64,000 nt of DNA, from contig NC_053042.1 of the NCBI RefSeq assembly GCF_003473485.1, positions 34,190,762-34,254,761 of the forward strand, in the 5' to 3' direction. Numbering within the stretch: position 1 is the stretch's first letter; each line of letters opens with the position of its first letter. Origin of the DNA: Medicago truncatula. Lineage: Eukaryota; Streptophyta; Magnoliopsida; Fabales; Fabaceae. Below are positions 1 through 64,000 of the stretch, piece after piece. Both the position numbers and the translations under genes were made by a program. The notes beneath the pieces are model-generated. The model searched no databases, was not told the origin of the DNA, and saw only the letters and a program-made list of their open reading frames with translations.

Positions 1-977
1 TCAATTTTAGTCTTGTAGTATCTTGATGATAAACTGTAATTTAACAAGGCAGCTAGTACTGTTAACAAGGTGGTTGCGGAAACTTGCAAATTAACCAAAT
101 CTTTGAAGTGAATACATGATATTTAACAAAAAGATTAACCACATCTTTTTTCTATTCTCAAATATTAAGTTGTGACTATTTTTTTTTAAAACGGCAAATT
201 TATTAGGCTAAGATGTCGCAAGAAGCAAACAAACTCCCACAAGAAAGGGCTACAAAAGGTTCCGCATATAGATGAAAACCAAACAAACAAAACAAAACAC
301 CCAAACACCTCCCCCATATACAAACCGAAACAGCAAAGTACAAGGCCACCTGCTAATAGCAGAAAACTGGCGTGCATACGAGCACCCAAACAAATTGCCC
401 ACCCGAAACACAAACAAATAAAACAGATAAAACAAGCTGCACCTAAACCTGCAACATTACCAACAGGAAGCTAGGCAAGAAAAATAGAAGACAATTCCTT
501 CCTATCTAACAAGACAAGTCCTTCCTATCTAACAAGAAAAACATAAGACTATTTTTTCACCTTACAATGATACAAGACACATAAGAAGCGCACACCCATA
601 ATATTTCATTGATAAGTTGTATGGAATTTAAGAGTTTTGACATGAACTTGCAAAATAACATTGCTGCATTATATTCACTAATTTGTCCATTACTGCAACA
701 CCATTTCTATGGTTGATTAAGTACATCACAAAATAAAACTTAAATTACATAAGTTAACTAACATTGTACCTAATGTTGACTTTACAGACATGTTTTCCCA
801 AAAAAAAAAAAAAATGAAATTCATGACTATGTATAGACCTTTGTCCCCATGATCTGGCCACCAAAAAACACAATATCATTGTTATATAAGTCTTGTTATA
901 TACACACAAAAGGCCACTTCATCTTCTTAGCAGTGAGTGCATTAGCTTTTGTCCAAAAAATATTAGAGTTGTCCATA
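1..977. other. Intergenic, AT-rich
   Basis: No gene is seen apart from the possible retroposon tail at 188-480. The part just below 978 is the likely 3' flank of the FAR1-domain gene. Confidence 0.4.
188..480 (-). mobile_element. Possible LINE-type 3' tail
   Basis: Read on the minus strand, this stretch is T- and G-rich and ends in AATAAATTTGCCG followed by an A run, as the 3' end of a plant L1-type retroposon often does. It encodes only hydrophobic low-complexity peptides in two overlapping frames, and I see no reverse transcriptase. A near-duplicate TCCTTCCTATCTAACAAG lies at its upper end. The assignment rests on the tail alone. Confidence 0.3.
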
Positions 978-1807
978 CTAGTTAACTACCATTGTACTTG
1001 CATCTAGCAAATTTCCACCACTTACAACATCAACATATGGTTCAATGTAGATGTTGCTGTCAAACTGATTTGTCACTCTTTGAGAATTGTTGTCCTGCAA
1101 ATTTGGACAAACAGGAAATTAAGATGGAATATCCATATATACAAGGTGATTACAAAACTTGTAAATAAAATAAAACATACATTAGTTCCTCTGCCATCAC
1201 CTTCTTTTCCAATTGCACGTCGTTCCTTGTTAACATAATTCCTCACATCTCTTTCATTAAATGGTACATTTTCATGCCCGCCTGCATCTTTAACAAGAGA
1301 TTGAAAAGTCTTGTTGATCCTCACACCTGCATCATCATTGATTTGAATTGTCCTCTTTACATGCAAGTCCATATTCTTGTTAGCCTTGAACAACCTTGCC
1401 TTTGTAGGGCTAGTATGATGAGAATGATTAGGCTCAAATTTGTTAATGTACCACAATCCATCTGCTTTCAACTTGATACAAATCTTAGCAGGACAACTTT
1501 TTCCCATTGTCGGACGTGTCTTCAATGTACATACACTTTTCGTCACTTCAGCCCGATCTCTTGTGCATGCAAGAATTAAGTAGCATACCTCCCCATCCTT
1601 TCCTTTTCTCGATGTTCTAATCTTCCAATCAAAACCCTTTCTCAAAGCATATTCTCTATAAAATGATTTAACATCATCTATGCTAGAAAAACACATATCT
1701 GTTTTAGGCTCCCACCATGCATCTTCATTTTCAACATTAAAGTTGTCAACTTCTATGCCTTCATCATGAATACTACCACTATCCACAAAAGCATTTGGAT
1801 TATCCAT
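978..1807 (-). CDS. FAR1-domain protein without transposase domain (FRF-like)
   Basis: Two exons, 1181-1807 and 978-1094, join in frame (donor GTATGT, acceptor TTTGCAG) to give about 247 aa. Residues about 33-135 form the FAR1 DNA-binding domain: WWEPKTDMCF entry, SFYREYALRKGF, then Cys in LACTR, Cys in SCPA and the NHSHH histidines of the WRKY/GCM1-type zinc fold. The FHY3/FAR1 family descends from Mutator-like transposases, and full members continue into a MULE transposase and SWIM finger. Here the reading frame stops 38 codons into exon 2, so only the DNA-binding part exists. This matches the short FRF class, which is thought to compete with FHY3/FAR1 for promoters. Nuclear location is inferred. 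The start is the first Met of the frame; an acceptor-like TTTTGTGCAG upstream suggests a 5'-UTR intron. Confidence 0.82.
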
Positions 1808-3501
1808 GAATGTTCAATTGTGGGGGCAATTGACACCCCAAATCTGCACAAAATAACTCAAAATGTAAGCATGGACTTCGTCGAGATAAGCACGCATAAT
1901 GTACCTCACATACTTTGTCATTAGAAAGAAACATTTCAACACAACAGAAAAACATAACAGAAATATAAGAGAAAAATTGTAATCAAAGGAGGGTATCAGA
2001 TTTAAGTATTAGCAATGTCTAAGTCTGTAATCATGAAATTAAGTTGAGAAAATTAATATTGAGCATATTCATTATATAAAACCTGAATCAATTTCATTAT
2101 TTAGTGAATTCAAAAATTTAGGGTTTGTGATTTAAAATTGGGGGAAAACGAAAATGATGAAGGAACCATCTCACCCCATGATAAAAATGGAAGAATGAAG
2201 TAATGAAATGAGATAATAAGTGGGAATAAAACAAAAATGATTTGGGTTTAAGATTTTTTTTTCTATCTATTTATGAATCAAACCAACGTTTTCCTCAACC
2301 AAGGTAAAACAATAACTACAAGCTACTAAAATTCTAAAAACAAGAGTAGAGAAAGGAAAGAACCTGAGCATGAAAACGAGGAGGAACAGTGGAGGAATAC
2401 GGCGTTACGGCGGCAGCTGGAGTGACCGAAATAGCATGAGAGGCTGGCACTGCACAAAGATGAAGGAGTGACGAGAAATTATTAGTGAATGAAAGATGAT
2501 TTGTTCTTGATCATGGGAAATGACTGAATCAGAAAGAGGGAACTCAAAAGAAACAAGAGGGAAAAAGAAACGAGGGAAAGAAGGAAAGAAGAAAAGAAGA
2601 AAAGAAGGAGAAAATAAATGTAAAAAAATATATGTATTAGGTAACAGTGAATGGTGTTGTATATTTGTCTCCACTTTTGTGTATGATTATCATTTCTGAT
2701 TAGCAAACCACCTCAAGACATAGTAGGTTTTCTATAGGCACAATCTTAAACAAAAATTATTTGAGCAAATAAACAAATAAATAAATAAAAAACGAAATCT
2801 TTTGTCACGTCATTTAATCATTTTCTCTTTTAAATTTTTTATATTTGTGTTTCCAAACATTTTTTTTATTGGAATCCTCCTCGTTATGTTTGTTGGAAAT
2901 CACCTCCTTCAAATGTCAATAATTAAAATATGAATGGTAGTTCCTTAGGCAACCCATAAACGTTTGGCTATGGTAGAATCATTCGTAATTCTAGTGGCGA
3001 TTGGTTTATTGGATGCTTTGATTATTGTGATCACACTACAAACATGAATGTTAAACTGTTTGCTATTGACCACAATTTAGATTTCGCTTGGAACATTGGT
3101 CTTTTTATTGAGGAGTATTATTTAAACAACTTTTAGTTGACAACTTATGGGGACAACTATAATTTGTAAAGAAAAAATAGGTATTGTACGAAAATCAAAG
3201 CAATAGAGAGATAAATAAAAAAGAATGTGAGTATGAAAGAAAAAGTTGTAGCAAAAACATGCGCAATGTAAGTCTGACTCAATGTCAACGTTGCTTATTT
3301 TGGAAGACAATCACCCCTTAACTCACTCATATGCACCATCGGTATCCCGTATGAAGAAACACTTCTTTTATGATTGAAATCTCAATTTCAACCACACTCT
3401 TCAAGAAGGAAAAACATGCGCAAACTGGCTTGTTAAAGATGGTGCTACTTTTATGTAAATTGTTGTTGTTGTTTTTCATTCTTGTCCTTCTAAACTTAGA
3501 T
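1808..3501. other. FRF 5' flank, no other gene
   Basis: This holds the likely 5' leader and promoter of the FAR1-domain gene, with a purine-rich stretch near 2520-2610. Open frames here are low-complexity Phe/Ser/Leu peptides from that stretch and look non-coding. Confidence 0.45.
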
Positions 3502-3650
3502 GCAGTGAGATTAGTTTTTTGATACATATCCACGTGTACTTAGATTTTATTTTACAGATTATTCTTATAATTTAATGCAATGAGATTAGTTTTTTTGATA
3601 CATGTACATGTACTTAGATTTTATTTTACAGATTATTCTTATAATTTAAA
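3502..3650. repeat. 75-bp tandem duplication
   Basis: Two adjacent copies, 3502-3576 and 3577-3650, run from GCARTGAGATTAG to TTCTTATAATTTAA with only a few differences, which indicates a fairly recent local duplication. Confidence 0.85.
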
Positions 3651-3865
3651 AATGTAATTTAAAAAAAAAAAAAAGTGAACAAAACATAAATAAAAATATA
3701 GGTTATTACGTTATTAGCTTCCTAAACGACGTGATAAGTTGCTTTTTGGTACGATTTTTCCATTCTTCATAAAACAAACAAAAAAAATATCAACTGTCCC
3801 TTTCTTGGAACTACGAGAGATTAATTATCAATTAAAATTAAAATTAAAATTAAAAAAATAATTCA

Positions 3866-3950
3866 TGGGGTGAGAGAGGCTCGAACTCTCGACCTCAGGA
3901 TAACTCAGAAGCTATGAGACCTACGCGCTAGCCAACTGCGCCACCACCCC
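3866..3950 (-). tRNA. trnM: tRNA-Met(CAT), elongator, intron-containing
   Basis: The minus strand folds as a complete cloverleaf. The acceptor GGGGTGG pairs with the 3' end before the discriminator A. The D arm is GCGCAGTTGGCTAGCGC, the anticodon is CAT (complement at 3914-3916) and the T arm is GAGAG-TTCGAGC-CTCTC. An 11-nt intron (GCTTCTGAGTT) follows the A after the anticodon, the standard position for plant elongator tRNA-Met. A run of seven T on the minus strand at 3852-3858 is the expected Pol III terminator. No CCA is encoded, as expected for a nuclear gene. Confidence 0.97.
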
Positions 3951-4304
3951 GTTGTTGATGTTTTACGGAATTACTTATAAATATTATAATTAACTCTTCA
4001 CTTCAGATGACTGCGCTCCAAACTCCAAAAATTCAATTCCTGTGTATTACGGTCGCTCCAAACTACATTTTTAGCTAGAGATTTTGAAGTGAAGCTTTCT
4101 CCTCCTCAAACAAGATTCCACAAGAGCATTGGACCTATTTATACATCCCTGCATCTGTTCTCTTACTTTTCATAGTAACTATTCCCTAATTGCATATCAC
4201 TCATACTATACTAGGTTGTCTCATGTATATAGTGTCCGCATTAAAATATCTCTCTTCACCAATGATCCCTCTCATGTGCTAAGTGTTTTAGTCCTGAAAC
4301 ATTG
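3951..4304. other. Intergenic, nothing recognised
   Basis: AT-rich sequence between tRNA-Met and the EXO84C-like fragment. It contains a short repeat of GCTCCAAACT. No gene is supported. Confidence 0.4.
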
Positions 4305-4710
4305 CAGAGGGCATTGGATTGTGGATGGTGTTAGCATCAACCTGATCCATAAAGTGAATAGGTTAAAATATTTTATGGCGACATCAAGTAGATATCACTT
4401 GGAGATCATCAACTTATTAGAGCCTTCTTCGATAAACAACAGGAAATCATCAAATCCTTGCAGCTGCAAAAGATGCCCTTGAACATTGTAGAAAGAAACT
4501 GCGCTAACATTGACACATTAGCCAAAATAGAACTTGTTTTGGTAGTGACTCAGCTAACTTTATTCTGGGACCATCTTACTCCATTGCACTTTGTTTCATA
4601 AGAAGGGATCTTTCAATTTCAAATATGATAATATACTCAATGAAGAGGTTCCTAAGTCCACTCACTAACGGACTTCCCATTTCAAGGGCAACTAAAGGAG
4701 TAATATATTC
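4305..4710 (-). pseudogene. Fragment of an EXO84C-like gene
   Basis: This is a diverged copy of exon 4 of the EXO84C-like gene at 15409-19200. The plus strand matches 16490-16940 in order, sharing GGCATTGGATTGTGGAT, GTAGAGAAACTGC-like and TATGATAATATACTCA blocks. Where frame is kept, the minus strand reads VALEMGSPLVSGLRNLF against VELEMGNLVISGLKNLF in the intact gene. Neighbouring exons are absent, and the frame is interrupted by small indels. It is probably a truncated duplication of the gene lying 11 kb away, now a pseudogene. Confidence 0.8.
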
Positions 4711-4889
4711 TACAAGATAGAAAAAACTGAAGGCTGGATTAATCATATAAATGCTATTTGCTACAGACAGAATAATTAGGATAAGATAACACAATTCCGA
4801 ATTACAGATGAAAGATAAGAGATTTAGAAAATCTACAAATTTAAATCAAGATATCATGCTATCGGTCGGAGACAATTTCAAACTGGCTA

Positions 4890-5610
4890 TGATCATTCCT
4901 TAACTGCCCCTCTCAAGCTAGAGGATGGTTTGACTACTCCTAGCTTGTTCCTTAGCTGACTAAACTTCATGGTTGTTAGAGCTTTGGTCAAACAATCTGC
5001 TATTTTATTTGAGGTTGGACCATAGGCTATAGTCGCGTTATTACTCAACAACTGATCTCTGATATAGTGCACATCCACTTCTCTGTTTGAAGCAAAAGCT
5101 TAGCACTCAAATTTTCACACCACAATACACTTGTTTGAGGTATTTCAACTTTATTTCCTATAATATAGATCGGATTCAAGCTACATGTGCTGCAAGGTCT
5201 GCTAATGTCTTGTATTCTGATTCTGCCTAGATCTTGACACAACTTTTTATTTTCTAGAGGGACAAGTTATCAAACTCTGTACCAAAAATATACAATAACC
5301 TGCAAACGATTTTCTGTCGTATATATTGGTTGCCCAATCTTCATCTGAAAATCCTGAGATGTCCAAGTCTGATGATAGCTTTATGGGAAGACAATAGTCC
5401 AAGCTGGACCTTTTCTATAATAAGATGGAAATTTATAAAGACATGCTTGGATCTTTCATGAAATGTGGGATTGTGAGCTAAGTAGATGGAGGCGGGTTTG
5501 TCAAAAGTAATGCAGAAATCTTCAAACAGAAAAAAACTGTAATCTTCTGATGGTGGCCTGGTAGTGAATGAACTTGTTGGTTGAGGTTTGGAGACATGTT
5601 GACTCAATTG
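4890..5610 (-). mobile_element. Ty1/Copia retrotransposon fossil
   Basis: Two fragments on the minus strand resemble the end of Copia polyprotein (RNase H region): one carries the NPTFHERSKH block and the other VHYIRDQL, then ADCLTKAL and RNKLGVV. Only this 3' portion is visible. No LTRs, integrase or gag are seen nearby, and the piece is clearly broken with several interruptions. It is an old relic with no coding potential. Confidence 0.75.
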
Positions 5611-6144
5611 TCGGATGGTGAAAGAGATAACTGACCAGGTAGTAGGTTAAGTATACAATTCATCTACACTTGGATTCATGATCATCAAATACAAATCATG
5701 TTTCAACTCAACCCACTGCCGAACCGGTTCTTTGTCAATCTGCATCCATTGTAGGCTAGGACATATTTCTAATTAAGATTCTACCTCCTCCCTATGGCTA
5801 CCTCTCTCTAGGTCCCTCTTCATTGTAATTTTCCTGATGATTCTACTACCTCCTTCCTATGGCATTTTAGACTATAGTACATATTTCTAATTATTCTATA
5901 CACACAATTAAAAGTGTTGTTTTAATACAAAACTATCAATTACAATAGGTTGTTCAAAACTATTAAATTAACATTAGCAACAACACAGAGAACCAAAAAT
6001 ATGATAGTGAGACACTATGCATCCATGAGTAAGATTAGTGAAAAGCCAGTCAAGTTTGTTTTCGAACATCATAGCGAAGCACATGGGATGATGATGAAAA
6101 AAGAAGCCAATAACTGCAGCCAACGAAGGGAATCAAAAAAAGTA

Positions 6145-6252
6145 CAAAATAATTTGGGTCATTTCTCGATTTGTGCGTGTCATCCTTGCGCATGGGCCAT
6201 GCTGATCTTCTCTGTATCATTCCAATTTTATCGAATGTCCCCGAAGGGATAC
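6145..6252 (-). ncRNA. U6: U6 snRNA copy A, full length, diverged
   Basis: The minus strand matches plant U6 from the 5' stem (CCCTTCGGGGACATTCG) through GATAAAATTGGAATGATAC, the ACAGAGA box, the AGC triad in ATCAGCATGG, the internal stem-loop region TGCGCAAGGATGACACGC and AAATCGAGAAATG. Differences from canonical U6 include GTATCCC at the start, CCCATGCG for CCCCTGCG, and GACCC for GGTCC near the end. The 3' end reads AAATTATTTTG instead of running directly into a T stretch; a T7 run lies at 6135-6141. It may be transcribed but is probably a variant or pseudogene. It lies at the downstream end of the tandem array. Confidence 0.82.
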
Positions 6253-6272
6253 TAGAAGAAGGTATTTTCGTG

Positions 6273-6316
6273 TTATATAAAAGCTAAATAATTGCAAAGG
6301 TTAACCGATGTGGGAC
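6273..6316 (-). promoter_or_regulatory. U6-type promoter A (USE + TATA)
   Basis: The minus strand shows the plant snRNA upstream sequence element GTCCCACATCG (6306-6316) and TATATAA (6273-6279), separated by about 26 bp. This short spacing is typical of plant Pol III snRNA genes; Pol II snRNA genes use about 10 bp more. Confidence 0.85.
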
Positions 6317-6464
6317 TTATTTGGTGCGTGCGTACGTTAGACAACAAGGAAATAAAATACAGACATGCACTGCACTTACTAACTAATCAATCACTTTAAT
6401 ATATCCCAGAATAAATGAAGGTTTGTTCGTTCGGTTTCTCCATTCTCTTGAAAAGTGAAAACTA

Positions 6465-6980
6465 CTATACATAGATGTTTGTAGAATTTGTTTCCATACA
6501 TTTATGAAAACTACTGTACATAGAAATCATTGATGCTATAAGGGTAAAGCCACCCGTAAACCCAGCACCTTCCCCTTGGTCGTTGAGCCGTAAACACGTC
6601 ACTTTAAAATTACCAAGCGAGAGGGGAAGTAATCCACTCAAATTGTTGTTGGAAAGCACAATTGTATCCAAACTTGGAAACAGTTCGAACATATCCGGTG
6701 GTAATGAAGCTATCAGATTAGTAGCTTTAAAATCAATGGTGTGGAGTAACTTGGAATCACTCAAATCAGGAAAAATCCATTCTATGAGATTCAAATTATT
6801 GCTAATGTTTAGGTATCTTAAACCTAACATGACTCAAAAGCAATCATATGGGACTGACGTGAAGTTGTTATGACTAAGGTCCACAGTGTGGAGCACAATT
6901 ACGAGGGGGCGGAATTCAGGCAAAGGACCTGTGAGCGAATTGTTCCGAAGATTAAGGTGTGTGAGAATGTTGATACTGAT
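6465..6980 (-). pseudogene. LRR unit 1, truncated TMK-like fragment
   Basis: This unit starts in the middle of the LRR region: about 140 bp covering the N-terminal CKWTGV part are deleted at the GATAGG/GAAGG junction near 6982. The rest reads as in other units, from the first LRR to IYV-stop, with an open stretch at 6465-6830 that begins at the internal Met of VMLGLRYLNIS. It is not expected to encode a secreted LRR protein. Confidence 0.75.
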
Positions 6981-6990
6981 AGGAAGGAAG

Positions 6991-7073
6991 AAAAAAAAGA
7001 GTAAAACATAATTTGGACCATTTCTCTATATCATTCCTCATTCCAATTTTATCAGATGTCCTCGAAGGGATAC
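6991..7073 (-). ncRNA. Deleted U6 copy B (83 nt to end of T8)
   Basis: U6 5' region (CCCTTCGAGGACATCTG, GATAAAATTGGAATGA), then a duplicated GGAATGA, TATAGAGAAATGGTCC and a T8 run at 6991-6998. The AGC triad and internal stem-loop are missing, so it cannot act as spliceosomal U6. Its promoter is at 7094-7137, and LRR unit 1 lies just downstream. Confidence 0.8.
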
Positions 7074-7093
7074 TAGAAGAAGGCATTTCCGTG

Positions 7094-7137
7094 TTATATA
7101 AAAGCTAAATAATTGCAAAGGTTAACCGATGTGGGAC
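7094..7137 (-). promoter_or_regulatory. U6-type promoter B (USE + TATA)
   Basis: Perfect USE GTCCCACATCG at 7127-7137 and TATATAA at 7094-7100, with the same spacing as copy A. Confidence 0.82.
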
Positions 7138-7297
7138 TTATTTGGTGCGTACGTGTGTGCGTGCGTACGTTAGACAACTAGCAAATAAAATACAGACATG
7201 CACTGCACTTACTAACTAATCAATCACTTTAATATATCGCAGAATAAATGAAGGTTTGTTCGTTCGGTTTCTCCATTCTCTTGAAAAGTGAAAACTA

Positions 7298-7936
7298 CTA
7301 TACATAGATATTTGTAGAATTTGTTTCCGTACATTTATGAAAACTACTGTATAGAGAAATCATTGATGCTATAAGGGTAATGCCACCCGCAAACCCAGCA
7401 CCTTCCCCTTGGTCGTTGAGCCGTAAACACGTCACTTTAAAATTACCAAGCGAGAGGGGAAGTAATCCACTCAAATTGTTGTTGGAAAGCACAATTGTAT
7501 CCAAACTTGGAAACAGTTCGAACATATCCGGTGGTAATGAAGCTATCAGATTAGTAGCTTCAAAATCAATGGTGTGGAGTAACTTGGAATCACTCAAATC
7601 AGGAAAAATCCATTCTATGAGATTCAAATTATTGCTAATGTTTAGGTATCTTAAACCTAACATGACTCTAAAGCAATCATATGGGACTGACGTGAAGTTG
7701 TTATGACTAAGGTCCACAGTGTGGAGCACAATTAAGAGGGGACGGAATTCAGGAAAAGGACCTGTGAGGGAATTGTTCCGAAGATCAAGGTCTGTGAGTT
7801 TAGTGAGAATGTTGACACTGATAGGGATTGTACCTACTAGTGAGCTTGAAGGAAGTTTGATAGTGGTAACGCGATTCGATCGGTATATGACATCGGTCCA
7901 TTTGCAGTGTTGGGTGTTGTTTGGCAAGGGAATCAA
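7298..7936 (-). pseudogene. LRR unit 2, open 212-aa TMK-like fragment
   Basis: The frame begins just before the CKWTDV motif (CKWTGV in sister units), runs through about five LRRs including LDLRNNSLTGP and LNISNNLNLIEW, and ends ETNSTNIYV-stop. TMK receptor kinases have the same CKWT start and LRR order, but continue with more LRRs, a membrane segment and a kinase; none of that is present. This unit lacks a clear in-frame signal peptide. It is a gene fragment, not a complete receptor. Confidence 0.75.
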
Positions 7937-7970
7937 AGGAAGACACAGGTGAACGAATTGATGAAGGAAG

Positions 7971-8053
7971 AAAAAAAAGAGTAAAACATAATTTGGACCA
8001 TTTCTCTATATCATTCCTCATTCCAATTTTATCAGATGTCCACGAAGGGATAC
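7971..8053 (-). ncRNA. Deleted U6 copy C
   Basis: Same structure and the same 83-nt length as copy B, with the shared internal deletion and a T8 run at 7971-7978. The 5' stem reads CCCTTCGTGGAC. Confidence 0.8.
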
Positions 8054-8073
8054 TAGAAGAAGGTATTTCCGTG

Positions 8074-8117
8074 TTATATAAAAGCTAAATAATTGCAAAA
8101 GTTAACCGATGTGGAAC
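8074..8117 (-). promoter_or_regulatory. U6-type promoter C (USE variant)
   Basis: TATATAA at 8074-8080. The USE at 8107-8117 has one change (GTTCCACATCG), in an otherwise conserved CCCAC core, which may weaken it. Confidence 0.75.
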
Positions 8118-8269
8118 TTATTTGGTGTGTGCGTGCGTACGTTAGACAACTAGCAAATAAAATACAAACATGCACTGCACTTACTAACTAATCAATCACT
8201 TTAATATATCGCAGAATAAATGAAGGTTTGTTCGTTCGGTTTCTCCATTCTCTTGAAAAGTGAAAACTA

Positions 8270-8956
8270 CTATACATAGATGTTTGTAGAATTTGTTTCC
8301 ATACATTTATGAAAACTACTGTACAGAGAAATCATTGATGTTATAAGGGTAATGCCACCCGTAAACCCAGCATCTTCCCCTTGGTCGTTGAGCCGTAAAC
8401 ACGTCACTTTAGAATTACCAAGCGAGAGGGGAAGTAATCCACTAAAATTGTTGTGGGAAAGCACAATTGTATCCAAACTTGGAAGCAGTTCGAACATATC
8501 TAGTGGTAATGAAGCTATCAGATTAGTAGCTTCAAAATCAACGGTGTGGAGTAACTTGGGATCACTCAAATCAGGAAAAATTCATTATATGAGATTCAAA
8601 TTATTGCTAATGTTTAGGTATCTTAAACCTAACATGACTCTAAAGCAATCATATGGGACTGACGTGAAGTTGTTATGACTAAGGTCCACAGTGTGGAGCA
8701 CAATTAAGAGGGGACGGAATTCAGGCAAAGGACCTGTGAGTGAATTGTTCCGAAGAAGAAGGTGTGTGAGTTTAGCGAGAATGTTGATACTGATAGGGAT
8801 TGTACCTACTAGTGAGCTTGAAGGAAGCTTGATGGTGGTAACGCGATTCGATCGGCATGTGACACCGGTCCATTTGCAGTGGTGGGTGTTGTTTGGCAAG
8901 GGAATTAAAGGAAGACACGGGTGAACGAATTGATGAAGGAAGAAAAAAAAGAGCAA
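8270..8956 (-). pseudogene. LRR unit 3, interrupted TMK-like fragment
   Basis: The unit reads in one frame from MLFFFFLHQF through CKWTGVTC and the LRRs to IYV-stop, but two adjacent stop codons replace the EW of LNLIEW near 8582. A hydrophobic N-terminus begins upstream of CKWTGV at an ATG inside the U6-derived tail, so it resembles a signal peptide. Otherwise it is nearly identical to its sisters. Confidence 0.75.
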
Positions 8957-9025
8957 AACATAATTTGGACCATTTCTCTATATCATTCCTCATTCCAATT
9001 TTATCAGATGTCCCCGAAGGGATAC
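8943..9025 (-). ncRNA. Deleted U6 copy D
   Basis: Same 83-nt structure. The 5' stem CCCTTCGGGGAC is canonical here, and the T8 run is at 8943-8950. Confidence 0.8.
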
Positions 9026-9045
9026 TAGAAGAAGGTATTTCCGTC

Positions 9046-9089
9046 ATATATAAAAGCTAAATAATTGCAAAGGTTAACCGATGTGGGAC
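9046..9089 (-). promoter_or_regulatory. U6-type promoter D (USE + TATA)
   Basis: Perfect USE at 9079-9089. The TATA region reads TTTATATATGA in place of TTTATATAACA and is still TATA-like. Confidence 0.8.
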
Positions 9090-9175
9090 TTATTTGGTGC
9101 GTACGTGCGTGCGTGCGTACGTTAGACAACTAGCAAATAAAATACAGACATGCACTGCACTTACTAACTAATCAA

Positions 9176-9943
9176 TCACTTTAATATATCGCAGAATAAA
9201 TGAAGGTTTGTTCGTTCGGTTTCTCCATTCTCTTGAAAAGTGAAAACTACTATACATAGATGTTTGTAGAATTTTTTTTCCATACATTTATGAAAACTAC
9301 TGTACAGAGAAATCATTGATGTTATAAGGGTAATGCCACCCGTAAACCCAACACCTTCCCCTTGGTCGCTGAGCCGTAAACACGTCACTTTGGAATTTCC
9401 AAGCGAGAGGGGAAGTAATCCACTCAAATTGTTGTGGGAAAGCACAATTGTATCCAAACTTGGAAACAGTTCGAACATATCTGGTGGTAATGAAGCTATC
9501 AGATTAGTAGCTTCAAAATCAATGGTGTGGAGTAACTTGGGATCACTCAAATCAGGAAAAATCCATTCTATGAGATTCAAATTATTGCTAATGTTTAGGT
9601 ATCTTAAACCTAACATGACTCTAAAGCAATCATATGGGACTGACGTGAAGTTGTTATGACTAAGGTCCACAGTGTGGAGCACAATTAAGAGGGGACGGAA
9701 TTCAGGCAAAGGACCTGTGAGTGAATTGTTCCGAAGATCAAGGTGTGTGAGTTTAGTGAGAATGTTGATACTGATAGGGATTGTACCTACTAGTGAGCTT
9801 GAAGGAAGCTTGTTGGTGGTAACGCAATTCGATCGGCATGTCACACCGGTCCATTTGCAGTGGTGGGTGTTGTTTGCCAAGGGAATCAAAGGAAGACACG
9901 GGTGAACGAATTGATGAAGGAAGAAAATAAAGAGTAAAACCAT
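9176..9943 (-). pseudogene. LRR unit 4, open 255-aa fragment with signal-like N-terminus
   Basis: This is the longest frame of the array. It begins MVLLFIFFLHQFVHPCLPL, a plausible secretory signal of about 20-25 residues, followed by NNTHHCKWTGVTC and about five LRRs. It reads past the usual IYV stop into EEKKFYKHLCIVV-type sequence. The upstream U6-derived T run is broken (TTTATTTT), so this is the only unit without a T8 barrier before the start codon. No kinase or membrane segment follows. It could make a small secreted LRR peptide if transcribed by Pol II, but this is untested. Confidence 0.6.
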
Positions 9944-10007
9944 ATTTGGACCATTTCTCTATATCATTCCTCATTCCAATTTTATCATATGTCCCCGAAA
10001 GGGATAC
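9921..10007 (-). ncRNA. Deleted U6 copy E, no T8 terminator
   Basis: Shares the internal U6 deletion with its sisters, but the terminal T run reads TTTATTTT, so an early Pol III stop is less likely. The 5' stem has an extra base (CCCTTTCGGGGAC). Confidence 0.75.
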
Positions 10008-10027
10008 TAGAAGAAGGTATTTCCGTG

Positions 10028-10071
10028 TTATATAAAAGCTAAATAATTGCAAAGGTTAACCGATGTGGGAC
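10028..10071 (-). promoter_or_regulatory. U6-type promoter E (USE + TATA)
   Basis: Perfect USE at 10061-10071 and TATATAA at 10028-10034. Confidence 0.82.
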
Positions 10072-10223
10072 TTATTTGGTGCGTGCGTGCGTACGTTAGA
10101 CAACTAGCAAATAAAATACAGACATGCACTGCACTTACTAACTAATCAATCACTTTAATATATCGCAGAATAAATGAAGGTTTGTTCGTTCGGTTTCTCC
10201 ATTCTCTTGAAAAGTGAAAACTA

Positions 10224-10862
10224 CTATACATAGATGTTTGTAGAATTTGTTTCCATACATTTATGAAAACTACTGTTCAGAGAAATCATTGATGTTATAA
10301 GGGTAATGCCACCCGTAAAGCCAGCACCTTCCCCTTGGTCGTTGAGCCGTAAACACGTCACTTTAGAATTACCAAGCGAGAGGGGAAGTAATCCACTCAA
10401 ATTGTTGTGGGAAAGCACAATTGTATCCAAACTTGGAAACAGTTCGAACATATCTAGTGGTAATGAAGCTATCAGATTAGTAGCTTCAAAATCAATGGTG
10501 TGGAGTAACTTGGAATCATTCAAATCAGGAAAAATCCATTCTATGAGATTCAAATTATTGCTAATGTTTAGGTATCTTAAACCTAACATGACTCTAAAGC
10601 AATCATATGGGACTGACGTGAAGTTGTTATGACTAAGGTCCACAGTGTGGAGCACAATTAAGAGGGGACGAAATTCAGGCAAAGGACCTGTGAGTGAATT
10701 GTTCCGAAGATCAAGGTGTGTGAGTTTAGTGAGAATGTTGACACTGATAGGGATTGTACCTACTAGTGAGCTTGAAGGAAGCTTGATGGTGGTAACGCGA
10801 TTCGATCGGCATGTGACACCGGTCCATTTGCAGTGGTTGGTGTTGTTTGGCAAGGGAATCAA
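10224..10862 (-). pseudogene. LRR unit 5, open 212-aa TMK-like fragment
   Basis: Open from just before NNTNHCKWTGVTC to NIYV-stop, with about five LRRs as in unit 2. The frame is intact, but there is no downstream receptor part. Confidence 0.75.
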
Positions 10863-10896
10863 AGGAAGACATGGGTGAACGAATTGATGAAGGAAG

Positions 10897-10979
10897 AAAA
10901 AAAAGAGTAAAACATAATTTGGACCATTTCTCTATATCATTCCTCATTCCAATTTTATCAGACCTCCCAAAAGGGATAC
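10897..10979 (-). ncRNA. Deleted U6 copy F
   Basis: Same 83-nt layout with T8 at 10897-10904. The 5' stem is altered (CCCTTTTGGGAGGTC), which would change the 5' hairpin. Confidence 0.78.
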
Positions 10980-10999
10980 TAGAAGAAGGTATTTCCGTG

Positions 11000-11043
11000 T
11001 TATATAAAAGCTAAATAATTGCAAAGGTTAACCGATGTGGGAC
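11000..11043 (-). promoter_or_regulatory. U6-type promoter F (USE + TATA)
   Basis: Perfect USE at 11033-11043 and TATATAA at 11000-11006. Confidence 0.82.
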
Positions 11044-11195
11044 TTATTTGGTGCGTGCGTGCGTACGTTAGACAACTAGCAAATAAAATACAGAGATGCA
11101 CTGCACTTACTAACTAATCAATCACTTTAATATATCGCAGAATAAATGAAGGTTTGTTCGTTCGGTTTCTCCATTCTCTTGAAAAGTGAAAACTA

Positions 11196-11834
11196 CTATA
11201 CATAGATGTTTGTAGAATTTTTTTCCATACATTTATGAAAACTACTGTACAGAGAAATCATTGATGTTATAAGGGTAATGCCACCCGTAAACCCAGTACC
11301 TTCCCCTTGGTCGTTGAGCCGTAAACACGTCACTTTAGAATTACCAAGCGAGAGGGGATGTAATCCACTCAAATTGTTGTGGGAAAGCACAATTGTATCC
11401 AAACTTGGAAACAGTTCGAACATATCTGGTGGTAATGAAGCTATCAGATTAGTAGCTTCAAAATCAATGGTGTGGAGTAACTTGGGATCACTCAAATCAG
11501 GAAAAATCCATTCTATGAGATTCAAATTATTGCTAATGTTTAGGTATCTTAAACCTAACATGACTCTAAAGCAATCATATGGGACTGACGTGAAGTTGTT
11601 ATGACTAAGGTCCACAGTGTGGAGCACAATTAAGAGGGGACGGAATTCAGGCAAAGGACTTGTGAGTGAATTGTTCCGAAGATCAAGGTGTGTGAGTTTA
11701 GTGAAAATGTTGATACTGATAGGGATTGTATCTACTAGTGAGCTTGAAGGAAGCTTGATGGTGGTAACGCGATTCGATCGGCATGTGACACCGGTCCATT
11801 TGCAGTGGTGGGTGTTGTTTGGCAAGGGAATCAA
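11196..11834 (-). pseudogene. LRR unit 6, open 212-aa TMK-like fragment
   Basis: Same frame as units 2 and 5, starting before NNTHHCKWTGVTC and ending NSTNIYV-stop. Small amino-acid differences (LVDTIP, NSLTSP, SGLHPL) distinguish it. It is the most upstream unit of the array in the direction of the promoters. Confidence 0.75.
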
Positions 11835-11868
11835 AGGAAGACACAGGTGAACGAATTGATGAAGGAAG

Positions 11869-11951
11869 AAAAAAAAGAGTAAAACATAATTTGGACCATT
11901 TCTCTATATCATTCCTCATTCCAATTTTATTGGATGTCCCCGAAGGGATAC
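11869..11951 (-). ncRNA. Deleted U6 copy G
   Basis: Same 83-nt layout with T8 at 11869-11876 and a canonical CCCTTCGGGGAC 5' stem. Confidence 0.8.
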
Positions 11952-11971
11952 TAGAAGAAGGTATTTCCGTG

Positions 11972-12015
11972 TTATATAAAAGCTAAATAATTGCAAAGGT
12001 TAACCGATGTGGGAC
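11972..12015 (-). promoter_or_regulatory. U6-type promoter G (USE + TATA)
   Basis: Perfect USE at 12005-12015 and TATATAA at 11972-11978. This is the outermost promoter of the array. Confidence 0.82.
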
Positions 12016-12175
12016 TTATTTGGTGCGTGCGTGCGTACGTTAGACAACTAGCAAATAAAATACAGACATGCACTGCACTTACTAACTAATCAATCCCTTT
12101 AATGCAGCGCAGAATAAATGAAGGTTCGTTCGTTCGGTTTCTCCATTCTCTTGAAAAGTGAAAACTACTATACAG

Positions 12176-12708
12176 AGAGATGTTGTTATTGATATTTTTA
12201 ATCAATGTAAAACCTTTGTTGCATCAATATATGCATTTGATGAAAGGAAATACGGTGTTAAGCAAGAAATAGCGTATGCAAAAAATTTAAAATTAGACAT
12301 TAGCAAAATAAAATAAAGCAAAGCAGTGAGTTGACAAACCTTTTCAGTTCTGATAATCACTTTGATGTGGTGAAACCGAAAACAAAACATTAAAAAATAA
12401 TCACATGCATATAATGTGTAAAAGCAAAAAACAAAAAAAAACAAAAAAAATACCTCCAAATTCTAAGTGATAAAATTATCAGCAAAAACAATGGAGGCGG
12501 TGTGATCGGGGTTCATTATCCGATCATAATCATTGCAAATGATTCTAATGTCTATTGGGATATTAATTCGAACGAATTCGCAGCGAAATATCTTCCCCTC
12601 CTAGTTGGCCTTTCACTTGGATCATCATTGACACACATTATGGCCATCTCTATGCACTTTTATTTCCTCTTTTGAATCATTATTGAAAGGGGCTTCTTTT
12701 TTCGCAGT
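12176..12708. other. Junction region between array and NLR relic
   Basis: The array ends abruptly near 12175. The following 0.5 kb is AT-rich and shows no gene. A normal CC-NBS-LRR gene would have its coiled-coil start here, but I cannot read one. Confidence 0.4.
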
Positions 12709-13803
12709 GTGTCACATGAGCTCAATGCTCGATTCTCTATGGGATATTTTCCCTATTTGTGCACAAGGCATCAACTAGACAGGAAGATAAAAAAGATGTC
12801 AGAAGAGATTTCTGAGGTAATAGCAGAAGGAAAATTTGACAACCCTTTTTACCATGCTGCTTCTCAAGGGACGGTCACGCCATTTGGTAGAGGATATGAG
12901 GCCCTAGACTCTAGAACATCAATATTGAATGAGATTATGCTAGAATTGAAGAATCCTAACATCTTTATGATTGGGGTGCATGGGATGGGTGGAGTGGGCA
13001 AGACAACACTGGTGAAAGAGTTAGCATGGAAAGCTGAGAATGATGGGTCATTTAGTTCTGTAGTTATGGCTACCATCACCGATTCTCCAGATGTGAAAAA
13101 AATTCAAGGTCAAATTGTTGATGCCTTGGATATGAGATTTAACAAGGAGATGATAGAAGGAAGAGCAATACAGCTACGAAAAAGGATAACCAAGGAGAAG
13201 AGTATTCTTGTTATTCTGGATGATATATGGGGTAGACTTGAATTGGAAGAGGTGGGGATTCCTTGTGGTGATGATCACAAAGGATGCAAGTTGGTGGTGA
13301 TATCCGAAGATCTTAATGTGTTGAATCGTGAGATGGGCACTCAAAAAGAATTGACTTGAAATTTTACATGAGCAAGATAGTTGGAAATTGTTTGAGAAAA
13401 TGGCAGGTGATGTTGTTCAAGATTTCAATATAAAACCAATTGCAGTAAAAGTTTCCAGATTGTTACAGTGGCAAAGTCTTTGAGGAAAAAAAAATCTTTG
13501 ATTGGAAAAGTACATTGAATGAGTTAGAGAGATTTGATCAAAAAGGGTTGCATAAGAAAATCTATTCTACTTTGGAATTGAGTTATAATTGCTTAGAAAG
13601 TGACGAGCTAAAGTCACTCTTCTTATTCATTGGTTCGTTTGGTCTAGATTACGTCCACGCTTTTGGACTGATATCAGGTTATTGGGCGTTGGGCTTAGAT
13701 AGACACGCTCACACATTGACAGATGCAAGAGCCAGATACTACAAGTTAATAAGCGACCTTAAGGCCTCTTCGCTGTTACTTGACTCTGAAACTGAATTGG
13801 TAA
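12709..13803 (+). pseudogene. CC-NBS-LRR resistance gene, truncated and frameshifted
   Basis: The NB-ARC core is clear: GMGGVGKTTLVKEL P-loop, SILVILDDIWGRLELEEVGIP kinase-2, and CKLVVISEDLNVL where a functional gene usually has TSR. Upstream, GYFPYLCTRHQLDRKIKKM matches the linker after the coiled coil, but the coiled coil is missing. A frameshift near 13358 moves the frame to LEILHEQDSWKLFEKMAGD. The GLPL region is deleted near 13450. The frame resumes with NELERFDQKGLHKKIYSTL and the NB-ARC end. The sequence then stops where the U6 inverted-repeat arm begins (about 13804); no LRRs remain. The family detects pathogen effectors in the cytosol; this copy cannot. Confidence 0.88.
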
Positions 13804-13866
13804 GTGCAGTGCATGTCTGTATTTTATTTCCTAGTTGTCTCACGTTCGCACGCACGCACCAATTAA

Positions 13867-13910
13867 GTCCCACATCGGTTAACCTTTGCAATTATTTAGC
13901 TTTTATATAA
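13867..13910 (+). promoter_or_regulatory. U6-type promoter H (USE + TATA)
   Basis: Perfect USE GTCCCACATCG at 13867-13877 and TATATAA at 13904-13910, on the plus strand and facing away from the array. Confidence 0.85.
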
Positions 13911-13930
13911 CACGGAAATACCTTCTTCTA

Positions 13931-14038
13931 TTATCCCTTCAATGACATCCGATAAAATTGGAATGATACAGAGAAGATTAGCATGGCCATGCGCAACAAT
14001 GACACGCACAAATCGAGAAATGACCCAAATTATTTTTT
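13931..14038 (+). ncRNA. U6: U6 snRNA copy H, full length, diverged
   Basis: Retains GACATCCGATAAAATTGGAA, the ACAGAGA box, GATTAGCATGG with the AGC triad, GACACGCACAAATCGAG and a T6 terminator at 14033-14038. The 5' stem is broken (CCCTTCAATGAC instead of CCCTTCGGGGAC), and the internal stem-loop region reads GGCCATGCGCAACAATGAC, one base short and mispaired. The promoter looks better preserved than the RNA, so a transcribed pseudogene is likely. Confidence 0.82.
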
Positions 14039-14454
14039 ACTTTTTTTTCTTCCTTCATCAATTCGTTCACCTGCGTCTTCCTTTGATTCCCTTCGTTGGC
14101 TGCGGTTATTGGCTTCTTTTTTCATCATCCCATGAGCTTCGCTATGATGTTTGAAAACAAACTTGACTGGCTTTTCACTAATCTTACTCATGGATGCATA
14201 GTGTCTCACTATCATATTTTTGGTTCTCTGTGTTGTTGCTTATGTTAATTTAATAGTTTTGAACAACCTATTGTAATTGATAGTTTTGTGATAAAACAAC
14301 ACTTTCATTTGTGTGTATAGAATAATTAGAAAATATGTCCTATAGTCTATAATGCCATAGGAAGGAGGTAGAAGAATCATCAGGAAGATTACAATGAAGA
14401 AGGACATAGAGAGGGAGAGAGCCATAGGGAGGACCCTCGAAATTGTTTGTTGTT

Positions 14455-14943
14455 TCAATTGGTTTCTTCCAAATTGATAATTTCAGTTTCTTTGTTCTGC
14501 ACCTTCATGTCATCTTTGGTTTGCACAAAAGCTTTCCTGTGCACTTGTCTAGGCTCTCTCTTGTTGATAAGTTCGTGTTCCTCCTGAGTTGGTGCAACTT
14601 TGACTCTTTTAAAATGGTTGTAAAAATCATGCATGTTTCCATATTCAATCCCAGCAATAAAAGAAAATATTGTTCTCTCCACAAGGATTTTATATTTTGG
14701 TTCAATTTTGAGCTCCATATCCACTAACACCCGAACAAAATGACCAAAAGTTCTATCAATCATTGGCTTATTTGTAGTAGAACTAGTGTTTAGATGAATC
14801 CGGAAAATTAGCAGCCACATGTTAACCTCTCTGTATAGATGGATCTGAAAAAATGAAACCGAAGTTGTCAAAAATCCGGTGAATAGCATCCACAGGTGTT
14901 CGGTGTGGTAGACGAAATGAAGCTTTGCTGCAAAAGCAAACAA
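14455..14943 (-). mobile_element. LINE ORF1-like relic (DUF4283 type)
   Basis: The minus-strand frame contains PMIDRTFGHFVRVLVDMEL and KYKILVERTIFSFIAGIEYG, resembling the nucleic-acid-binding region of plant L1-type ORF1 proteins (usual form NRTFGHYARVLVD...ILVERE). No zinc knuckle or reverse transcriptase follows. It is a short relic with one open frame of 162 codons, and I would not call it a host gene. Confidence 0.6.
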
Positions 14944-15408
14944 GAAATTACCTCCATCATCTCTAAGAACTCCTTTTGGTTGTTTTGTACTCTACAGCTA
15001 TTTGAAGTCTAGTGATATCTTTATTTTGAGCTGCGCAACATCTTTAAAAGGAATCTAATTTTAAAAATTGTTGTTGGAAATATATGTTTGTAAATAGAAT
15101 TATGATACTTTAAAATGTTGAAAATACATGTCAAAGTTCAGTACCAATTATTTTTGGTCATGAGATTTTCAAGTTAAATTTATTTTGGCAACTTTGTTTT
15201 TTGTCAAGTTTGGTTGTTAGACTTGTCCTCCTAGAGGATTTGGGTCATGAGATTAGGTCTGATGCACATATTTACATTAGCATGAAGACATCAAATAAGT
15301 CAAATAGGCTTTAGACTAAAGTGGAAAACTAAGATTGACTCAAAAAAAAGTGGAAAGCTAAAATTATATAGATATATTTTGAAGAAATTATACAGTGGTA
15401 AGTCAGTG
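14944..15408. other. Intergenic 3' flank of EXO84C
   Basis: AT-rich, no gene. Holds the likely 3' UTR of the EXO84C-like gene at its right edge. Confidence 0.4.
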
Positions 15409-18400
15409 TTACTCCTCTGATTTTGATTCAGTTTGATCAGAACTCTGTCCTTCCACACCTGAGGAAGGTGTAAGAGTCAATTCATCATTTCCCGCATCTG
15501 CTGCCTTTTCAAAATCAATGTTATCTATATCAAAATAGTCTCTCTCTTCTAATGATCCCTCCCTAGGACTAAATGTTGATGAATCTGTTTCTGCATCAAA
15601 AGCAACTTCTGACTCATACTCCTCTTCATCTATATTATCCCCTAAAGAATGTTTATCACCTATTTCAGAAGAATTACATTCATTTGAAGATTGTTTGATT
15701 TGGTTTTCATGTTCATGCAGCTCCTCTTTGTCTTTGATGGTAACTATAGACTCATTTCGATGTAAATTTGTTTTCTCAATCTCCAACAGCTTTTGAATTG
15801 TTTTAGTAGCAATATCAATAGCCCAATCATCACTATCTGCATCTCTGAAAGTAGTCATGTAAAGGATGCTTTGAGATTGTGATCAAATGTTAACATTTAA
15901 CAGAACTAAGAATAAAAAAGAAAATTTGAATTTAGAAATCATTGTTTGCATTTACTTGAAAGGGTCAAGTCCAGCTGAGTTAAAGGTTGATTTCATGACA
16001 GTGAGAAGAAGTAAAGGATCAGTGGAGAAATATCCTCCATACATTCCAATTTCCACTAGGAATTGCACATCCATAATAAACTGTTCAAGGAATAAAGATA
16101 ATGGATGAGAAATTGAGAAGCATGTTGTTTTCAAAACTCTCATAGTGAAACTCAATAATAAACAGAAGGGAGGGAAGTGGAAAACCTGTTTGGCTTCATC
16201 AGTTTGTAAGCTAACATGCTCTTCTGTTGTTGCATTTATCTTCTTGCTCTTGGAAACCCAAATAAACATACACACCATCACCTCTCTCAGTAATTCCATT
16301 AACCAATTCACTTCGAACACATTTTCTTCTTCAAGTTTTTCAATTTTCCTCAGCTCTAAAAATAAAACCTACACATGACAGAGACTAGACTTTATACTAA
16401 ATATAAAAGCTTACATAAGCATATATAGATGCAAAATCAGAAGCAACTATTTGTTAGGGAATTATCAGTGAAAACATACCTGAAAAATGGCAGAAGGCAT
16501 TGGATTGTGGATCATGTTTGCATCAAATTGGTCGTTATAGTGAATAGCTGAAGCTATTTCATGGCTGCTACAAGTAGACAAAGCTCTGAGAATTAATTGC
16601 TGGCAGAACACATTTCTCAACTTATTGAAGCCCTCTTCAATAAACATCAGAAAAACATCGAGTTCATGATGCTTAAAACCAACTGAGTGGTTCTCCACCA
16701 ATTGTGAATCCATGCTGAAGATATCTTTGACCATGGTAGAGAGAAACTGCACCAATGTTGACAAATTGGCCAAAATAGAAACCTGTTGTGTAAGTGACTC
16801 AGGTAACTTGATTCTAGAACTATCTTGCTCCGTTGCACTTGTTTCATAAGTAAGGGCTCTTTCAAGTATGATAATATACTCATTAAAGAGATTCTTGAGT
16901 CCGCTAATAACTAAATTTCCCATTTCAAGTTCAACTAATGGAGAAATGTCTTCTGCAATGGCCTGATTATTGTCAATCAAATATATGTTATGTCCTAGTA
17001 TTATGAACCCATGCAACGCAAGAGGATAAGTTCTTAAAAATAATTTATGTTCGTTACAATTTACAATCTGCTGTGTTTAGTTATTAAGTAGAAACGACGT
17101 TCAACATTAAATTATAGTATCACAATAGAGATTAGACCAACATAAATGTGGTGTATCAACTGTTAAATGCTTCTTTTATAAAGCTAAACAGAAAATCAAA
17201 ACACATCAGTAATGTTTAATAATGTATGGTAATTGAACACACCTGTAATAGTGTCAGAACCTTCCGGCCACTAGAAGTTAGCAGACAATAATCAGGTTGT
17301 TCGGTTGAAGACCCAGCTCCGCCAAACACTCCAGACACAAGGTATTTCTCTAAAATCCAAGAATCACTTATTGAGAATATAGGAATCACTTTCTTAAAGT
17401 GGTTTATGTGTGTATTCAAAACCTCTTCAATGCAAGGAAAGAGTTGATTTACCAAGTATGGCAGCAGCATTAATTTCTGATCTTCTAACAAAGAACAATA
17501 CATGACTGCAAACTTCGCAGCCTTTATGGCAGAGGACAAACCAACACATACTTCTGATGTGGATTTAACAAATTTCTCAAAACAAGTAATAAATGACATT
17601 GTTTCTTCATATGACCACAACATAAGTTCTGAGGCATAAGCAGAAGTTTCTCCACATAACATCACAAAGCTCTTGGCCGCTTGTGAGATCTTAGAAAACA
17701 CAAACCTAGCAAGCTTTCTGATATATATCTCATTCATTGATGAATCTTCCCACTGAAAATTATTTGTTCCAGTTACAATACACAGATGGTAATATTTAAG
17801 CAATAGATGAATAGCAAGTTGAGTATCACCAAGCCTGCAAAGTGTAGCCAGTGCACTTTTTAGTTCTGGTCCTTCTATTCTTTTGTTCTCAACTATCTGT
17901 ACCAATTGTTTTATAACCATGGACTTTTTCTCAGAAATCATAGTGTTATATAAGATTATCTCATCATCACTATTAGTTAGGGATTCATCTTCATATGCAG
18001 ACTCTAGGAGTTGTAAGGCTTCATCTAGTTTGTTTTCTGACATGAGAATATCCAGTTTTTCTGAAACATCATTGATAAGAGCTTCTAATTCGCTTGGCGG
18101 AGATGGTACGACAAAATCTATAGATTCTTCAAGGGTTGAGTTTATGGACAATATCTTAGGATATATGCGATCTTTAAGATCTTTGACTAACATTTGATGG
18201 GATAAGAAGTGATTCTCTAAGTGCACAAGCTCATTCTCCACTCCTGTCACTTCCTCTAGTATTCTACACATGAGAAAACAAAGATAAGTACCTCAACATT
18301 ATATGCCATTCAACAATAAAAAGAATAAAGATTAGAAATCTGATTTTGCAACCTACGCAAGAGCTAGGTATGTAACATGCAGGAATATCCTTCATAAACA

Positions 18401-19200
18401 TGAATGAACAATACTAGTCCTTCTCTTTTTATAAGCCCCTTTGATACTTTTCACATATGGAGTATTAAGAAAAGTTTGTAGTTTAATTAATGTGTATGTA
18501 ATGTATGAATATTACTAAATTGTCTTTTTTGTGTATAGATGTGTCAAATTATGACTATCTTTCAACACAAATTAGTACTAGTATCAATCAAGGGTATGTT
18601 TGAAAGAAAAATAGTAGTAAATGCAATTTGAAATATGGTTTAAATTTAACAACACATTTTCATATCTAAGCTCATAAACCTACCTCTAAAGGTATATTTT
18701 CATCACTCAAGGAGTGCTTGGATATATTGATTAAAATGATGATGATAAAATAATAAATGAAAATCTGTAAAGTAGCTCATAGAACTAAAATTAATTAATT
18801 ACCTTACCTAAGGAATGAGGAATAGTTAGCAAAGATATTTTTATGTAAATCTAGATTTGCTGCTTCCTTGAGCTCTTGAAGTTCATCACACAGATGTTTG
18901 ATGCCCTGTCATCATCATTATTAAGCCAAAACATATATTATGAAACATGTTGAAGTGATGATTATGTTATTTATAAAATAAAATGAATTATATATGAAAG
19001 TATACCCTTCCTGTGATGGATTCAATATCTAGTTTGGCATTGTCATCAGGTCGATCAATACTGTTATTAGAATTAGAAAGTGAGAGGACGGAAACCACGT
19101 CGTCGGAGCTCGGCTCTGAAGAGTGTATCGAGTTTCGAGGCTCCGGGAGTGAGTGGTCTCTGAACCGGAACCTGGGAGCAGATGAAGATTCCATTTGCAT
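15409..19200 (-). CDS. EXO84C: Exocyst complex component EXO84C-like
   Basis: Seven exons join in frame: 19006-19200, 18808-18905, 17243-18263, 16480-16962, 16186-16368, 15956-16080 and 15409-15844, giving 846 aa from the first Met (844 from the MESS start, which resembles Arabidopsis EXO84C). After a Ser-rich N-terminus, exons 2-3 give GIKHLCDELQELKEAANL and FLRILEEVTGVENELVHLE, the coiled-coil Vps51/EXO84 entry. LDILMSENKLDEALQLLES, the GDTQLAIHLLLKYY block and NKLRNVFCQQLIL in exon 4 follow the family order, and a Glu/Asp/Ser-rich tail ends the protein (family about 770 aa). EXO84 is one of eight exocyst subunits that tether secretory vesicles to the plasma membrane. A partial copy of exon 4 lies at 4305-4710. 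EXO84B is a less likely match. Confidence 0.9.
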
Positions 19201-21084
19201 ATTAGCAATGATTTTTTTGGTGTTAATGAAAAGTGAAGAAAGAAATTCATTATATGGTTTTTTGAAGGTTCTGTTCCTAGGTTGTTTTATAAGACATGGG
19301 TATTTCCGCTGAGGCTTATTTCATTGTAAGAATCAATACTTGTTCATTGATATATTCGTCAATTAACAACTGCTTTTGTTTTATATTTTGCATGTACATG
19401 TCCTTTGTTTTATTCTACGTCCATTTTGTATTCTACGTGTGTCTGTCTTATTCTGTGTCTGCATGAGGATAGAATGTTTTGACTAGTGACAAGTGAGAAG
19501 AAACTTTAGAAAATTCTCTGATAGGTAAATCATCATTTTTGTCCTATATTTTGTTACTCAAATTTTGTATGTAGTAATTTAATTTCTAAATTAGCCGGCT
19601 CAATACATTTAAAAGGCTTAAAGTGTGTGTTTTTTTATGTAAGACGAGAAAATAACATAAAAACCAGTTTTACAAAAAATTAAGAATATATTAGACAGTC
19701 ATAGATCCCTCTTTATAGGCCTCACATTCACCACTTGCTGGACATGAAATATGATCTCTGTTTGCTCTATAGGCCTCTTTAATTGCTCATAGATCCCTCA
19801 AAAGCTCAAGAATGCCTATACTGGGAGTTACGAACCGAACCTTTTGGGCCATAACTCTCGATCGCTCAAGTTCGGAGGTTACAACCCGATCTACTTTTAC
19901 ATATATATCAGGCCACCTTCCTTGTACTACACTACTTTCCTTAGAAGTTCCATTTTTCTTTTGCGAAAGAAGCGTGTCTTAGTTCATCATTGAAAGATTG
20001 TTTTCTTTTTCAAATGTATATATTGCCATTAGAATACTATGAACTATGATATGATGATACCTATAACGATTGCTAATGTCTAAATCCGTTTTTTTCTTTT
20101 GATTAAATCGTTTTTTTTTTATTAGAGCTGAAAGAAATTTTTCGAAATTAGCAATGTTACAAGATAGATTGAATGAGAATTGGTCTTCTTATCTATTGAT
20201 AGTAAAATGTTTGAAATACTTGATTAAAACATTATAAACTTCCTCCCCTCTCAAATAAAATAAAAAAACATTTTAGAAAATTCATATAAAAAAAAAATTA
20301 ATAGTTTAGTGATATTTAAATATTTCGTTTCAAGCCTCAAAACTCTTGTACACAACCTACTTGCGAGACCTTTATTTAAGGTCAGAATTTGGAGGCTAAA
20401 TCAAAGTCTTGGACTCGTGTTTGGACTGGCCTAAATTTGGTGATGTCGGTCAATTGATTTATTTATTTTTATAAAATTAGCATCGCAATTTTAATTTTAA
20501 ATAATATGTGTCTTTCATTGGTTTTTATTAAATTGATATTCTTGTAACCAAAAAAAAATTTAAATTGATATTCTTAACTTAAAGAATTAAAATGACATCT
20601 TATATATATATTTAAGTGACTAAATTGTAGAAGAATCAAAGTAATGAAACTATCTACTTACATATAATTTTTTCGAAGCATTTTTCATGTAGTTTTGTCA
20701 ACACTAAGTATTATTTTTCTATTGACAAATGTTAGTAAAAAAAAAACATTTATTTTTAGGTGGCCGCTTAAATGATTTTCAAATGCTTCCTTAAAAAAAA
20801 ATATATATGATTTTCAAATGTTAGTAAATTAGCCGTTTAGTTAGTATTTTCTTCTTTACCATAATTTGAACTCGGTGTTATGAGACATGTTTCCATAGAA
20901 AATATAGAGAGAAAGTTTGATACTCTTAACCATAATCAAAGTAGAAATATTACAAAATGAAAGAGTTACCTTCTAATGAAATGCTTAGATCTATATATTG
21001 CTACTATCTCACTAACATTAACTTGTATATCCATATGTTTGTTAATACGTGTGGATGAAAATTGAAGATAGAAATTAATTTTTT
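19201..21084. other. Intergenic, EXO84C promoter side
   Basis: The first few hundred bases are the promoter side of EXO84C. The rest is AT-rich with no gene. A more GC-rich stretch at 19690-19930 contains repeated ATAGATCCCTC and ATAGGCCTC words of unknown origin. Confidence 0.4.
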
Positions 21085-21159
21085 TTCTCGAAGTTTGAAC
21101 CTCCAACATTGCATATATTATGTATTGTACCTATCAACTGAGCTAAGCTCACGAGGACA
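21085..21159 (-). mobile_element. tRNA-derived SINE head
   Basis: The minus strand starts GTCCTCGTGAGC and shows a Pol III A box (TTAGCTCAGTTGATAGG, complement at about 21131-21147) and a B box (GGTTCAAAC, complement at 21093-21101). This is the layout of a plant tRNA-derived SINE. The body and tail are not clear, so it is probably truncated. Confidence 0.65.
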
Positions 21160-21394
21160 TATATATTGTTTAATTTAATTAAAGAGAGAACATTTGAAGT
21201 GTGACGCAATGAGAAATAGGAGTTAGTTGAATTACTTGAGTAGTCTCTAATACAATCTTAGAATTTGGATAATCAACTTTACAAAATCGATATATAAGAT
21301 GAAAAGGCCATTCATTTAAAATACATTTTCATATCAGTATCATATATCTCATTTAAAATAGATGAAAAACTTCATTTGCTTCTCTTGTTTAATA

Positions 21395-22724
21395 TTCCCT
21401 CCGTTTCTTTTTAAGTGTTGTTTTAGGGTGAACTTTTTGTTCCTATTTAACTGTCATTTTAGTATTTTAAGGGTGCGATTTGTCAATTATACCCTTTGTC
21501 AATTACTCGTATTTTTTTCTTTGTTTGGTTACTCTTATCTTCTTTAATAAAACTAATTAATGTTGTATATTTGGAAAACTAAAGTTTGTTTTTTAAACAA
21601 AGTTTATTTATTTTTTAAACAAAATTTTGATAATGATTTTATGAAGAGTTAAAATTTTATAAATAAGATCAATAATTGTTAAAAATTTCAAGTGCAAAGT
21701 AAAAGAATAATTTGAAAGAAAAATAAATAAAAACTCCATGAATGTTGAAAAGGAAGAAATAGTGGAAGACTCATTGGAACTGCTGATGGAAGGTGAAGAG
21801 GGAGAAGTAGTTGAAGATTCGTTTGACAATAATATACAAGAAAAAACAAGATGACAATGAAGAAGAAGAAGTTTCATCCATATAATTTTTAGGGTTAAAT
21901 ATGTTTTTGGTCCTATAAATATGTCAACTTTTCGTTTTAGTCCCTCTAAAATTTTCCTTCAACTTTTAGTCCCTATAAAATTTTCAATCTTCACTTTTGG
22001 TCCCTCTTTTAAAGTAAACTCATATGTAGAATTCATATTTTTTTAATAAAATTTTCCAGAAAAATTCAAAATATTACAAGAGTCACTCCAAAAAAAAATT
22101 AGAATTGTTTAACAAAACATGAATTTAATATGAATTTTTATATGTTTTACGGTTAAAAATTCATATTTAATTTGTGATTTGTTAAAAAATTCTAATTTTT
22201 TGTATGAATTTTTTTTAGAATATTATGCATATTTCTGCACAATTTCATTAAAAAATACAAAAATTAAATTAAAAATAGGGACCAAAAGCAATGATTGAAA
22301 ACTTTATAAGGACTAAAAGTTGAAGGAAAAATTTAGAGGGACTAAAACGAAAAGTTGACATATTTATAGGGACCAAAAACATATTTAACCCTAATTTTTA
22401 TATTAACTTAAATTAATTAAAGAGATGTGCACAATATTTAAAAAATTAACAATTGTTTGTTATGAGAGAGAGTGTGCAAAAAAAAAAGTAATTTCTTGGA
22501 GAAAAAGATAGTGAGTAACAAATGTTTGTTACGATCTTAACAAAAAAAATTATTACGAGAAAAATATAACTTATTAAATTTATTGAAAAGATAAACTGTG
22601 CCAAAAAATAGAGATATATTAATGAATTAAATTGAGGGTATAATAGGAAGAAAATATGCAAAAATACACTTTGCTATTTTGATGGAAAATTTTCAAAACG
22701 ACACTTAAAAAAAAACGAAAGTAG
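21395..22724. mobile_element. Stowaway-like element hosting another MITE
   Basis: The ends TTCCCTCCGTTTCTTTTTAA and the reverse complement of TTAAAAAAAAACGAAAGTAG are imperfect inverted repeats that share AAGTGTYGTTTT, flanked by TA on both sides (21393-21394 and 22725-22726). The interior is non-coding and AT-rich. A complete Mutator-type MITE (21892-22391) sits within it. The end sequence is related to the element at 34450-35118. Confidence 0.65.
21892..22391. mobile_element. Mutator-like foldback MITE, 500 bp
   Basis: Long inverted arms start GGGTTAAATATGTTTTTGGTCC and run over 100 bp each. The flanks carry a perfect 9-bp target duplication TAATTTTTA (21883-21891, 22392-22400). It has no coding capacity, and its insertion inside 21395-22724 dates it as the younger of the two. 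Confidence 0.9.
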
Positions 22725-22948
22725 TATTTCATGGTTGACTTTTACTACATCGTGTATGTGGTGGCAAGCGACAGCATTGGTGGAGTAGTGATAAGGTTAG
22801 AAATGCAAGCGATTAAAGGTGCTATGTTCTTTTTCCTGTTGAAAATCTCACGGATCTTTGCAAGGATTTGCTTTCAAGAATCGATCTTAAAGTAGTATGT
22901 TATTATTTGATTCTATATTCTCCATCAAAATTTCAAACATAAGTTTTA

Positions 22949-23316
22949 GGTCAAATGTATTTAAAGATCCTTTAAGTTTTTTGTTTTTCTTAAAGTGATC
23001 TTTTAAGTTTCAAAAGTTCCAAACAAATCATTTTAGTTTTTGAATCGTTTCAAACAAATACTTTTAGAGAATGATGGTGATGATTCATATGATAGCAACA
23101 AAGAGCATTATCCACCATTTTACATGCCTAAAAAGATAACTGGTATTAAGTGGGTGTTAGGAGTCAGATTTGGTACCAAAGATGAGTTCAAGGAAGCAAT
23201 TACCAACTATGCTATCTACAATGTGAGACCAAAATGACTTGTTTGAGACTTTTGAAACTTAAAGGACAACTTTGAGAAAAACGAAAAATTTAAAGGACCT
23301 TTAGATACATTTGACC
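22949..23316 (+). mobile_element. Deleted MULE carrying a MuDR transposase piece
   Basis: TIRs start GGTCAAATGTATYTAAAG and extend about 95 bp; the perfect 9-bp duplication TAAGTTTTA is at 22940-22948 and 23317-23325. Between the TIRs an open frame of about 60 codons reads YPPFYMPKKITG and then RFGTKDEFKEAITNYAI, the start of the plant MuDR N-terminal domain. The catalytic domain is absent. This links the TIR type directly to a transposase family: the element is a non-autonomous deletion derivative of a Mutator-like transposon. Confidence 0.88.
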
Positions 23317-25201
23317 TAAGTTTTACGTACCATTCAAGTGTTTTAAAGGATTTAAAGTGGATTTTATTCCCTTTATGTGTAGAAATAGTTTTTTCAAAAC
23401 TAAAAAAATCTTTAAATTCTTGGAAGAGATTGTTTCCGTACAAAAAATCAAATATTTATAAATTAAAAACAAGAATGTCAAAACATAATCCTAGCAGTTT
23501 CTCAACAAATAAAAAATAAAAAATATTCCTAGCAATACAGAAACGACATCCCTGTCTATTTTGTAGGAAGAAAAATCCTATGAAAACTTAAATGGAATTG
23601 TTTCGGGTGATATTATTCGCACTATTGAATTGAGTATATTCTCCATTCAAAACAATATATTAATCGAACCTCATCAAGGTCACAAAAATAGACCTCTAAA
23701 ACTGTCTTAATGACAGAAATGTTGTAAAGTTAAAATACATATTCATATTTGAAAATGAAAATGAAAACATTTTCTCAAGTAAATTAAATCCAATAATCCA
23801 TAAATTTTTATCTTTAAGACACCTGGATTGATTATTTTGAAAATGGATCATCTCATGTGTAATTTACATTACACATGAGAAAGTAAAGTGTACCTAAACG
23901 ACGGATTTATGAATTTTGAAAAGTATAGGCACCCCATATATATTAATTAAAAGCAATAAGTGTAGTATATTTGGAAACAAGATTGTGTTGTTGTGTCATG
24001 TTATACAATACAGGTGTGGACCAAGAGAGAAATGTTGTGTTATAGGTGTGGGTCATTTAGTCAAAATATCAACTATTAATATATTATGTTACTTAAAAAA
24101 AAAATATTATAAATACTTTGTACACTCACAAAGCAACATTTTTTTAAGGGAAAGAAACACATGAAAAAATTAGATAAAATGAGATTGAATGGTTAAAGAT
24201 CACATTTTATCCTCTCATATGTAAATTGCATACGAGAGTAAAATTCATTATGGATTATTTCATGTAACTTAACTGTACATAAGACTTTTACCATGAAAAA
24301 CTTCTCAAATTGAATTCAATTTAATGTTCATTAACATGTATTGAAAAAAGACAGCGAACTATTTAATACTATATTGAAACATTGACATTATTTTATGCTT
24401 GATGCTGCTAAGTTCACAAGAAAAACGTTTGAGTAAGGGTAAAGCAGCCCTGAAAAATTTAGCATCACAGCACAACCATACAAGCCAGGTGGGCCTAAAA
24501 ATCTTTAATTGTCTACAAGATTGGTGAGAAAGGCATGAAATTATGAGTCTCTTCTTCATTTAACAAATATTTAGAAAGAGTCAGACACAATGAATATAAT
24601 ATTATTATATTCAATTTAACAATTAAATGGAGAGGATCATAACCATGAAATTATGAGCACATTTCATTTTTGCAATGAATATATTGTCAAAAAAAATTGA
24701 TGAGTACTTCCTATTCGTTCACAAAATTATTCCAAAGCTTGCACTGTTTTCCTCCTCCTATGTTCAAACTTGTCATGGTGAATTGGTGATGCTTCTCTAT
24801 CATGCCACCTTTGAAGCCTTCAGTTTACCTTGCTGTCATCATGCAGTGGGACCTAAATCACGTTATTTTTATGGAAAGAGTTATAAATAGATGCAAGTGC
24901 TTTTCATATTCCAAATACAAATCATATTTGTCAATTTATAATTTCTTTGGCGCTTATAAAATTGTCTGCATGCATACAAATAATTTAACAAGTTCTATGG
25001 TACCACCTTATTTCTTTTTTATTAACTTATTTATTTATATTGCTTTCTTGATTGACTTTTGATAAAATTGAATATTACACATGAATATACTATGCGTAAA
25101 TCGCAACATCACAAAACTGCTTGAATAGTTGTCACCATTTTTTGTTCATCTCATTCTTGATTCTACCGCTGGAACACAACCCTGAGGTTTTATTGAATCT
25201 G
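23317..25201. other. Intergenic, no gene
   Basis: AT-rich. It contains a short palindrome TCTCATGTGTAA/TTACACATGAGA near 23853-23881, with a related CTCTCATATGTAAATTGCATACGAGAG block near 24213. The right end is the 3' flank of the NPGR2-like gene. Confidence 0.4.
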
Positions 25202-28200
25202 TCATCTGAAAGGTTCAAGTGGAGTAGATTCTTCAAGAGAGTGGGCTGCCTGAAAACATTCTGTAGCTTCGACTAATGATGATATTTTACCCTCAGCCTT
25301 GTGAAAAAGGCCAAGATTATACCAAGCAGAAGCATTCAATCTGTCATGCCGTAGAGCATCCGTCAAAAAAGTTCTGACTGCAGGATTTGATTTATTACTG
25401 CAATGTCTAAGTACTTCAGCAGTGGAGATTAGGCTGCGGACATGGCCAGGATCAATGTCTAAAGCATCGCGAAAAGCTTTTAGAGATTCTTTGTAAAGGC
25501 CCTTTGCTTCATACATTATACCTATTAAATTTGAAAAGAAAAATGATAAAATATAATAACAACATCTGTAAATTATGTTCAAATATGTTGGCGTCATTAC
25601 CATCTCAAGAAAAAGTTAAATGGTAAACTATGCAGCTCAGAGATAAAAAAAAAAAAAAAAAAAAAAATCATGTATATATTTACCTAGTGCATGACATCTA
25701 GAAGCAGAATACGGCTTGATGGCCTTAGATTTTGAAAGACACGCCTCTGCATCATGCCACTGGGAAAGGCTGATGTACACATGAGCAAGATCATGCCATA
25801 TTTCCACTTCCAAGTTCCTAGCACGATCTCGGTTACCCTGTCAGAAATGGTATAGATAAAAGGGTAAACAGCTAGAACAGAAGAAGGAAAAAATAAGCTC
25901 ATAAAAATTTATACCAGTGAAACATTTATCCAATTTTAATAGTTATAATCACAAGAGTTACGCATCCCATTCTGCAGAAATATTCAATCAGTACAAGTGG
26001 TTACAACAACAAACCTTATATAGCTTCTTCCAAGAACCAAAACTTTTGCTCTGAATTTGAAGAACAGCAAGAAGCTGAGTGTACGTCTCAATGGCATTCT
26101 TTAACTGTCCAAGTGCAATTTGAATTTTAGCTTTTGTTCGCAACAAATCACCCTGATCCCATTTCCCAGTCTGATCCAAAGCAGCGTTGATAATGGATTC
26201 AGCCTCCAAAAACTGTTTTTGAGCAGATAATATCCGTGCCAACAGTAACCATCCTTTAACGTTAGAACCACCTTCCAGTTTTACGACGCACTTTGCATAA
26301 TAAAGTGCATCATTTAACTTCCTTTGTTCAGCATATTCTAAGCTGAGATGGTATAGTACTAAAGGGTCTCTCATTCCGGTCGTTCTGCCGGCAGTTTCCA
26401 AGGCTTGAAGTGCCTCAGACTGTCTCTTAAACTTCTCGAAATCAGAAACAGCCAATTTTGAGTGTGCCGATGATGAAACACCAAGATAGAATTTTGCAAC
26501 ATTTTCTAACTGCTTACATCTTCCATCCAAGCTCTCAAGCGCTCTCTGAGAAAAACTTACCCCTTCTTCTGCAAGACTAGGGTTCTCGCAGCAAATCTTA
26601 GAAGCCATTAACAAACCGGGAACGTGTTCCGGCCTTTCTCTACCAGTCAACAATTTTCTTAAAAGATCCAGTGCCACCAAGTCCTTACCTGCTCCGTAAT
26701 TACAAAGAGCTAGATCATGGAATCTTTCACTTCGATGGAGAGTCCCAGGGAGTAATTCTTCCAAATGATTGGCTAAACTCGATAGGTCTCCCGAAACAGA
26801 CAGAGCAAATGAAAGGTGGTCTAAAATTGAAGGATCCCATTCAATTCTATTGAGAGTGACTTTTCTGAGCAAAATCATCAAAAGAAGTATAGCCTCTTCT
26901 ATGTTGTTTCCCGGAACAAACGAGCCATCCATTTGAGAACGTAGATTAGGGGGCATTACTTCTCCTCCACTATATAGAAGAAAAACAACAAATTCTTTCT
27001 GAATCTTTGCTATAGTCCCTGGATCAAGATTCCATTTATGAAGGAGTGCTCGCCGGTAAGACAAAGTAGCTTCACGAGGACAATCAGCAAGCTTCCACAA
27101 TTCTGGAAGCAGCTCAACTGCCTTGCTCACGGTCTCCTGCAATTTACATTCAGCACCAAAGTTATCAGGCAAGCCTTCAGGCAATGAAGATTCCACTATG
27201 TCCATAATAACTTTGCAAGATTGGGCAGCTTCTGCAAGAATGATTTGAAATATTAGATTACACTTTGACTAATGTCCTATTGTGATCGAAACCAATCTGT
27301 TTTCGTATATGCTATTTCTATAACAAAAGTTAAAATAAAGTCAATCAATTTTCATATAAATTTTACTTTGTTTTCATAAACTATCTTGGATATCTAATAG
27401 AAATAAGCAGAAAACAACTTATTAGCATGCCATGAGATGTTTCAAAAAGCTCTTCCAAACAGTCTCGCCAGTGCAAAACAAGGTAGACTACGGGTAAAAG
27501 ATGTACCATATGCAGCGAAAAACCACAAATTCCTTGACATACAAAAAAAGAGAAAAAAACTAAGAATCAAACAACCAGCAAGGTTACCTTTAAACCTTTC
27601 AAGAGCCTGCAATGATTTTGCTTTTAGAAAGAGTGCTTCAAACAGTAAGCCAACAGAATGTATAGACATTTCCGGTTCACCATGATTATGGGAATGTTTC
27701 TTGCGGCGTTCTCTATTTTTGGAAAGGGCAATTTTGATCTTAGGAGTCACAGCACCTATATCTATTCCCTCAAAGACATGTAATGCAGCTACTAAATTTC
27801 CTTTTTGATACTCGTATCTTCCTAGCAATGCTCTAGCTTCCTGTAGATTGCATGCATATTTTTTCTCCAAATTAGAATAGTAGCTACAATCACTAATAAT
27901 TTTAAACAGTAGTTATTTTTGGTAGATAGACAGTATGACAGTAACCACTTGAAAACTCACACACAAAACAACTTATGAAAACAGCTTATGACAATTTTCA
28001 TAAGCTTTTTTCAACTAAATTTTCTTAGTTCTTCAAAATAGCTTATAAAAACAACTTATAGCAACATACAAAAACAATTTAACGTTCTTGTTTATCTTTT
28101 GCTATAAAAATAACTTATGCAAGGTGTAAATAAGCTGTTTATCCAAACAGGCCATAATTCTACAAGCGCTGAATTAAGTTGTTTATCCAAACACATACCC

Positions 28201-28447
28201 AAAAATGCACATAATAACTTAAAAAGTGAAGCATTTTGAAGAAACAAACCTCATAGTTTAACACGCCACTTTCTCGCAAAGATAATTCTGCTTCTTCTAT
28301 ATTACCGGTGTCCAACTTCTGATCAAGTTTTCCAGGTAGGAAAGAATGATCACTTCCTGAAAAGAAGTCCCTGGTGATAAGAGATTCAGATGAAGGTTGT
28401 GTTTCATATGTTCCTCCCAATTGCTCCCCTGAGCGTTGGAACTTCAT
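25202..28447 (-). CDS. NPGR2: NPGR2-like TPR protein (TTC7 homologue)
   Basis: Five exons join in frame: 28250-28447, 27588-27840, 26015-27231, 25684-25837 and 25202-25521, giving 713 aa. The N-terminus has LDTGNIEEAELSLRESG and NYEEARALLGRYEYQKGN, then KLQETVSKAVELLPELWKL, NNIEEAILLLMILLRKV and repeated TPR helices (LSAQKQFLEAESIINAALD; SASAWYNLG-type near the C-terminus), ending LEESTPLEPFR. These blocks follow Arabidopsis NPGR2 from end to end (739 aa). NPG/NPGR proteins bind calmodulin and, as TTC7-type scaffolds, hold PI4-kinase alpha 1 at the plasma membrane. Intron 1 (27841-28249) contains a repeat with GCTTATAAAA/TTTATAAGC-type words. An A run of over 20 bases lies in intron 4 near 25650. 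Confidence 0.93.
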
Positions 28448-29646
28448 TGTCCTTGTCCTGATTCACCTCTTCTTCTATGTCAGTCTAATCTTGCTCTCAT
28501 ACTGTTATCTACAATCAAGAATCTGTTACATCAAAATTCAAACACAGGCACCATAGATTAGAAACTTCCATTTCAGCACTATATTGATGCATATGACATG
28601 AGCAAATTAAGCAAAAAGTTAATAAAACAAATACACAAATAAAACAACCGACAGCAGAAAATTGAGATGTATAAAATAAAACAGCAACAAGTAAAAAAAA
28701 TAGAGGTAATTCAGCTGGGAAAATGCTTAGAACTTTAAACCAGTATAAAAAACGTACCCTTCAACAAAAACCCTCTGAAGAGAACCTTTTTGAGTTTTGT
28801 AATTATTTTGAGTTTTGTAAAGAGAAAATGAAGAGAAATGAAATGGAAATTGAAAGAAAGTAAAGTGGGAAGATCTAAAAAGGAAGAAGAACAAGGTGCG
28901 CACGGATGAGGGGGTTTGGTTTGGTTTGGTTTGGTTTGTGAGTGTGGGGTCCAGTGGATGATTTTAGTATTTACTGCTGACGGAGACGGAGGGTAATTAC
29001 ATTTAGTAGCCACGTTGGATCAGTTGTACTACTTGGACTGTGTTGTGGGTGGCAGCCTGGCTTTGCTGACATTATTAAAACAAAAACGGTCATTAACTTC
29101 ATTGTCACCCTCCTTCAACAAAAAAAAAAACGAGAATTGCCGTTGACGCATATGTATTGGTTGATAAACACAAGTAATTTACTTAAATGTTCCTTGATAA
29201 TTAACTGCCGAATTATGGAACCGGCTGTAGTTAACTACCGAGGAAAACTGAAAACTTCGACAGTTAACTGCCGAGGAAACCTCAAACCTGTTTTTTTTTT
29301 TTTTGACAAAAATCCTAAATTGTCTTTAATAATATTTATTGATTTCGAATGTTTCAATCATTATTTTAATACGTTTCAAACAATTCCAGTATTATACTTT
29401 TAAATATAAACAAAATTGACTTTTTAAATTCATTCATTTAATAATATATGTGGTTCATAATATAGACAACATTCATCATTAAATAAATGAACTTAAAATG
29501 CGAATTTTGTTTATATTAAAAAATGAATGGAGTACTAATCACATACCGAATTTGGATTCCAAAGTCAAAGACAGTTAGTGAGGCGGGGCGCGACAATTAT
29601 TGGGCCAGGCACTCACCAGACTTGTACTATTGGTCATTAAATATTA
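28448..29646. other. NPGR2 5' leader and promoter side
   Basis: The minus-strand leader likely has a UTR intron (pyrimidine tract and AG near 28480-28510). A (GGTTT)n repeat lies at 28916-28938. Beyond 29050 nothing is recognised. Confidence 0.4.
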
Positions 29647-29983
29647 GGCTTAATTGCACTTTTGGACCCCTATCTTTCCAGAAGTTGCGGTTATGGACCC
29701 CTATCTTTCCAGAAGTTGCGGTTATGGACCCCTAACTAATTTAAATACAAAACAGCTCCCTATGTTTTGATTCTTTGGCAGTTTTGGACCCCAAGGAAGA
29801 AAAAAGAATGACATGTGGCACCTCACTTAGGGTGCCACATCAGCGTTGACCGAGTCAACAATGGACTGGGGGTCCAAAACTACCAAAGAATCAAAACATA
29901 GGGGGCTATTTTGTATTTAAATTAGTTAGGGGTTCATAACCGCAACTTTTTAAAAGATAGAGATCCAAAAGTGCAATTAAGCT
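29647..29983. mobile_element. Mutator-like MITE, copy 1 of a three-copy family
   Basis: The ends GGCTTAATTGCACTTTTGG are inverted. The flanks TAAATATTA and TAACTACTA agree at 7 of 9 bases. A 31-bp internal duplication (GACCCCTATCTTTCCAG...) is unique to this copy. Confidence 0.8.
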
Positions 29984-30638
29984 TAACTACTATTCACGTG
30001 TAATTTACGTAGGGTCTACTCTTTTTTTTCCTTTCTTTCTGATAAATTATAAGATTAAGTCTTGTACCCAAAATAAAAAAGTTATAAGATTAAGTCTTGA
30101 CAAAAAACCAACACCTCAAGTAGTTTATTAAGAACAAAATACATTAGGGTAGACTAAGATGATGTTGTATATTAGTGTGATTTATCTTTTTTTTTTCTTT
30201 CTAAAAATGTGATATATATATCTATATATATTTTGCTATAAGTTATCCATAAAGTGTCTTTTAACAATCCACATATCAATGTGTGATTTTCACCTTTTAC
30301 TTATAATTTTGCTAAAAGACACTTTTATAAGAAGGTTTTTCTATCATGTGCAAATTTACACATGTTAAGAAGTTTAAAGTAGTAATTTTAACTTGGAACT
30401 TGTGTTTTTTATATTAAATATGTAGCTTTTAATCAATAATTGTTGGTTTTCAATGAAAAATTACTAATTAAATATGTAGCTTTTTTTATGTTAGACAAAC
30501 CCTTCATAAAAAATAGTTGGTGCCTTTTAACAAATATTCATAAAATAACTTGTTAAAAGACGCCTTCATAAAACGTGTCTTTTAGTAAAACTCTATATAT
30601 ATATTAAGGATATTCTAAAGGGATTGAGATATTTAAAA
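29984..30638. other. Intergenic AT-rich
   Basis: No gene. Contains several copies of AAAAGACRCYTT-like words near 30260-30580, in both orientations, probably from a decayed small element. Confidence 0.35.
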
Positions 30639-30931
30639 GGCTTAATTGCACTTTTAGACCCCCTATCTTTCCAAAAGTTGTGGTTATGACCCCCTAACTA
30701 ATTTAAATATAAAATATCCTCATATGTTTTGATTATTTGGCAGTTTTGGACCCCCAATCCATTAGTGAGGTGCCACATGTATTATTTAGGGGGCCACGTG
30801 GCACACTAATGGACTGGGGGTCCAAAAATGCTAAATAATCAAAACATAGAGTGCTGTTTTGTATTTAAATTAGTTATGGGACCATAACCGTAACTTTTGG
30901 AAAGATATGGGTCCAAAAGTGCAATTAAGTC
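30639..30931. mobile_element. Mutator-like MITE, copy 2
   Basis: Same family as 29647-29983, 293 bp, with a perfect 9-bp duplication TATTTAAAA on each side (30630-30638, 30932-30940). Confidence 0.88.
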
Positions 30932-31074
30932 TATTTAAAATTGTAGCCGGTTTGTATAATGAGATGAGATGAGATAGATTTAAGCTTTTTAGAGGAAACA
31001 TACGGGAGATGCGTAGTTTCAAAGTTTTTTTTTAAAGATATGTTAAAGGTTACTCTCCTGCCAATAAAATAATA

Positions 31075-31368
31075 CTCCCTCCGTCCCTAATTATAAGACT
31101 CTTTTGCTAAAATCACGGGAATTAAGAAAGCGGATATTTGTATTAAAGTTGTTTGTAATCACTATTGTTTTTACAATTTTATCCTTAAGAGAGAGAGTTA
31201 GTTTATGTTTTCCATATGCTACTTATTGCTGATTGAAGAAAAAGATGTATAATAAATAGGGGCATGTATGTAAAGAAATAATTAATGTAGTTGGAAATAA
31301 TAAAGGGGTCTTATAAAAAGGGACAAAAAAAATTCTCAAAAGGGTCTTATAATTAGGGACGGAGGGAG
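31075..31368. mobile_element. Stowaway MITE copy 1
   Basis: Terminal CTCCCTCCGTCCCTAATTAT and its inverse. TA flanks the left side and TG, a likely mutated TA, the right. It lies in inverted orientation to the copy at 31738-32032. Confidence 0.85.
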
Positions 31369-31406
31369 TGCTAATTTTATGGTGACAACTAAGGTACTCA
31401 TGGAAG

Positions 31407-31528
31407 AATGGTGGATAATTTACCTCAACCAATACACATTAACCACATAAGCACATATTCATGAACTATCTTGACTCCACCAATAAATTGCTCATATTCA
31501 CTGGTTGGTGGGTAAATTACCCACCATT
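31407..31528. repeat. Short foldback, 122 bp
   Basis: AATGGTGGATAATTTACC at the left pairs with GGTAAATTACCCACCATT at the right. No target duplication is evident. It is probably a small MITE lying between the two Stowaway copies. Confidence 0.45.
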
Positions 31529-31737
31529 TTTCAAAGGTAATTTAGAAAACACCTAATTTTATTACTTTCAGAAGAGTGATTTTTTTTCTAATGTATATCA
31601 TCTTTATATGTCCCTCTACTATAAATAATTAAGGGTAGTATTGAGTATTGATACAATAAATTATAACGTTGTGTTAATTTATTTATTTTTTATATCAATT
31701 TCTTTTTTGCTACAGTCTGTATCAATTCTAAATATTA

Positions 31738-32032
31738 CTCCCTCCGTCCCTAATTATAAGACCCTTTTGAGAAATTTTTTTGTCCCTTTTTATAAGACCT
31801 CTTTGTTATTTCCAACTACATTAATTATTTCTTTACATACATGCCCCTATTTATTATACATCTTTTTCTTCAATCAACAATAAATAACATGTTGAAAATA
31901 TAAACTAACATTCTTTCTAAAAGGATAAAATTGTAAAAACAATAGTGATTACAAACAATTTTAATACAAATATCCACTATCTTAATTCCCGTGATTTTGG
32001 CAAAAGGGTCTTATATATAGGGACGGAGGGAG
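31738..32032. mobile_element. Stowaway MITE copy 2
   Basis: 295 bp with TIR CTCCCTCCGTCCC and TA on both sides (31736-31737, 32033-32034), which is diagnostic of the Tc1/mariner-driven Stowaway type. Confidence 0.92.
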
Positions 32033-33177
32033 TACATATAAATACGAACATTTTTCCTATAACAACGAATATTAAAAATGAAACAAAAAAGATATTCATT
32101 GCAACATTTGCAGTATCCATACTCGCATCGACTGCAATTCCCATTCCCAAACATTAATTTCTCTAGTGCATTGACCACGACTATTATGAAATTCTGTGAA
32201 ATTTGGGTCAAGATAAAATATCAATCTTTTTCCTTAAAAAAAATCAGTTGTAGCGTTAACCTACTTAACATTTTTTTGTTTTTGTTTTCAACTAAAAAAA
32301 TGGTTTAGAAAATAAAAGGACAAATTCTGAGCTTCTAGAAATTAGAGGATATGCAGACACAGACAGACACTGCGCCTTTGGAGAAGCAAAGAATACTAAA
32401 ATATGACTAGATCATGAGATTGAGAGCACCAGCATCAACTTTCCACATATAATAGACCTCTAAAAAAAAATCCACATATTTACAAACTAAGTATCCTTTA
32501 TTTATGTTATTTTTCATAACTTTTTTGTTTTGTGTGTACTGAATTTACTCCGTAAAATTAACAGAGATTAATTCCTCAAGTCGAATAAAAGTGCAATAGA
32601 TGATAAAGTTCTCCTTCAATTTTATTTTTTAAGGAAAATTTTCCTTCAATTTAACACTTATGCATTCTCAAAACTGAATCTGAATCCAAGACATTTAGTT
32701 AAACTAAAAGATAACTCTCACCATTCCATCGAAGTGATCTTGGATTAAAGTATTCTTTTATAAACTAAAAAATTATTTCATCATTCATTAAACACTAAAA
32801 TACTCTAATTTTTTTAGGCATAATAGAATAATTACCTTTCTTAAAAAACGAGGAACGAAAACACAAGCAGAATGGTGTATTAGTCTTGGGCTAGCCTCTA
32901 TTTGATGAGTTATTCATGCTATAAACAACCCTTATAACCTGTCTCCATATTAAAGTAAGTTGATTATTTATCATCATGAGTGGGTAGAATAGCACAATAC
33001 AGTATTGTGATATAGTTAAGACTAGCTCATTATCAAATGATCTCAAATCATTGAAGGCGTCAACTACCACTTTGCTATTCGACTCAAAATGCACATTAAA
33101 GATAACATACTCAAATAAAGGTTAGTGGTAGTGAAATTTGAATACCGTAAGCATTGAGAAAAACTTATGTTGGAACA
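32033..33177. other. Intergenic AT-rich
   Basis: No gene or clear repeat; the short frames are not convincing. Confidence 0.4.
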
Positions 33178-34424
33178 AAATGTGTTTCACAATGAACCTT
33201 ATTAAATTTTGATGATAACAAGGTATTAAAAATTGTCAATTGGTTATTATTAATAATTGTTCAAGTGTACAGGACCAAAGGCTACTCAAGTTATTTCAAT
33301 AGGTCTTGGAAGAACAATGGAAAGAAAAAGAAATTCTGAGCATATGAAGAAAACTGCTTCTGAAGAGATGACGTCATCAGAAGCAGAAGGTCATCAGAAG
33401 CAAAAGTTTTCATCAGAAGCAATATCTTCACCAGAAGCTATGTTTGATCCTTTAATCAAACTAAAGATTCAAAGTAGCTGATTCTCAATTCAGTCTTATC
33501 AAAGAAGAACGAAGAATTGAAAGGGAGGTATCAACGGATATATGGATAGCACTGAGCACTTGTCTCTCATTAATAGAGTTGACAAAGTATAAGTGTACAA
33601 CCACTACCTCCACTACTCTGTTTTCTGTCTACGCTACAAGACAAAACAACAGCCATGCCTGCAGAATTTGTACACTCAAGATGGGAATGAATTTGAAGTT
33701 TATTCTTCAAAGGACTACACCCAAATCAGGCAAAGGATCACTGGTGGATAATCAAAGGATTTCAAACGACTCTTTAGACGTGCTGATTATCTCAACGTCT
33801 CTTTCACGCCTCTATATAAAGGAGTGAAGACTTGAAGATTGTAGATAGAGAGACATAAGTTCAAAAGCGCCAAAACTCTGTCAATTTGATTCTACAAAGC
33901 ACACTGAATTTCTGCACTGATTTGATACATCTTAGAAATTCAAAGTCTGGAGTCTTTTCTGTATTGTATTGTGAACACCACTGATTGTATATCAAGTGTT
34001 CAATTCAAACTCAATTCTCTGTATTTTTGTTTGATTAGAAGTCTCTTGCCTGCGTGCTTGAGCATTAGAAGTCTCTTGCTTAGTGCTTGAGCATTGGAAG
34101 ACTCTTGCGTTTGTGCTTGAGCATTTTTGTGAAGTCTCATACTTAGAAAGTATTGAGCAGTTGTAATCTTTGTGATTATAGTGAAATCTCCTTGGAAGTG
34201 CAAGGGGGACTGGACTACTTCCGTGTTGTGGAAGGAACCAGGATAACTGCTTGTGTCTTTGTCTTTCTTTTCTCTGCTCTGTTCTTTTCCGCTGCAATCT
34301 GACTCTGATCATTTCATCAGAAGCAATCAAACTGCTTCTGAAGTTTTATCAGAAGAAGTATTTTTTAAGAGAAAAAGAAAACACAATTCAACCCCCCCCC
34401 CCCCTATTGTGTTTTTCACCTTCA
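33178..34424. mobile_element. Solo LTR, probably Ty1/Copia
   Basis: A 1,247-bp sequence starts TGTTGGAACAAAATG and ends ACCTTCA, with a perfect 5-bp duplication ACTTA on both sides. It contains repeated ATCAGAAGCA words, a TATATAAAGG promoter-like site near 33815 and a C-rich run near its end, as in Copia LTRs of legumes. No internal coding part or second LTR is present, so it is a solo LTR left by recombination. The intact duplication suggests moderate age. Confidence 0.85.
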
Positions 34425-34449
34425 ACTTAAGCCTCACATATTTAAAATA

Positions 34450-35118
34450 TTTCCTCCGTTTTAAAATGAGTGTCGTTTCAACCAAAAAAAATTGTTTTAA
34501 AATGAATGCCACTTTCAGTTTCCAATGCAATAATAACTTTGTTTTTTCAACTGTACCCTCCAATTAGGTTAAATTGCATTTTTGGTCCATTAACTATTTA
34601 GGTAGTATCGCTTTGGTCTCTTTATTAAAATTCGATTTATTTTGGTCTCTTAACTTCTCTATGTTATACATTTTGGTCATTTCCGTTAGTTTTAATTCAA
34701 AAACGTTAGGTTTTCTTTATCTTATTCTTCTCTTTTTCATCTTTATATCATCTCCATCAACCTTCAACAACAAGAATCCCAGAGAAATTCCAGAAGAAAA
34801 TGAAAAAAACCTAACATTTTTGAATTAAAACTAATGGAAAATACCAAAATGTGTAACATAGAGAAGTTAAGGACCAAAATAAATCGAATTTTAATTAAAG
34901 GATCAAAGCGATACTACCTAAATAGTTAAGGGACCAAAAATGCAATTTAACCCTACAATTAATACTCTGCACACTACTTCCAAAGTAATTACTTTAAAAA
35001 CTAACCAATAATTAATAAGGATAATTTGGTAAAATAACCATTATCTTTCTTTTAATCATTGCATTTCTTAATATATGTGTAAACACCTAAAACGACACTC
35101 GTTTTGAAACGGATGGAG
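34450..35118. mobile_element. Stowaway-like element with a nested MITE
   Basis: The imperfect TIRs share CCGTTTTAAAATGAGTGTCG (right inverse CCGTTTCAAAACGAGTGTCG), flanked by TA. The element is split by the Mutator-like MITE at 34567-34952. It is the same end family as 21395-22724. Confidence 0.7.
34567..34952. mobile_element. Mutator-like foldback MITE nested in 34450-35118
   Basis: TIR GGTTAAATTGCATTTTTGG with long arms. The flanks CTCCAATTA and CTACAATTA (8 of 9 bases) form a 9-bp duplication of the host element. Confidence 0.88.
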
Positions 35119-35934
35119 TATAAGATATTAAATGAATTTATAAAGAGTAACACATTTCAATTCTCACCTTACAAATTAGTTTTGTAAGGTTGAATAAGGC
35201 AAAATACATCAACATATTTTAGGTATTCATATTTATTGATTGCACCACTCATTATTCCACACATCAACCTCAATAGTGTTAAACATTCCATAAAACCACT
35301 CATCATTTATACCCACCATGAACCAAACTCAATAATTTTGGATGTGGGGAACCTAAAGATAAAATTCCAAGATGCATTGGCAAAACCAAATTTACCAATA
35401 CAGATGCAAAAACATGTTTTCTGATAAGTAGCATATGTTACGCAGTTCACGGTATACTTCAGGAAGCATTCTCTCGACTTTATCCATATGGGGTTTGTGA
35501 TTGCAACACCCAAAGCACCATTATGTAGGGAGGGATCATGTGTTCGCTCCTAGTGGATCGCATGCAAAATTTCCTTAGCTCCACATTTTCGGAAGGCATT
35601 GAAGGATCCAGGATTTTTAAATAGTGGGGCACCATATAATTTTTTTTATAACATTAATAATTGTCTTCTACAATTTTTCATATTATGGAAACTTTGAATG
35701 GTTTTCTTATTTTGAAAATCAATAAAAATATCTTTTTTTATATAAATAACTAAACAATCTTTTAACCGATCATCTCTCATTCGATTTCGCATCAGATTCT
35801 TGATAATATTCATACTATCAAGAAAGAATTTAAGATATATGATGATATGTGTAGATCAAAAGAGAAATAATTTATAAGTGTAGGTTATGTAGTTAAAATG
35901 TCAACTATTGATACATTATAGTACTAAAAATAAT
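35119..35934. other. Intergenic AT-rich
   Basis: No gene recognised; frames at 35236-35520 overlap on both strands without family resemblance. Confidence 0.35.
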
Positions 35935-36121
35935 GGGTCCTGCTAACCGGTGTCCCCGGAGCACAGGTTAAGCATACCATAAAAGGGAATTATTACCATA
36001 AAAAGAAACTGTTTTTGACATTATTATAAATTAATTACACAATTTCAATGCATTAACTACTATATAATTTCCTTTTTCATATCCTTAACCAATGCTCCGG
36101 GGACACCGATTAGCATTTCCC
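35935..36121. mobile_element. Short Mutator-like MITE, 187 bp
   Basis: Inverted ends GGGTCCTGCTAACCGGTGT and the inverse of ACACCGATTAGCATTTCCC, with a perfect 9-bp duplication AAAAATAAT (35926-35934, 36122-36130). Confidence 0.88.
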
Positions 36122-36423
36122 AAAAATAATAATAGTTTCTAAAAATTTAGTGTAGGCACAAGCACACACATGGATCAACATACATCCATCCCTGTCAGAA
36201 GGTGGGAAATTGGATTTTTATATGTTTTATTAGCAAACATTCTCATTCAATTATTTAATATTATGTAAATTTTTTTGTTTACTTATTTTAAAGTAGATTT
36301 AAATTTTCATAATTTTAGTTAACGATACTTGTATCTAACAAAACTCTACGATATCAAATAACTTTCTTATTTCATTCGTATAAGAAAAAACAAGTGTGAA
36401 ATCGGATTTAACATTAACAATTT

Positions 36424-36737
36424 GGCTTAATTGCACTTTTGGACCCCTATCTTTCTAAAAGTTGCGGTTATGGATCCCTAACTAATTTAAATACAAAATA
36501 GCCCCCTATGTTTTGATTCTTTGGCAGTTTTGGACCCCCAGTCCATTGTTGACTCAGTCAACGCTGACGTGGCACCCTAAGTGAGGTGCCACGCGTCAAT
36601 TTTTTTTTTTTTTTTTTGCCTTGGGGGGTCCAAAACTGCCAAAGAATCAAAACAGGGGGCTGTTTTGTATTTAAATTAGTAAAGGGTCTATAACCACAAC
36701 TTTTAGAAAGATAGGGGTCCAAAAGTGCAATTAAGCC
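36424..36737. mobile_element. Mutator-like MITE, copy 3
   Basis: Same family as 29647 and 30639. The flanks TAACAATTT and TAACAACTT match at 8 of 9 bases. The interior holds a long T run near 36600. Confidence 0.86.
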
Positions 36738-38735
36738 TAACAACTTCTATATTCGACACGTAAGTTTATAAGGGAATTAATAAAAAATGAGAATATGGGG
36801 AAAGAAATTTGATTCAAGCTCGTCAAATAAAAAAAAAAATACTTAAAAGATCATGTGTGCTTGGTCAATATAATTTATGCTAGATCCAACGGTCAATTTT
36901 GTTGGATCACACAATTTCTTAATGCTCTTTGATGTCACGAGAGAAGGAGAGAACAGAAGGGAGTAAATTTTTCAATCTTGGCAACTTCAATAATAAAGTT
37001 GAGGAGAATTTTTTTAAGTGCGAGATTTATAATAGTTGAACATAACTAAAAAAACTAAATTTCCCTTCAACAGTAAAAAAATAAATAACTAAATTTGACG
37101 CTTGAAAGTTAAAACAACTTAATTTAATTTCATGGTATTTATAAGAATTAGTATTATTTCTAGCTTTAAAAAAAATGACATGAGTTTTATCTCAACATGA
37201 TATAATATTTAGTATTCAAGATATTGATGCTAAAAGCTAATCTGAACAATAAATACAATATCTGTAGAAGATTTATTTTCTAAGGTAAAAGTCAATTTTT
37301 TTAAATAAACTATAGATTTATAGAATTTTGATTAATTTTTAATTAAAGTTTGACTCAATTGATTAACGAATCGAATTCAATAAATTAATTATAGAATCGA
37401 GTACACTAGTTTCGTTTATTTTCCTTGCCATCCGCAATACTTATATCGACAGTTAAAGTAAATATATACTCCTTCCGTCTCAAAATACAAGTTAAAATTG
37501 GTCAACAAAAGTTATTGTATTTGATTCAAAAATTATACCAAATACATCATTTTAATTATGTTGACTCATTTTTACTTACATTTTGTATCTATTACATTTG
37601 TACCAAACACCAATTCATATTCATGCATTTGAAATATTGTTAGTTGTTTGATTTTGATTAAATAATCCAGAAAAAATGCACATTTGTTTTGATTATATAT
37701 AATTCAAAATACTAAGCTCGAATCAACATTATATTTTAACGAAACAACCAACAATATCATGTACTCCCTCGTGTCTTAATTATAAACAACATTTGATATG
37801 TTAAGTTTGTTGAATAATTGATGTATTTGATCTATTACACTTGAATCAGTTATTCAATGAATCTAAAAATGATAATTTTTGCACAAGCGAGTAAAAAGAG
37901 TTTTGGATAAACACATGGAATTGGACAAGTGCAAAGCCTTTGCCATTTCCAAGCTCCATCTGTATCAGATGATGATTTGCAACTTCGAAATTATCATCAC
38001 AATAAACCAAGCATAGAGACCCATATTGCGTTAAACTTTTAAACAACCAACATTTGCGTCTATTAAAGAAAAGTTCTAACTCTATAATATGGCGTGCCAA
38101 AACCATCCAAATGAATCACAAATTATAAATTAAATGAAAAGCGTGCATGATCTTAATATTCGCATCAGATTCTGGTTATGTAACAATGATCCGTACCCAA
38201 AGTCAAGAGAACAAATCATAGAACTCACATTCTATCCGATTTAATTCATCCTATAACAACAATCTTAGATGTTTTTTTCAGTTATCGCGCCAATTATTTA
38301 ACATATACCACATAAAGGTGTCAAAATGTGGCACTTGCATTAAACAATCACAGTATAACCAAATCGTTAATCAAACACATAATAATTTAATCATACTTAC
38401 AATAATAAATTAAAAGACATAGGAAACGAATCAAGGAAAATAGATAAAAATTGTTGAACAAAACGCATGTATTTTGCATGTAAACAACAACAACAGATAC
38501 ATCATGAGAGCGATGATGATGACATACATGATACATACAAGTTGCATGCATCATAAATTAAAAAAAAAAAGAAAAAAAAGAAATAAAAAGCTGATTTCCT
38601 GTCTCAGATTTAAACAAAAGGAGAAATTTCAATTTTCTCTGTTCTCTAAAACGGAAACAAAACAAAGAAAGAGAGAGCCAATGGGATCACTCCACGTGTA
38701 CTCTCTCCTTCTATCTCCTCCAATTGTCTGTTAGA
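36738..38735. other. Intergenic, MITE fragments
   Basis: Single-ended MITE-like starts occur at 37467 (ACTCCTTCCGTCTCAAAAT) and 37760 (ACTCCCTCGTGTCTTAATTA). No gene is supported. Confidence 0.4.
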
Positions 38736-39203
38736 TCACAAGTGTAGAAAACGGGCAAGCTGGGTGGGGTTCACAACGCCTTGAAGGTGGGTCCCACCAC
38801 CCTTTAACAACCCTGTCACTTCCACGTACCTTTCTCTCTCCTCCTTCCGATTCTTCATCTCCGTACTCTGACACGGCGTCTCCGTCGCGGCTTCACCTTC
38901 CTCTCCGCTGTCATCCTCCTCCTTCGTCTTCCCTGGGACCCACTGCTGACCCAAAAGCGTCCCCTTGGTTAGGTACTCGTGGGCTAGGTAGCCCGCTAGC
39001 AGCTGATTGGACGGCATCGGCGCTGAACCGGTTTTTGAAAGCGGTTTATCCAGCTTAAGTAATTTTGAACCGGGCCCGGGTATGTTGGGCTTGGGCCTTT
39101 CAAATAGGCTTGTGTCATCTCTTTCTTTTCGCTTGTTGCTTGTTGTTTTGGTGCTAGGTGTCAACACACGCCGAGGGGGTAAACGCATCGTTTTGGTATT
39201 CAT
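38736..39203 (-). CDS. Plant protein of unknown function, 155 aa, single exon
   Basis: One uninterrupted frame, far more GC-rich than its surroundings. The protein begins MNTKTMRLPPRRVLTP, has a basic KRKERD segment, then KPNIPGPGSKLLKLDKPLS, the patterned block SNQLLAGYLAHEYLTKGTLL, an acidic linker, and a C-terminal GLLKGGGTHLQGVVNPTQL block ending ARFLHL. The composition, the block structure and a TATA box about 400 bp upstream support a real gene. I do not recognise a named family. A basic N-terminus could mean nuclear location, but this is a guess. Confidence 0.75.
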   Translation of the reverse strand: MNTKTMRLPPRRVLTPSTKTTSNKRKERDDTSLFERPKPNIPGPGSKLLKLDKPLSKTGSAPMPSNQLLAGYLAHEYLTKGTLLGQQWVPGKTKEEDDSGEEGEAATETPCQSTEMKNRKEERERYVEVTGLLKGGGTHLQGVVNPTQLARFLHL

Positions 39204-39599
39204 GGCTCTCTATCCACATGCCACATCACTACCAACCCATGCCAAAAATAATATAATATTATTTCAAAATAAATAAACAATAGCCCAACGGTAAAGTTTA
39301 TATCATCACGGTGAAAACTGAAAAGTCTTGTGGTAAAAAGTGAGAGGCTAAAAGGGTAAACAGCAAAAAATATAGAGGGTAAAATTGTAATTTGGTGGGA
39401 AAAAACTATGTGGTGGCTAGGGTGAAGAAAATTTTACAGGAGGAGAGGGTGATGAGAGAGAAAGTGTTGCCGGACTCTGGCAATATTTTGAAGAATTAAG
39501 AAAAAATGAGAATTGGGAGAGAGATGGAGAGAAAAGAGAGAGAGATAGGCGAAAATGTGAAACTGACAAGGGAGAGAGAAGAATGCCAAAGGGACGGAG

Positions 39600-39607
39600 T
39601 ATTTATA
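39600..39607 (-). promoter_or_regulatory. TATA box of the 155-aa gene
   Basis: The minus strand reads CTATAAATAC, followed about 30 bases downstream by a CT-rich leader, a common plant core-promoter layout. Confidence 0.5.
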
Positions 39608-39890
39608 GGGGTTGTTCTCCTTAACTACCCTTGAGAAGTTACGTAAATGCCAATATGTTATCAAAATGACTGTGTTGCCCCCAAGGTTTGTCAAAACCGG
39701 ACCGGTCCGGTCCAACCGGGCACCAGTCCGGTCCGGATGAGCTTAAAAACCGGCGTGCAAAAAAACGTCAAAAACCGCTGAACCGGTCTGGAAATTAAAG
39801 AATGGCAGAGATCTGATTTTTGTTTCTTTGGAACCAGAAATGACGAATCTCATTAAATAAAAAATGGATCTTTAAATAAGAAACATAGTT

Positions 39891-39921
39891 GAAGAAGAAG
39901 AAGAAGAAGAAGAAGAAGAAG
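39891..39921. repeat. (GAA)n microsatellite
   Basis: About ten uninterrupted GAA triplets. Confidence 0.95.
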
Positions 39922-40785
39922 GAAATAGATCAAGACAACATAAATAGAGATCAATCAACCATCATGGGTGCAATGGAAATAAAAAATAAAAATAAGAAGA
40001 TGGGAGGGTAAGAAGCCGCTGGAGATGAGAGCTGCAGTTAAGGGGGCGGCTGCAATGAAAGCCGTAGTTTATGTAAAATAAATTTAGGGTTTCATCAAAA
40101 TTTGGGCTTATAAGAGAAGCTCATGTTAATTTTTTTTATAAAATAAAGTAGCCCATTCTTCTATGGAAAATAAAAAGGGAGGTATTTACTTTAAAAAACA
40201 AATAAAAAAAAGGTATTCGTTGGCAACCAATGGTTGGATTTCAATTGAAAGCTGGTCTATGGTTTAAAAAAAAAAACTCTTAACAATTGAGCCAAATATA
40301 TAAGCATTCTTACCAAAAAAAGCCAATGTATAAACAAGTTGTTTAAAAAAATCGCTAAATTACTTACATATTATAATAAATGATTCAAAAAATAATATTT
40401 TTATATATCCAGTCCAACCCCGATCGAACCTTAAAACCTTAAACTCATACCTACGTCGGTTTAATATCCGATCCGATTTTGATTACATGGCCCCTCTTTT
40501 AATGGGTATGGATGCAAAACTTACCATTTTAAGCTTACCATTTTGAACAAGCCAAGGTCGATTTGGGTAAAATAAAATGTACACTTCAATTGCATAACAT
40601 TATTAAAATAACTACATACCAAGTTTTCATCCTTAGCCTAATGCTATAATGATAATGACTAGAATAGACTGGTAACAAGTGATATGAACCTTCAAATACG
40701 TTTATGTTGGACAGATGTTAGTTTGGTAAAATTATCGAGATATTTGATTTTATAGAAACTATGTAGTTTTTATAAAAAAAAATAA

Positions 40786-41163
40786 GGGTAAATACCTCTT
40801 TTCGTCCCTGTAATATTAGCGAACTTCGATTTTAGTCCTGTAAAAAAAAAGATTTAGATTTTGTCCCTGTAATTTCATATTCTTCCACTTTTGGTCTCTC
40901 CTTTCATCAAGTCAACAGAATCTCCATAAATTACGTCCCTGTAATTTCAGATTCCTCCCACTTTTAGTTCTTGTAATTTCAGATTCCTCCACTTTTGGTC
41001 CCTCATTTTATGTGCCATGTATGCAGATTCTTCTTACGTGGTGGAATGAGGGACCAAAAGTGGAAGAATCTAAAATTACAGGGACAAAATCTAAATCTTT
41101 TTTTTTACAGGAACTAAAACCGAAATTTGCTAATATTACAGAGACGAAAATAGGTATTTACCC
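40786..41163. mobile_element. Mutator-like foldback MITE
   Basis: TIR GGGTAAATACCTMTTTTCGT with arms over 100 bp and a perfect 9-bp duplication AAAAAATAA on both sides. Confidence 0.88.
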
Positions 41164-42552
41164 AAAAAATAATGATAGTTTATCGTGATTTTCAGAATCT
41201 CAACGTTAATCTAAAGAGACATTAATATTGTTGAGGAAGATTTTCCTTAAAAAAAAATTGTTGAGGAAGTTTCTTTTCCTTTTTTTCTTTGAGTATATTT
41301 GTTGCTCTCTAGATCTTATCTTTTTATAAAAGGTTTTGGGTTTTTGTAAATAAAAAAGTTTTGGGTTTGGCCAATTATTAAAAAAAATTGCTTGTGGTCA
41401 ATAAATTAAAATATTATACTTTTTAAGTGTGAATAAATGAGAAGTTATGTTAATGACTACCCTCCGCTAAAATGTTTATATCGTAATTTAAATATCTTTA
41501 CCCATCCTTCATATTGTGTAACAGAAATTCGAATCACAATCTTTTCCAAAACTTCGACGTTATTTAAACAATTGAAGTACCTATGTTGATAGAAGATGTG
41601 GATATCCTTACATAGTATATATATTCCTATATGATAAAATTTATTATATATAATTTATAATATTCTTTATTCATTTTACTTTTATAGTAATAATTAAATA
41701 TTCAAGAGAAAGTGGTTGCAGCAGAATGCTTTGTCAATTCACTGTCAAAAACATTTTTTTTCCATTTCTCTTGACAATGCGATATAGCAAATGTTTGATT
41801 AAATTACTCAAAAACATTTTTTCCCATTTCTCATGATTTTACCGAAACTTCATTTTTTTCCCCTTTTCTCATGATTTTACCGAAACTTCAAGTTGAGGTG
41901 TTTATCAAAATTGCAATCGTTCGTCGTGATTCCGATAATCTTAATGTTACTTCAACTTCACATTAATATTGTAGAGAAAGATTTGTTTTTATTTTTAATT
42001 TATTCTACAAAGCCACTATTGGTGTTTAGGTAGTCGATGCTCTATAGATCTTATTATCAAAAACTTTGATTTACACCGATCATTAAACTATTTCAGATTG
42101 TGTAATGAGAGGATCGAAATACTGTTTTTCCCAAGAGTTCAACACTATTTAACCAATTAAGTTACTTCTATTGGATAAAATATGTGGATATATCATACAT
42201 ATTATATTTTGTAAATATGATTTCTTTATTATACACACCATATGATTTATTTATTTCACCTTTATATTGATAATAAAAATTCCAGATTTTTCTTTTCTAT
42301 TTCTAACAATGATTTTAAATGTTTACACACGCAAAATTGATTTAAAATTTATAAAAACAATAACTCATTCTTTCTTTTTTATGAACTTTTGAACTCTAAA
42401 CTTTTGACCCATTAACTAATTTAATAATCTTTAACACAAATCAGTAAAACTATCAAACCCTCTATAATACCTTGTTCCTTTGTTATAACTTATGTTGATT
42501 TTATTTCAATAAATTTGTAGATTTTTGCTAACATATGTAACCTTTAACATAA
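41164..42552. other. Intergenic AT-rich with local duplication
   Basis: No gene. A direct duplication of TTTCTCATGATTTTACCGAA lies at about 41825-41892. The words ATGTGGATAT and CATAGTATATATAT recur near 41600 and 42185, suggesting an older tandem duplication. Confidence 0.4.
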
Positions 42553-44713
42553 CGTTTTTTCTAGATTACCCTCTCTTATTTAGAGGGTATTTACCCCCAT
42601 CATATCAACCAATCAAAATGTAATATACATTGGCAATTTTAAATGTCAAATAAATGAGTCAATTTTTTCAAAAAAAAAAATCAATTTTAATCCTAAGGTA
42701 ACTTTTAATATGTTTAATTTTTATTTAATTATAGATAAGATTACATTATAGGTTCTTTATCTTATTTATTTGTAACACGTTGGTCCTTTATCTTTATTTT
42801 TTTCCGTTTAGGTCTTTTATCTCTCATAAAAGCACATATACATCATTTTTCTCTTTTTCTCATTTTTTTTTATTAAAAAGAAAAACATAATTTTATTTTT
42901 TAAAATATGTTTTTATTAAAAATGAAAAAAAATCCAGAAATATGATGAAGATGTTCATCATCTTCCTTTGAATTTTCATCATCTTCATCTAATCAAAAAA
43001 ATTTATACACAAATATATATCCAAATATCATGAATTAATGTTATGTTCAGCTCAAATCTTCTTTTAAACAAAAAAATTAAAACCCTATAGAGAAAGAGAT
43101 TTAGTTTCATCACAAAAAAAAAGATTTAGTTATATAAATTGTCACACCGTATATTATTATTATTATTATTTTCTAACTCAATATTCAAACCTGACATAAA
43201 AATAACCCCAAAATTGAGAGCAACTTTGCACGTCAATTTTGTTGTTTCTAGAACAATCTTAACTTTCGTAAAGTCTAACCCTTTCGCCAGTGACTAAGCC
43301 TCCACTATCCGCCTTGCAACATTTGTGAAAGTAAGGTTTTAATTTTTGTGTTTAAAAGAAGATTTGAGGTGAATATAACATTAACTCACGATATTTGGAG
43401 ATATATTTTAGTAGAATTTTTTTTGATTTAAAGAAGATGATGAAGATTCAAAGGAAGAAGATGAAGATGATGAACATTATCATATTTCTGGATTTTTTTT
43501 ATTTTTAATAAAAATATATTTTTAAAAATAAAATAATGTATTTTTTAATAAAAAATGAGAAAAAAAAATGTATATGTGCTTTTAAGAGAGATAAAGGATC
43601 TAAACGGAGATGTATATGTTACAAATAAATAAGATAAAAGGACCTCTAATGTAATCCTGCCTTAATTATATTTAGGTGTTCAATCTTAATTAATTTACAC
43701 TACATGATTGGCTTAGAACAATTAAAATTTCACATCAAATTTCTTTCATTTCAATGTCCTTAAATTTATCAATTACATTCATAAAATTTCTTCTTCTCAT
43801 TTTGATTGTTCAATTTTGTCGTTCCAAACTGCCGCATTTTTCAATTTTCGTGAAAATCGTCATCGTTCGTTTGATTCCAAATATCGTGAGAATTGCCGTT
43901 ATTTCCAGAACCACGTCAGGTATGGTGGCTTGATTTTTATTTTCGATTTGATTTTTTTTTTTGTGAGGTAGTTAATTATAACAATTGAGTAAGTCATCTA
44001 TTGTACTTTGAGGACTGCTAGCAGGTGTTGCCGCTTCGATGTTGTGGGAGTTTGCTAGCATTTTTTTCGGTTGCTATTGAAATGGTTATGTCATGAGGCT
44101 TTTGTTCTTTTGTTTGGACTTAAAGGTTTTGGCTGATAGTGAGGCAGATTTATACGTGTTAGCAGATTTTATGAGGTTGACTGCTTTAATAAAAAAAATA
44201 AGTCACGATACCTGACGCAGCTCTAGAAACAACGACAATTCTCACTATAATTGGAAACTGCAGCAGTTTGGAACGACAAAATTGAACAATCAAAATAGGA
44301 AGAAGAATTAAAAAAAAAAAAAACAAGAATTGATCAATAGGGAAGAATAAAGAAGAAGAAATTTGAATGAATGATATGTTTTTGTTCTCACGTTCGGGGT
44401 TATGGAATTGAATAAATTTTATGAATGTAAGTGATGAATTTAAGGACATCCAGATTAAATAAATTTGATTTAAAATTTTATTTGTTATAATTCTTGTAGT
44501 GTAAATTAATTAAGATTGAACACCTTAATATAATTAAATAAAAATTAAAAGTATTAAAGTTACCTTATGATTAAGATTAACTCTTTTATTTTTAGAAAAA
44601 ATTGACTCATTTATTTGACATTTAATGTTGCCTATGTATATTACATTTTGATTGGTTGATATCATGAGAGGATAATTATCCCCTAAACAAGAGAGGGTAA
44701 CGTAGGTCTCACC
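42553..44713. mobile_element. Long foldback Mutator-like element, 2.2 kb
   Basis: Two very long inverted arms run from TTACCCTCTCTT and ATCAACCAATCAAAATGTAA at the outside to GTTTGGAACGACAAAATTGA and GAGAATTGYCGTT near the centre. The loop at about 43925-44205 has no clear gene. Flanking TTAACATAA (42544-42552, 44714-44722) is a 9-bp duplication. The left arm is interrupted by the second foldback at 42734-43661. Without that insert the arms are about 450 bp each. Confidence 0.85.
42734..43661. mobile_element. Foldback element inserted in the arm of 42553-44713
   Basis: The ends GATAAGATTACATTATAGG and the inverse of CCTCTAATGTAATCCTGCC pair, and the arms continue for over 300 bp. TTAATTATA on both sides (42725-42733, 43662-43670) is a perfect 9-bp duplication of host-arm sequence, confirmed by the uninterrupted opposite arm near 44530. 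Confidence 0.9.
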
Positions 44714-45959
44714 TTAACATAATAATAATCATTAATTGCAAAATTTTCTTTATTATTTACCTATTTTCCTGTATTTTTTCAATGAATCAAGAGCGAAGAA
44801 GGCATCAAGCGGAAGGTGTGACATCCCAACTAGGTTGGCACCTCCAACCTCCCACCATCCTCTACCGCCTGCCCATATTTATTAAAAAAAAGAAAAATAA
44901 TTACAAGAGAGGGCCAAACCAAAACCCTCGAAACAAAAGAAATTAATGAAGAAAGTAACAAAGCAACCGATGCCTACGGATATTTATAAGGTTTTTCACT
45001 CAAAAAAAGAGAGATATTATAAGGATTTTTATGAAATAAGATTAAATTATTTAACAAATATTATTGGCAGCATCATTATGATTTTTTGATAAAAATTGCA
45101 GTATCAAAAAATATTATTAATATCAAATTTTATTATACATTATCCAATTATTACAAAGTTTGATCACTAAAATTATTAAATATAGATCCCTAAAAAAACA
45201 TTATGTATAGTTTTTTAAGTGCACTAATTCATTTATGAAAAAAGAAAAACAAAAGGCCGGGGTCATAAACCTAACACAATAAAATAAAAAGACAAGACAA
45301 ATAAGAAGTTTCTGAATGGTTTTATTATTCAAATTGAAACAAAATGTTAATTTGAGCGTTCAAAAGATAGTGCTCATAGCAATCTTCATGATAGATTGCA
45401 AAAAAAATGATTTGTTTGATTGATTGTGTGTACCATAAAAGAAATGCACAATGATCATTTATAGACAAAATTAATCCTATTGGCGAAACCATCACAACCT
45501 ACAAAACCTAGCCATGACTCGCCTAAATCAACTATTCTCGTGGGTAAGGCATGTTTTTTTTTTTTTTTTTTTTTTGCGTTGCTGAGTGTACGTGGCGCCG
45601 CGTATTTGACCTTGTTTCCTCTATCTCGCGACATTTTCCTTTCCCTCGTACATGCGTGCATTTTGCTTCATATCACATTTTCGTGAAAATAGTTAGCCTC
45701 ATCAACGGAGCTATAAACATGGAACACAGGTTATATCGTTGAATTGTCAAGTTTCATGCGCCATTGATTGCTTCTTACACTTTCACGACCTTCATGAACC
45801 TCAGTGAACTTGAAAAAGACTTGCATATGTCATATTTGTCAGTTTTCAATCCGAATAACTTTTGTTTGGCTAACTTGAAATCAACTAAACCTAATTCAGA
45901 TTGTTTCCATTTTTGGCTAATGCCTTAGAATATTTTTAGATCTGAACGACATATATATT
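44714..45959. other. Intergenic
   Basis: No gene. A short GC-richer patch near 44810-44880 and a T run of about 24 at 45552-45575 are the only landmarks. Confidence 0.4.
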
Positions 45960-47230
45960 TACTTACTTTTACCATGGAACTCATTGTGTTGTATGTTAAG
46001 TGTTATTATCTTTAATTCCTCTTCATGGAATAACAACAGTCTCCCAAATTTTGAGACAAAATAGTCTTCTTTCCCCTTACCCGGTAGACTTGCTTTTACT
46101 AGTTCAACTGTTTCTTCTATTCCCAACCCTTGTTTGCAGGTATTTATGGTTCCTAAATGAATTTGCAACATAATTAAACAAACTATTAGAAAATTATTTG
46201 GCAACCCTTATTATGTCAACTAGAATCAAGTTTCTATTCCCTAAGAAGTTTGGTGGTTTGGGGATCAAGAAGTCAAACGAAGCCAATATATCTTTGTTGC
46301 AAATTTCTTAGAAGATCTAGATGCAACTTATTTCTAATAGATAAATCAAGGTTTTTCTTTTTGTAGGAAAAAATGACTAAAGGAATTGTCACTTGGAACT
46401 CAATCATCAAAGCTTGAGATGTTGTCCACCATATGGTTTCATTTTGAGGATATGAATTGTTCCTCTTCCTTGTGTTGTAAAGGATCGATTCATTGGACAT
46501 TTATATGATCATGTTTTCATTTTGTCCAAACCAAAGAAACTCAATGTGAAGTTTGCGACCTTTTTCTAAACAGCCCTTGTTCTTGGGATCTCCTTGCTAC
46601 CCATGTTCCTCGGCATGATATCAAGGACTTGATTTGCAACATGCTTTTTCATATCAAAGATTCACTATGGATTCATAGATTTGAGTAGAATGGACTTTGA
46701 TGTTACCACTTTTTGGTCTTGAATTTGGAAGGAATTCTTAAGTTGGGTAGATTGCCGTAATTATTCTCCTACAATGTCTCTCCTTAATCATAGAAGTATG
46801 GTCTCATCCAATATTTTTTCTTTATGTTTGGATGCTTCGATAATTGTTCATTAATATTATGAGAGCTTGTAACTTCTCTTAATATAGTACATGTGTTATT
46901 TGGTTTTGGTTCATTTAACTTATTTGATTGCGTATAAATTACTCTTTGACCGAAAGACATCATTAACAGTAGTAATTGATCCTTCAATTGAGAATGTGAT
47001 TAACAAAAACAAGCCAAAAGTTGTATGAGGTTTTATTAATACTCCACAAAGTCATTTTAAGTGGCATCCATCTAGAGATGTATATTGTGATAATCATGAA
47101 TGTTTATGGTAGAAGTGTTGGCAATCCTGGGAGATTCCAATTTCGTGATATCATTAGAACTCACGAAGAAATTTGGATCGAAGGCTTTCTTGGCTTTTAT
47201 AGGAGTTTGACTAACATTTAGAATTTGACT
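45960..47230 (+). mobile_element. Degenerate plant L1-type LINE
   Basis: Interrupted frames on the plus strand read KKFGGLGIKKSNEANISLL, the conserved block after LINE reverse transcriptase, and near 47110 VGNPGRFQFRDIIRTHEE, matching the GNPGRxGFGGLIR start of the plant LINE RNase H domain. Many stops and frame changes separate them, so it is an old, dead copy. No 5' part is visible. Confidence 0.7.
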
Positions 47231-49887
47231 AATAATTTTTTTTTTATCGTAACTCAAGCATTGTCATGTGTTGTTTTTCTTGACATATACCTAAATGCCT
47301 ATTACATGCACCTTATTTGATTGTTTATTATAAGAAAAATTTAATGTGATGGGATCATGCTCTAGTCCACAACATGAGACTCAAAAAATACTCACAAATA
47401 TATTTATATTTATTTTTTTTATAGAAATTAATGGAGTTTGAAGTCGGAATCTCTAGATTTAAAGTCTCTTTTTTTTACCATTAGGCTAAACTCTTAAAGT
47501 TCTATTTAAGTGCTTTCAAGAGTGTGCATTTTTATTATAAAAATAAAGTTATTTTGTATTTTTATTTAATTTATATTAGACATGTATAATTTAGATTTTA
47601 GATAGATAGATAGACTAATTACAACAACGTTTCATAGATTTTTTTTATCTTAGAAATGCAATTTGTCCAAGTATTAAATATACAAATCTATCTATCTATC
47701 TACGATTACTAAATCCTCTTAAGTGTTCCAAACCCTATTTTCCTTTACCATTTTCAGCCAAATCCATTCCTAACAACTAATAAATACACACATATAAGAA
47801 TGATTATGAACTGTGCTTATCTTTTCATTCCCAAACACCTTTTGTTGGATATACCCTTTATATTATAGACCATATACATAATTTATTTTATAAATTTAAA
47901 AAGTTGATTTTTACTTATAATAGTGTCTGAAAGATGTAGTTGATTGATGCATATTGCTTGTTTATATGCATCGTAAATATAAAAAATTAGGCAAAATTAC
48001 ACGATTCATTCATGTACTTGCAAAAAGCACCATAGAGGATACTAGGGTTTAAGTATCATATTCTAGGGTTTAGACTGATTATTAGATGCTCTCTCAAGGG
48101 TTGTATTTATAGTCTTCTATGGGCCTGATTTGTGGTTACTTGGGCAACAAGTAATGGGGGTGTTTTGGGTATTTGGGCACGTTCTAGAGTCTTCTAGAAG
48201 CGGATAGGGGTGGCATCCTGGGAAGGATGCACCTTTAAGTCTTATGGCCCTCTTGGAGGGCGTTGAGGCCTCTAGAAAGGTCTAGGAGCCCTTTTGAAGG
48301 TCTTTAGGAATATATTGACGGTCCAATTCCTTAACTTAATTTCATATAACACTTCCGTCCTTTTCCTTAAAAAAAAAAAACTTCCGTCCTTTATTTTTTT
48401 GTCTGGATTTAGTCTTTTATATTATAAAATGACAATATCTTATAATTTTTAATGAGTTTTTTTCAATGAAATTTGAGTTTATTGGTTTGCGTGATGAAGC
48501 TTTGCGTTTGTTTATGAGTTTGATGAGTTTTTGATGATTTTTTTTTTTTGGAATTTTTGATTACTTTTTTGATAAAAACGGATAACTATGTTGACATTCT
48601 ATAACATGAAAACTGAATCGGGACAAAAAAAAGATAAATGATGAAAATGTTACCTAATAAAATTAAGTTAAAAAAACCATTGTGATTGTGATTCTAGATA
48701 ATTAGTATGACAAACATGGATGTATGACTCGAGAAGAATCACACTGACATCAACATTATAGCTTTACAATACCTTAAACGAAACACAACCTTCCATTGAT
48801 TCTTAAAACTCAAACTTTTATTTTATCACGACATACAACACCAAAGAAGTTGCAGCAGCTTTGTTGAGTTTAAAAGGTTTGTTGTTTTTTCGCCTTGCTT
48901 TAGTATCTCTTTTACTTTTCTATTGATATAGAAATTTCAAACTCAAATACATAGGTTTGATGAAAATTGTGTAGGTGGTTAAAACCGTCTTAATTCACTA
49001 AGCAAAATACATTTCAGTTAGCTAATTTTCTCTTGTATTTTCCTTGATCCTCCTGAAATCACTCGCTCCTGCTCGCTTAGCAAATCTTCTTGTCTTGCAA
49101 TGCAACTTTGAGACTTTATGTTCTGATTCGCTCCTAACTTGCTTTGGTTCGTCTAGCGAATTTGCTCTGACTCATAATTTTTGCTCTTTATCATTTCTTG
49201 GTCATTAAACTCAAAGACCAACACAATCGAAGGGAGCTAGGTAAAAGTAGTTTAACTGGTATTATAAATATAATGACATATATTTGAATGATTTATGAAA
49301 CTTTTTTTTTATATTACTTGAAAAATAAGTTAATAAATATCGAGAATAAATATGTAAAATAACTTAAATTGGCATACAAAGTAAGATACAAGTTAATCAA
49401 ATGGAAAACCACTAAAACATGATGTCGACTGTGCATTAGACATAGGTTGCATTTAGTGTACACCAATGAATATATTGTTCCAACTTACACCACCAAAATA
49501 ACTCTTAGCAGCTTACACCAAAGGTAGTTATCATGAGCTTCAGTCTTTTAAAATAAATTTAAAATATATAAATGACTTATATTGAAATAGTGTAAATTGA
49601 AATAATGTATTTGATGGTCCAAACTAAACTTTACCTTAAACCTAAGATATGGTATAAACTATCCGACTAAAGAAAAAAAGAAGAAGATAATGAACGCATA
49701 AACAAAAAACTATAACAAATGCAAATCAACGAGCAAGGGAGAGTAAGGTGGTGTTTGGACTCTCACAAGTGAAGTAAGTATTGAGAAAATAGAGTAAAAA
49801 ATAGGGGAAATTGAATAAAGAATTCAGCTCTTCACCCTGCACATTTTGCTCGCGCCCTGCAGCCATGCCAAAAATGTTTTTGCGTTA
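47231..49887. other. Intergenic, likely old transposon debris
   Basis: No gene. (TAGA)n at 47600 and (CTAT)n at 47687 form a small inverted pair. A GC-richer block at 48050-48330 with repeated TCTAGAAG, TAGGAGCC and GAGGGCGTTGAGG words differs in base use from its surroundings and may be an LTR or promoter fragment. Confidence 0.4.
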
Positions 49888-49946
49888 GTTAAGTCACGCA
49901 GCGTGACTTAACCAGTGCACCTTATAACTTATGTGACTTAAGTCAC
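49888..49946. promoter_or_regulatory. Clustered GTGACTTAA palindromes
   Basis: 49888-49912 is a perfect inverted repeat of GTTAAGTCACGC with one central base; 49933-49946 is the perfect palindrome GTGACTTAAGTCAC. The word GTGACTTAA or its complement thus occurs four times in 59 bp, about 150 bp upstream of a TATA box. It could be a binding site cluster or a transposon subterminal repeat. Confidence 0.55.
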
Positions 49947-50094
49947 GCACCAATGGCCGGTGGTAAGAGCTGAAGAACAAATGTTTTTTGGTCTTTGATC
50001 AGTTTTCCAACATTCATTCCACACATTTTTTACCAAATTTTATACGTTTTTTGACCACATTAATGGTATTTACAACCTATACTACCATTCCCAC

Positions 50095-50104
50095 CTATAA
50101 ATAC
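50095..50104 (+). promoter_or_regulatory. TATA box ahead of the hairpin cluster
   Basis: CTATAAATAC is followed 25-90 bases downstream by a CT-rich leader (50128-50190), the common layout of a plant Pol II core promoter. No convincing coding frame follows; the first structure downstream is the hairpin at 50200. Confidence 0.5.
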
Positions 50105-50199
50105 CCCTCAATACTTCCCTAATTCCTCACACCTTCTCACTTTCTCCTCCTCCTCACTCTCTTCCTCTATTTCTCTTCTTTATTTCTTTTTTCAATATT

Positions 50200-50463
50200 C
50201 TCTTTCGGGACAAAAGTGATCAATCTTCGTCGGGGTAAAATAGTGAGTAGCCGACATGGGGAAGTGATCAACCATTGGGATAAGTTTAAATCTATTTTTT
50301 TTTACTCCATAAACTTTTTACCGTGGGTAAAAAGATTTGTCTTGGGGTATAAAAAAAAACTAGATTTAAATTTAGCCCAAGGGTTGATGATGTATTTTCC
50401 CCATGAAGGTTGCTCACTATTTTACCCCAAGATGATTGGTCACCTTTTAACCCAAAGAGGGAG
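50200..50463 (+). repeat. Hairpin 1, arms about 115 nt
   Basis: CTCTTTCGGG...GGGGTAAAATAGTGAG on the left pairs with CTCACTATTTTACCCC...CCCAAAGAGG on the right. The centre is a small perfect hairpin, CTTTTTACC-GTG-GGTAAAAAG. There are mismatches along the arms, but the pairing is continuous. No TIR-style end or target duplication is obvious. Confidence 0.8.
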
Positions 50464-50850
50464 AAAATAAGTAGATTTAGTGATTTCGAATAAATTGTTG
50501 TATCAATTATTATATTGTATGAATTCTATTAATAAAATGAGATGATATTGTTACATGCATCAATTTTTGTTCATTCCTTTTAATTTTATATTTTCTTTTA
50601 TTTTATAATTTTGTATTTAATGAATAAATATTAATTTAGTTCATTTTATTTTATTTATATTTGTATTTATTTAATGAATAATATCGTATCAAATAAAAAT
50701 TGCGATAGCGTGAATTCGAATAAAAATTGCAACAACGTGAATTCAGATAAAAAATCTAATTAAAGTTTCGTTACATTACATAAACGACATCTATGTCAAC
50801 AATTACATTACATTACATGCATCTTCCAACTACAACAATTGTCTTGCCCC
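50464..50850. other. Spacer between hairpins
   Basis: AT-rich, with a local duplication of GCGTGAATTC-type words near 50707-50745 and ATTACATTACATTACATGC near 50800. No gene. Confidence 0.4.
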
Positions 50851-51028
50851 TGAATGGGGCAAATTCAAACTTGTTAAGCAGCATGACTCCAACATACGAT
50901 CAACATCTTGAATGATGGTATTCAAGTGTCAAAAGAACGAGGTGCATTCCTTGACACTTGAATACCAGCATTCAAGATGCTTATCGAATGTTGGACTCCT
51001 GCCGATTAACAAGTTTGAATTGCCCAAT
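50851..51028 (+). repeat. Hairpin 2, arms about 80 nt, loop about 20 nt
   Basis: The left arm CAAATTCAAACTTGTTAA...TCTTGAATGATGGTATTCAAG pairs with CTTGAATACCAGCATTCAAGA...TTAACAAGTTTGAATTG. The size and loop resemble a plant pre-miRNA. Its left flank is also present in hairpin 3, so the two are related by duplication. Confidence 0.8.
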
Positions 51029-51043
51029 TGCTGTACTTGAAAT

Positions 51044-51374
51044 GTGCATTCCAACTACAACAATTGTCTTACCTGTGAATGGGGTAAATTCAAACCTGCC
51101 AAACAACATGACTCAAGCATTTCACCCATCATTCATGTTTTCCTTTGAAAAGAATAAATTATTGTTAGGCTTGCTTTAGATGATGGTATTCAAGTGCCAA
51201 CGAAATAAGGTTCATTCCTTGACACTTAATACCTTCATCTAAACCAGTCTAACAATAATTTAATCTTTTCAAAGGAAAAACATGAATGCCGAGTGAAATG
51301 CTTGAGTCCTGGCCATTTGGCAAGTTTGAATTACCCCATTTCGGAGGTAAGATAATTGTTGTAGTTGGAATGCA
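51044..51374 (+). repeat. Hairpin 3, arms about 155 nt
   Basis: TGCATTCCAACTACAACAAT at the left pairs with ATTGTTGTAGTTGGAATGCA at the right, and the pairing continues through CTCAAGCATTTCAC, CATTCATGTTTT and TTATTGTTAG to a loop near 51200. The arms are roughly 85% complementary by eye. Confidence 0.85.
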
Positions 51375-51385
51375 CCTTACCCTAA

Positions 51386-51727
51386 CTAATGACGATCTTC
51401 TGGCGGAATCAAGCTGTTGATGATATATTCAGTTGATCTCGTCACCCGCATATCGATCCACTGAAACGTCCTGTGCTCCCAAAACATGCTCGTCACGTTT
51501 TCGTCGTTCTTTAATTCCACCCAAGTGAATGATACCCTCCCCCCGTCGAGTGTTGGACGTTTATACCGAACGTGTTCCACCCTCCTTATGTCTATGGGGT
51601 TGACTCCTTGGTTGAATTCAGCGAGTTCATCCTTTAGACCTCTTAACGTTACACCAAGGCACCGAACTTTCAACCTATGCGGTTCTCCGCTGTTGAATTG
51701 TGCATGAACGTCGATCCACCCGACCAT
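51386..51727 (-). CDS. Unknown 113-aa protein
   Basis: The frame starts MVGWIDVHAQFNSG and runs to IPPEDRH-stop, with a consensus acceptor (TTGTGTAG) just upstream, so an earlier non-coding or coding exon may exist. The middle, RVEHVRYKRPTLDGGRVSF and then WVELKNDENVTSMFWEH, has balanced composition and looks like real or recently real coding sequence. I do not recognise the family. Its position beside foldback repeats suggests a transposon-borne or captured fragment. It converges with the hairpin cluster. Confidence 0.45.
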   Translation of the reverse strand: MVGWIDVHAQFNSGEPHRLKVRCLGVTLRGLKDELAEFNQGVNPIDIRRVEHVRYKRPTLDGGRVSFTWVELKNDENVTSMFWEHRTFQWIDMRVTRSTEYIINSLIPPEDRH

Positions 51728-52411
51728 TGCTTCAAATCTACACAATAAGAAATTAAAAACAATCAATGAAAACTCATTCAAACAATTCATCAAACACTTG
51801 GAGTGCAAATTATACATAAACCCTAAAACTCATAACTATAACATTAACATGCAAACATCCAAACACAGTTAAGTAAGATAAGTCATTTGCATGTAACATT
51901 GTATCATATCTTGCAAAAAAAAAAATTAAAATTTAAACAAACCCTAGTCTAAAAAAATTCTTTAAAACTCAAAACTGCAACATAAACATCCACAATTTTT
52001 ATGATAGTCACACTCCTAACAAAGTAAGTTAACAAAAATACTACATTGTTTGACATCATTAAAAGTCAGTTTTTTTTTCCTACGTATTCACAAAATTCAA
52101 GAGGATGAATAGGTGACTACTCAAATTTTCTTTTTTCTGGAATTACTCAATTCTTTTGGTAAGTTTATAATTTGCTTAAAAAAAAGTTTATACTAATATT
52201 CAATATTTTTTTTTACATAAAATGATTTTTTTGGCTTCTTACATTCCAGAAAAGAGAAAAAAAAAATAAAAAATTCTAGGGTCTAATATTAGCGTTCAGA
52301 AGCACACACTCTTTGAACAACCGTAGTTGAAGAAAGACCTATATCGAATCAATTCCATTTTTCCTCAATCGAATCCTTCCTTTCACTCTCCGATCCAAAA
52401 CCCTAACAACA
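51728..52411. other. Spacer and 5' leader of the succinate-CoA ligase gene
   Basis: AT-rich spacer. The last ~100 bases before 52412 are the likely 5' UTR. No clear TATA box. Confidence 0.4.
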
Positions 52412-55400
52412 ATGGTCAGAGGATCGCTCAACAAACTCGTCTCTCGCTCTCTCTCCGTCGCCGGCACATGGCAGAATCAACAGCTCCGCCGTCTCAACAT
52501 CCACGAGTATCAGGTCCCTCTCGAGATTCGTTTATTCACAATAATAATAATTATCTTGTGATTGTTGATGATGATTTTGTAGTTAATTTAATTGAATCTG
52601 TAATTTGTTAAATCGTTGATGTTTATTTTAAACCGATCGAGTTTTGAATTTTCGTGAAATTAGGGTGCTGAATTGATGAGCAAATATGGTGTTAACGTTC
52701 CGAGAGGTGTTGCGGTTTCCTCCGTCGAAGAAGTCAGAAAAGCCATCAAAGATGCATTCCCCGGTCAAAACGAGGTAATCCATGATTCTGTAGACTATAG
52801 TCCATACCATGAGTTGATACTCGCTGAAAAATGAATACTTAAATTGTAAAATCGTAAAATGCAACCTGTTTTTATGGATTTTTTGTTTAACAAATTGAGG
52901 CATAGGTTATGAAATTTTCCATAATTGCAAAATGTCTTGATGCATGTTTGGTATCACGGTGGGTTTGTCTGAATGACGGTGAGCTACCGTGATTTTTAAA
53001 GGTTATACTTTGTAGCTTTTACAAAATCACGACGGCTCAATGTGACTCTGGCAAACCGACAGTGATACTGAACATGAGTGGAGAATTTTGACTGTGATAA
53101 GAAGTGGTGTAACTGGGATTATTATGCAGTTGGTGGTTAAGAGTCAAATTTTAGCTGGTGGACGAGGATTGGGGACCTTTAAAAGTGGTCTTCAGGGAGG
53201 AGTGCACATTGTTAAGACTGACCAGGTTGAAGATTTAGCTGGTAATGCATGATCCCTTTGTTATTTCTCAATTCAACTTTCCTTGTTCTCATTTCATGTC
53301 CATGCCTTTCTATATAAGATGTCTCTCCATTTGTAAGTATTAATTTATTCAATTTGAATTCAGAGAGGTTATAGGACATAATGCTTGATAATCTAGATTT
53401 TCGGTGATTTTTTTTTGGCTTGGTCCTATTGCTGTTGTCATCGTCATTTGTCATTGTTGTTTTTTCAGGGAAGATGCTTGGGCAGATACTAGTTACAAAA
53501 CAGTCAGGTCCTCAGGGAAAAATTGTTAGCAAGGTGTGAAATTATTCAATATTGTATTTGTAAATATGTTAGCATTTTTAATATAGCCAAACAATTTTTC
53601 TCTCTAAAAATCGAAATTCTGGTGAAAACAATTCAACAGTATCAAACTTCACAGATAAGTTGTTTTTGAGTTGTTATTGTTTGTTTTCTTTGTGAAATTT
53701 ACTCCCTTTGGATCACACCGTGGGACCTTTTTTTTTTACATGCAATATGTCTGTCGGAGAGGATAAATTTTTTCTTGCAAAACAGTACTTAAAAGTTTAG
53801 TCATTTTTTTCTGGACTGATCCTGCTGGTTGGACTGGTAAACTGGCCACCAGACCAATTTGGTCGTTGGATTTCATCTCATGAACCGTCCAGCACTTGAA
53901 ACTGGCAAACCGATGCAAATGGCGTCGTTGGACTGGCCAACTGGATTTTTTATTTAATTTTTTTAAAGTGGCCAACTGGACATTTGTTATCCAAGTTATA
54001 CACTTAAAACCATTTATGGTATTTGGTAGGCTATCCAATTGTTACATCTATATGTACTTCCGTTAGATTCCAAGTGGTTTTTGTATTGATCATGGAAGTA
54101 AATTTTCGTCAATTGGATATCACAAGCACTTTAAGAATTGCTCATGGTTTCTCGATTTTCCATTTTATTTTAAAACGCAAACAGAATGACAACAGCCACT
54201 TTTATTTTTATTTTTTATTATATACGTAGAATATATATGCAAGGGGGACGTATTGTTGCTCGATGATCGATTGTTTGACATCCAATTGTCTAATTTTTGT
54301 ACAGGTTTACTTGTGTGAGAAGCTGTCGCTTGTGAATGAAATGTACTTTGCTATAACTCTGGATCGTAAGACTGCTGGTCCGGTAAGAGTTTCCTATGCC
54401 AGTATATTAGCTTTAATCTACTTTATGTGATAGGTCAAATACTCAAATTCTTATAACTTCTATATCTTGTTCATTGTATGACTTATCTAATTTTGTTTCC
54501 TTTAAATTTGACCAATAATAAACAGCTATGTTGCTCATTACATTTTTTTCATTACACTTTTGCAGCTTATTATTGCTTGTAAAAAGGGAGGAACCAGCAT
54601 TGAAGACCTTGCAGAAAAATTTCCAGACATGATTATTAAGGTTTGTTATTCTTGACGTTTCTCTGGGAAGTATTCTTTGCAAGATAAGCCTGATGCATTC
54701 CTTCTTTCTAGTAGGTACCTGTTGATGTTTTTGAAGGACTTACTGATGAAGATGCTGCAAAGGTTGTTGATGGTTTGGCTCCTAAAGTGGCTGATAGAAA
54801 TCAATCAATTGAACAAGTGAAGAATTTGTATAAACTTTTTGTTGATTCTGACTGCACTCTTTTGGAAGTAAGCATATGCATGTTTTAGTCATTTGCACTT
54901 GATACACATTCATCGTTTCTTAAGAATCTCTATAATGACGGTTAATTATCTTTCACAGATCAATCCCATGGCGGAGACAGCTGATAACCAACTAGTAGCT
55001 GCTGATGCTAAGTTGAATTTCGATGATAATGCCGCATATCGCCAGAAAGAGATATTCAAACTTCGTGATACAACACAAGAGGATCCTCGAGAGGTGTAGT
55101 TAAATTCTCTTTTATTTCTGTTTTATATTACACAGGAATTGAACATATGATCCCTAAACCCACCCTGTCATTACAACTTGAGTCCAGGGGTTTTCTATCC
55201 AGCCCAGATATATTTTTGGGTTGGGGTCAATTCACATTTTGGGTAAACCCAAGTAGGCACTATCCCGCACAATATTGTAGAACATCTTTTGTAACAATCA
55301 GGGATAAATAATTATCTTTTCTGATTAATAACTTGTACTCCACACAATAATAACTTATATTGATGTACTTCATTTTTTGTGATATAGAGTAGCATACCTT

Positions 55401-57234
55401 TTTTTTTATTTTAAATTTCATAATGTTCAAATCTGCATGTAAACCAAATATTGGGTTGGCCCAGTTATTATTTCGACAAGGTCTGTCTCCAAAATTGTCC
55501 TGAATAAAATGTTGGATTGTGCTCATTTTTTTATTACGTGAAACCCATCTCATCCTGTCTTATACGCACTCCTAAACTTAGAGCCTAGCTTAATTAGCTA
55601 CTTACGTTTATTTCACTGTGCACTGATGCTTTCGATATCTGGAACTTGTGCTTATGATACAGTTATGGAGTGAAGTGAGGTTCTATATGGCAATACCAAG
55701 ATCTCATCCTGTTTCATAAGCACCCCTAAACTTAGAGCCCAGCTTAATTAGCTACATATATTTATTTCACTGTACTCTGATGCTTTTGATATCTGGAGCT
55801 TGTGCTTATGATACAGATATGGAGTGGAGTGAGGTTCTAAATGGCAATACCAAGATTTCACATGATTTATTCGTGCCTGATTATTAAAATCTTATTTTGT
55901 ACATCCTTTTGTTTCTTATCATCAGTTAAATGACTAAATGCAACATTATTTGTGTCTTTTAACTTTATTTTGGATCAGGTGGCTGCTGCAAAGGCAGATT
56001 TAAATTATATTGGGTTAGATGGAGAAATTGGCTGCATGGTGAATGGAGCAGGGTTAGCAATGGCCACAATGGATATAATTAAGTTGCATGGCGGTACTCC
56101 TGCCAATTTTCTGGATGTCGGTGGTGCTGCCTCTGAAAACCAGGTAATGTTTTACAGACAAGATTGCTCTCATTTTGGTATTTTTCTTACATCAATAAGA
56201 TTGAGATGATTGCTCATATTTCTTCCCATATCACATCAGTTTGTAGTCTGCTTTGGCATTAACCTGAAATTCAAAGGGTTTTTATTAGAAAAGCATCCTT
56301 TAGTTGTTGCTATTCACTAGATACCACCTTCAATGATTTGGTCTCTGCCTTGAGATGTTTTTGTTCATATTTACTGTAATTATGTGAATCAGGTGGTTGA
56401 AGCATTTAAGATATTAACTGCTGATGACAAAGTAAAGGCGATTTTGGTTAACATCTTTGGTGGTATCATGAAGTGTGATGTTATAGCAAGTGGAATAGTG
56501 AATGCTGCAAAGCAGGTTAGTAAAGCTATGTTTTGCATATGCCAAAACAAAATTGATGCCGTTTAAAAACAGCTTTATTCTTTCTCCTACATATGATAAA
56601 GAATGAACAGGGTATTTCTTTGTGCAGTTAACTTATATTAATTTTATCCTTATTAGCAGTTTTATATAATGGTTTTGTTTGGAACTATTTGAAGCATTTT
56701 TATATAGTGGTTTTGTTTGGAACTATTTGATATTGAAAGGATAACATGATGTCAAGAAATGCAAATTACTTATATTTGATGCTTTGTGTGATTTTAATTT
56801 TGATCTATGACGTGGGTTTAGATTCTTGATATTGGCAAATTTCTATACAAGTTGTGAATTATTATTCATCATCTATCTCATTTCCTTTTTTTATTTTATT
56901 TTAAAAGCACTGGGGTCGGGATTGAACATTAACTTCTCTTGCTGTTATTTTTTAGGTTGCACTAAAAGTGCCAGTAATAGTTCGTCTTGAAGGCACCAAT
57001 GTTGATCAAGGGAAGAGCATTCTGAAGGTAAGTGTTACATTTATTTAATTAATATAAACAAACCATCTCTTTTAAAAAGGAAGCAAGAATGTTTCAATTG
57101 TTTCGTAAAAGAAATAATGTTTCAATTGCTTATTATGTTCATTGTGAATGTTTCAACAGGAAAGTGGTATGGCATTAATAACGGCTGAAGATTTGGATGA
57201 TGCAGCTCAAAAAGCAGTGAAAGCTTACAAATGA
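52412..57234 (+). CDS. Succinate-CoA ligase [ADP-forming] subunit beta, mitochondrial
   Basis: Twelve exons join in frame: 52412-52513, 52664-52774, 53130-53241, 53469-53533, 54305-54382, 54566-54640, 54715-54867, 54959-55093, 55979-56143, 56393-56515, 56956-57027 and 57160-57234. This gives 421 aa, the same length as the Arabidopsis protein. Residues 1-28 ([15 protein letters not shown]...) are a basic, Ser-rich mitochondrial presequence. The ATP-grasp domain starts at [16 protein letters not shown] and includes [16 protein letters not shown]. The CoA-ligase domain has [21 protein letters not shown] and [13 protein letters not shown]. With the alpha subunit it converts succinyl-CoA to succinate with ATP formation in the TCA cycle. 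Exon 1 is followed by GTCCCTC, a weaker donor. Intron 8 holds a 154-bp tandem duplication. Confidence 0.97.
55547..55852. repeat. 154-bp tandem duplication in intron 8
   Basis: Two copies begin ATCTCATCCTGT at 55547 and 55701 and continue through TTAGAGCCYAGCTTAATTAG and GTGCTTATGATACAG to GGCAATACCAAGAT, with about 10% differences. Confidence 0.9.
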
Positions 57235-57902
57235 AGAGTTAATTTCGTAAATTTTTAAAACCAGTTTAGTTACAACACTATTTTTCCTGAGTTACAAATT
57301 ATTGACGAGAAGGGAATAGATGCAAGAAATCTTCTCATTGAATCCGCAGTGGCTATTAAAGCATTTCCAATAAGTAAACACTTTCCACATTATTGTTCAA
57401 TTAGGTTTATGCATGTTATTGCATGGCTTCTCTCTTACATTTCAAGATAGGTTGAGTTCTCGTTAATTTTTATGCCGGTAAACATGAAAATACAGTCTGT
57501 TGAACATGGTTCACCGGCTGCTTTTAATTGAGGATCTTCAATTTATTTTGGTAGAGGATTTTCAAATTTGAATGTTTAATTGGCATTCTAATGTAAAGTT
57601 TTTATCTTACATTTGGTTCCATTTGGTAAAGTTTTTTTTTGAAATTATAAAATAAATGTATGCAATATTTTATTTGGGCGCATTACTAGAAAGAAGTAAA
57701 AAGCTTGTACCACAAAAAAAGAAGTGAAATTATCTAGACTATTAATATAAGCATTTGGGTTATCCTGAATTTTCTAAGCTTACCTGTGAATAATACGTGC
57801 AAAGCTTACCCAATTTCATTCTGATTCATCCTAGAATTTTCGTTGTACAGTAACCAACTGTTGAGAACGAAGAAAATGATTTTCCAACGTATATAGTTTT
57901 TT
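57235..57902. other. 3' flank of the succinate-CoA ligase gene
   Basis: Contains the 3' UTR; no further gene. Confidence 0.45.
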
Positions 57903-58905
57903 GGGAAATGCTTGGGTCACACATTCTTGTAACACACTCACTCCAATAAAAATTAACCATGTCAGTTACTTTATTTTATCCTTTACATGTAACCGGATTA
58001 ACAAGTTGTTTTGATTTTGTTTGTAATTTCTTTTTATTTTCTTATTAAGAATTTAACGACAATATTGTCTTCTCAGCAAGCTCCATCCTTCTAATCTTTC
58101 CATTTCTCCTTTTCTAATTTGTATCAGAACCTCTATCCATCGCAATCTCTTTCATTTTTCACAATCTCTATCGTCTTGCTTGTGAGGTTTAATCTTGTCA
58201 TAACTTGTGCTCCATCACCCACCACCATATCCGTGACCTCACTCTTTTTCAGTGTAGAGCGTAATTATCGCAAGCTGTTGCGGTCGCTGGTGTCTTGTTC
58301 ATGAGCGACCCAAACTGTTTTGAATGATTTGAAATATAATGGAAACATTTAATTTGGCATATCGTGAGTAATCTATGTTAGGTTCTGTTTTTCCCTTTCA
58401 AACTGGGTTCTATCTTTGTGTATGAAAACTCATACAGTATAATGGATACTAAATAGTTATGGTTTTCTAGTTAGATAATTTTGATTAAAAATAAAGCTTA
58501 TGGGCTCCATTAAAAATTGGAAATTGCGGTCAAAGTTGGGATCCATTAAAACAGTAGGGTGATTAGAAGTGGGAACTGCAATTAGAACTCTACATAAAGA
58601 TTTTTTTTGAAGTTCTATTAGGAATTGCAACAATCAAATTGATATATGGGAGATGTCAATTTGGGTGAAAACAACATCCGACAAAATTATGAAGAAATCG
58701 TCTTGACATGATGATAAGTAGAGAAGATGAAAGAGGATAAGTAGAGACGATGAAAAGTTAATAAACAAAAAATAAAAAACAAGGGTTACACTATCCAGGT
58801 GAAACATGTTAGAAGGTAAAAGAATAAAGAAAGTGAATGACGTGTATAGTTTCTATTGGAGTGTGTTATAGGAGAGTGTTAGAAGGAGTGACTCTAGCAT
58901 TTCTC
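57903..58905. mobile_element. TIR-bounded non-autonomous element, 1.0 kb
   Basis: The left end GGGAAATGCTTGGGTCAC and the inverse of the right end (GAGAAATGCTAGAGTCAC) pair, and the arms continue about 100 bp (TAACACACTC, CACTCCAATA, ATGTCAGTTACTTT). The interior shows no transposase. No convincing target duplication can be read, so the superfamily is uncertain. Confidence 0.65.
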
Positions 58906-59821
58906 AAATGTAAAAACAATATAATTATTATTGTTCTCTTGCAGAAAATAATGTGAAAAGAACATAATACATCCAAAGAGCAAGAGTTATTAATGGTGAG
59001 TTTTTATTTTGAAAATAAAATTGACAGAGAAAAAGAACATGAGTAAAAAAAAATAGTAGTGGATTGTTATGTAATTTTAGTGGTTATTAGTTATCTTAAG
59101 TTTATAGTGTATATATATATGGATGGATTTGTTGTTTCAATTTCTTGAGAATATTATACATTATACCTTACATTCTAGTTATTTTCCTTCAGGAAATTAG
59201 GAACAAGCAATACCAAGTACTATTGTATCCATTCATATGGACTTCATTTCATCTAGAAATGACCTGTTAAAAAATTAACTAAATTTAGCAAACTTTAGAA
59301 AGGTTTACATATTTACATGTTCTTTATACTATCATTCCCATTGTCACACCTAAAATTCCGATAAACTAATGGTTTTGATTAACTATGAAAATCAACAGAC
59401 AAATTTAACAATTTCCATCGAATCAACAAAACATTTTTGTTAGATTTGTCCCTTTTCTCACCATTGCCACTTTCATGATTCGTTTGTCAAAAACTGCCTT
59501 TAGTTTTTGAACCATTATTTCTCTCTTTTTTTTTTTCAATTAACATAAGAAGCACAAAACCCTCTCGAGAAAAAAATAAAATAAAAAATCTAGTCCTCTA
59601 TTATGGGTTCTATTTGGAGCATTTGTTCCATTCAAAGATACAAGTTTGTAATTTATTGTTGACCTTTCTATAGGTGGAAATTCATCTGAGAAAGGTCTTT
59701 TTTTTTTTTTTCCTAATTTTTTTTGAGTCTCAAAGTCAATGTTGGGTTTTTCTCTTCCAGATTTTATTAAAATATATACATATTGATAATTTTGTTAAAA
59801 GAGAAAATTCCAACTTTGAAC
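58906..59821. other. Promoter side of the RIC gene
   Basis: No gene. The last few hundred bases are the likely promoter and 5' UTR, with T-rich runs near 59520 and 59700. Confidence 0.45.
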
Positions 59822-61236
59822 ATGTCAAGCAAGAAGGTGAAGGGTCTTCTTAAAGGCCTTAGATACATATCTCAAATATTTGGTAAGTAAACATCTCTTT
59901 CATGCAATTAATTTATTCTTGCATTTCTAAATCATAATGCGTTATTTCTTTCAAGAAAATAATTATAATGAAAAATAACATTTATTAATTATTTGTTCTC
60001 TTTAAAAAATCTCCATTTTTTTTTATGTTAATTAAATAAAATGTAACTTATGCAGAAAATGAAAAAGAACAAGAAATACAAATTGGAGTTCCGACGGATG
60101 TAAAGCATGTGGCCCATATAGGGTGGGACGGTCCTTCCGTAAATTCTCCCAGCTGGGTAATTATATAAACTTTCTTAATTTTTTTACCGTTAATTAATGT
60201 TCAAACTTGTAGAATAATAAAATTAGCTTATCAATATGCTTTTACTAAGTTGATTTTCCTTCACAAAAGAAAGCATTTGGTGTTTTTTTGTTTGCTTTCA
60301 GATGAACGAATTTAAAACCTCTCCAGGATTTGCATCAGGACCCATGACTCTCACGGGAGATGCTCAAACCAAAGCACAAGATAGCACTGTCAAATGGACC
60401 TCTGAAGGTACCAATTATGGATAATTTTTTCATTTAAACATTGTGTGTCAAATACCGGAGTTCAATGTTAGTCGGAAAAATCACTAGTTATACTTTATAT
60501 GTCTCTTGATTGAACTCCAATTTACTAGGGTTTATTTTTCTAAGAAATCGGACGGTCAACACCCTAAAAAATAAATAAATGTGTTTTGGATGGTTAAACC
60601 CTAAACATTATAATTACTTTGAATTTATGTAAGGGCTATCAAATTTGCTTTTGTTGTGTCTTTCTCTCTCAACACAACTTCATCAAGACATAGTTTAACT
60701 TAACATTTTCATTTTCATTTGGTTAAATATTTATTAATGTGCATGGGAGGAAAAAAAGTAACAAATGGGATTGATTGAATGATTTGCACATAGATACAAA
60801 AAGAAGAAGTACAAGGGGTGTGAATTCTCAAACTCAAGGGAGGGATTTGCCTGAATTGCCAAAAGGATCTAGAAGACAAATGAATAGTAACATCACAGAT
60901 TCTCCAACAAGGGAAAGGACAAGGCAATCAAGAAGGTCATCAGCTAACAAACAGTCAAACCTTAAAGATTCTTCAGATGGTTCCAATGATTCATTGATCC
61001 AGTCAGATGGGTCACAAGGAGAAAATCTTCCAGAAATTCCCAGAAAGGCTCGTCGGAAGAAGTCAAAAGATAAAGAAAATTCAGGTGGTGGATCATCATC
61101 CAAATTGAGATCCAAAGCACAACAATCATCAGATCCTAATTTGGAGTATGAATCTCCATCTTCCAAGTCTAGGAACAAACCAAAGTCATTTGAAGAAAAT
61201 GAGCAATATGAAAGAGGAACGAGTATAATATCTTGA
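59822..61236 (+). CDS. ROP-interactive CRIB-motif protein (RIC family)
   Basis: Four exons join in frame: 59822-59882, 60056-60156, 60302-60407 and 60794-61236, giving 236 aa. After [19 protein letters not shown], the CRIB motif is [17 protein letters not shown] (about residues 30-46), carrying the invariant I-x-x-P, H-x-x-H and G-x-[12 protein letters not shown] follows, as in RIC10/RIC11-type members. The C-terminal half is Ser/Arg/Lys-rich with two related [24 protein letters not shown] repeats and is predicted to be disordered. RIC proteins bind active ROP GTPases and link them to actin, microtubules or vesicle traffic. The shared start and the CRIB motif are split between exons 1 and 2. 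The exact paralogue is uncertain. Confidence 0.9.
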
Positions 61237-62298
61237 GGAATTGAATTGTTGTTGTAATTTTATGCTATTATTAGTTAGAGTGTTGCATTGCATAGATATA
61301 ATTCTTAAAAACTAGAACACTTTCCTTCCTAACCATGTTTTTTTCTTTCCAAATTCTAAATTTCAATGTCATTTTCTTAATTTGATTATTCTTTCTTTTC
61401 TTTTTTAAATAGAAAGTCTTTGTATTATTTACCCATTGCTGATATGTAATTTACTAACTAGTGCAACTTGTTCACTTTAGTTTTCATTGATTTGTTTAAG
61501 ATAAATTGCAAATGTTGAAGAATTCTACGTAGGTGTTCACCTTATGGGACCAAACGTGTTAGAACTATTTCAAGGAGAAATCACTCTATAATTTATTTAT
61601 TTTGTGTGCTTAGAGACATTGAGTTAAGCTTGACTTGATCATGTTCTATGATGCCTTTAGATTATGGGATTCACCCCTTAAAGTGAATCTTCCTGATAAA
61701 AACCGGTATATAAGAAATATTATAAAATTCTCCTAAAAAGAAAATTACAAATTTCATGCGCAAAAATAAAAGAAAAATATGATACTTAACATATCAATGA
61801 AATTTAAATTAATATACAGCACAATTATTTTACACACACATTAAATGATATGTTGCCACATTATTAATATGAAATTTTTATATTTGTGTTTTTGCATAAG
61901 ACAAAATGAAATATGTTTTTTTTTTTTTAAATGAGATAATAGTCATTTTCGTTCCTCAAAGACCATTTTGACAAACGAAGTGCGCAATCAGATTTTATTC
62001 TGAATTTTAGATAGATTATTGATACATGGATAAAAATGACTATTATCTTTTTTTTAAATATCATTTATGTCAAATTATAACATTAAATACTTTTACTTGT
62101 TAAAAAAAACATTTAATACTTTTAGATATGATAATTTTTTTTTTTAAGGAATTTTTTTATTTATTTACCTATATCATAAAATATTAAAATTACTCATAAA
62201 TTGAATTCACGTCAGCGTCACTTGTTAAAAAATGAATCAATTATTTGAACCCGTCCAATTTTAGTGATTCTTTCAAAACAAATTTGATAAAAAAAAAA
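61237..62298. other. Intergenic AT-rich
   Basis: Holds the RIC 3' UTR; the rest is AT-rich, without genes. Confidence 0.4.
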
Positions 62299-62371
62299 TG
62301 GAGATGCAGGGTATCGAACCCTGTACCTCCCGCATGCAAAGCGGGCGCTCTACCATTTGAGCTACATCCCC
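62299..62371 (-). tRNA. trnA: tRNA-Ala(TGC)
   Basis: A complete 73-nt cloverleaf on the minus strand: acceptor GGGGATG with CATCTCC, A-box TAGCTCAAATGGTAGAG, anticodon arm CCCGC-TTTGCAT-GCGGG with anticodon TGC, and T arm CAGGG-TTCGATA-CCCTG. The T run directly after the 3' end (complement at about 62289-62298) is the Pol III terminator. There is no intron. Confidence 0.97.
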
Positions 62372-64000
62372 AAGTTGTTAATTTAATTGCTTATTCAAAC
62401 ATAACTTGAATACATTCCATTTATAGTATTTGGTTTACGAGTTGGGAACTTCTACGGTACACTCGTAAAATAAGGTGTACCGATACTCCTGCTTCTTAAT
62501 TTTATAAATGAACGATAATTTTTTATGTAATAAATAGCTATTTATCAATATTTATATTTTATAGAACAACATTTCATAAGAAAAAACATCATTTAATTGT
62601 TTATAAGAATCATAGTAACTTTTTTTACATATTATAGTAAAAAATAATGAATGTTCTCAATTATGAGTGATAAAAATTTAAAAAAATAAAAAATTATTTC
62701 GTTGACACGTTTGATGAATAAGATTTAGTTATTATAATTATAAATGATAAAAAAATAATATTTTTCTTCAAAAAACAACTCATTTAACTATGAAGTAAAA
62801 GAGTGAGTATACCGGTACACTCAAATATAATGGGTGTACCATAGAATTTGCCATACGAGTTTCCATTTATTTGTTGGTGAACGAATAGTTGGCATTGAAA
62901 TGAAAGGAATCGTAGCAGCTTGATGGACAAGGATAACAGGGATGCACAAACATGGAGTATATAGCACTTTGAAATAAGACTCCTCATACAAGAATAAATA
63001 AGGTTTTTTTTTCTTGACCAAAAAAATAAAAGGTATTTTTTTTTCTTTTTTTGGTATATATCCCAAAAGTCCTTAAAAAAATTAGCCAAAAGTGAGGAAT
63101 CAGTTTTAGCATCACAGATTTTCGCATCTAAAAATCCCTTCTAAAAAAAGTCCTTAAAAAATCCCATCTAAAAATTAATTTTGTAAAGATCTTTCGCATC
63201 AAACACCCATCTAAAAATTAATTTTCATTTAAATATCAATATTTTTCTGCTCGACAATAGAACCTTAAACCCTATTATACTTAAAAAAGCAAAGAGGTGT
63301 AATCTCTTCCCTCAACCATATAGACTGCAAATATAATTTTAGAGATTTAATCAGTTTTTGTTTGTTTTCCTTTATATTGTAAGCCTTGAGCCAATTAAGA
63401 AGTTAATGAAAAATTACCTTTTCTTTTACTCATAATCTGAATATTTTACTTTTCGTTGATCAATAATTATAGGTGTTTGTTAACTTGTGCCTTAAGATCA
63501 CAAGATAAGAAACTAAATGTAGAAACTTAATCTTAAAAATTGTGCATTTTAAACCTTAAAATCTTAAAAACTTATCTTTTCAATGCAATATTTATTATTC
63601 AATTCTATTTTAGAATTATTTTACCTATTGTTGCACTGTTGTTTTCTAGTAGTATATTCATAATGTAATTTTTGTGAACTTCAACTCATGGTCAAATTAA
63701 AGTCAACTCTAAAAATTGTATGAAAGGGATTGGGATGAGATGCGTTTGTTAAATTTGTTTTTATTTGCAATCCATGACATTACTAATACTAATTTGTTTT
63801 TGGAAATTAGATTGACACTTTGTTTGGTTGGAAAATGAAAGTGGGAGGAAAGAAAGAGGAAGAAATGATTGTATAATATAGAAAGAAAAAAAGTAGACAG
63901 TGAGGAGATTAAAAAGAAAAAATCAATGTCCGAGATTAAAAAGAAAAAATAAAACTTTCACCGTTCCCCTTCTTCTCAACTGTACTCCCTTCTTCTTCTC
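62372..64000. other. Intergenic, nothing recognised
   Basis: AT-rich. GGTGTACCGATA near 62480 and TATACCGGTACAC near 62808 (with TGGGTGTACC) form a loose inverted pair of about 380 bp, possibly a decayed MITE. A word AAAAATCCCWTCTAAAAA is repeated near 63130-63220. No gene. Confidence 0.4.

Follow-up and report, generated by a model that had tools for sequence, protein, structure and literature searches.

The window analyzed here, the whole 64,000-nucleotide stretch at C1:34190762-34254761 in a Medicago truncatula genome of 430 Mb in 42 contigs, contained an array of six direct repeats on the minus strand (6472-12174), with lengths of 972, 972, 974, 980, 972, and 833 bp. The units shared one plan: U6 5' flank (about 220 bp, including the USE and TATA motifs), the U6 remnant, U6 3' flank (about 50 bp), an LRR fragment (562 bp), and a junction tail (about 59 bp). 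The features of the locus were as follows.

11203-12174, minus strand: unit 1 (972 bp), with promoter, U6 remnant (11951 to about 11869), U6 3' flank, LRR fragment (11823-11262), and junction tail
10231-11202, minus strand: unit 2 (972 bp), with U6 remnant (10979 to about 10897) and LRR fragment (10851-10290)
9257-10230, minus strand: unit 3 (974 bp), with U6 remnant (10007 to about 9921), broken T-run, and LRR fragment (9878-9317)
8277-9256, minus strand: unit 4 (980 bp), with U6 remnant (9025 to about 8943) and LRR fragment (8897-8336) containing two adjacent stops
7305-8276, minus strand: unit 5 (972 bp), with U6 remnant (8053 to about 7971) and LRR fragment (7925-7364)
6472-7304, minus strand: unit 6 (833 bp), with U6 remnant (7073 to about 6991) and LRR fragment shortened to 6983-6531, containing one stop
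6148-6471, minus strand: last promoter and full-length U6-like gene (6250-6148; Rfam U6, 97.7 bits)
5804-6103, minus strand: 3' flank of the last U6, corresponding to 14113-14413 of the inverted copy (93-95%)
13797-14413, plus strand: inverted copy of the U6 locus, with USE at 13867, U6 at 13930-14034, and U6 3' flank without an LRR fragment

Pairs of units were 96.0-97.5% identical over aligned bases, and the mean distance among units was 0.032. Repeats this long at 96-97.5% identity do not arise by chance. The tandem array described in an earlier sequence-only reading of this locus was confirmed. Unit 6, nearest to the last promoter, lacked the start of the LRR fragment.

That reading had also counted seven minus-strand USE and TATA promoters, and all seven were recovered, with the USE beginning at -66, the TATA box at -31, and a gap of 24 in every copy. 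The USE was perfect in six copies and carried one change in the unit 5 copy (8107), and the TATA box of unit 4 was changed at its last base. An eighth USE and TATA pair, inverted, was found at 13867 with a full-length U6. A passage of PMC9845283 gives RTCCCACATCG as the USE consensus and places the USE of U6 and U3 genes one helical turn nearer to the TATA box than in Pol II genes. Judged by its spacing, the array has promoter geometry of the Pol III type, as had been proposed, since it fits the arrangement given for U6 genes. Among eight intact U6 loci compared, five matched both motif patterns, with a gap of 24 in four and 23 in one, and the remaining three had a USE and an unmatched TATA pattern. 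Pol III transcription of the units is plausible because the spacing of active genes is preserved at all seven promoters. The genome was also scanned for USE and TATA motifs 15-36 bp apart, with a reversed motif as the control; the scan returned 120 places, against 0 for the control. Among the scan matches listed, 13 were assigned by eye to U6 copies (seven of those at the array locus). Five stretches away from U6 genes were inspected, two of which had paired long repeats, 94-97% alike, in an LTR-like layout, with the motifs in repeat pairs about 4.7 kb apart. Since such pairs also occur away from U6 genes, the USE and TATA pair alone is not specific to U6 genes.

Behind six of the seven array promoters lay the same internally deleted U6 RNA, as previously described; the promoter-to-promoter spacings were 833, 972, 980, 974, 972, and 972, consistent with the reported period of about 972 bp. 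The deletion began immediately beyond the ACAGAGA region (now AUAGAGA) and reached into the 3' part of U6, leaving six of the seven array copies without a complete U6 body. A short sequence, GGAATGA, is locally duplicated at the breakpoint. The lost middle presumably comprised the U4-pairing stretches, the AGC triad, and the internal stem-loop of U6. None of the six remnants reached the Rfam U6 threshold or was among the nine Rfam matches above threshold. Rfam matches to MIR2670, MIR2619, MIR5284, and MIR5298, families that point to Medicago truncatula, were also present in the window. The T8 run reported behind the remnants was found in five of the six units, but unit 3 (10007-9921) has T3-A-T4 in its place; additionally, all six remnants contain an internal T4. 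The reported order of remnant followed by LRR fragment holds for every unit, except that U6 3' flank occupies the first approximately 50 bp behind the T-run.

The LRR fragment matched Pfam LRR_8 (E=2.5e-13) and, among PDB sequences, TMK3 (1.6e-33, query 19-208 of 213) and TMK1 (2.1e-32, query 22-208). These matches confirm a TMK-like fragment, with FLS2 and other LRR kinases scoring above TMK3 and TMK1. It starts about 50 bp behind the T-run, ends where the U6 5' flank begins, and comprises about 188 codons matching the N-terminal LRR region of TMK-type receptor kinases before it joins that flank. In contrast to those kinases, the units have no full ectodomain, membrane span, or kinase, and their frame is unconstrained. 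The fragment is sense-oriented and preceded by T8 in five of the six units, so read-through RNA reaching into it would be sense and probably rare.

The best relatives of the LRR fragment elsewhere were two pieces on contig C7, L053 (89% over 217 bp, with a frame that ends soon after) and L057 (87% over 185 bp, with a frame that lacks the 5' part and is followed by a kinase frame). Judged from open frames with no intron model, both apparently are broken as genes. Another relative, L055, was 71% identical to the LRR piece and had the longest frames among the relatives (494 aa for the LRR part and 390 aa for the kinase). The number of exact 21-mers that a unit had in common with L053 was 3-47, and with L057 2-23, with a longest run of 42 nt; no 21-mer was common to L055 and any unit.

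The U6-like gene at 6250-6148 differed from the common U6 of the genome by seven mismatches in 100 positions, and the best U6 copies of the genome reach 113.1 bits in Rfam, compared with its 97.7 bits. The inverted U6 (13930-14034) had ten mismatches and one gap against the common U6, three of them in the 5' stem-loop. At C1:35.06 Mb, 0.87 Mb away, we found a paralogous locus with a common, intact U6. It matches the left side of the window in three collinear blocks (4767-4905, 5537-5749, and 6095-6479), and in the inverted copy it matches 13802-14057 and 14286-14421 with a short piece between. This locus also matches 15853-15998 in direct sense. The U6 3' flank continues without an LRR fragment at the 35.06-Mb locus and at both full-length neighbors. 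Downstream of the inverted U6, a possible LRR stub was considered and rejected, as this sequence aligns as U6 3' flank with the relatives and the 35.06-Mb locus. At its 3' end, the remnant reads GGTCC in agreement with the U6 gene at 35.06 Mb, whereas both full-length neighbors read GACCC. This difference suggests that the remnant came from another U6 copy, or that later changes occurred in the ancestor of the two full-length neighbors.

Changes in the LRR frame were counted against the majority sequence, with shared changes counted once. The 50 changes comprised 36 replacements, 11 silent changes, and three stops, compared with 36.5, 11.8, and 1.8 expected without constraint under equal rates, and 35.4, 13.2, and 1.5 with transitions doubled. 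Selection on an LRR protein was rejected, as with either rate setting the counts agreed with an absence of constraint. The dN/dS of the array consensus was 0.38 against L055, 0.99 against L053, and 1.07 against L057, the last over an alignment that slightly exceeds the clearly matching stretch. Changes per site were 50/562 in the LRR fragment, 13/74 in the U6 remnant, 2/20 in USE and TATA, and 13/223 in the whole 5' flank. Four Fisher tests gave no sign of selection on the U6 remnant or promoter: USE and TATA did not differ from the LRR fragment (p=0.70), the whole 5' flank had fewer changes without reaching significance (p=0.19), all U6-derived parts together gave p=0.90, and the remnant had more changes than the LRR fragment (p=0.035, one of the four tests). 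The excess in the remnant was read as "not slower", because part of it stems from changes that cluster in unit 2 and from an indel in unit 3 that is probably misaligned. The changes total 86, a number that leaves tests of elements as short as USE and TATA with almost no power. A long unchanged stretch, 65 columns in the LRR fragment, was not accepted as evidence of constraint, since a permutation test gave p=0.20.

None of the six remnants folded better than its shuffles (z of +0.69 to +2.53), and the full-length U6 neighbor, the sole control, gave +0.78. The 5' hairpin was lost in the best fold of units 5 and 6, and the best fold of the full-length neighbor also lacked it. Folding was uninformative and was given no weight, because the full-length neighbor scores no better than the remnants.

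Neither a second U6-LRR fusion nor the U6 remnant was found elsewhere in the 430-Mb genome in searches that scored the best candidates only, and no title among the literature matches listed concerned such a fusion. The sequence-only reading had held that a lack of transcripts together with the absence of any related fusion elsewhere would point to neutral local amplification; within this genome, the outcome for the fusion was absence. Taken together, these results suggest with considerable confidence that a chimeric U6 pseudogene was recently amplified in tandem by unequal exchange, and that the resulting young array is perhaps transcribed and not selected. Most likely the locus arose by evolutionary accident and does not represent a new kind of gene.

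The steps of such an origin can be proposed with differing support. A U6 snRNA gene and its promoter were duplicated locally, as the alignment shows, and one U6 copy lost its middle, as seen in the remnants. The junctions show that 562 bp from the ectodomain of a TMK-like receptor became positioned between the 3' flank of this copy and the 5' flank of the U6 copy that follows. DNA break repair or ectopic template switching may have caused this capture, and unequal crossing-over between direct repeats probably multiplied the composite unit. The promoters would persist because the array is young, and may still yield short U6-like RNAs that end at the T-run, as pseudogene transcripts without a selected function.

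A functional RNA family, which had been raised earlier, was not supported, as the changes show no constraint and the best-candidate searches of the genome turned up no second fusion. In its most developed form, the units would be a young Pol III gene family making U6-like RNAs of about 70-83 nt with a selected role. Such RNAs, retaining both ends of U6 and the segment adjoining the 5'-splice-site box without the U4-pairing middle, might serve as decoys for U6-binding proteins. The uniform promoter positions in all units (USE at -66, TATA at -31, gap of 24), the T8 in five of six, the presence of six copies, and a 5' flank slightly, although not significantly, less changed than the LRR fragment would accord with this role. 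We nevertheless regard it as very unlikely, as the remnant is not conserved among copies, the U6 middle is gone, and the remnant was found at no other place in the genome; the z scores from folding lend no support and give no verdict. A selected function of the array is thus not supported by the comparisons made here.

Chimeric RNAs acting on a TMK parent gene had also been suggested, and we judge it very unlikely that receptor-kinase relatives are silenced by chimeric U6-LRR transcripts or by small RNAs that the array produces. The exact 21-mers that the units have in common with L053 and with L057 would suit such an effect, and the inverted U6 copy could in principle yield double-stranded RNA of the U6 part. 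However, the LRR fragment lies in sense orientation behind the T-run, the inverted copy has no LRR fragment, the nearest relatives look broken, and L055 has no 21-mer in common with the units.

Retroposition, by which a chimeric U6 pseudogene formed by template switching on a LINE would later have been duplicated, is highly improbable for this array. PMC4476161 describes mammalian snRNA pseudogenes made in this way during LINE retrotransposition, and PMC2104539 describes chimeric retroelements of Magnaporthe; as in the array, RNA-gene sequence is joined to other sequence in both. In contrast to both, the array keeps a promoter and flanks. The U6 5' flank with its promoter and the U6 3' flank would be absent from an RNA copy, and by eye there is no poly(A) run at the LRR end. 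Because the promoter and flanks are present in the units, copying most likely took place at the DNA level. Multiplication of the array by faulty assembly, to which high-identity tandem repeats are prone, is scarcely credible, given that each unit has its own private substitutions and pairs differ by 2.5-4%.

The array resembles plant U6 snRNA genes with type 3 Pol III promoters in USE, TATA box, spacing, start position, T-run, and U6-derived 5' and 3' parts, and differs from them in that six of its seven copies lack the U6 middle and fall below the Rfam U6 threshold. The section of the Arabidopsis snRNA survey consulted (PMC545797) likewise contains small tandem groups of snRNA genes and deletion-bearing copies judged to be pseudogenes. 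Its clusters are U1-U4, U2-U5, U2, and U5, whereas the present array has six copies and a protein-gene fragment in the unit.

If neutral, the array would be a worked example of a small RNA gene, a promoter, and a receptor piece fused into one unit and recently multiplied, and would caution against taking an intact USE and TATA pair as proof that a gene works. If the units are transcribed, the array would offer a natural test of a U6 promoter acting on a shortened U6. An ATG upstream of the LRR fragment in its frame occurs only in unit 3 (ORF 9943-9176, 255 aa), where the frame arises through a shift in the T-rich U6 tail. This unit illustrates that a T-rich Pol III terminator can by chance give a captured coding fragment a start codon and a hydrophobic leader.

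In unit 3 of the array, the minus-strand unit with a broken T-run in its U6 remnant, a 255-aa reading frame runs in frame with the LRR fragment, and its ATG and hydrophobic leader (MVLLFIFFLHQF...) come from the U6 tail and terminator region. This frame arose by chance. The window also contains protein-domain frames and one more stretch that matches the paralogous U6 locus (L058):

9176-9943 (-), 255-aa frame of unit 3
12676-13359 (+), NB-ARC frame, first part of the domain (Pfam E=4.1e-21)
1073-1813 (-), FAR1 DNA-binding domain frame (Pfam E=1.3e-11)
15853-15998, additional match to L058 1743-1884 (79%)

The NB-ARC frame, with the array on one side and the inverted U6 copy on the other, stops inside the domain, and the FAR1 frame perhaps originated from a transposon-derived gene. 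The orientation of the additional L058 match is at odds with that of the adjoining inverted U6 copy.

The window matches miRNA precursor families at five places (MIR2670, MIR2619 twice, MIR5284, and MIR5298), all of them long hairpins, which inverted-repeat transposons may have supplied:

50230-50430
36496-36665
29750-29911
40971-41081
34724-34814

Elsewhere in the genome, U6 copies were clustered at two places:

C7:38851446-38860375, four full-length high-scoring copies and one fragment within 9 kb
C4:8292291-8312779, three weaker copies within ~20 kb

Additionally, dispersed repeats carry a perfect USE with a TATA 24 bp downstream (L065 and L067, at C3:9.38 Mb and C1:18.80 Mb; L066, L068, and L069). 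Two of these stretches contain paired long repeats, 94-97% alike with the motifs ~4.7 kb apart, a layout that looks LTR-like. A second dispersed-repeat family with a perfect USE and a TATA contains GGATAGATAAGACTCTTGATAAGAG, followed in some copies by GGTATYAGAGC, a motif that recalls a primer-binding region. The USE and TATA in dispersed repeats may constitute a candidate snRNA-type promoter inside LTRs.
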